Shown: one piece after another, positions 1 through 34,256 of the stretch
How the letters are laid out: the number at the start of each line of letters is the position of its first letter
Position numbering within the stretch: position 1 is the first letter of the stretch
NCBI GenBank assembly: GCA_030019415.1
Contig: JASEEX010000022.1
Coordinates: 1 to 34,256, forward strand
Source: Thermodesulfovibrionales bacterium
Lineage (GTDB): Bacteria > Nitrospirota > Thermodesulfovibrionia > Thermodesulfovibrionales > SM23-35
Reading direction: 5' to 3'
Length of the DNA: 34,256 bases
Position numbers and translations under genes: made by a program
The notes under the pieces: generated by a model
Database searches by the model: none
Seen by the model: the letters and a program-made list of their open reading frames with translations, nothing else
What the model was told of the DNA's origin: nothing

Positions 1-245
1 GGATTTGTTGGCCTCAAGGACTCATTTTTTAGGCTCAAGTTGTTGAACGTAAGTATAAACTCTTGATTTGTAAGTTGAAACATGAAATCTTCTGGAAACC
101 GTTCGATGTTCCTTTTAACCGCCTGTATCAAAACCTTTGGCTCAACGCCATAAAGCTGGGCAAGATCTGAACTAAGTATCACTTTCTCTCCACGAATCAA
201 ATAGATTTTCCTTTCAATCACCTCCACCGGCACAAGAGTCTTCAT
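1..245 (-). CDS. ORF6N-domain DNA-binding protein, N-terminal part (cut by window edge)
   Basis: Reverse-strand frame open from an ATG at 245 to the window edge (81 codons). It begins [19 protein letters not shown] and continues with a segment of the type [19 protein letters not shown] and [10 protein letters not shown], which is the signature of the ORF6N domain. This is a KilA-N-related DNA-binding domain first described in phage and viral proteins and common in bacterial accessory genes. A GGAGG sits five bases upstream of the ATG, which supports the start. The gene lies 40 bp downstream of the broken radC on the same strand, so the two may be co-transcribed. Its C-terminal region, which would show whether it is a phage-type regulator, lies outside the window. 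The family call is fairly sure; the biological role is unknown. Confidence 0.8.
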
Positions 246-285
246 ATATGCCTCCGATTCGGACTCACAATTTGCGATACCACGC

Positions 286-980
286 TTATCTTAATAGTCC
301 TTTCTCTTTAAAACTAAAAAATCCATTTTTGCTTATGATGATATGGTCTAAAACCTCGATCCCTAAAATTTTACCAGCTTCGACAAGTCTTTTTGTCATC
401 GTTAAATCATCTTCCGAAGGTTCCGGGTCTCCTGAAGGATGATTGTGAGCCAAAACGACTGAATAGGCATTGTGCGATATTGCGTCTTTAAAAACTTCTC
501 GTGGGTGGACTATGCTGGCATTCAGCGAGCCGATAGAAATTGTAGAAATTCCGAGAATTTTGTTGCGGGCATTCAGAAGAATAAGCTTGAAATGCTCTTT
601 GGCTTTATCTTTTATACTTGCCTTAATGGCTTTGACAACACTTCGAGGTTCTTTTATATCAAAATCCTTCAGCTCTGGCTCTAAGTCTTCCTTTTGCCAA
701 GCTCAAAACAAGCTTTAATCTGTGCTGCTTTTGCAAAACCGATGCCTTTGATTTGTGAAAGTTCTTCTAAGGTTGCCTTGCTTATTGCTTTGATATTACC
801 GAATTTTATCAATAACTCCTGTGCAATAGTCATTACAGATTTTTTAGAAATACCACGCCCGATTACTAATGCGAGAAGTTCCTGTGCAGAGAGTGCCTCT
901 GGCCCGAATTGTTTTAGCCTTTCACGTGGCCTTTCGGGCTTTGGCAAGTCATGAACTGTGAATGAGGTTTCTTTACTCAT
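286..980 (-). pseudogene. radC: RadC / JAB-domain DNA repair protein, interrupted by a single-base frameshift
   Basis: The first part (980 to about 690) encodes the RadC N-terminal helix-hairpin-helix region: MSKETSFTVHDLPKPERP, then GPEALSAQELLALVIGRG and a LEELSQIKGIG segment. It runs into a TAG at 681-683. The C-terminal half continues in the -1 frame to a TAA at 286-288 and carries an intact JAMM/MPN metalloprotease motif (HNHPSGDPEPSEDD). Adding one A to the AAAA run near 692-695 would join the two into one protein of about 230 residues, the normal RadC length. GGAG lies upstream of the ATG at 980; an in-frame ATG at 998 is less likely. Either the gene is inactivated, or a homopolymer base was lost in the assembly. 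The run is not a canonical slippery heptamer, so programmed frameshifting is the least likely option. Confidence 0.85.
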
Positions 981-1082
981 TATATTTAAACTCCACATCT
1001 ATAATTTTTTACTTCAACTGGCCAATCTGGAATCTTCAATCTATATTCAGCCATCCCTTGTCCTATTAATTGACTTTTCCAT

Positions 1083-2489
1083 TTATCCACTTAATCTCCT
1101 CAGTATTTCAAAAAATCCAGGAAATGATATATTCACAGATGAGACTCCATTGATCGTGGTCTTTCCATCTGCAATGAGGGCTGCTATTGAGAGTGCCATG
1201 GCAATCCTGTGGTCCCTGTAACTCTCCACAGTTGCTCCTCTCAATCTTCCCTTACCCCTGATACTCATTCCATCTTCTAATTCTTCAACCTCTCCACCCA
1301 TCTTTCTGAGTTCCGTTGCCATAGCCTTAATCCTGTCAGACTCCTTTATCCGTAACTCCCCTGCACCTCTGATCGTTGTGACACCCTCTGCCTGGGTTGC
1401 TGCTACACAAAGGACAGGAAACTCATCGATCATGGCAGGGATGTCTTCTTTAGTTACCTGTACAGCCTTCAGTTCTTTCCCACCTTTGCAGTAAAGGTCA
1501 GCAACAGGTTCACCAAAAAATAGTTCTGAGTTCTGAGTTCTGAGTTCTGAATTAAAAGAGATATCTCTCATGTTAATTAGTTCAATATCTGCTCCCATCT
1601 GTTTTAAGGCTTCTAAAAGTCCTGTTCTCGTGGGGTTTACTCCCACATTTTTTATCAGTATCTCTGAATCAGGAACCAAAAGGGCTGCAACTATAAAGAA
1701 TGCAGCAGATGAGAAATCCCCTGGCACATGAATCTCTAAACCTTTTAATTCTGTTCCACCTTTAATCTTGATATGAAGGTCTTCAACCTCTATTTCGGCA
1801 CCAAAGGCAGGCAGCATCCGTTCAGTGTGATCCCTTGACTTAAAAGGTTCTATTACCTCCGTCTCTCCTTCTGCATAAAGGCCTGCAAGGAGGATAGCTG
1901 ACTTAACCTGAGCACTCGCTACAGGCATGGTATATTTAATCGCCTTAAGCCTTCTACCCCTAATCGCAATTGGTGGATATCTGTCCTCAAACCTTGCCAT
2001 TATCTCAGCGCCCATCTGTCTTAAGGGGATGATGACCCTCGACATTGGCCTTTGCCTTAAGGACTCATCCCCTGTAAGGACAGAAAAGAAGGGGTTTCCT
2101 GAAAGCACTCCTGAGAAGAGCCTCATTGTCGTGCCAGAGTTCCCGCAATCAATGACATCAAAAGGCTCTTTAAGACCATATAATCCTTGCCCATTAATTA
2201 TAAGTTCAGAGTTCGAAGTTCGGAGTTCGGAGATTTCACCCCCTCCCTTGCCCTCCCCCCTCGAGGGGGAGGGATGGGTGGGGGGGCTGACCTCTGTAAT
2301 CTCTACCCCAAGCATCCTCATAGCATTTACAGTGCTTATTGTATCTTCAGCCCTGAGGAAGTTTTTTATAATGCTTTTCCCTTTTGAGAGGGAAGAGAAT
2401 ATTACAGCCCTGTGGGATATGGATTTATCAGGGGGAGGGGAGAATTCGCCTTTAAAACCTTTTGCCTTACTGATCTCAATTCTGTCCAA
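1083..2489 (-). CDS. aroA: 3-phosphoshikimate 1-carboxyvinyltransferase (EPSP synthase) with two repeat-encoded insertions
   Basis: Catalyses the transfer of an enolpyruvyl group from PEP to shikimate-3-phosphate, the sixth step of the shikimate pathway, in the cytosol. Visible family motifs are PPPDKSISHRA (residues 18-28), GNSGTTMRL (116-124), RDHTERML (219-226), DEFPVL (355-360) and the LRIKESDRI segment near the C-terminus. At 468 residues it is roughly 35-40 longer than typical. The excess is two segments absent from the family: about 68-96, encoded by a heptad array plus a G/C palindrome, and about 309-325, encoded by four perfect copies of a 7-bp unit. Both keep the frame. The start overlaps the tyrA end by 14 bp, so it is the last gene of the pheA-hisC-aroF-tyrA-aroA operon. 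All catalytic motifs remain, so the enzyme is probably active. Confidence 0.95.
   Translation of the reverse strand: MDRIEISKAKGFKGEFSPPPDKSISHRAVIFSSLSKGKSIIKNFLRAEDTISTVNAMRMLGVEITEVSPPTHPSPSRGEGKGGGEISELRTSNSELIINGQGLYGLKEPFDVIDCGNSGTTMRLFSGVLSGNPFFSVLTGDESLRQRPMSRVIIPLRQMGAEIMARFEDRYPPIAIRGRRLKAIKYTMPVASAQVKSAILLAGLYAEGETEVIEPFKSRDHTERMLPAFGAEIEVEDLHIKIKGGTELKGLEIHVPGDFSSAAFFIVAALLVPDSEILIKNVGVNPTRTGLLEALKQMGADIELINMRDISFNSELRTQNSELFFGEPVADLYCKGGKELKAVQVTKEDIPAMIDEFPVLCVAATQAEGVTTIRGAGELRIKESDRIKAMATELRKMGGEVEELEDGMSIRGKGRLRGATVESYRDHRIAMALSIAALIADGKTTINGVSSVNISFPGFFEILRRLSG
1522..1549. repeat. Heptad array inside aroA, four perfect AGTTCTG units
   Basis: Four perfect tandem copies of AGTTCTG (plus-strand reading), followed by a partial unit. 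It lies in frame inside aroA and encodes a 7-residue-periodic peptide (NSELRTQ followed by NSELF). Same AGTNNNN type as the intergenic arrays. Confidence 0.95.
2203..2290. repeat. Composite insertion in aroA: AGTTCNN heptad array plus G/C-rich palindrome
   Basis: Four heptads (AGTTCAG, AGTTCGA, then AGTTCGG twice) at 2203-2230 are followed by a palindrome at 2251-2273 whose arms are C/T-rich and G/A-rich around CTCGAG, with one unpaired C. Flanking GGGTGGGGGG extends the G-rich side. The whole unit is translated within aroA (segment PSPSRGEGKGGG then SELRTSNSEL) where homologues have only a short turn. Confidence 0.88.
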
Positions 2490-3327
2490 TACCTTCCCTC
2501 AGTGTCCGGGCCCTTTTAAATTCCCTTTCGAGGGATTCAAAATCAGAGGCCCTGAGATACTGGCTTAATCTTTCGAGGTTGTTTTTGAAGATCTCGATAG
2601 ATTTGAGAAGATTATCCTTGTTAAGGATACATATATCACGCCAGAGTTCGGGGGAACTCAATGCAATCCTCGTGGTACCCATAAAGCCCTGGCCTGCAAA
2701 TTTTAGATACGAACCATCTACATCTCCTACAGCATTTACTATCGCATATGCGAGGAGATGAGGTAGGTGGCTTACCATTGCGTATATCCTGTCATGCTCA
2801 TCGGGATTGATCAGTTCCACAGTACAGCCAAAGGTCTTCCATATATGGATAAGCTTCTCGAGAGCATTCCCAGAGGTCTTCTCCGTAGGTGTAAGAATGC
2901 ACTTGGCACCCCTAAAGATATCAGCTGATGCTGTATCAATCCCTGAACGGCTACTGCCGGCTATGGGGTGGCTACCAACAAAATAGACTCCTTCAGGCAT
3001 CAATGCCTCCATATCCCATACGAGTCTTCCTTTTACACTTCCAACATCTGTAACTAAAGCACCCTTTTTCAAAGAACTGCGTATTCTTTTTGCAATATCA
3101 ATAAAGCTCCCGACAGGGGTTGCAAGTAGGACAAGGTCTGAGCCATTACATGCCTTCACAGGATCAAGCTCAAAGGAGTCGATTATTCCCATCTCCTTTG
3201 CCCTCTGAAGGTTTTCGAGCCTTCTGCCATGTCCAGTGAGATGGCTGCAGAATTTATGCTTCTTCATTGCGAGGGCAAAAGATGCGCCGATCAAACCAAC
3301 ACCGAATATTGTTACCTTATCAATCAT
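2476..3327 (-). CDS. tyrA: Prephenate dehydrogenase
   Basis: Oxidatively decarboxylates prephenate to 4-hydroxyphenylpyruvate for tyrosine synthesis (arogenate cannot be excluded as substrate). The 283-residue protein begins with a Rossmann dinucleotide fold (GVGLIGAS, residues 9-16). It has the conserved DVGSVKG (94-100), the catalytic-loop [10 protein letters not shown] around H120, and [10 protein letters not shown] near 187-196, all typical of the stand-alone TyrA family. No C-terminal ACT domain is present, so no tyrosine feedback domain is visible in this polypeptide. It overlaps the upstream aroF by an ATGA junction and the downstream aroA by 14 bp, indicating translational coupling within the aromatic operon. 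Confidence 0.95.
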
Positions 3328-4349
3328 ATCTCCCTTCCAACAGCAGCTGCTATCGGTTTTAATTCTTCCATTAACTTTTTAAATGCAGCAGGCTTCATAG
3401 ACTGCTCTCCATCCGATAGTGCCTCCTCAGGATTTATATGCACCTCGATAAGAAGCCCATCTGCTCCTGCTGCTACAGCAGCCTTTGACATGGGTGCAAC
3501 AAGGTCCCACTTGCCTGCGCCATGGCTCGGATCAACAATGACAGGAAGATGGGTAAGCTGCTTGAGAAGCGGTACCGCGCTGAGGTCAAGGGTATTCCTG
3601 GTTGCAGTCTCGAAGGTCCTTATGCCCCTCTCGCAGAGGATCACATTCTGATTACCCCTTGACATTATATACTCGGCAGCCATGAGCCATTCTTTTATCG
3701 TTGCCGAGAAACTTCTTTTAAGCAGGACTGGTTTGTCGCGTGTGCCAACCTCGAGGAGAAGCCTGAAGTTCTGCATGTTCCTTGCCCCAATCTGAACTAT
3801 ATCTGCATACTTTAAAATGACCTCGATATCCCTGGGGTCCATCAGCTCTGTTACAACGGGAAGCCCTGTCCTTTCCCTCGCCTCTGCTAAGTATTTAAGT
3901 CCTTCTTCGCCGAGTCCCTGGAATGAGTAGGGAGAAGTACGTGGCTTGAATGCGCCTCCCCTGAGAAATGAGGCGCCAGCATCCCTTACCTTCTCTGCGA
4001 TACTCATCAACATGGTCCTATTCTCCACAGCACATGGGCCTGCGATCACCTGTATCTTTTTACCTCCTATAATATTTCCCCTTACATTGATAGTTGTATC
4101 CTCTGCCTTGAACTCCCTGCTTGCAAGTTTATAGGGCTTGAGTATCCTCATTACATCTTCCACACCCGGCATCACCCTTATAGCATCCTCTTCCTCCTCT
4201 GCTATCTTTGAGGTGTCGCCTATAACCCCGATCACTGTCCTCTCAGTACCCTCAGAGATATTTACCCTGAGACCACGGCTCTCGAGTTTCTTCACGATAT
4301 GTCTTATATCCTCTTCAGTTGCACTCGGTTTTAAAACGATGATGTCCAT
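3324..4349 (-). CDS. aroF: 3-deoxy-7-phosphoheptulonate (DAHP) synthase, type I-beta with N-terminal regulatory domain
   Basis: Condenses PEP and erythrose-4-phosphate, the committed step of the shikimate pathway. Residues 1 to about 70 form a small ferredoxin/ACT-like regulatory domain ([15 protein letters not shown] at the start), as in the Thermotoga-type enzyme. The catalytic barrel follows, with IAGPCAVEN (C106 expected to bind metal), [25 protein letters not shown] and the DPSHGAGK phosphate/metal loop. At 341 residues it matches the family. The presence of the N-terminal domain suggests feedback control by tyrosine or phenylalanine, which is known for this subtype. It precedes tyrA with a 4-bp overlap. 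A 75-bp spacer holding a repeat pair separates it from hisC upstream. Confidence 0.95.
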
Positions 4350-4360
4350 TTACCCTCCAA

Positions 4361-4440
4361 AAGTAAGTTCAAAGTTTAAAGTGAAAAGTGAAAAGTTGAA
4401 AACATTTATAAAAACTCATAACTTTTAACTTTTAACTTTT
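4361..4440. repeat. Opposed heptad arrays between aroF and hisC
   Basis: Left array 4361-4402: six 7-bp units such as AAGTAAG and two TGAAAAG. Right array 4413-4440: AACTCAT then three AACTTTT. The two sides are roughly reverse complements and could fold into a hairpin. The right array covers the hisC stop codon. Confidence 0.9.
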
Positions 4441-5549
4441 TTTAGTGCTTCAATAAACCTCTCATTCTCCTCGGGCAGACCTATGGTTACCCTTATTCCT
4501 TCAGGCCCTACAGGCCTGACGATCACACCATATCTTAGCAGTTCATTGTATAATCCCCACGCTCCCCCCTTTACTAAAAGGGGGCAGGGGGGGTTTTCCC
4601 GTCCCAAAAGTATGTATATAAAGTTTGCCTCTGTAGGGATATATTTCAGGTTGAGGGAGTCGAGTTCCCTGTAAAGGTATCTTTTACCCCCCTCGTTTAT
4701 TTCCCGAGAATACCTGACATGATTCTCATCTTTAAGGGCATGTACGGCTGCATTCTGTGCTAAAGAGCTTGTGTTAAATGGTGGCCTGAGTTTATTCGTC
4801 TCCAGGATTATATCCTTTCTTGCAATCCCATAGCCGATCCTGAGACCTGCAAGACCATAGATCTTAGAAAAGGTTCTAAGTATCAGTATATCTCTTCCAC
4901 CCCTGAAATGCTTCATGCTATCAGCATAATCAGGATCTGCCACATATTCATGGTATGCCTCATCAACCACAACTAATATCCCATCAGGAAGTCCATCCAT
5001 CAGGCGATCGAATTCGTATCTTTTATTTATCGTACCCGTCGGGTTATTCGGATTTGCTATAAGCATCATCTTTGTCTTTCGGGTAACTGCATCAGCCATC
5101 GCATCCAGGTCATGTGTGTAATCCCTCAGGGGGACCTGAACTGGCCTCCCACCCGCTGCCTGGACAGCCATGGGGTAGACAATAAAGGATGGATGGGCCA
5201 TAACAGCCTCATCCCCGGGTTGGAGAAAAGTCCTTACAGCAATGTCAATCAGCTCATTCGAGCCATTGCCGAGAATTAACTCATCTTCTCTGACAGAAAG
5301 CCTTTCTGATAAGGCCATTTTAAGGCAGTATCCACTCCCGTCAGGATATCTATTAATACTGTTTGAAGGATTCGAACTCATTAAGCTATCTACAATAGCC
5401 TTCAGCGCCATGGGTGATGGGCCAACAGGGTTCTCATTGGATGCAAGCTTTACGGAGTCCTTAATGCCGAGCTCCCGTTCAAGCTCTTCGATCGGTTTAC
5501 CAGGGATATAGGGCTTGATGTTCGAGATATATTCTGGAGGTTTAATCAT
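4425..5549 (-). CDS. hisC: Histidinol-phosphate / aromatic aminotransferase (class I/II PLP enzyme)
   Basis: Fold-type I PLP aminotransferase of the HisC family: SNENPVGPSP near the N-terminus, ANPNNPTGT (165-173), VVDEAYHEY (194-202), the PLP-lysine motif TFSKIYGLAGLRIGYG (K229) and RPVGPEGIRVTIG at the C-terminus. Position between pheA and aroF suggests transamination of phenylpyruvate or 4-hydroxyphenylpyruvate, although HisC-family enzymes often also handle histidinol phosphate. Residues about 318-332 (NPPCPLLVKGGAWG) are an extra segment encoded by a C/G palindrome. The final residues and the stop codon come from an adjoining heptad array, so the natural C-terminus may have been replaced. 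The start shares one base with the pheA stop (TGATG). Family certain, substrate inferred. Confidence 0.9.
   Translation of the reverse strand: MIKPPEYISNIKPYIPGKPIEELERELGIKDSVKLASNENPVGPSPMALKAIVDSLMSSNPSNSINRYPDGSGYCLKMALSERLSVREDELILGNGSNELIDIAVRTFLQPGDEAVMAHPSFIVYPMAVQAAGGRPVQVPLRDYTHDLDAMADAVTRKTKMMLIANPNNPTGTINKRYEFDRLMDGLPDGILVVVDEAYHEYVADPDYADSMKHFRGGRDILILRTFSKIYGLAGLRIGYGIARKDIILETNKLRPPFNTSSLAQNAAVHALKDENHVRYSREINEGGKRYLYRELDSLNLKYIPTEANFIYILLGRENPPCPLLVKGGAWGLYNELLRYGVIVRPVGPEGIRVTIGLPEENERFIEALKKVKS
4565..4584. repeat. Palindrome inserted in hisC
   Basis: Arms CCCCCTTT and AAAGGGGG around a 4-nt loop, followed by a second G run at 4587-4593. It is translated within hisC as part of PPCPLLVKGG, in a place where family members have no such residues. 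Confidence 0.8.
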
Positions 5550-6619
5550 CAGGTTCTCCCATAGGGATAGGAACCAAGAATCTTTACATAGAGGCAGTTG
5601 TCTTTTATGTTATCAATTGCCTTCCTCACCTTCCTGTCATCAATATGTCCCTCCATGTCCACAAAGAATATATACTCCCATGCCTTTCTCTTGGAGGGCC
5701 TCGACTCTATCTTTGTCAGGTTAATCTTTGCCCTTTTAAAGGGTGTAAGGATGTCGTGGAGGGCACCGGGTCTATCTTTAATCGAAAACATAATGGATGT
5801 CTTGTCTCTTCCAGTCTTTGGAGGAAATTCTTTCGAAATGACGAGGAATCTCGTAAAATTGTGCTTACTGTCGCCGATATTCTTCTCAGCAAAATAAAGG
5901 TCATAGACCTTTGCAGCCAGCTCGCTCGCTATAGCCGCTGCCTCATCATCCCGGGATGAAAGCTCTGCTGCCTTTGCCGTGCTTGTGGATTCGAGTATTG
6001 GTATCCTGGGAAGGTTTGACTCGAGCCACCGCCTGCATTGTGCAGTCGCCTGCGGATTGGAATAAATCTTTTTGATTTTTGCCTTATCACCACTCTTTGA
6101 AAGGAGGTTATGGGATATATCGAGCATTACCTCGGCAGAGACCTTGAGATCATAGTCCATGAACAGATCGAGTGTAGAACTGACAACACCCTCGTTTGAG
6201 TTTTCGATAGGCACAACTCCGAATTCTGCCTTGCCAGACTCGACAGCATCGAATACGCCCTTGATGCTCTCCACCGGCAGGAACGAGGCGGATGAGCCGA
6301 AATGTCTCAACGCTGCCAGATGCGTAAAGGTTGCCAGCGGGCCCAGACATGCGACCTTCAGGGGTTCCTCGAGAGAAAGGGATGCAGAAAGAATCTCCCT
6401 GTATATGACTTTCAGCGTATTATTGGAAAAGGGCCCCTTGTTAAGAGATGTAAGGCGTTCGAGGATCTCTCTTTCACGTTCAGGAGAGTAAATTTTTGCC
6501 TTCTCATTGCGCTTGATATGGGCAATGCCAATCACAATTTCCGCTCTATTATTAAGAAGCCTAAGAATCTCGTTATCGATCTCATCAATCTCTTTCCTTA
6601 ATTTTTCGATTTCTCCCAT
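5549..6619 (-). CDS. pheA: Bifunctional chorismate mutase / prephenate dehydratase (P-protein)
   Basis: Three domains are visible. Chorismate mutase AroQ spans about residues 1-85 (RKEIDEIDNEILRLLNNRAE, then YSPEREREIL). Prephenate dehydratase spans about 88-262: GPLATFTHLAA, VPIENSNEGVV and the catalytic TRF motif at 256-258. A C-terminal ACT domain spans about 272-350, with RPGALHDIL and ESRPSK, the phenylalanine-binding motif. It converts chorismate to phenylpyruvate and is expected to be inhibited by phenylalanine. The first dehydratase motif has Ala where Gly is usual. It is the first gene of the operon: a TATAAT lies upstream, and only the oppositely functioning adh gene precedes it on this strand. 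Length 356 is normal. Confidence 0.96.
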   Translation of the reverse strand: MGEIEKLRKEIDEIDNEILRLLNNRAEIVIGIAHIKRNEKAKIYSPEREREILERLTSLNKGPFSNNTLKVIYREILSASLSLEEPLKVACLGPLATFTHLAALRHFGSSASFLPVESIKGVFDAVESGKAEFGVVPIENSNEGVVSSTLDLFMDYDLKVSAEVMLDISHNLLSKSGDKAKIKKIYSNPQATAQCRRWLESNLPRIPILESTSTAKAAELSSRDDEAAAIASELAAKVYDLYFAEKNIGDSKHNFTRFLVISKEFPPKTGRDKTSIMFSIKDRPGALHDILTPFKRAKINLTKIESRPSKRKAWEYIFFVDMEGHIDDRKVRKAIDNIKDNCLYVKILGSYPYGRT

Positions 6620-6652
6620 ATCTAAAATACCCTCTACACAGAGTCTTTAACT

Positions 6653-6658
6653 ATTATA
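6653..6658 (-). promoter_or_regulatory. Putative -10 element for the aromatic operon
   Basis: Reverse strand reads TATAAT 34 bp upstream of the pheA start (ATG at 6617-6619), just downstream of the preceding gene's terminator-like hairpin. No good -35 hexamer is visible at the usual distance, so the promoter call rests on the -10 match and position. Confidence 0.45.
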
Positions 6659-6663
6659 CCAAC

Positions 6664-6697
6664 AAAAAGCCGCCCTTTGTTACAGATAAAGAAGGCC
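6664..6697 (-). terminator. Possible intrinsic terminator after the alcohol dehydrogenase gene
   Basis: On the minus strand, GCCTTCTTT and AAAGGGCGGC form an imperfect stem (one mismatch, some G-U pairs) followed directly by TTTTT. It lies about 10 bp after the adh stop and before the pheA promoter, a sensible place for termination. Confidence 0.45.
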
Positions 6698-6705
6698 AAG
6701 TTGAG

Positions 6706-7734
6706 CTAATCAATCCTTAGGACCTTTGCTCCGCGGATCTTTCTCTCCTTAAGCTCAAGCAGGGCCTTATTCGCCTCTTCTAATCTGAATTCCTGAAACT
6801 CAGGTCTGATCGGGATTTTAGAAGCTAATTGTAAAAACTCGGCTACATCCCCTCTGGTAACATTGGCTACACTCTTTATCTCTTTTTCGAGCCAGAGATG
6901 ACGTGGATAATCCAGTTTAAAAAGAAAATCTTTATCCACCTCCTCTTTCCGAATGGCATTTATGACCAATCTTCCTCCCCTTTCTAATTTCCTTAGGGCT
7001 TCGACTACTGGCTTCCAGACTGGAGTGGTGTCGATGGCACAACTCAGCTTTTCCGGTGATTCATCTTCAATCCCGCCAGCCCAGAAGGCCCCGAGTTCTT
7101 CAGCAAAATTCCTCTCACCTTCACTCCTGGCAAAGACAAAATTTTTAGAGTTTGGATATTTATACCTAACCATCTGAATAACAAGGTGGGCTGAAGCTCC
7201 AAATCCAATAAGTCCAAGGCTCTCTCCATCTTCCATCCCGGTTAATCTTAGAGACCGGAAGCCGATTGCACCGGCACATAAAAGGGGGGCTGCTTCTGAA
7301 TCAGAAAAGAGTTCAGGAATCCTAAAGGCAAAATCTTCTGAAACAGTAGTATACTGGGCATAACCCCCATTTACATCCCTGCCTGTTGCCTCAAATTTTT
7401 CACATAAGTTTTCATTACCTTCAAGGCAGAATTTGCATCTTCCACAGGCAGAATGAATCCATGCAATCCCAACTCTGTCTCCAATTTTAAATTTACTCGC
7501 TCTGCTGCCTCCTTTTTCCACCTTCCCAACAATTTGATGGCCTAAGACGATCGGAAATTTAGGCGGAGGAGTCCTCCCTTCAATTTCATCTAATTCGGTA
7601 TGACAGACACCGCAGGTCGAAACTTTTACCAGGATTTCGTCTTCTTCCGGGGCAGGGTCTGGCAGTTCCACAAACTCTAAAGGGTTCCGATTTTCCTCAA
7701 GTTTGCAGGTCCCATTCAATACCATAGCCTTCAT
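6706..7734 (-). CDS. Zinc-dependent medium-chain alcohol dehydrogenase
   Basis: Member of the medium-chain dehydrogenase family, oxidising alcohols or reducing aldehydes with a nicotinamide cofactor. Catalytic zinc ligands are expected at C41 (CGVCHTE) and H66 (GHQIVG; many relatives have GHE). The structural zinc cluster is C97, C100, C103 and C111 (CGRCKFCLEGNENLC). The cofactor segment LGLIGFGASAH replaces the usual GxGxxG with a looser form. At 342 residues it is full length. GAGGGG about seven bases upstream supports the ATG at 7734. It is transcribed divergently from rpmH and is not functionally related to either neighbour. The exact substrate is not predictable; relatives annotated AdhP-like or alcohol dehydrogenase-like act on primary alcohols. 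Confidence 0.9.
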   Translation of the reverse strand: MKAMVLNGTCKLEENRNPLEFVELPDPAPEEDEILVKVSTCGVCHTELDEIEGRTPPPKFPIVLGHQIVGKVEKGGSRASKFKIGDRVGIAWIHSACGRCKFCLEGNENLCEKFEATGRDVNGGYAQYTTVSEDFAFRIPELFSDSEAAPLLCAGAIGFRSLRLTGMEDGESLGLIGFGASAHLVIQMVRYKYPNSKNFVFARSEGERNFAEELGAFWAGGIEDESPEKLSCAIDTTPVWKPVVEALRKLERGGRLVINAIRKEEVDKDFLFKLDYPRHLWLEKEIKSVANVTRGDVAEFLQLASKIPIRPEFQEFRLEEANKALLELKERKIRGAKVLRID

Positions 7735-7785
7735 CTATATACCCCTCTCGCCTATTATAAAAACCATTCAGCCTTAATTGCCAAC

Positions 7786-7814
7786 TTGACTTTACCCTGT
7801 TGTTACAATAAAAT
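7786..7814 (+). promoter_or_regulatory. Sigma70-type promoter for rpmH
   Basis: TTGACT at 7786-7791 and TAAAAT at 7809-7814, spaced 17 bp, each five of six to consensus, ending 20 bp before the rpmH start. It lies in the divergent gap with adh. Confidence 0.6.
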
Positions 7815-7834
7815 ACACACATAAAACTTATAAC

Positions 7835-7975
7835 ATGGGAACATATACTACATTCCATCCTCATAAAATCAAGCGAAAGAGGACTCATGGCTTTCTTGAG
7901 AGGATGAGTTCCCTTGGAGGGCGTAAGGTTCTCAAGAGGAGAAGGAACAAGGGTCGGAAAAAACTGGCAGTATAA
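7835..7975 (+). CDS. rpmH: Large ribosomal subunit protein bL34
   Basis: 46-codon gene encoding a very basic protein with [19 protein letters not shown] and [18 protein letters not shown], an unmistakable match to ribosomal protein L34, including the near-universal RTHGF and GRKVL...RRR..GRK core. It binds 23S rRNA in the 50S subunit. The start is ATG at 7835 (the family starts a few residues before the TFxP motif); no strong Shine-Dalgarno is visible. A good promoter lies just upstream. In most bacteria rnpA follows directly; here only a short remnant is present before yidD. Confidence 0.96.
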
Positions 7976-7977
7976 AG

Positions 7978-8172
7978 CGCGAATTTTTTGCGCCCATCAT
8001 CGCTAGAAAGTCTTCTGTAGAGAAAGGGCTGGAAGATTTTATTCGAGATACCGAGAGATCTCTGTCAAGGCTTATTTATGGAAAAAATTCTGATATTACT
8101 GATAAGGATGTACAGGTATATCATATCTCCCTTGCTCCCTATGAGCTGCCGGTTTACCCCTACCTGCTCTGA
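7978..8172 (+). pseudogene. rnpA: Apparent 3'-terminal remnant of rnpA (RNase P protein), lacking most of the gene
   Basis: A frame without its own start codon runs from just after rpmH into yidD. It contains [16 protein letters not shown] followed by [11 protein letters not shown], which resembles the C-terminal strand and helix of RnpA (compare the IIARK segment and following helix of Bacillus RnpA). Its place between rpmH and yidD is where rnpA normally lies. The first 80 or so residues, including the RNR motif, are absent, and the gap to yidD is only 102 bp. The junction falls at a small palindrome (arms GCGCGAA/TTTGCGC with a 3-nt loop, one G-T pair) at 7977-7993. A deletion, or an assembly collapse, is plausible. 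The similarity is short, so the call is tentative. Confidence 0.5.
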
Positions 8173-8335
8173 ATATGCGATGGAGGCCATAGAGAAGTAT
8201 GGTACCATGAGAGGGTTATATCTCTCATTAAGTAGGTTACTGAGGTGTCATCCCTTTCATCCCGGCGGGTATGACCCTGTGAACCCCTCCTCACCCCCGA
8301 TCTCACGGTCGGGGCCTTCTAAGGGGATGAAATAA
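8078..8335 (+). CDS. yidD: Membrane protein insertion efficiency factor YidD
   Basis: Small membrane-associated protein that aids YidC-dependent insertion. The 85 residues contain the hallmark [19 protein letters not shown] with conserved cysteines, and the C-terminal [12 protein letters not shown]. The start has AAGG seven bases upstream. The last 14 residues ([14 protein letters not shown]) extend beyond the usual end and are encoded by a C/G inverted repeat at 8294-8315 (CCCCGATC and GGTCGGGG, one G-T pair), probably another palindromic insertion near the gene end. It is followed two bases later by yidC. Confidence 0.94.
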
Positions 8336-8337
8336 AA

Positions 8338-9909
8338 ATGGAAAAAAGAGCTCTTCTTGCCATAGCACTTACATTTATTGTCCTCTTCCTTTATCAGTAC
8401 TTTTTTATTAAACCCGAACCCCGGCAGGTTCAGGAAAAGGAAAGGGTAGAAAAGAAAGAAGAACCTGCGCCTGTAAAGCCTGTAGAACTTCCTGTGCCTA
8501 AAAGGATATCACCTGAAGAAAAAGAGATAAGGGTCGAGACTGAATTATATTCAGCAGTATTTACAACAAGAGGCGGAACACTAAAATACTATGAGATTAA
8601 AAAATACAAGGATAAAGAGGGTAAAAACGTTGTACTCCTTAAAGAGCCTGGTATGAAACCTCCCCTCGGTATAGGTTCAAAAGACGACCTTGAACTGTCA
8701 GATGTTAACTTCGCTGTTATTGGAAGGGACATCAGACTCGATAAATATTATAAAAGGTCAGATTCCCTCATATTCGAATATGCAGATTCAGGAGTCTCTG
8801 TTAGAAGGACGTATGCATTTTATAATGATAGTTATAGGGTTGAGATTAAAGATGAGGTCTCAGGGATTCCTGATTACTGGATTACTATCGGGACTGATTT
8901 CGGCATCCATAATAAAAAGGATACGTGGACGCATATAGGCCCTGTGCTTCTCAAGGAGAGTGACAGAATCGAGTTTAACGCAAAGAAACTGACTGAAGCT
9001 AGGAGCTATAAAGAAGGTCTGAAATGGATAGCTCAGGAAGATAAGTATTTCTTTGCCTCCCTCGTCTCCCTTACCAGTATGGAAGAGGCAAGGGTATGGA
9101 AACAGAAGGATTCTCCTGTTATTGCATTCAGGTCCAAACCTGGTATAAACAGCTTTATCCTGTATGCCGGACCAAAGGAATATGAGAGGCTAAAAGCACT
9201 CAAAGTAGGTCTCGAACATATTGTAGATTTTGGGTTCTTCTCGGTAATAGCCTTACCCCTCTTCTGGATTCTGAAGGTCTTTTATAAATTTCTCGGCAAT
9301 TATGGATGGGCGATAGTCCTGCTCACCCTAATCATAAGGATACCCTTTATACCGCTCGTTAACAAAAGTCAGAAGGCGATGAAGAAGATGCATGAGTTAC
9401 AACCCAGGATGGCTGAAGTAAAAGAAAAATACAAGAAAGACCCACAGAGGATGCAAAGAGAGATGATGGAGCTTTATAAAAAGCATAAGGTAAACCCTTT
9501 GGGAGGTTGTCTCCCTATACTCCTTCAGATACCTGTATTCTTTGCTCTCTACAAAATATTGTTAATAGCAATAGAACTTAGGGGCGCACCATTCATGCTA
9601 TGGATAAAAGACCTCTCAGCACCTGATACACTTTTGGGGCACATTCCTGAATGGTTTCCCTTAATCGGGGGGTTTGCTGTGGGTCCATTGCCCATACTCA
9701 TGGGTATCACCATGGTGATCCAGCAGAAGATGACTCCAACTTCTATGGATCCAACCCAGAACAAGATAATGATGCTTATGCCAATTATATTTACCTTTCT
9801 GTTCCTGAATTTCGCATCTGGCCTCGTCCTCTACTGGCTAATGAACAACGTCTTCAGCATCGCCCAGCAGTTATACGCAAACAAAAAACTCGCGAAAAAA
9901 GCATCCTGA
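8338..9909 (+). CDS. yidC: Membrane protein insertase YidC (Oxa1 family)
   Basis: Inserts and folds inner-membrane proteins, alone or with SecYEG. The layout is that of Gram-negative YidC: an N-terminal transmembrane helix (residues about 5-24, ALLAIALTFIVLFLYQYFF), a Lys/Glu/Pro-rich linker, a large periplasmic beta domain to about 300, then the conserved five-helix insertase core. The core includes YGWAIVLLTLIIRIPFIPL (the hydrophilic-groove arginine lies in this helix), a cytoplasmic coiled hairpin (KAMKKMHELQPRMAEVKEKY), NPLGGCLPILLQIPVFFALY and a Lys-rich tail. At 523 residues it is normal. It follows yidD closely. The jag gene that often comes next is missing; a repeat mosaic occupies the space before mnmE. 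Confidence 0.97.
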   Translation: MEKRALLAIALTFIVLFLYQYFFIKPEPRQVQEKERVEKKEEPAPVKPVELPVPKRISPEEKEIRVETELYSAVFTTRGGTLKYYEIKKYKDKEGKNVVLLKEPGMKPPLGIGSKDDLELSDVNFAVIGRDIRLDKYYKRSDSLIFEYADSGVSVRRTYAFYNDSYRVEIKDEVSGIPDYWITIGTDFGIHNKKDTWTHIGPVLLKESDRIEFNAKKLTEARSYKEGLKWIAQEDKYFFASLVSLTSMEEARVWKQKDSPVIAFRSKPGINSFILYAGPKEYERLKALKVGLEHIVDFGFFSVIALPLFWILKVFYKFLGNYGWAIVLLTLIIRIPFIPLVNKSQKAMKKMHELQPRMAEVKEKYKKDPQRMQREMMELYKKHKVNPLGGCLPILLQIPVFFALYKILLIAIELRGAPFMLWIKDLSAPDTLLGHIPEWFPLIGGFAVGPLPILMGITMVIQQKMTPTSMDPTQNKIMMLMPIIFTFLFLNFASGLVLYWLMNNVFSIAQQLYANKKLAKKAS

Positions 9910-9940
9910 CTCCCTTATGTCCTGTCCTCAACGCCTCTCT

Positions 9941-10030
9941 CGTCATTGCGAGGTCTCCGCCTTAGGCGGACGACTGAAGCAATCTCAAAACGAGATCCGA
10001 CCCCGTATTTAAATATGGGGTCGGAATGAC
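9941..10030. repeat. Mosaic intergenic repeat between yidC and mnmE
   Basis: Contains CGTCATTGCGAG and GAAGCAATCTC, the two ends of a palindromic repeat known from many bacterial genomes, but its centre is replaced by the triloop palindrome TCCGCC-TTA-GGCGGA (9956-9970). A second near-perfect 28-bp palindrome follows at 9997-10024 (left arm CCGACCCCGTATTT, one G-T pair), then GAATGAC. I see no gene in this gap. Confidence 0.8.
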
Positions 10031-10054
10031 ATCTGCGGTATACTATGAATAGAG

Positions 10055-11446
10055 ATGTTTCATGATGACACCATCGCTGCGATATCCACCCCCTTTGGGG
10101 AAGGAGGGATAGGTATTGTCAGATTAAGCGGGAGAGATTCTATAAAGATTGTAGAAAAAATTTTCACTTCACCCAAAAATAAATCCCTTAAGGATTTGGG
10201 TTCCAACAGGGTAATCTACGGCCATATAAAAGACCCCTTAACAGGTGAAGAGATTGACGAAGTGCTTGTTACGGTTATGCGATCTCCTTATACTTACACA
10301 AGAGAGGATGTTGTTGAGATAAACTGCCACGGAGGTATGGTCACCCTGAGAAAGACCCTCGAGTTAGTCCTTAAAGAAGGTGCAAGGCTTGCAGAGCCAG
10401 GGGAGTTTACTAAGAGGGCATTTATAAATGGAAGGATAGATCTCAGCCAGGCAGAGGCAGTACTCGATCTTATAAGGTCTAAGACCGATGAAAGCAGAAG
10501 GATTGCGATTGAGCAGCTTCAGGGCGGTCTCTCTGAAAAGATAACTGCACTGAGAGATAGGCTGAAAGAGCTCTGTGCCTATTTAGAGGCATATATAGAT
10601 TTCCCTGAGGATGATATAGAGATAGCCTCAAAAGAGGATATGTTAGAGTCAATGAAAGAGATTGGAACAGAACTCCAGAAACTCCTTAAGACCTATGATG
10701 AGGCAAGATTCTTCAGGGAAGGACTTTCAACAGCAATCGTTGGAAGACCAAATGTGGGTAAATCATCCCTTCTTAATGCACTCCTCAGAAAAGACAGGGC
10801 AATAGTGACAGAGCTTCCGGGTACGACGAGGGATGTTATTGAAGAGTATCTAAACATAGATGGTCTTCCCTTGAGGATTATGGATACAGCAGGGATAAGG
10901 AATGTACAAGATATTGCTGAGAAGGAAGGCGTAAAAAGGAGTCTTCAGAGCATTGAGAATGCTGACCTTGTGATTGCCATTTTTGATGGCAGCGAACATC
11001 TAAGTGATGAGGATTTTGAGGTTATGGAGAAGATAAAGGGTAAGAATGCAATTATCGTCATGAATAAATGCGACCTCCCATCTGTATTTGATAAAGACAT
11101 GTTCGCATCCTGCGTCTTGCATCATGCATCCTGCATCTTGCAAATCTCTGCTACCAGAGGTGATGGTCTTGAGGAACTTAAAGATAGAATATTCGAGTCA
11201 TGTCTGAAGGACTGGAAAGAAGGGAGGGATGGTGTTCTCGTTACAAATCTCAGACATAAAATTGCGATAGAAAATGCTCTGGCATCTCTCGAGAGGGCCA
11301 TATCCGGGTTCTTAGAGGATAAACCTCTCGAGATAATCGCCCTTGAGCTCAGGGATTCCCTCGACAGGCTGGGTGAGATTGTTGGAGCCGTAACAACAGA
11401 AGACATACTCGAGAATATATTTAAAAATTTCTGTATCGGGAAATAG
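10055..11446 (+). CDS. mnmE: tRNA uridine-5-carboxymethylaminomethyl modification GTPase MnmE (TrmE)
   Basis: Works with MnmG to modify U34 of certain tRNAs. N-terminal folate-binding domain (TIAAISTPFGEGGIGIVRLSG), central helical domain and an embedded G domain with GRPNVGKSSL (near 230), DTAG (near 277) and NKCD (near 337). It ends with the family's FCIGK, whose cysteine is catalytic. The G5 region ISATRGDG is preceded by about 13 extra residues (ASCVLHHASCILQ) encoded by five heptads of a GCATNNT array. This places a duplicated 7-residue peptide between G4 and G5. Length 463 is near the upper end. No convincing ribosome site precedes the ATG at 10055; an in-frame ATG lies three codons later. 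Confidence 0.96.
   Translation: MFHDDTIAAISTPFGEGGIGIVRLSGRDSIKIVEKIFTSPKNKSLKDLGSNRVIYGHIKDPLTGEEIDEVLVTVMRSPYTYTREDVVEINCHGGMVTLRKTLELVLKEGARLAEPGEFTKRAFINGRIDLSQAEAVLDLIRSKTDESRRIAIEQLQGGLSEKITALRDRLKELCAYLEAYIDFPEDDIEIASKEDMLESMKEIGTELQKLLKTYDEARFFREGLSTAIVGRPNVGKSSLLNALLRKDRAIVTELPGTTRDVIEEYLNIDGLPLRIMDTAGIRNVQDIAEKEGVKRSLQSIENADLVIAIFDGSEHLSDEDFEVMEKIKGKNAIIVMNKCDLPSVFDKDMFASCVLHHASCILQISATRGDGLEELKDRIFESCLKDWKEGRDGVLVTNLRHKIAIENALASLERAISGFLEDKPLEIIALELRDSLDRLGEIVGAVTTEDILENIFKNFCIGK
11105..11139. repeat. Heptad array inside mnmE (GCATNNT type)
   Basis: Five consecutive 7-bp units: GCATCCT, GCGTCTT, GCATCAT, GCATCCT, GCATCTT. They are translated as two copies of the 7-residue pattern ASCVLHH/ASCILQI. 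The same family appears at 31723-31787. Confidence 0.93.
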
Positions 11447-11500
11447 CAACCTGCCGCCTGTCTTAATCGTGATTTTCTCGATAACCTTGGAGAGTTACCC

Positions 11501-11602
11501 ATGGAATGTATACAACAAAAATTTAAGAAATACTGCAACTGCACATATGAACCCTGCGATAAGAAAAATAGATGTTGTGAATGCCTCCATCTTGGTAATT
11601 GA
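11501..11602 (+). pseudogene. Truncated small Cys-rich protein (DUF6485-like)
   Basis: A 33-codon reading frame with GGAG eight bases before the ATG. It encodes MECIQQKFKKYCNC, TYEPC and NRCCECLH, matching the N-terminal metal-binding-like part of a small conserved family I recognise as DUF6485 (CPCTYEPC...GKCCECIxYH...ELPxCFFP). The family continues for 20-30 more residues including another cysteine. Here it stops with LGN, and these last codons are the first bases of a TTGGTAA-type heptad array that begins at 11592. The truncation coincides with the repeat edge. The short product could still be made. Function of the family is unknown. Confidence 0.7.
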
Positions 11603-11682
11603 ATCAATGCTTATTATTTGGTTATTGTATTTTGGTCATTGGTAATTATTTGGAATTTGAGATTTGGTTATTGGAATTTAAT
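11592..11682. repeat. Heptad array (TTGGTTA type) upstream of tRNA-Leu
   Basis: Thirteen successive 7-bp units in unbroken phase, beginning TTGGTAA, TTGAATC and including GGTTATT, GGTCATT and GGTAATT. It begins inside the small Cys-rich reading frame and ends 9 bp before tRNA-Leu. Confidence 0.85.
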
Positions 11683-11691
11683 TTATTGCAT

Positions 11692-11778
11692 GCCGGTGTG
11701 GTGGAATTGGCAGACGCGCCGGACTCAAAATCCGGTGGGGGCAACCCCGTGTGGGTTCGACTCCCACCACCGGCACCA
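11692..11778 (+). tRNA. tRNA-Leu (anticodon CAA)
   Basis: Full cloverleaf with long variable arm: acceptor GCCGGTG/CACCGGC, anticodon loop CTCAAAA, T-arm GGGTTCGACTCCC, discriminator A and encoded CCA. Reads UUG. Confidence 0.96.
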
Positions 11779-11783
11779 ATGAT

Positions 11784-11880
11784 AGTTGTTAGTTTTTAGT
11801 GGTTAGTGTCAAGTCAGAAATTGTAAAATAATATTTGTTAGTTTTACTATTAACTAATCACTATTCATTAATAACTAATC
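11784..11880. repeat. Opposed heptad arrays between tRNA-Leu and tRNA-Arg
   Basis: Left array 11784-11818 has five AGTNNNN units (for example AGTTGTT, AGTGGTT). Right array 11846-11880 has five units of the complementary type (ACTATTA, ACTAATC, ACTATTC). The pair fills almost the whole spacer and could form a long imperfect stem. Confidence 0.92.
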
Positions 11881-11883
11881 AGT

Positions 11884-11960
11884 GCGCCTGTAGCTCAGTT
11901 GGAGAGAGCAACTGCCTTCTAAGCAGTGGGTCAGGGGTTCGAATCCCTTCAGGCGCGCCA
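11884..11960 (+). tRNA. tRNA-Arg (anticodon TCT)
   Basis: Acceptor GCGCCTG/CAGGCGC, anticodon stem ACTGC/GCAGT with loop CTTCTAA, discriminator G, encoded CCA. It decodes AGA (and possibly AGG), the arginine codons favoured in this window. Confidence 0.96.
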
Positions 11961-11961
11961 T

Positions 11962-12063
11962 GCGAATTTCGCGAAGCGAAATTCGCAGTTGTTAGTTAAT
12001 AGTTATTAGTGTCTTTATCTAAGTTGACGGTATTATCTATTTTTGTTTTACTATTAACTAAGA
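11962..12063. repeat. Triloop palindrome plus heptad arrays after tRNA-Arg(TCT)
   Basis: Perfect 11-bp palindrome with 3-nt loop at 11962-11986 (arm GCGAATTTCGC, loop GAA), starting one base after the tRNA CCA end. It runs into AGTTGTT, AGTTAAT, AGTTATT, AGTGTCT (11987-12014) and is matched by opposed ACTATTA, ACTAAGA units at 12050-12063. Confidence 0.9.
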
Positions 12064-12081
12064 CTTCCGTCTGAGTTATGA

Positions 12082-12103
12082 GGTCTCCAAAAAGTCGGAG
12101 ACC
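12082..12103. repeat. Small hairpin upstream of tRNA-His
   Basis: GGTCTCC and GGAGACC pair around an 8-nt loop; the CTCCAAAA inside can alternatively pair with TTTTGGAG at 12104-12111, giving two competing stems. Role unknown. Confidence 0.6.
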
Positions 12104-12118
12104 TTTTGGAGCAGAAAT

Positions 12119-12195
12119 GGTGGGCGTGGCTCAATGGTTAGAGCACTGGACTGTGGCTCCAGGTGTTGGGGGTTCGAGTCCCCTCGTCCACCCCA
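12119..12195 (+). tRNA. tRNA-His (anticodon GTG)
   Basis: Has the extra G at position -1 opposite C73, acceptor GTGGGCG/CGTCCAC, anticodon loop CTGTGGC, T-loop GGTTCGAGTCC, encoded CCA. Confidence 0.96.
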
Positions 12196-12196
12196 G

Positions 12197-12283
12197 CCAA
12201 TTTTGCTTTGCAAAATTGGAGTTTGAAGTTAAAGGTTTGTCTTTACTTATTGTCTCAACTTTTAACTTATAACTTTGAACTGT
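12197..12283. repeat. Triloop palindrome plus opposed heptads after tRNA-His
   Basis: Palindrome 12197-12219 (arm CCAATTTTGC, loop TTT) starts two bases after the tRNA. It is followed by AGTTTGA, AGTTAAA, and by opposed units CAACTTT, TAACTTA, TAACTTT, GAACTGT at 12256-12283. Confidence 0.9.
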
Positions 12284-12290
12284 TGCGAGT

Positions 12291-12364
12291 GCGCCTGTAG
12301 CTCAGTGGATTAGAGCATCGGCCTCCGGAGCCGAGGGTCGGAGGTTCGAATCCTCTCAGGCGCG
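12291..12364 (+). tRNA. tRNA-Arg (anticodon CCG)
   Basis: Acceptor GCGCCTG/CAGGCGC identical to tRNA-Arg(TCT), anticodon loop CTCCGGA within stem TCGGC/GCCGA, discriminator G. CCA is not encoded. Confidence 0.94.
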
Positions 12365-12372
12365 GGGCAAAA

Positions 12373-12387
12373 AGGGGCTAAGCCCCT
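12373..12387. repeat. Triloop palindrome between tRNA-Arg and tRNA-Lys
   Basis: AGGGGC-TAA-GCCCCT, perfect 6-bp arms with a 3-nt loop; no following T-run, so not a standard terminator. Confidence 0.7.
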
Positions 12388-12396
12388 CAAGGCTCA

Positions 12397-12469
<73 letters not shown>

Positions 12470-12475
12470 CTACCC

Positions 12476-12550
12476 GCCGGTGTAGCTCAGAGGCAGAGCA
12501 GCTGATTCGTAATCAGCGGGTCGGGGGTTCGACTCTCCCCACCGGCTCCA
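12476..12550 (+). tRNA. tRNA-Thr (anticodon CGT)
   Basis: Acceptor GCCGGTG/CACCGGC, anticodon loop TTCGTAA within GCTGA/TCAGC, discriminator T, encoded CCA. Lies seven bases after tRNA-Lys. Confidence 0.95.
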
Positions 12551-12559
12551 ATCTCTGTC

Positions 12560-12634
12560 GGGCGATTAGCTCAGTGGGAGAGCGCTTCCTTCACACGGAA
12601 GAGGTCGCAGGTTCAATCCCTGCATCGCCTACCA
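12560..12634 (+). tRNA. tRNA-Val (anticodon CAC)
   Basis: Acceptor GGGCGAT/ATCGCCT (terminal G-U pair), anticodon loop TTCACAC within CTTCC/GGAAG, discriminator A, encoded CCA. Confidence 0.95.
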
Positions 12635-12655
12635 TGACTTTTTTCAAGAAACTTC

Positions 12656-12785
12656 CACTTTTCAAATCACCAATAACCAAAAATCAATCCGCCTCAGGCG
12701 GACCAAATAAGCTTCAATAAACAATCACCAAACTCTGATTGTTTGATTATTATTTGGTTATTGTAATTTGGTAATTGGTTATTCC
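12656..12785. repeat. Opposed TTGGTTA-type heptad arrays with a TCCGCCTCAGGCGGA palindrome
   Basis: CCAATAA-type units on the left, the 15-bp triloop palindrome TCCGCC-TCA-GGCGGA at 12688-12702, then TTGGTTA-type units at 12744-12785 (for example TATTTGG, TAATTGG). Left and right sides are roughly reverse complements. This fills the gap between tRNA-Val and tRNA-Phe; no gene is seen here. Confidence 0.88.
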
Positions 12786-12850
12786 CTGCCCTTCGGAATC
12801 CAAATATACAGGGAAGAGATATCGAAAGAGGGATTTATAAAGGTGAGATA

Positions 12851-12926
12851 TGGTGGGCAGTCGCAGAATCGAACTGCGGACACGAGGCTTTTCAGGCCTC
12901 TGCTCTACCGACTGAGCTAACTGCCC
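12851..12926 (-). tRNA. tRNA-Phe (anticodon GAA)
   Basis: Reverse-strand cloverleaf: acceptor GGGCAGT/ACTGCCC, anticodon stem with loop CTGAAAA, T-arm GCAGTTCGATTCTGC, discriminator A, encoded CCA. The only tRNA of the cluster on the minus strand. Confidence 0.96.
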
Positions 12927-12981
12927 ACAATTTTTAAACTTTACAATTTTAACTTCTTTACTGTCAAGCTTGGATTTTCCG

Positions 12982-13076
12982 GTTTGTTGAGTTTCTTGAG
13001 TTTACACAGTTTACAGAGTTTTGAAGTAAAATAAGTATTTAAGGAATTAACTGAGTAAACCAAGCAAACACAATGA
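12982..13076. repeat. Opposed heptad arrays overlapping the lnt start
   Basis: Left array 12982-13023: GTTTGTT, GAGTTTC, TTGAGTT, TACACAG, TTTACAG and AGTTTTG. Right array 13049-13076: AACTGAG, TAAACCA, AGCAAAC and ACAATGA; the last contains the lnt ATG. Confidence 0.75.
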
Positions 13077-14623
13077 ACCCAAAAAACTTAATAAACACAT
13101 ATGGGCCTGCATTCATATCAGGCCTCCTTCTTGTATTATGTTATCCTATAATAGATTTATTTTTTCTTGCCTGGATAGCACTTGTCCCGTTTCTCCTGTC
13201 CCTCTATAACAAAAAACCAAAACAGGCATTTCAGGCAGGCCTTCTCCTCGGTATCCCTTATTTTTTTGGAACCCAGTATTGGATATATCATTCAATAAAT
13301 CATTATGGTAGCATCCCTTTTATTGTAAGCATTGCCATTGTTTTTTTACTCTGCCTTTATCTCAGCCTATATACAGGCCTTTTTGCTCTGCTATTCTCGA
13401 TGAACATCAAGGCCTCTCGTTTCCCGACCATTTTTTTCGCACCCTCGTTATGGGTAGCTCTTGAGTTTCTACGCTCCTATTTATTTACCGGCTTTCCCTG
13501 GTCAAGTATAGGATATACGCAGTATAAGTTTCTTAGTATTATCCAGATTGCCGACATAACAGGTATCTACGGTGTATCCTTTCTTATAGTGGCTGTAAAT
13601 GGTGCGGTGGCAGAGATATTACTTATAAGAAGGTGCGTCAGGGAAATGCCTCTCTTCCCGTTGTCACAGACAGTGATTGGATTATCTATTATCCTCTTGT
13701 TCGTCATAACAACTTTCATATATGGTCACTGGAGGCTTTCACGGGAAAGACCTGGAGAAGATTTAAGGGCAAGCGTAATACAGGGAAATATCGAGCAGGA
13801 TAAAAAGTGGGAGCCTACTTATCAGGATGCTGTAATAGAGACTTATAAAAGATTATCTACGGAGGCAGCTTCCTCTTCCCCGGCAATTATAGTATGGCCA
13901 GAAACATCGGTGCCCTTTTATTTCAATTCAGATAAGCGATATACTGAACAACTTATTGATTTTCAACGGGGCCTCAATGCTTATCTCCTCTTTGGAGGGA
14001 TCCTTGCAAAGGGGAAAGAAGGGGGGAGGCATCTTCTTTCAAATAGTGCGGTACTGCTCGATAAGGCTGGAAAGGTCTCTTATATTTATGATAAAATACA
14101 TTTAGTCCCTTTCGGAGAATATGTCCCCTTACAAAAGGTCTTTTTCTTCATGGACAAGCTTGTTGTAGGTATTGGGGACTACATTCATGGCGACTATTAT
14201 TTTAGGGCTGAGACCCCATCTGGGGGTTTCGCTACCTTAATATGCTATGAGATAATATTCCCCGGACTTGTAAGAAAGTTCTACTTAAAAGGTGGTAATT
14301 TTATCGTAAATATTACTAATGATGCATGGTTTGGAAGGACGACAGGTCCTTACCAACATTTCAGCATGGCTGTTTTCCGCGCGGTTGAAAACAGAAAGCC
14401 TCTGATAAGAGCAGCAAACACAGGTATCTCAGGCTTTATAGATAGCAATGGTAGGATACTCTCAAAAACCAATCTATTTCAGCAGGCAATACTAACACAG
14501 GATATAAAGACTGATATTACCAGGAGTTTTTATACAAAGTACGGTGACCTTTTTTCTTATCTATGCATTGTTTTTTCAATACTATTGCTGGCTGACATAT
14601 TTGGGAAGGCCAGAAGGGGCTAA
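13073..14623 (+). CDS. lnt: Apolipoprotein N-acyltransferase
   Basis: Transfers the third acyl chain to the N-terminal cysteine of lipoproteins in the inner membrane, which implies a Gram-negative envelope. The N-terminal half has several hydrophobic helices (for example PAFISGLLLVLCYPIIDLFF) and the family motif WVALEFLRSYLFTGFPWSSIGY. The C-terminal half is a nitrilase domain with the Glu-Lys-Cys triad at about E277 (WPETSVPF), K341 (YDKIHLVPFGEYVPL) and C391 (ICYEIIFPG). Length 516 is normal. The start codon lies in a heptad array and no Shine-Dalgarno is visible. It is followed nine bases later by prfB. A lipoprotein candidate substrate is encoded at 20994-21434. Confidence 0.96.
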   Translation: MNPKNLINTYGPAFISGLLLVLCYPIIDLFFLAWIALVPFLLSLYNKKPKQAFQAGLLLGIPYFFGTQYWIYHSINHYGSIPFIVSIAIVFLLCLYLSLYTGLFALLFSMNIKASRFPTIFFAPSLWVALEFLRSYLFTGFPWSSIGYTQYKFLSIIQIADITGIYGVSFLIVAVNGAVAEILLIRRCVREMPLFPLSQTVIGLSIILLFVITTFIYGHWRLSRERPGEDLRASVIQGNIEQDKKWEPTYQDAVIETYKRLSTEAASSSPAIIVWPETSVPFYFNSDKRYTEQLIDFQRGLNAYLLFGGILAKGKEGGRHLLSNSAVLLDKAGKVSYIYDKIHLVPFGEYVPLQKVFFFMDKLVVGIGDYIHGDYYFRAETPSGGFATLICYEIIFPGLVRKFYLKGGNFIVNITNDAWFGRTTGPYQHFSMAVFRAVENRKPLIRAANTGISGFIDSNGRILSKTNLFQQAILTQDIKTDITRSFYTKYGDLFSYLCIVFSILLLADIFGKARRG

Positions 14624-14632
14624 GGAGGTAGT

Positions 14633-15746
14633 ATGCTAATACAGAAAGAGCTAAAAGAAGAGTTATCAATCCTCAGGGTCAAGATTGAGTCCTTAAGGGG
14701 TTATCTTTGATTTACCGGGATTAAAAGAAGAGATCGAAAGGATTAAAAAAGACCTAACCTCAGAGAAGGTGTGGTCATTTCCTCAAATGACCAAGGAACT
14801 GCTAAAAAGAAGGGCAAGGCTTGAGGATATCGTATCCCATTTTGAGTCGCTTTCTGACAAGCTCTATTATTTAGAAGAATCAATAGGGATACTCGAGGAA
14901 GAAAGTGGAGATATCTTTCTGGATGATTTGCGGAAAGAGATTAAGGATTTGAAAGAGGATCTGGCATCACTGGAGATCCAGAATCTTCTTTCTGGGGAAA
15001 TGGATAAAAATAATGCTATCCTCACTATCCATCCAGGTGCAGGTGGGACAGAAAGCCAAGATTGGGCGCAGATGCTCATGAGAATGTATCTAAGATGGGC
15101 AGAGAGGCATAAGTTCAGTACCCAGATTGTTGAGTTACAAATAGGTGAAGAGGCCGGAATAAAAAGTGCTACTATTACAATAATAGGTCCATATGCTTAC
15201 GGATATCTGAAGGCTGAGGTAGGGATTCATAGACTTGTCAGGATTTCACCCTTCGATGCAAACAAGAGAAGACATACATCCTTTGTTGCTGTACTTGTAT
15301 ATCCTGAGGTTGAAGATGATATTGACATAGAGTTAAGAGAAGATGATATAAGGATGGAGACCTTTAGGGCCTCTGGTGCAGGAGGGCAGCATGTAAATAA
15401 AACATCCTCGGCTGTAAGGCTCACCCATATCCCGACTGGTATTGTTGTCAGTTGTCAGAATGAACGCTCACAACATAAAAATAGGGCTATTGCTATAAAG
15501 ATATTAAAGGCGCGTCTTTATGATCTGAGACTGAGGGAGCAGGAAAAAAAGATGGAAATCTTTATGGGAGATAAAAAAGGTATTGCATGGGGAAATCAGA
15601 TAAGGTCTTATATCCTTCAGCCTTACAGAAGTGTGAAGGATCATAGGATAGGCATCGAGACAGGTAATGTAGATGCTGTACTTGATGGCTACATAGATAA
15701 CTTTATAAAGGCCTATCTCGAAAAAGTAAGAGATAAGGTTTACTAA
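14633..15746 (+). CDS. prfB: Peptide chain release factor 2, expressed by programmed +1 frameshift
   Basis: Recognises UGA and UAA stop codons. The frame from ATG 14633 runs 25 codons to an in-frame TGA at 14708-14710. The main body continues in the +1 frame from 14709 to 15746, giving about 370 residues in total. The stop-recognition motif SPF ([15 protein letters not shown]) and the catalytic GGQ ([18 protein letters not shown]) are both present and typical of RF2. AGGAGGT precedes the ATG and overlaps the lnt stop. Expression is autoregulated: low RF2 lets the ribosome shift past the UGA. Annotation starting only at the in-frame ATG 14787 or the open frame at 14769 would miss the N-terminus. 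Confidence 0.97.
14696..14711 (+). promoter_or_regulatory. prfB programmed +1 frameshift site
   Basis: AGG GGT TAT CTT TGA T: a Shine-Dalgarno-like AGGGG three bases before CTT, with an in-frame UGA immediately after. It matches the classical RF2 site in spacing and in the CTT-TGA core. The base after TGA is T rather than the usual C. Confidence 0.93.
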
Positions 15747-15890
15747 CTCTTATTACTCCAGTATTTATATAAGTTAAAAGAGTAGTTATAGTAGCAAGTG
15801 TTTACATGTTTAAAAATAAGCCCTACATAGACTGAGAGAGGCTCTTCGGTGTTAATAAAAGTATAAATGGTTATTTAATTTTTAACATTT

Positions 15891-15918
15891 TTGAGCGAGT
15901 AGTAGGTAACATTATAAT
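15891..15918 (+). promoter_or_regulatory. Putative sigma70 promoter for dnaA
   Basis: TTGAGC at 15891-15896 and a perfect TATAAT at 15913-15918 with a 16-bp spacer, about 100 bp before the dnaA start. Confidence 0.55.
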
Positions 15919-15971
15919 AGATAAGATAATCCTGTTAACATCAGTTATAATTATATACCTTTTTTCAGAGA

Positions 15972-16002
15972 TTACTAACATATGTTAGTAAATTGTTAGT
16001 AA
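15972..16002. promoter_or_regulatory. 20-bp perfect palindrome plus direct repeat upstream of dnaA
   Basis: TTACTAACATATGTTAGTAA at 15972-15991 is a perfect palindrome. GTTAGTAA then recurs at 15995-16002, 11 bp from the previous copy (one helical turn), with the unit GTTAGTAAATT tandemly repeated. It lies 15-45 bp before the ATG, between the putative promoter and the start, where a repressor site or an mRNA hairpin would act on dnaA expression. Confidence 0.65.
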
Positions 16003-16016
16003 ATTAGTGGTTGTAA

Positions 16017-17348
16017 ATGAATTTGGAAGATATTTGGAATAATAGTCTCTTAGAGATAGAGAAAAAAATAGGCAGTAGTACAACAGAGCTCTGGTTCATG
16101 CCTATTAAACTCTCTCATTTGGAGGAGCAACAGGCAACCATAGACATTCCTAATAGGTTTTTTAGAGATTGGATAGAGGATAACCATCCAGATTTAATAG
16201 CTGAATCCATAGAGAGTGTTTTAGGATTCCCGGTAAACATTCGTTACAGAACAGAAGAAAAGATAGATCCCCTTGTCAAGGAGATAGACATGAAGTTAGA
16301 AAGCCGGAGACAGAGGCTGGTGAGCAAAGGTATATATCTTAACCCTAAATATACATTTGAGAATTTTGTAGTGGGGCCGAGTAACCAGTTTGCCCAAGCA
16401 GTAGCAAAGGCTGTTTCAGAGGCACCTGGCAGGACTTATAATCCACTATTTATTTATGGTGGCGTAGGTCTTGGGAAGACCCATCTCATAAATGCCATAG
16501 GTAATGCTGCGATTGACAAGAATCCTGACCTTATAGTCCTCTATGCATCTTCAGAACAATTTACAAACGAGGTAGTATCTGCATTAAGACATGACAAGAT
16601 GGGGGAGTTTAAGGATAAATACAGAAGCCTGGACATTTTTCTCCTGGATGACATACAGTTCGTAGCGAACAAGCCAGCAACACAGGAAGAGTTCTTTCAT
16701 ACATTCAATGCCCTTTATGAAAGGCAGAGACAGATAGTAGTCTCCAGTGACAGGCCACCAAAGGAGATGACAGCCGTTACAGACAGGCTCAGATCGAGGT
16801 TCGGCATGGGGCTCATTGCTGATATACAACCGCCTGAGGTGGAGACAAAGATTGCCATTTTACTCAAAAAGGCTGCGATGGAAGGGATAAACATCCCTGA
16901 GGATGTTGCTTATTATCTCGCATCGAAAGTAAAATCTAATATAAGGGAGTTAGAAGGTTGTCTCATTCGCCTCGGTGCCCAGGCATCATTGGCAGGGGGG
17001 CCTGTTGACAAAGAGATGGCGAAAAATATCCTCCGAGACCTTATTGAGGAAGACGAAAGACCCGTGACAGCAGACTATGTACAGAAAATAGTTTGCGAAT
17101 ATTTTGGGCTCAAATTGGCTGATATAAAGGCGAAGAAGAGGACAAAGGAGGTCGCCTTACCAAGGCAGATAGCCATGTATATAACCAAACAACTCACCGA
17201 CATGTCTCTTAGCGATATTGGAAAGGGTTTTGGTGGTAAAGACCACGCAACTGTTATCTATGCATGTAAGCAGATTGAAGAAAAGAGGGCAAAGGATGAG
17301 ACATTTAACAGGATGATAGGAAACCTTTTACGTAAGATAAAACCGTAA
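16017..17348 (+). CDS. dnaA: Chromosomal replication initiator protein DnaA
   Basis: Binds the origin and opens it, then helps load the helicase. The 443 residues show domain I (about 1-80), a short linker and the AAA+ domain from about 108. The AAA+ domain has Walker A GGVGLGKTH (148-156) and Walker B IFLLDD (207-212). Sensor and arginine-finger regions follow (DRLRSRFGMG). The C-terminal DNA-binding domain carries the signature LSDIGKGFGGKDHATVIYAC near 400. The preceding AGTGG is a weak ribosome site. The gene is separated from dnaN only by a pair of opposed heptad arrays. It is likely autoregulated through the palindrome upstream, which is an inference. Confidence 0.98.
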   Translation: MNLEDIWNNSLLEIEKKIGSSTTELWFMPIKLSHLEEQQATIDIPNRFFRDWIEDNHPDLIAESIESVLGFPVNIRYRTEEKIDPLVKEIDMKLESRRQRLVSKGIYLNPKYTFENFVVGPSNQFAQAVAKAVSEAPGRTYNPLFIYGGVGLGKTHLINAIGNAAIDKNPDLIVLYASSEQFTNEVVSALRHDKMGEFKDKYRSLDIFLLDDIQFVANKPATQEEFFHTFNALYERQRQIVVSSDRPPKEMTAVTDRLRSRFGMGLIADIQPPEVETKIAILLKKAAMEGINIPEDVAYYLASKVKSNIRELEGCLIRLGAQASLAGGPVDKEMAKNILRDLIEEDERPVTADYVQKIVCEYFGLKLADIKAKKRTKEVALPRQIAMYITKQLTDMSLSDIGKGFGGKDHATVIYACKQIEEKRAKDETFNRMIGNLLRKIKP

Positions 17349-17355
17349 GCTTTTA

Positions 17356-17430
17356 ATGACCAATAACCAAAATACAATAACCAAACAACTTAGAAATTGT
17401 TTGGTGTTTGGGTATTGATTATTGGTGGTT
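17356..17430. repeat. Symmetrical opposed heptad arrays in the dnaA-dnaN gap
   Basis: Five units on the left (for example ATGACCA and ATAACCA twice) and five on the right (ATTGTTT, GGTGTTT, GGGTATT, GATTATT, GGTGGTT) in reverse-complement orientation around a short spacer. Nearly the whole gap is one imperfect hairpin. Confidence 0.9.
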
Positions 17431-17449
17431 GGAGCATAGAGGAGGGGTC

Positions 17450-18565
17450 ATGAAACTCAATGTATCAAAGGATGAGATGCAGGAGAAGCTATCAAATATT
17501 CAGAATATAGTAGAGAAGAGGAATGCCATGCCTGTTTTAAGCCATTTTCTTCTTAATGCAGGCAAGAAAGGTTCATATATAGTTGCTACTGACTTAGAGA
17601 CTGCACTCAAAGAGCCAATCGAGGTAAGGGTTGAGGAGGAGGGAAGACTCTGCATACCTGCAAGAAAGCTTTTTGAGATAGTGCGGGAGATGGACGGGGA
17701 TCTATTATTAGAATCAGTCGATGAGCAATGGCTCAAGATTAGGGCCGGTGCGAGCGATTTTAGGGTTGCCTGTCTTTTGGCAAGTGAATTTCCTGCGTGG
17801 CCGGTGATGGAAGATGTCGAGGAAATAACCATTGATGCCACGGTATTGATGGAGATGATAGAAAAGACAATCTATTCCGCTGGAGAGAGTGATACCAGGT
17901 ATACACTTAATGGCCTTCTTTTTCATGCTCAGCCCGGGAATAAATCCCTCACCATTGTGGGGACAGACGGCCACAGGCTGGCATTAATAATTAAACAGAT
18001 GGATGGAGAAGTAAAAGATGAAAAAAGGCTAATAGTCCCTCGGAAGGCGGTCTCTGAGCTCAGGCGATTCCTCGACAGAGAAGCAGAGAAGACCAAAATT
18101 TCAATCGGGAAAAACCACTTGCTTTTCAGTGTAGGTTCCGCCTCAGGCGGAGTGCAGTTCCTGACGAGGCTTATAGAGGGAACATACCCTAATTATGAGA
18201 ATGTTATCCCTCAGGCAAATGAAAAGAAGGTATCCATAAGGAGGGATACCTTTACAAAGGTGCTGCGCAGGGTATCGGTAATGTCCAGGGAAAGGGCCAA
18301 TGCTGTTAGGTTTGACATCGGAGAAGATAGCCTTGTTGTCTCCTCATCGAACCCAGACATAGGCGAGGCAAGGGAAGAAGTTGCAATAGACTATAAAGGT
18401 GACAGACTTTCCATTGGTTTTAATGCGAGATATCTGATAGATGTTCTCGGGGTGGTGAGGTCAGAGAACGTCGTCCTTGAGCTTCAGGACCCATTGAGCC
18501 CTGTGCTCGTTAAAGGGGAGGGAGGGGAAGATTATAGGTGTGTGATCATGCCGATGAGGATATAA
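17450..18565 (+). CDS. dnaN: DNA polymerase III sliding clamp (beta subunit)
   Basis: Forms the ring that tethers the replicative polymerase. The start at ATG 17450 (MKLNVSKDEM) follows AGGAGGGG; an in-frame ATG at 17408 lies in the repeat hairpin and is unlikely. The 371 residues form three similar domains. Recognisable stretches are NAMPVLSHFLL, YTLNGLLF, GTDGHRLALI, the TRLIEGTYPNYENVIP segment and the C-terminal DYRCVIMPMRI. Residues 230-234 are SASGG, encoded exactly by one 15-bp TCCGCCTCAGGCGGA element. They sit at the turn before the strand leading to LTRLIEG, where the Escherichia clamp has a tight turn. The clamp is almost certainly functional. Confidence 0.97.
   Translation: MKLNVSKDEMQEKLSNIQNIVEKRNAMPVLSHFLLNAGKKGSYIVATDLETALKEPIEVRVEEEGRLCIPARKLFEIVREMDGDLLLESVDEQWLKIRAGASDFRVACLLASEFPAWPVMEDVEEITIDATVLMEMIEKTIYSAGESDTRYTLNGLLFHAQPGNKSLTIVGTDGHRLALIIKQMDGEVKDEKRLIVPRKAVSELRRFLDREAEKTKISIGKNHLLFSVGSASGGVQFLTRLIEGTYPNYENVIPQANEKKVSIRRDTFTKVLRRVSVMSRERANAVRFDIGEDSLVVSSSNPDIGEAREEVAIDYKGDRLSIGFNARYLIDVLGVVRSENVVLELQDPLSPVLVKGEGGEDYRCVIMPMRI
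18137..18151. repeat. 15-bp palindromic element inside dnaN
   Basis: TCCGCC-TCA-GGCGGA, identical to the intergenic copies at 12688-12702 and 29938-29952 and one base different from 9956-9970. It occupies exactly five codons (Ser-Ala-Ser-Gly-Gly) of the sliding-clamp gene. Confidence 0.92.
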
Positions 18566-18566
18566 A

Positions 18567-18590
18567 ATCGTGCACCATTTGGTGCACGAT
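18567..18590. repeat. Perfect palindrome between dnaN and gyrB
   Basis: 11-bp arms (ATCGTGCACCA and its complement) around TT, starting one base after the dnaN stop and ending 14 bp before the gyrB ATG. It may be a processing or attenuation hairpin, but it lacks a T-tract for termination. Confidence 0.8.
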
Positions 18591-18604
18591 AAAAGGGTGA
18601 GTGA

Positions 18605-21434
<2,830 letters not shown>

Positions 21435-21435
21435 G

Positions 21436-21518
21436 AGTTGAAAGTTAAAAGTGAACAGTTAAAAGTTATAAATTTTGAAAGTCTTTCACTTTTAACTCAT
21501 AACTTGTCACTCAGTACT
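21436..21518. repeat. Opposed heptad arrays between convergent genes
   Basis: Left five units AGTTGAA, AGTTAAA, AGTGAAC, AGTTAAA, AGTTATA (21436-21470). Right five units TTTCACT, TTTAACT, CATAACT, TGTCACT, CAGTACT (21484-21518). They lie between the convergent lipoprotein and fmdB-like genes, so a bidirectional terminator role is possible. Confidence 0.9.
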
Positions 21519-21521
21519 GTC

Positions 21522-21731
21522 TCACTGGCATGTGCTGCATGTGCTTTTACTGCAGGATGTGCAGACGGATGAACCGGCAAGGGGTTTTTCCGTGCCTGTC
21601 GCACAAAAAACAGAAAACTTCTTTTTTATGTCTTCAGAGTCACATTTTGGGCATCTGACTTCCTGATTTCCAAAAATGAGCCTCTCAAAGTCTTCACCAC
21701 AGCTTTTGCATTTATACTCATAAATCGGCAT
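21522..21731 (-). CDS. FmdB-family zinc ribbon protein
   Basis: Small regulatory-type zinc ribbon of 69 residues. It begins MPIYEYKCKSCGEDFERL, the family hallmark, with the second knuckle RCPKCDSEDIKKKFS and a Cys/Ser-rich tail (CTSCSKSTCSTC). The start at ATG 21731 is preceded by GAGG; an upstream in-frame ATG at 21761 runs into a palindromic element and is not credible. The family is widespread and its function poorly defined. It is downstream of transaldolase on the same strand but separated by a 118-bp nested palindrome. Its stop codon overlaps the edge of a heptad array. Confidence 0.92.
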   Translation of the reverse strand: MPIYEYKCKSCGEDFERLIFGNQEVRCPKCDSEDIKKKFSVFCATGTEKPLAGSSVCTSCSKSTCSTCQ

Positions 21732-21747
21732 TTTTACCTCATCGTTA

Positions 21748-21865
21748 CTACCAGAAGACAACCTTTGAGCGGCTTTAAATTCTGTCGAAGACAGAATTTA
21801 CCTCGGAGCCCCGCACTATGTCATAGTGCGGGGCGAGAATGAGCGAAAGGGTTGTCTTCTGGTAG
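21748..21865. repeat. 118-bp nested palindromic element
   Basis: Outer arms CTACCAGAAGACAACC (21748-21763) and its complement (21850-21865), extended by TTT/AAA across one bulged base. Inside are two perfect triloop palindromes: 21776-21800 (arm TAAATTCTGTC, loop GAA) and 21808-21834 (arm GCCCCGCACTAT, loop GTC). No reading frame is apparent. The architecture resembles a small non-autonomous mobile element or a structured RNA. Confidence 0.85.
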
Positions 21866-21871
21866 AATCTC

Positions 21872-21906
21872 ACTGTTCACTGATAACTATTCACTATTCA
21901 CTGTTT
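21872..21906. repeat. Heptad array covering the transaldolase stop
   Basis: ACTGTTC, ACTGATA, ACTATTC, ACTATTC, ACTGTTT: five units in phase. On the minus strand they read AGTGAAT-type units and supply the TGA of the transaldolase gene. Confidence 0.92.
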
Positions 21907-22548
21907 TTTCGGAACTTTCTCCCAGTCCTTCAAAAATCTTTCAATGCCTATGTCTGTAAGGGGATGCTTTATTAATTGTATTATAACAGAATAAGGAATC
22001 GTTGCGATGTGAGCACCCATCTTCGCAGCCTCCACAACATGAAGTGGGTTTCTTATGCTGGCTACTATCACCTCGGTATCAAACATATAGTTTCCATATA
22101 TGTCTATTATCTCGCTGACAATTCCCATTCCGGTATGACTTATATCATCGAGTCTCCCTACAAAAGGACTTATATAAGTTGCGCCGGCCTTTGCAGCAAG
22201 CAATGCCTGTGTTGGTGAAAAGATGAGAGTTACATTCGTCTTAATACCCATTCCCGACAGCCTCTTTACAGCCTTGAGCCCTTCCTCAGTCATCGGAATT
22301 TTTACCACAATGTTTTCATGGATTCTTGAGAGGGATTCAGCCTCTTTGACCATCTCATCCGCGGTCATACTTACTGCCTCTGCACTCACTGGGCCATTGA
22401 CAATACTGCAGATTTCCTTTAGTAATGAAACTGGGTTTCTACCCTCCTTTGATATAAGGGATGGGTTTGTTGTTACACCATCTATAACACCAAGCCCCCA
22501 CGCCTTCTTAATCTCTTCAATATTTGCTGTGTCGATGAAGAATTTCAT
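21898..22548 (-). CDS. tal: Transaldolase, TalC/Fsa-type small subunit family
   Basis: Transfers a dihydroxyacetone unit in the non-oxidative pentose-phosphate pathway; fructose-6-phosphate aldolase activity is a known alternative for this small (about 215-residue) family. Motifs: [30 protein letters not shown], the Schiff-base lysine in [13 protein letters not shown] (about K83), [19 protein letters not shown] and SPFVGRLDD. It complements the two transketolase subunits encoded divergently at 23889-25704. The last codons and stop fall in an AGTGAAT-type heptad array. RBS: AGGAGG just upstream of the ATG. Confidence 0.95.
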
Positions 22549-22606
22549 AAATCCTCCTTGTAAAAGGATTTTATTAACATGCCGGTAGCATTATACTATA
22601 AATTTG

Positions 22607-23785
22607 TCACTTGTTACTGCTGAAGCATGTCTCCTCTATAGTCTCGATTAAATGTAATACTGGCGTATCTTTGGCCCCTCTGCTTAGCTGCATCATGCAC
22701 CCAGGACAGGCAGTAATGATTGTCTCTGCCCCTGTCTTTTTAAGGTCCTTGATGCGCTTTTCGAGTAGTCCCTCTGAGATTTCTCGATAGGATAAGCTGA
22801 AAATGCCTCCGAAGCCGCAGCATCTCTGCTCTTCAGTCTCGATTAAGTCAATGCCGATGTTTTTAATAATCTCTCTCGGCTCTCTTTTTACACCTAACCC
22901 ATAACTGAGGTGGCATGGGTCATGGTAAGTTGCACTTTTAAAGTGAGAAGTGAGAAGTGAGAAGTGAGAGGTACTTAATTTATCAATAAGAAAACTTGAT
23001 ATGTCCATCGCCCTTTCCAGGCCTTTACCTATAAGCTTTGGGTACTCTACTTTCAGAGCGTATGTACATGTCGGACAGAGACTCAGTATCGCCTCAACAT
23101 TCAGTCTGCTGAATATTCCGAGATTCTTTTTTGCAAGTTCTATAGCTTTTTCTTCAAGACCGAGAGTCCTTAAGGGTACTCCACAGCAGACCTCACCTGC
23201 TGGAAGGATTACTTCATAATCGAGTCTCTGAAGGATGTTGATGAGGGTTCTCCCTAAATGTGGATAAAGGAAATTAACAGTACACCCTGTGAAGACCGCA
23301 ACTCTGCCTTTCTTTTTCGAAATCGTAAATACCCGACCTTCATTTTTTAGGGATACTTCAGGCAGTTCGGGGAGAAAGTGGAGGGTTCCTTTTTTCAATA
23401 GATGTGGGAGTATGTACTGGGCCATTCTGAGGAGCCTGAAACTCAGCTCCGGCCTTTTAGTATAAAATTTCGTAAGAAAACGGAGAGATCGTCTCTTCGC
23501 GTCTGACCTTCTGAGAAGGCTTCTACCGTGGTATATAACCTCCTGTATATCAACTCCTGGCGGACATAACCCTGAGCAGGCACCACACAATATACAGCTA
23601 AATATGCGGTCATTTAAGATTCTTGATGGCTTGAGCAGGCCCTCAGAGAGCCCCCAGAGGAGTACAAGCCTTCCCCTCGCACCCATCGCCTCTGTTTTAT
23701 CCTCATCGTAAGTCGGACAAAAGGCCTTGCAGCTTCCGCAGCGTACACATTTTGAGAGCTCCCTCAGGTATCTTTCCTTCTCCAT
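22607..23785 (-). CDS. GlcF-like (Fe-S)-binding, cysteine-rich CCG-domain oxidoreductase subunit
   Basis: Two 4Fe-4S ferredoxin motifs lie at the N-terminus (CVRCGSCKAFCPTY and CILCGACSGLCPPG). Two CCG domains follow: TGCTVNF...EVCCGVPL...LCPTC and YHDPCHLSYG...QRCCGFGG...CPGCMMQL. This is the layout of glycolate oxidase subunit GlcF and related LutA/HdrD-type electron-transfer proteins. It should act in the cytosol or at the membrane face, passing electrons from a flavoprotein dehydrogenase to quinone or heterodisulfide-type acceptors. No GlcD partner is in the window. Residues about 271-283 (STSHFSLLTSHFK) are an insertion encoded by four AAGTGAG heptads just before the second CCG domain. 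The stop codon also lies in two heptad units (22606-22619). Confidence 0.88.
   Translation of the reverse strand: MEKERYLRELSKCVRCGSCKAFCPTYDEDKTEAMGARGRLVLLWGLSEGLLKPSRILNDRIFSCILCGACSGLCPPGVDIQEVIYHGRSLLRRSDAKRRSLRFLTKFYTKRPELSFRLLRMAQYILPHLLKKGTLHFLPELPEVSLKNEGRVFTISKKKGRVAVFTGCTVNFLYPHLGRTLINILQRLDYEVILPAGEVCCGVPLRTLGLEEKAIELAKKNLGIFSRLNVEAILSLCPTCTYALKVEYPKLIGKGLERAMDISSFLIDKLSTSHFSLLTSHFKSATYHDPCHLSYGLGVKREPREIIKNIGIDLIETEEQRCCGFGGIFSLSYREISEGLLEKRIKDLKKTGAETIITACPGCMMQLSRGAKDTPVLHLIETIEETCFSSNK
22941..22968. repeat. Heptad array inside the GlcF-like gene
   Basis: Four perfect tandem copies of AAGTGAG (phase AGTGAGA). On the coding strand they yield the 7-residue repeat TSHFSLL/TSHFK. 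Confidence 0.95.
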
Positions 23786-23810
23786 TAATTAATTAAAACG
23801 CCTTCCTTTT

Positions 23811-23839
23811 TTGCCCTTCGTTTATATAATTAGTATAAT
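23811..23839 (+). promoter_or_regulatory. Putative promoter for the transketolase genes
   Basis: TTGCCC at 23811-23816 and a perfect TATAAT at 23834-23839, spacer 17 bp. It lies in the divergent gap with the GlcF-like gene and means translation of the transketolase subunit must begin further downstream. Confidence 0.6.
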
Positions 23840-23888
23840 AAAAGATAGTTTTGAAAACTTTTTTAAAAAAGGGGATTCTATCCAGCAA

Positions 23889-24734
23889 ATGAAAGATTCA
23901 CGCGGCTGCAGGGAAAGGGATATAACCTTCCTGAAGGCACAGGCAAAGTTGGTGAGGGTGGAGATACTGAAGATGCTTGCAGTGGCTGGTTCAGGCCATA
24001 CAGGCGGTTCTTTATCTGCTGCTGATATTGTCACAGCCCTTTATTTCTCTAAGATGCGGCACAGACCAGATAACCCGAGTTGGAGAGAAAGGGACAGATT
24101 TATACTTTCTAAAGGCCACGCAGCCCCTTTGCTTTATGCTGTATTAGCTATGACAGGTTATTTCGACATCTCCATGCTCAAGACGCTCCGAAAATTAGGC
24201 AGTCCACTTCAGGGCCATCCTTGTTCAAGGGCCCTTCCAGGCGTTGAGATTTCAACAGGTTCTTTAGGCCAGGGTCTCTCTGTTTCTAACGGAATAGCGA
24301 TAGGCCTGAAGATGGACAATCTCAGTTCAAGGGTATACTGCCTTTTGGGTGATGGTGAGATACAGGAGGGTCAGGTCTGGGAGGCTGCGATGACAGCAGC
24401 GCATTACAGGCTTGACAACTTATGCGCAATAGTAGACCTCAATGGCCTTCAGATAGACGGTCCTGTGTCAAAGGTGAAGGCTATAGAGCCCGTTGCCTCT
24501 AAATGGAGCGCCTTCGGATGGAATGTTATAGAGATTGATGGGCATAATTGGGAGGAAATACTCAATGCCTTTGATGAGGCAGAAACAGTTAAGGGAAAGC
24601 CGAGTGTAGTCCTTGCCCGTACTATTAAAGGAAAAGGTGTATCTTTCTTTGAGGGAAAGGTTGAATATCACGGGGTGGCACCTACACAGGAAGAACTCGA
24701 AAGGGCACTAAAGGAACTTGAAGTTAATGGATAA
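23889..24734 (+). CDS. Transketolase, N-terminal (thiamine-diphosphate-binding) subunit
   Basis: One half of a split transketolase, carrying the TPP pyrophosphate-binding domain: [43 protein letters not shown] and [13 protein letters not shown] followed by the [15 protein letters not shown] metal-binding region. It transfers two-carbon ketol units in the pentose-phosphate pathway when joined with the next protein. I place the start at ATG 23889 (281 residues). The open frame extends upstream to a TTG at 23811, but that TTG is the -35 of the promoter. The only Shine-Dalgarno-like AAGGGG is rather far (about 14 bases), so the start is not fully settled. It overlaps the next gene by 8 bp. Confidence 0.93.
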
Positions 24735-25704
24735 AAGACTACATAGCACGGAGCAAAAAACAGGGGTAAAAGAAGAGGCTATAGCAACAAGGGATGCCTA
24801 TGGAGAGGCACTTCTCGAGCTCGGTAAGGAGCGTAAGGACGTGGTTGTCCTTGATGCAGACCTCTCTGGCTCAACAAAGACAGGGAAGTTTGCAAAGGCC
24901 TTCCCCGACCGTTTTTTCAATATAGGGATAGCTGAACAGGACATGGTCGGCACTGCGGCTGGACTGGCACTATCAGGAAAGCTTCCCTTTGCATCAACCT
25001 TCGCAGTCTTTGAGACAGGAAGGGCATGGGAACAGATAAGACAGGCCGTCTGTTATTCGAACCTAAATGTGAAGCTTGTAGCAACACACGGAGGTATCTC
25101 AGTCGGTGAAGACGGTGCCTCTCACCAGGCAACAGAGGATGTTACACTTATGCGAGTTCTCCCGAACATGACGGTCATAGTCCCTTCTGATGGTTATGAA
25201 ACAAGGCAGGTCATAAATGCCATAGCAGATTATTACGGTCCTGTTTATGTGAGGCTCGGAAGGGCTAAGGTTCCAGCTGTAATGCCTGATGATTACGAGT
25301 TCACGATAGGAAAGGCTTATACCTTTTACATGGGCAGGGATGCAAATATAGTGGCAATGGGGATTATGGTCTCCATAGCACTGGAGGCTGCAAAAATCCT
25401 TAAACAGGAAGGCATAGATACGGGTGTAGTAAATATGTCCACTGTAAAACCCCTCGACACGGAGACCTTACTTAATACCGCAAAGGCATGCAGGCTCATT
25501 GTTACCGCCGAAGAGCATTCGATTATAGGTGGTCTGGGAAGTGCTGTAAGTGAATTTCTCTCCGAAAACCACCCTACTTACCTTTACAGGATAGGAATAA
25601 AGGACGCCTTCGGATGCTCCGGGACACCAGAGGAATTATTAAAACTTTATGGCCTTACTGCAGATGATATCGTAAGAACAATTAAAGAAGCACTAGGGCG
25701 ATGA
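24727..25704 (+). CDS. Transketolase, C-terminal (pyrimidine-binding) subunit
   Basis: Second half of the split transketolase: [50 protein letters not shown] (the conserved glutamate activates TPP) and [20 protein letters not shown], followed by the C-terminal domain ending [15 protein letters not shown]. Start ATG 24727 overlaps the preceding stop (ATGGATAA), giving 325 residues; a TTG nine bases earlier is also in frame. The two-gene arrangement is common in anaerobes and archaea. Together with transaldolase it completes the non-oxidative pentose-phosphate branch, which supplies erythrose-4-phosphate for AroF. Confidence 0.95.
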
Positions 25705-26363
25705 TACACTTTCATAGAGTATCAAAGCACTATGATAATCAGACAGCCTTGCGGGATGTAACCTTTTCCATCGAGAAAGGGGAGATGGTGTTTGTAACCG
25801 GGCCAAGTGGTTCAGGAAAGACAACACTCCTCAGGTTAATATACCTTGCGGAAAAACCTGACGAGGGTAATATTTCGATAGCAGGATGGGAGATAGACAA
25901 GTTGAAAGAATCAAGCATACCCTTACTGAGGCGAAATATTGGGTTTGTATTCCAGGATTTTAGACTCCTCAATAACAGGAGTGTCTTTGAAAATGTTGCC
26001 CTTGCCCTCAGGATAAGAGGAGTGGACGAAAAAGGGTTGAAGACTCGGGCACTAGACTCTCTTAAGGTAGTAAACCTGAGACACAAGGCGGACAGTTACC
26101 CCTTTGCCCTGTCAGGAGGCGAGCAGCAGAGGGTTGCTATTGCGAGAGCTATAGTTGCTGAACCGGCAGTTATCCTTGCTGATGAGCCAACAGGCAATGT
26201 GGACCCAGATACCTCAGCAGGTATAATAAGAACATTTAAAGATATCAATGCAAGAGGCGCGACGATCCTGGTCGCTACACACAACAGAGGGCTTTTTTGT
26301 AACACGGGTAGAAGGGTTCTGAGGCTGGACAGCGGGAATCTTGTTGGTGAGGAGACGGGCTAA
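25701..26363 (+). CDS. ftsE: Cell division ATP-binding protein FtsE
   Basis: ABC ATPase that drives FtsX to activate septal peptidoglycan hydrolysis. Walker [10 protein letters not shown] (34-42), Q-loop FVFQDFRLL, signature [14 protein letters not shown] (137-150), Walker [12 protein letters not shown], and the switch histidine in VATHNR. The 220-residue length and immediate linkage to ftsX distinguish it from other ABC ATPases. Start overlaps the transketolase stop (ATGA), so it is probably expressed from the same transcript. Confidence 0.96.
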
Positions 26364-27239
26364 ATGGCTGTCCCCTATGCATTCAGGCTTGCAGCCCAGA
26401 GCATATTCCATGAGAAGTGGATAAATTTCCTTTCCATTCTAACAATAGCATCAGGTCTCCTTATTACAGCTCTCATTGCCCTTTTTGTCTACAATGTTGA
26501 TGCGACAACCAGAAAGCTCCCTGAGAAGTTTTCCATGATGTTTTATCTGAAGGATAACCTCTCAAGGCAAGAGTTAGAAAATATACTGAATACCCTTGGG
26601 AAAGATGACGCCGTAGAGATGGTGAAATACATCCCGAAAGGTGAGGCACTGAAAGAACTCAAGACAATGTTAAAGGATGCAGCATATATGTTCGAGGGCC
26701 TCGAAGAAAATCCTCTGCATAATTCGATAGAGGCAAAGCTTAAAAGGGAGGCAGTGTGCCCTGAGACTGCAAAAAGGCTCGCATCTGAAATGAGGGCGAT
26801 AGAGGGAATCGATGAGGTAGAGTATGGCGAAAAATTCCTCTCCTCTATATATTCCATAAAAGTTGGGACGAGGGCTATAGGCACGGTCTTCATCATAATA
26901 ATGTCTGGAGGAGTGATCTTCGTATGCTATAGCACCGTGAAGATACTTTTTTACAGGAAAAAAGAAGAGATAGAAACCTATAAGCTTCTCGGAGCCAAAA
27001 AGAGATTCATAAGGGCACCTTTCATTATAGAAGGAGCTTTTATTGGCTTTTGTGGTGGCCTTTTGAGTCTGATCGGCATTCTATCATTGTATTACCTGGT
27101 CTTTCTCAGGCTCAGCCTTTCGATCCCTTTCTTTAAGGGGATCATCTTCCCGACTAATATATCCCTTCTCCTTCCGCTAACAGGGCTCCTCCTCGGGATG
27201 GTAGGTGCTGCTATTGCTATCGGGAGGATCCGATATTGA
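26364..27239 (+). CDS. ftsX: Cell division protein FtsX
   Basis: Membrane partner of FtsE with four transmembrane helices. One lies near residues 20-42 (FLSILTIASGLLITALIALFVY), then a periplasmic loop of about 130 residues with the family motif KFSMMFYLKD and a VEYGEKFL segment. Three helices near the C-terminus follow, with YRKKEEIETYKLLGAKKRFIRAPFIIEGAF, typical of FtsX/MacB permeases. It begins directly after the ftsE stop and its end overlaps the next start. It transmits FtsE ATP hydrolysis to the periplasmic EnvC-like protein encoded next. Confidence 0.95.
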   Translation: MAVPYAFRLAAQSIFHEKWINFLSILTIASGLLITALIALFVYNVDATTRKLPEKFSMMFYLKDNLSRQELENILNTLGKDDAVEMVKYIPKGEALKELKTMLKDAAYMFEGLEENPLHNSIEAKLKREAVCPETAKRLASEMRAIEGIDEVEYGEKFLSSIYSIKVGTRAIGTVFIIIMSGGVIFVCYSTVKILFYRKKEEIETYKLLGAKKRFIRAPFIIEGAFIGFCGGLLSLIGILSLYYLVFLRLSLSIPFFKGIIFPTNISLLLPLTGLLLGMVGAAIAIGRIRY

Positions 27240-28411
27240 GCAAAGAGGGAGGAGCATCTAGTGTCGCTCAAGCCCGCCTTCCTTATCGCTGGATTTGGGT
27301 TTTTATTCTTTTCACCTTTCACCTTGGTTTATACTGTTATGCTGCTACGCCGCAGGAGGAATATAAAAAAATACAGAGAGAGACGAAGGTACATAAGGAA
27401 AAACTCGGAAAAGTAGAAAGACGTGAACGCTCAATCCTCGCCGATTTAGAAAAAACCAACAGGGAACTCAGCATGGCAGAGGCTGAACTCAGAAAATACA
27501 GAAAGAGACTTACAAACACAGAGTCAGAGATATCAAAGGTAGAGGCCGAAATTTCTCTTAACAGAGGCAGCATCGAGAGGCAGAGAGAGTGGATAAAGAG
27601 GAGACTCAGGGCCATGCAGAAAAACAGACACCCCGGCGAAATAGTTATGTTACTTTCGAGCACTGATGATATCTCTCAACTGATGAAAAGGTGGAAATAC
27701 TTACAATATATTATTGCCTATGAGCACAGAGTACTGAACAGCTATAAGGATAACCTGAAAAGCCTTCATGAGAAGGAGAAACAGCTCATGATGCTCAAGG
27801 CAGAACTCATGAGAAATGAAGAGAAAGTTAGGGCTAAAGAGGCAGACCTTACAGAAAAAAAGAAGGAAAAAGAGATACTACTTGCATCTGTAAAAAAAGA
27901 GAAATACTCCTATGAGAAGATGTTGAATGAGTTAAAAGAGGCCTCAAGGAGACTCCTCGAGGTTATAAGGGAGTCTGAGAAGGCAGATATCTACCATGCG
28001 AAGGGGTTTTCGGGGCTTAAAGGAAAACTCCCCTGGCCTGTTGAAGGCAAGATAGCGATCCCTTATGGTTCTCAAAGAGACCCCCAGTTTGATACCCCTG
28101 TCTTTAGAAGCGGCATATTCATACAGACAGGTAGCGATCTCTATGCGAAGGCTGTTCATAAAGGGAAGGTCGTTTTCGCAGAATGGTTCAAGGGCTATGG
28201 CCAACTCATGATTGTAAACCATGGCGATGGATACCACACTCTGTACGGAAGCCTATCAGAGATTTTTTTTAAGGTTGGAGATATAATAAACATAGGGCAG
28301 ACAATTGGACGGGTAGGGAATTCAGGAATCCTGAATGCCCCGGGCCTTTATTTTGAGCTGCGATATAGAGGTAAGCCTCTTGATCCATTACATTGGCTGA
28401 AAAAGAGGTAA
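27236..28411 (+). CDS. envC: EnvC-like murein hydrolase activator (coiled coil plus degenerate LytM domain)
   Basis: Exported protein: hydrophobic signal segment near residues 19-37, then a long coiled coil (about 45-245, rich in Lys/Glu) and a C-terminal M23/LytM domain (about 255-391). The zinc ligands of active M23 peptidases are mostly lost: the HxxxD site reads FRSGIFI and the HxH site reads LYFEL. Only NHGDGYHTLYG is kept. This is the state expected of an EnvC-type activator of amidases recruited by FtsX. The start is TTG at 27236, chosen because GGGAGG lies eight bases upstream and it overlaps the ftsX stop; no ATG is available. Neighbours ftsE, ftsX and ctpA fit this role. Confidence 0.9.
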   Translation: MSKEGGASSVAQARLPYRWIWVFILFTFHLGLYCYAATPQEEYKKIQRETKVHKEKLGKVERRERSILADLEKTNRELSMAEAELRKYRKRLTNTESEISKVEAEISLNRGSIERQREWIKRRLRAMQKNRHPGEIVMLLSSTDDISQLMKRWKYLQYIIAYEHRVLNSYKDNLKSLHEKEKQLMMLKAELMRNEEKVRAKEADLTEKKKEKEILLASVKKEKYSYEKMLNELKEASRRLLEVIRESEKADIYHAKGFSGLKGKLPWPVEGKIAIPYGSQRDPQFDTPVFRSGIFIQTGSDLYAKAVHKGKVVFAEWFKGYGQLMIVNHGDGYHTLYGSLSEIFFKVGDIINIGQTIGRVGNSGILNAPGLYFELRYRGKPLDPLHWLKKR

Positions 28412-28564
28412 AGCCCGCACCTTTTCCGGGTGTTAGATTCTACGAAGATTTTGGTGTGGGTAGATATTGAGAAACACCCCGCAGTAAGCGAGAGGATATT
28501 AAAAAGGTGCAGGGTAACCCATGCACCAAATGCGGTGCAGGGTAAATCTTGGAGGATGGAAAAG
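28412..28564 (+). other. envC-ctpA gap with a repeated GGTGCAGGGTAA segment
   Basis: About 150 bp without a convincing gene. GGTGCAGGGTAA occurs twice (28506-28517 and 28534-28545) flanking TGCACC (28522-28527), so the middle can pair with either side, two mutually exclusive hairpins just before the ctpA ribosome site. The TGCACC core also appears in the dnaN-gyrB palindrome. Confidence 0.6.
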
Positions 28565-29857
28565 ATGATTAAGAAAAGAACGATTCTGGTGCTCCTTCTT
28601 ATATTCGCTATAGCCTCAGCAGGTATTCTTATTGGTAGATGGTCTATCGTGGGCGCAGAGGGAGAAGGATATGAAGAACTGAGGGTCTTTACAGAGGCTC
28701 TGTCTATCGTCAAAAAGAACTTTGTTGAAGATGTAAAGACAAAGGACCTGATATACGGGGCGATTAAGGGGATGCTTAGCTCCCTCGACCCTCACTCGGG
28801 TTTTTTAACCCCCGAGGCATATAAGGAGATGCAGGCTGATACTAAAGGGGAGTTTGGAGGTATCGGTATCCAGATAGGAATAAAAGAAGGGATGCTGACA
28901 GTAATAGCTCCGATAGAGGATACGCCTGCTTTTAGGGCTGGCATAAAGGCAGGTGATAGGATAATAAAGGTAAACAATGAACCTACAAAACACATGGGTC
29001 TTCATGACGCTGTCAGTAAAATGAGGGGGGTACCGAAAACTCCTGTAACCTTAACAATACTCAGGGAGGGATGGAAAGAGACAAAGGACATTACAATAAT
29101 AAGAGAGGTTATAAAGATAAAGAGTGTGAAATCAAGGCTCCTTGAGGATGGTATTGGGTACATAAAGATAAGCCAGTTCCAGGAACAGACGGCAGCAGAC
29201 CTCTCTATTGCCACGGAGAAGCTCATGCAGGAGAAGATGAATGCCCTCATTCTTGACCTCAGGAATAATCCCGGGGGGCTTCTTAACAGTGCCGTGAGTG
29301 TTACAAGCCAGTTTCTGCCACCGGGCAAGTTGGTAGTTTATATCAAGGGTAAAAAAGGCGAAAGGACAGAGTACTATACCGAGGAAGGTAGACCAGATTA
29401 CACTATGCCGATGATTGTATTAGTTAATGAGGGCAGTGCCAGTGCATCAGAGATTGTTGCTGGTGCATTAAAGGACTGGAACAGGGCTGTCGTCCTCGGG
29501 GTAAAGACCTTCGGGAAGGGGTCAGTGCAGTCAGTAATCCCGCTCAGTGATGGTTCAGGCCTCAGGCTCACAACAGCAAGATATTATACACCAAAGGGGA
29601 CTTCCATACAGGCAACAGGGATTATTCCTGGTATCATAGTGAAACTCGATATAAGAGAAAAAGGTAAGGAGCATCCTGTGTTAAGAGAGAAGGATCTCGA
29701 GAGGCACCTGAAGAATGATCAGATAGAAGAAAGACCGAAGGAGCCTGAAGAGATGGTGCCTATTGAAGTGGATGAGAAAGAAGATACACAGCTTCAGAGG
29801 GCTATAGACCTTCTCAAGACGTGGAAGGTATTTAAGGAATTGCCTAAGGCATCATAA
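28565..29857 (+). CDS. ctpA: Carboxyl-terminal processing protease (S41 family, CtpA)
   Basis: Periplasmic serine protease with a signal anchor (RTILVLLLIFAIASAGILIG), a PDZ domain (GGIGIQIGIKEGMLTVIAPIEDTPAFRAGIKAGDRI) and the S41 core with DLRNNPGG. The Ser-Lys dyad is expected at S293 (NEGSASASE) and K318 (TFGKGSVQ), 25 residues apart as in Tsp. I chose ATG 28565 (430 residues) because GGAGG lies nine bases before it; an in-frame start at 28430 would add 45 non-conserved residues covering the hairpin region, and ATG 28556 overlaps the ribosome site. CtpA often follows envC in this order and may trim division or envelope proteins. Confidence 0.95.
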   Translation: MIKKRTILVLLLIFAIASAGILIGRWSIVGAEGEGYEELRVFTEALSIVKKNFVEDVKTKDLIYGAIKGMLSSLDPHSGFLTPEAYKEMQADTKGEFGGIGIQIGIKEGMLTVIAPIEDTPAFRAGIKAGDRIIKVNNEPTKHMGLHDAVSKMRGVPKTPVTLTILREGWKETKDITIIREVIKIKSVKSRLLEDGIGYIKISQFQEQTAADLSIATEKLMQEKMNALILDLRNNPGGLLNSAVSVTSQFLPPGKLVVYIKGKKGERTEYYTEEGRPDYTMPMIVLVNEGSASASEIVAGALKDWNRAVVLGVKTFGKGSVQSVIPLSDGSGLRLTTARYYTPKGTSIQATGIIPGIIVKLDIREKGKEHPVLREKDLERHLKNDQIEERPKEPEEMVPIEVDEKEDTQLQRAIDLLKTWKVFKELPKAS

Positions 29858-29867
29858 ATAAAATGAG

Positions 29868-29980
29868 AATGACCAATCACCAAATTCCAACTTCCAAACA
29901 GTTTGTTTATTGATGCTTGGTTATTGAGATTTATTTGTCCGCCTCAGGCGGATGGGGATTTGGTTATTGGGATTTATCGA
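29868..29980. repeat. Composite repeat: opposed TTGGTTA-type heptads around a 15-bp palindrome
   Basis: Units AATGACC, AATCACC, AAATTCC, AACTTCC run in unbroken 7-bp phase into TTGTTTA, TTGATGC, TTGGTTA, TTGAGAT, TTATTTG. The palindrome TCCGCCTCAGGCGGA follows (29938-29952), then four more units (TGGGGAT, TTGGTTA, TTGGGAT, TTATCGA) in the same register. It ends four bases before the next start codon. Confidence 0.92.
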
Positions 29981-29984
29981 TTGA

Positions 29985-30659
29985 ATGTCCAGAGTAATCT
30001 TTGACATAGAGACGGTTGGAAAGGATTTTGAGTCCCTCGACAGGGCAACGCAGGAATACCTCTTGAGGTATGCAGAGACAGAAGGTGAAAAAGAGGAGAT
30101 AAAAGGCCGCCTTTCTTTCCATCCTCTCACTGGTGAAATCGTTACAATAGGATTACTTGATCCCGATACACAAGGGGGGAGGGTATTTTTCCAGAATGCA
30201 GGTGATCCATTACTACCCTTCGAAGAAGATAACGTGTTTTATGAAACGGGGACAGAAAAAGAGATCCTCGAGAAATTCTGGAATGTTATCAAGGGCTACG
30301 ACCAGTTTATAACCTTCAATGGACGGAGCTTTGACTGCCCTTTTATTTTAATACGTTCTGCTATCTACAGGATAAAGCCAAGAAAGGATTTGATGCCCTA
30401 CAGATATAATGATAAGCATATAGACATTCTCGAACAGCTCACATTTTATGGCGCCTCCCGCAGAAGGTTTAATCTCGATATGTGGTGCAGGACATTCGGG
30501 ATAAAGAGTCCCAAAGAAGGCGGTATCACAGGGGATGAGGTCAAAGAATTATTCAAGGCCGGGCGATATCTCGATATTGCGAGGTACTGTGTCGGAGACC
30601 TCAGGGCAACGAGGGAGCTTCTTATCTACTGGGAAAACTATATAAAATTTTCACCGTAA
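29985..30659 (+). CDS. Predicted 3'-5' exonuclease related to the PolB exonuclease domain
   Basis: DnaQ-like fold with the three exonuclease motifs: Exo I IFDIET (D7, E9), Exo II ITFNGRSFDCP (D117) and Exo III YCVGDLRAT (Y201, D205). The organisation matches the predicted 3'-5' exonuclease PolB-like family of about 220-260 residues, which lacks a polymerase domain. Function is likely DNA or RNA processing, partner unknown. The ATG at 29985 sits right after a repeat with no Shine-Dalgarno, so initiation may be weak or use the repeat context. Its end overlaps the convergent phosphotransferase gene by 9 bp. Confidence 0.85.
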   Translation: MSRVIFDIETVGKDFESLDRATQEYLLRYAETEGEKEEIKGRLSFHPLTGEIVTIGLLDPDTQGGRVFFQNAGDPLLPFEEDNVFYETGTEKEILEKFWNVIKGYDQFITFNGRSFDCPFILIRSAIYRIKPRKDLMPYRYNDKHIDILEQLTFYGASRRRFNLDMWCRTFGIKSPKEGGITGDEVKELFKAGRYLDIARYCVGDLRATRELLIYWENYIKFSP

Positions 30660-31766
30660 ATAATCATTAATTCTTCCGGGCTCAAACCCGTCAGTGTCGA
30701 GGACATTGTTGACAAACCTAAAAATGAGTCTCCTCTGTTCAGGGGTAACTTCAGGATAAAAAACAGGGTTTGCCACTACAGCACCCCTAAAGGCATAAAA
30801 GGGGGCAACGACGTTATAGATTTCATCATCGCCTGTAAGAGCTACATAGCTTTCATAAAAAAGTCTCAATCCATCGAGGTAGGGCCCCTCTATAGAGAAG
30901 TGATGTTTTATTGAAAAGAATACATAGTTGATTGTTAGAGCCGTTACATCATCTGCAGGCTCACCCCACGGGCCGCGGCTCCTGTCAAGGAGGACAAAAT
31001 CTATTTCAGTATTCAGGGGGTTTCCAGAAGGGGGATGTAATCCCCCTTCTGCTTTAAACCATATATTACCCGGATGGAAATCTCCATGTATCTGTGATAG
31101 CCTCTTGTATTTTGGTTTCAGCCTTGCGTTCCAGTCTACTGATTTCTTAACGATCTCTGCCATCTCATCATATGTAAGGGTGCCGTCAGGATATGAATCA
31201 AAGACACCCATAAGACATTCGCCATGGCCTATAGTGTCTCTGAGCTTTCTCCAGTAAAGGGTCTTTGAATCCTTCTTGAGAGAGTGTATTTCAGCAAGAT
31301 ATGAGGTCATCGCCTTTATCTTCTTTATATCCTTCTCATCGAGGGAGCCCTTTTTAGAGAATTCAGTAAGGTCATTAAAATAGTTCTCGCCTTCTGCCTT
31401 TTCCATGAGCAGGAAATAATCGACTCCTCCGCCGGTGGATTTCATCGTGCCATTCTCTTTGATTGTTATGACATCGATGGCCTTTATGTGTCTGGGGAGT
31501 TTTCCGTAGGTCTCGTTTGCCAGAAGAAATACTGCTGCTCTATCAGATGGATAGTCATGTCCCAGGCCTTCTGGTGAAAGATCTTTCAGGACATAGGATC
31601 TTCTGCCTTCTTCTGTCTCGATTGTCAGGAGAAAGCCTGTTCCATGAACACCAGCCCCGAGCCTTTCAAACTCCAAGAGCCTGACAGAAGGCCCAAAGAC
31701 CTCCCTGAGATATGCTTCTAACGCATGATGCCTGATGCCTGATTCATGATACATGATATTTTTCAC
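30651..31766 (-). CDS. Phosphotransferase of the aminoglycoside phosphotransferase (APH/choline kinase) superfamily
   Basis: Protein-kinase-like fold. An ATP-binding N-lobe (GAGVHGTGFLLTIETEEG and YVLKDLSPEG) is followed by the catalytic loop SQIHGDFHPGNIWF and the metal-binding DRSRGPWGEPADDV, typical of APH enzymes; the substrate is not predictable. Between these motifs, the segment AEGGLHPPSGNPLNTEI contains nine residues encoded by a perfect 27-bp palindrome (31025-31051) not expected in the family. The N-terminus is also repeat-derived: the only usable starts, GTG 31766 or ATG 31754, lie in GCATGAT-type heptads, giving residues such as YHESGIRHHA. It is convergent with the exonuclease gene. 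Confidence 0.8.
   Translation of the reverse strand: MKNIMYHESGIRHHALEAYLREVFGPSVRLLEFERLGAGVHGTGFLLTIETEEGRRSYVLKDLSPEGLGHDYPSDRAAVFLLANETYGKLPRHIKAIDVITIKENGTMKSTGGGVDYFLLMEKAEGENYFNDLTEFSKKGSLDEKDIKKIKAMTSYLAEIHSLKKDSKTLYWRKLRDTIGHGECLMGVFDSYPDGTLTYDEMAEIVKKSVDWNARLKPKYKRLSQIHGDFHPGNIWFKAEGGLHPPSGNPLNTEIDFVLLDRSRGPWGEPADDVTALTINYVFFSIKHHFSIEGPYLDGLRLFYESYVALTGDDEIYNVVAPFYAFRGAVVANPVFYPEVTPEQRRLIFRFVNNVLDTDGFEPGRINDYLR
31025..31051. repeat. 27-bp triloop palindrome inside the phosphotransferase gene
   Basis: Perfect 12-bp arms (CAGAAGGGGGAT and its complement) around GTA. Total length is nine codons, so the frame is kept. It shares the 12-3-12 design with 21808-21834. Confidence 0.92.
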
Positions 31767-31787
31767 TTGTATCTTGCATCTTGTATC
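31723..31787. repeat. Opposed heptad arrays (GCATGAT type) over the phosphotransferase start
   Basis: Five units GCATGAT, GCCTGAT, GCCTGAT, TCATGAT, ACATGAT (31723-31757) face TTGTATC, TTGCATC, TTGTATC (31767-31787). The start codon of the phosphotransferase lies in or beside the first array. Related to the array in mnmE. Confidence 0.92.
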
Positions 31788-31817
31788 CTTGTGTTCTATG
31801 TAGTAAATTGCATTATT

Positions 31818-33593
31818 TTATTTAAGACCTTCGATAACCCTTTCTGCAACCCTCTTATTGAAACCTTTAAGCCGTGCTATTTCATAAATGGTAGCATTTC
31901 TTATGGCTTCTATACTGCCAAAATGTCTCAAAAGTTCTAACCTCCTTTTCTTTCCTATGCCGGGAATCCTCTCGAGGGGCGATTTCATAAGTTCTCTCGC
32001 CCTTAACTTCCTGTGATAGCCTATAGCAAATCTGTGGGCCTCGTCCCTTATTTTTTTAAGGAGAAGGCAAAAGGGCCTACCACCATCAAGGTCTATAGGT
32101 TCCTCTGATGTCGGGGTATAAGCCCTGTCTGGGTCCTTGGCAATGGCAGCGAGCATTGGGGGTTCACGAAATAAAGTCACATTCTTATCTATAACCCTTT
32201 TAGCTATTTCGAGCTGTCCTTTACCTCCATCAATAACAATTAGATCGGGCATACTGCCCTCGAGGTTTCTTATAATCCTCTCTATTATCTCCTCCATCAT
32301 TGAATAATCATCAATCCCCTGAACTGTCTTTATCCTCAGCCTCCTGTACATTTCCTTCTTGAACTCGCCACCTTTCCAGTATACAAAGGCACCTGCGGAT
32401 TCATTACCAGAGATAGTCGAGACATCAAAGGCACCTATATCCTCAGGGGATTTCTCAAGTCTCAACCTTTCCTTCATCTCCTTTAAAATGTCATCTATCC
32501 TCGGCTCCCTTTTATCTCTGAATATAAGCCCTGCATTCTCTGATGCCATGGCAAGGAGTTGTTTTTTCTTTCCTGTCTTGGGAGCTGATATCTTCACATC
32601 CTCTTCTTTTCGCTGTCGGAGCCACTTTTCGAGGGGTTTTGATTCTGCGGGCAAAAAGGGTGTTATTATTTCTGAAGGAGGGATAATCTCCTTTGAATAA
32701 AATTGTGAAAGGAAGGTATGCATTAACTCTCTGTCTGAGAGATTCTCGGTATTCTTAATCAAGAGGTCCCTTGACCCTATCATAATCCCATTTCTTATAA
32801 AAAAGACCTCGAATGAAACCACGCCGTCTCCTTTATAAAACCCGATAACATCTATGTCTCCGAGTTCAGGGGCTACTACCTTCTGTGACTCCCATGCCCT
32901 CTGAAGAGCCCTGATCCTGTCCCTTGTCCTGGCAGCATCCTCGAACCTCATCCCCTCTGAAAACCTCAGCATCTTTTTTTCAAGTTCCTCAAGCAGGCCC
33001 CTTTTTTCACCTTTTAGGAAGAGTCTTACCTCTTCAATAAGTTTAAGATATTCCTCTCTACTTATTTTCCCTGCGCAGGGTGCAGGACATCTTCCCATCT
33101 GATGCTGGATGCATGGTCTCATTGGTTTATCGAGTAAGTAGCGACACCCCCTTATCTGGAAGTTTCTTCTTATGAAGGCAAGGGTCTCCCACATTGAGCC
33201 TGCTGGGACATAAGGACCGGAGTATAATGCACCATCCTTTTTAATCCTTCTTGCGACTTCAAGCCTCGGCCATTCTTCATTAACAGTCAGTTTTAGATAG
33301 GGATAATTTTTATCATCTCTCAAGATTACATTAAACCTTGGCCTGTATTGTTTTATTAGGTTTGCCTCAAGCGCAAGGGCCTCGAGTTCGTTATCAGTGG
33401 CGATATATGAAAAATCCCTGACATTTTTTATCATGGCTGTTTTGCGGGGGTCAAGTTTTGATGATTTCTGAAAGTAGCTCCTGAGGCGATTCTTGAGGTC
33501 TTTTGCCTTGCCAACGTAAAGTACTCGATCCTTACCATTCTTGAATATATAGACACCTGGTTTTGATGGAATGATAGCAAGTTTTTCCTGCAT
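31818..33593 (-). CDS. uvrC: UvrABC excinuclease subunit C
   Basis: Makes both incisions in nucleotide excision repair. The GIY-YIG nuclease is at the N-terminus (KPGVYIFKNG, then LYVGKAKDLKNRLRSYF). A four-cysteine cluster lies near residues 150-175 (GCRYLLDKPMRPC and MGRCPAPC), proposed in the family to hold Fe-S. The UVR domain (LRFSEGMRFEDAARTRDRI), the RNase H-like C-terminal nuclease (IVIDGGKGQLEIA) and a helix-hairpin-helix end (IPGIGKKRRLELLRHFGS) follow. Length 591 is normal. It starts at ATG 33593 without a clear Shine-Dalgarno and ends next to the phosphotransferase repeat region. Confidence 0.97.
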   Translation of the reverse strand: MQEKLAIIPSKPGVYIFKNGKDRVLYVGKAKDLKNRLRSYFQKSSKLDPRKTAMIKNVRDFSYIATDNELEALALEANLIKQYRPRFNVILRDDKNYPYLKLTVNEEWPRLEVARRIKKDGALYSGPYVPAGSMWETLAFIRRNFQIRGCRYLLDKPMRPCIQHQMGRCPAPCAGKISREEYLKLIEEVRLFLKGEKRGLLEELEKKMLRFSEGMRFEDAARTRDRIRALQRAWESQKVVAPELGDIDVIGFYKGDGVVSFEVFFIRNGIMIGSRDLLIKNTENLSDRELMHTFLSQFYSKEIIPPSEIITPFLPAESKPLEKWLRQRKEEDVKISAPKTGKKKQLLAMASENAGLIFRDKREPRIDDILKEMKERLRLEKSPEDIGAFDVSTISGNESAGAFVYWKGGEFKKEMYRRLRIKTVQGIDDYSMMEEIIERIIRNLEGSMPDLIVIDGGKGQLEIAKRVIDKNVTLFREPPMLAAIAKDPDRAYTPTSEEPIDLDGGRPFCLLLKKIRDEAHRFAIGYHRKLRARELMKSPLERIPGIGKKRRLELLRHFGSIEAIRNATIYEIARLKGFNKRVAERVIEGLK

Positions 33594-33709
33594 AATTTAA
33601 TCTTAACAGAGGGATGAAAAACGGTCAATCACTCTATAACTCGGCACCGGGTGTGGAGAGGATTAGTCAGTAAGCAGTCTACACTACTTTTTTGATAAAA
33701 TTGTTACAG

Positions 33710-34126
33710 ATGATTACCTCAAGTCTTTCTAATGATGAGAGGTCTAGGCTCTTGCGAGCTGCTCGAGATGCTGTAAAGCGAGCTTATGCACCTTATTCGA
33801 AGTTCCGGGTTGGGGCAGCAGTCCTGACAGTAAGGGGCTCCTTGTTTTCCGGTTGCAATGTCGAGAACGCCTCATACAGCCTCACTATCTGTGCCGAGCG
33901 GACAGCGATCTTTTCGGCTGTGGCTCAAGAAGGCGGGGAAAACATGAGAATTCGAGCCCTCGCTGTCGTAAGCGAGAACAGCAGTGCCTGCGCTCCTTGT
34001 GGAGCTTGCAGACAGGTTATCTTTGAATTCGGGCCAGATGCCATCGTTATCTTTCAGGGCCCTGATGGTTTAGAGGAGATGCGTGCCTCTGAACTCCTCC
34101 CAAAAGGCTTTAAGAGCCAAAGGTAA
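33710..34126 (+). CDS. cdd: Cytidine deaminase
   Basis: Small homotetrameric-type enzyme that deaminates cytidine and deoxycytidine in pyrimidine salvage. Motifs: YAPYSKFRVGAAV, then the zinc and catalytic site CNVENASYSLTICAERTA (C61, E63) and APCGACRQV (C97, C100). I place the start at ATG 33710 (138 residues); the frame is also open to a TTG at 33692. No strong ribosome site is visible. Arginine codons here include many CGA/CGG/CGT, unlike the AGA/AGG-dominated genes around it, which may indicate transfer or a different expression class. Nothing convincing follows to the window end. Confidence 0.93.
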   Translation: MITSSLSNDERSRLLRAARDAVKRAYAPYSKFRVGAAVLTVRGSLFSGCNVENASYSLTICAERTAIFSAVAQEGGENMRIRALAVVSENSSACAPCGACRQVIFEFGPDAIVIFQGPDGLEEMRASELLPKGFKSQR

Positions 34127-34256
34127 GCTTTTTATCTACTGGGTAACCCTGATCACACTGAAAAAGGTAGAAGAGTTAAAATAAGAAAGCGACTAAAAAG
34201 GTAATAAAGATTTCCTCAATCTCTTCAAGAAGGGGAGTCAGCAACAATGGGAAAAG

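Follow-up and report, generated by a model that had tools for sequence, protein, structure and literature searches.

The small dispersed repeats (SDRs) of cyanobacteria that Elhai et al. described in 2008 (cited in PMC3116915) are reportedly very small, apparently mobile and found together with tandem heptamer repeats. The Rickettsia palindromic elements (RPEs) are palindromic repeats of approximately 150 bp that lie in frame in many unrelated genes (reviewed in PMC10969869). Among the REPs tagged with GTAG or CGTC, some are intragenic and lie in genes for DNA synthesis and repair, including uvrA and the gene for DNA polymerase I (Di Nocera et al. 2013, PMC3733652). In yeast mitochondria, the GC clusters are GC-rich mobile palindromes whose mechanism is unsettled; their stems are more conserved than synonymous sites, base changes adjoin the insertions and AG serves as the target nucleotides (PMC4478555).

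The locus described here lies in a 34,256-nucleotide stretch of a Thermodesulfovibrionales genome (the window), where the first-pass annotation reported that the sliding clamp gene carries an exact 15 bp palindrome in frame, identical to two intergenic copies. Both parts of this observation are confirmed (table 1), and the two identical copies do lie between open reading frames. The palindrome consists of two 7 bp arms around a 1 nt centre, and the unpaired centre base is the sole difference between the fourth window copy and the other three. When up to two mismatches were allowed on both strands, the window yielded nine matches, while shuffles predict 0.04. Folded as RNA, all four copies form a hairpin of six or seven pairs, with three unpaired bases in the loop compared with one in the DNA word. 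The window also contains tandem heptanucleotide repeats with a 7 nt period and 3–5 copies (1522-1550, 2203-2232, 4378-4440, 11105-11142, 21001-21035, 22941-22969 and 31723-31757), which resemble the STRRs of cyanobacteria.

Table 1. Palindrome copies in the window and the clamp gene that hosts one of them.
Feature	Position	Strand	Details
dnaN, DNA polymerase III beta sliding clamp, 371 aa	17450..18565	+	Pfam PF00712, PF02767, PF02768; solved clamps E 1e-68
Palindrome copy TCCGCCTCAGGCGGA	18137..18151	+	exact; phase 0, codons 230-234 (SASGG) of dnaN
Intergenic copy identical to TCCGCCTCAGGCGGA	12688..12702	+	in AATAACCAA-type repeat stretch
Intergenic copy identical to TCCGCCTCAGGCGGA	29938..29952	+	S41 peptidase gene and exonuclease-like gene on either side; in GGTTATTG-type repeat stretch
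Intergenic copy, T centre (TCCGCCTTAGGCGGA)	9956..9970	+	nested in GTCATTGCGAGG...GAAGCAATCTC repeat; yidC-like gene and mnmE gene on either side

The host protein matches Pfam beta domains 1–3 (E 5e-26 to 9e-33), and its true start is the ATG at 17450 rather than the TTG at 17408 given by the mechanical ORF list. Its nearest named relatives come from Nitrospirota MAGs labelled Thermodesulfovibrionales, Nitrospirae or Nitrospira sp. The insert codons TCC GCC TCA GGC GGA encode SASGG, and a codon alignment places GGT TCC GCC TCA GGC GGA GTG of the window against GGC GAT GTG in one relative (G006) and GGG GAT GTG in another (G029). At the protein level, the turn S-I-G-D-V-Q-F of G006 (AGT ATT GGC GAT GTG CAG TTT) corresponds to S-V-G-SASGG-V-Q-F, so that the window clamp has four more residues than the family clamps and the D is replaced. 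One adjustment is needed: SASGG spans five codons, but the net gain is four residues rather than five, one codon (GAT/GAC in several relatives) having been exchanged. Family clamps form a tight beta-turn at this spot, with three exceptions. G012 has a longer insert (GSFTSGGSSAQPKADGG) holding further palindrome-like words, and in G004 and G016 the loop is enlarged without a palindrome. Apart from the missing SASGG, the alignment of the family clamps is continuous; solved clamps lack SASGG as well, showing a tight turn and a four-residue gap across the stretch. SASGG-like residues written in unrelated codons were not found at this site in distant DnaN proteins. An AlphaFold2 model of the window clamp, with a mean pLDDT of 90.5, places SASGG at the tip of a beta-hairpin between strands 223-228 and 235-240, which bears out the expected beta-turn placement, where extra residues could be tolerated. 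Because G004 pairs with the window's genome (G000) in a DnaN tree built with FastTree, although with a low support of 0.74, the two may possibly share an older enlargement of this loop.

Clamps of relatives carry the word, or remnants of it, in phase 0 at other places: at site B in G015 (TCCGCCTCAGGCGGG) and G001 (TCCGCATCAGGCGGG), at site C in G004 (TCCGTCTCGGGTGGA), at site D in G012 (TCCGCCTCAGGCGGC), which also has an insert at site A, and in G003 at D (TCCTCCTCAGGCGGA), E (TCTTCCTCAGGTGGA), F (CCCGCCTCAGGCAGA) and, more weakly, G (ACTGCCTTAAGCGGA). On the modelled window clamp, each of the seven sites, A–G, lies in a loop that separates elements of secondary structure. At site C, a clade of four genomes (G008, G017, G005 and G014) has a common four-residue gain that reads SSSGG, SATDG or TTAEG; judging from the sequences, this is best read as a single old insertion that has since decayed. 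The DnaN of G003 (G003:C116:44773-46020, L035), with 416 codons and at least four separate loop insertions, is the most decorated clamp among those compared.

G000 is a fragmented 1.94 Mb MAG (166 contigs; Thermodesulfovibrionales, Nitrospirota), in which we analysed the loci around each copy. It contains 39 exact copies of TCCGCCTNAGGCGGA and none of the reversed-pattern control; with up to two mismatches allowed, the counts are 67 and 3. In the 269 kb formed by the window and the stretches picked for containing copies, every other 7 bp hairpin arm is present at most four times. Copy number is patchy among relatives, with 0–13 per genome in the rest of the window's family and 0–11 in family f2, which belongs to the same order; most other families of this order have none, and genomes elsewhere in the Nitrospirota mostly have none either. 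One genome from another family of the phylum, outside the order (G131, family f29), holds 24 exact copies in 1.6 Mb, possibly through transfer or independent expansion. The exact word is also present in 77 stretches of IMG/VR viral contigs (loci L223-L299); in L294, from IMGVR_UViG_3300047586_000088, three copies lie inside 70 bp. In the full text of the papers searched, the 15-mer had no match, which is weak evidence of novelty.

Approximately 25 of the 39 G000 copies lie in ORFs or at ORF ends, and most host ORFs have Pfam support. The SASGG reading accounts for 16 (RuvB, DnaN, the C-terminal end of an FAD/FeS oxidoreductase, MurE, MurD, AspS, PolA twice, UvrA, DnaG twice, LeuS, the C-terminal end of NusB, the L146 ORF twice and a class III aminotransferase), PPxAD for five (DapF, LpxK, TrpE, a NuoG-like protein and one unassigned) and RLRR for four (PurL, CarA, NadA and Gmk). 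Random phase and orientation over the readable options would give SASGG in about one-fifth of cases (phase 0 in the other orientation produces a TGA stop), so the 16 of 25 observed compare with about 5 (20%) expected (P = 2e-6). Five host genes act in replication or repair (dnaN, dnaG, polA, uvrA and ruvB). The suggestion of insertion into the most constrained genes is right in that the same word is in frame in many essential genes and in other DnaN loops of relatives, but the pattern is better read as landing in or between genes and surviving where frame and loop permit. Tandem heptamers, like the palindrome, enter essential proteins of G000 in frame: ATTCGAA-type units, translated as a repeated IRNSKFE, lie inside the conserved enzymes MurE, MurD, UvrA and LeuS (L117, L122 and L144).

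Comparison with relatives shows what the palindrome replaces. At each of the nine unambiguous SASGG sites of G000 (DnaN, DnaG 1 and 2, UvrA, LeuS, PolA 1 and 2, MurE and AspS), one codon has become five, a gain of 12 bp. The cleanest case is MurE, where CCC TCC CTA ACC CTC CCC is matched by CCA TCC CTA TCC GCC TCA GGC GGA CTC CCC. The codon at the empty site in relatives, bracketed here, is AAA[AAC]GGG in AspS, [GAT] and [AGG/AAA] in DnaG, [AAT] in UvrA, [GAT] in LeuS, [GAT] and [AAA] in PolA and [ACC] in MurE. Empty sites at the DNA or codon level were also seen for GatB, a GspK-like protein and others, and NuoG (PPKAD reading) gains four residues too. Of the comparisons starting from genus g2, three gave +9, three besides AspS gave +12 and one gave +18; overall, 15 of the 22 comparable events are +12. 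At the heptamer-region sites in LpxK, TrpE, MurD, PurL and a BioA-like protein (CarA and DapF being doubtful), the relatives are too variable for the gain due to the palindrome to be measured. Where the host is a heptamer tandem repeat, the palindrome likewise takes the place of the 3 nt spacer, TTGC TCT TTGC becoming TTGC [15] TTGC. At some intergenic places a relative holds a different hairpin at the same spot (TCCCGAAAGAGTTCGGGA or GCCCGAAGGGC), and GatB of G001 has one hairpin within another. A larger repeat (GTCATTGCGAG...GCAATCTC) encloses the palindrome at window positions 9940-9990 and in L133, L140 and L157; for L133 and L140, relatives carry a different hairpin at its spot.

Several other accounts of the junctions were rejected. 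Target duplication is not a general rule, as most coding junctions show none, and CCT[15]CCT is suggested at only one of the compared sites. Of the two features of a MITE, terminal repeats of a resident transposon and a constant target duplication, the comparison addressed the second and showed no constant duplication. Direct repeats of 3, 4 or 11 nt flank 12 of the 39 copies, where about two are expected, and several of them look like pre-existing heptamer repeats. A plain 12 bp insertion into a Ser or Gly codon (TCC, TCA or GGA) is unlikely, given that relatives mostly have Asn, Asp, Lys, Thr or Arg. Nor is the 15-mer enclosed in a longer element: the flanks are unrelated, the palindrome stops at 15 bp (extending further in only two of 39 copies), and flank composition over 39 + 27 copies is nearly random except for A at −1 (24 of 39).

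Movement by a RAYT (Y1 tyrosine) transposase, as a REP/REPIN-type element, is unlikely. The repeat is palindromic and dispersed, genes for replication and repair are known to host intragenic REPs (PMC3733652), and G000 has seven Y1_Tnp matches, the counts of which correlate weakly with those of the element over 61 genomes (rho 0.39). However, the correlation is not significant within the family, Y1_Tnp is missing from element-bearing G003 and G043, and 32 genomes with Y1_Tnp lack the element. In the flanking sequence available, the seven G000 genes have no 15-mer closer than about 1 kb; the GTAG/CGTC tag is absent and the flanks carry little information.

Some copies are common to different genera: those in AspS (G000/G001), UvrA (G000/G019), DnaG-1 and the L146 ORF (both G000/G012), at L120:3884, L122:3723, L124:2365 and L146:3396 and their orthologues in G001, G019 and G012. 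The shared 15-mers are identical, with 20 of 20 third positions kept versus 54% in the flanks of three of the four pairs (P ~4e-6, treating the 20 positions as independent); two of the sites were chosen via exact copies in both genomes, and the other two alone give P ~0.002. The sharing patterns clash with each other, and they also disagree with the DnaN tree. Such copies could stem from parallel insertions into one and the same codon, from homogenisation or from selection that acts on the word. A word maintained in this way, with 39 exact copies among the 67 within two mismatches, might instead be a signal for DNA uptake or a motif bound by protein, its copies having built up through point mutation, together with selection or biased uptake, without insertion. 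We regard this as slightly less probable still than a RAYT-driven element. Length gains of 9–21 bp at comparable coding sites, as the alignments have them, refute point mutation as the origin of the word; relatives lack a near-match at most sites, and copies decay in several lineages. The word may, however, have gained a function after insertion. It is very improbable that SASGG is an adaptive clamp loop unrelated to the intergenic palindromes: the protein is essential, SASGG lies in one of its loops and the frame is preserved, but SASGG is found at this DnaN spot in this genome only, and the same DNA word, synonymous positions included, recurs in unrelated genes and between genes, which refutes such an origin. 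Fragmentation of the MAG into 166 contigs might raise the suspicion of an assembly or binning artefact, but this is extremely improbable: the word and its in-frame sites recur in independent assemblies from different projects, and the insertions lie between conserved flanks with the frame kept.

We conclude that the 15-mer probably belongs to a very small dispersed palindromic repeat that is, or recently was, mobile in several Thermodesulfovibrionales lineages. Strong evidence supports insertion and a subsequent filter of reading frame and loop, and the insertion first proposed for dnaN is largely supported because the relatives' sites are empty and the same word is in frame in other essential genes. 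Copies would land irrespective of genes, and selection would purge those that break the frame, create a stop (the TGA of phase 0 in the other orientation) or disturb the folded core. SASGG would persist because it forms a small, polar, flexible loop, and after fixation the DNA word would decay while the loop stays, as the SSSGG, SATDG and TTAEG readings of one clade suggest. The exchange of few target bases for a hairpin, the hairpin swaps and the nesting point to copying or annealing of single-stranded DNA; template switching or single-strand annealing on the hairpin could replace 3–6 bp of target. We tentatively suggest that a copying process of this kind, rather than a classical transposase, may move the 15-mer; in the genomes compared, no mobilizing enzyme was identified and no transposition event was observed. 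These negative results count against the dispersed-repeat explanation, as do the lack of a consistent target duplication, the near-strict +12, which is odd under random insertion plus selection, and the perfect shared copies amid diverged flanks, which call for homogenisation, for parallel insertion or for selection that acts on the word.

It is also conceivable, if a little more speculative, that the 15 bp hairpin is itself mobile via an undescribed process that swaps 3 bp of target for the 15-mer and so turns one residue into SASGG. If this were true, the repeat would be a ‘codon-to-loop’ converter, repeatedly remodelling loops in essential proteins of replication, repair and translation. 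The system offers a clear and countable case of repeat DNA becoming protein, with one word, many essential hosts, empty sites and a series from perfect copy to decayed loop, and such a regular product (3 bp to 15 bp) opens the old question of the movement of very small repeats to testing. It also calls for caution, as protein loops in these bacteria may be remnants of repeats rather than functional features.

How, then, does this repeat relate to the known systems? As with RPEs, a palindrome lies in frame within otherwise intact conserved genes. Compared by size and placement, it differs in being 15 bp (five codons, net four residues) rather than about 150 bp, in having three readable frames with a strong SASGG bias and in belonging to a different phylum. 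With tagged REPs it shares small dispersed palindromes between and inside genes, here including dnaN, dnaG, polA, uvrA and ruvB. The unpaired GTAG/CGTC tag by the stem is, however, absent from the 15-mer copies, the repeat ends at 15 bp whereas REPs span 20–40 bp, its loop is a single unpaired base (three in the RNA fold), and no 15-mer lies near the seven Y1_Tnp genes, unlike RAYT-linked (GTAG) REPs, where the same repeat flanks the RAYT gene. The 15-mer therefore falls outside the REPs by tag, size and RAYT linkage, and outside the RPEs by size. Yeast GC clusters resemble it as GC-rich palindromes with well-conserved stems and base changes beside the insertions, but they are mitochondrial and target AG, whereas the 15-mer replaces a codon-size stretch. 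What it has in common with cyanobacterial SDRs, as these are reported, is a very small size, apparent mobility and co-occurrence with heptamers, although sequence and phylum differ; the identical short copies at unrelated loci, together with empty sites in relatives, are likewise SDR-like. In its workings the 15-mer resembles RPEs and intragenic REPs, and it can be placed in the loosely defined class of very small dispersed repeats.
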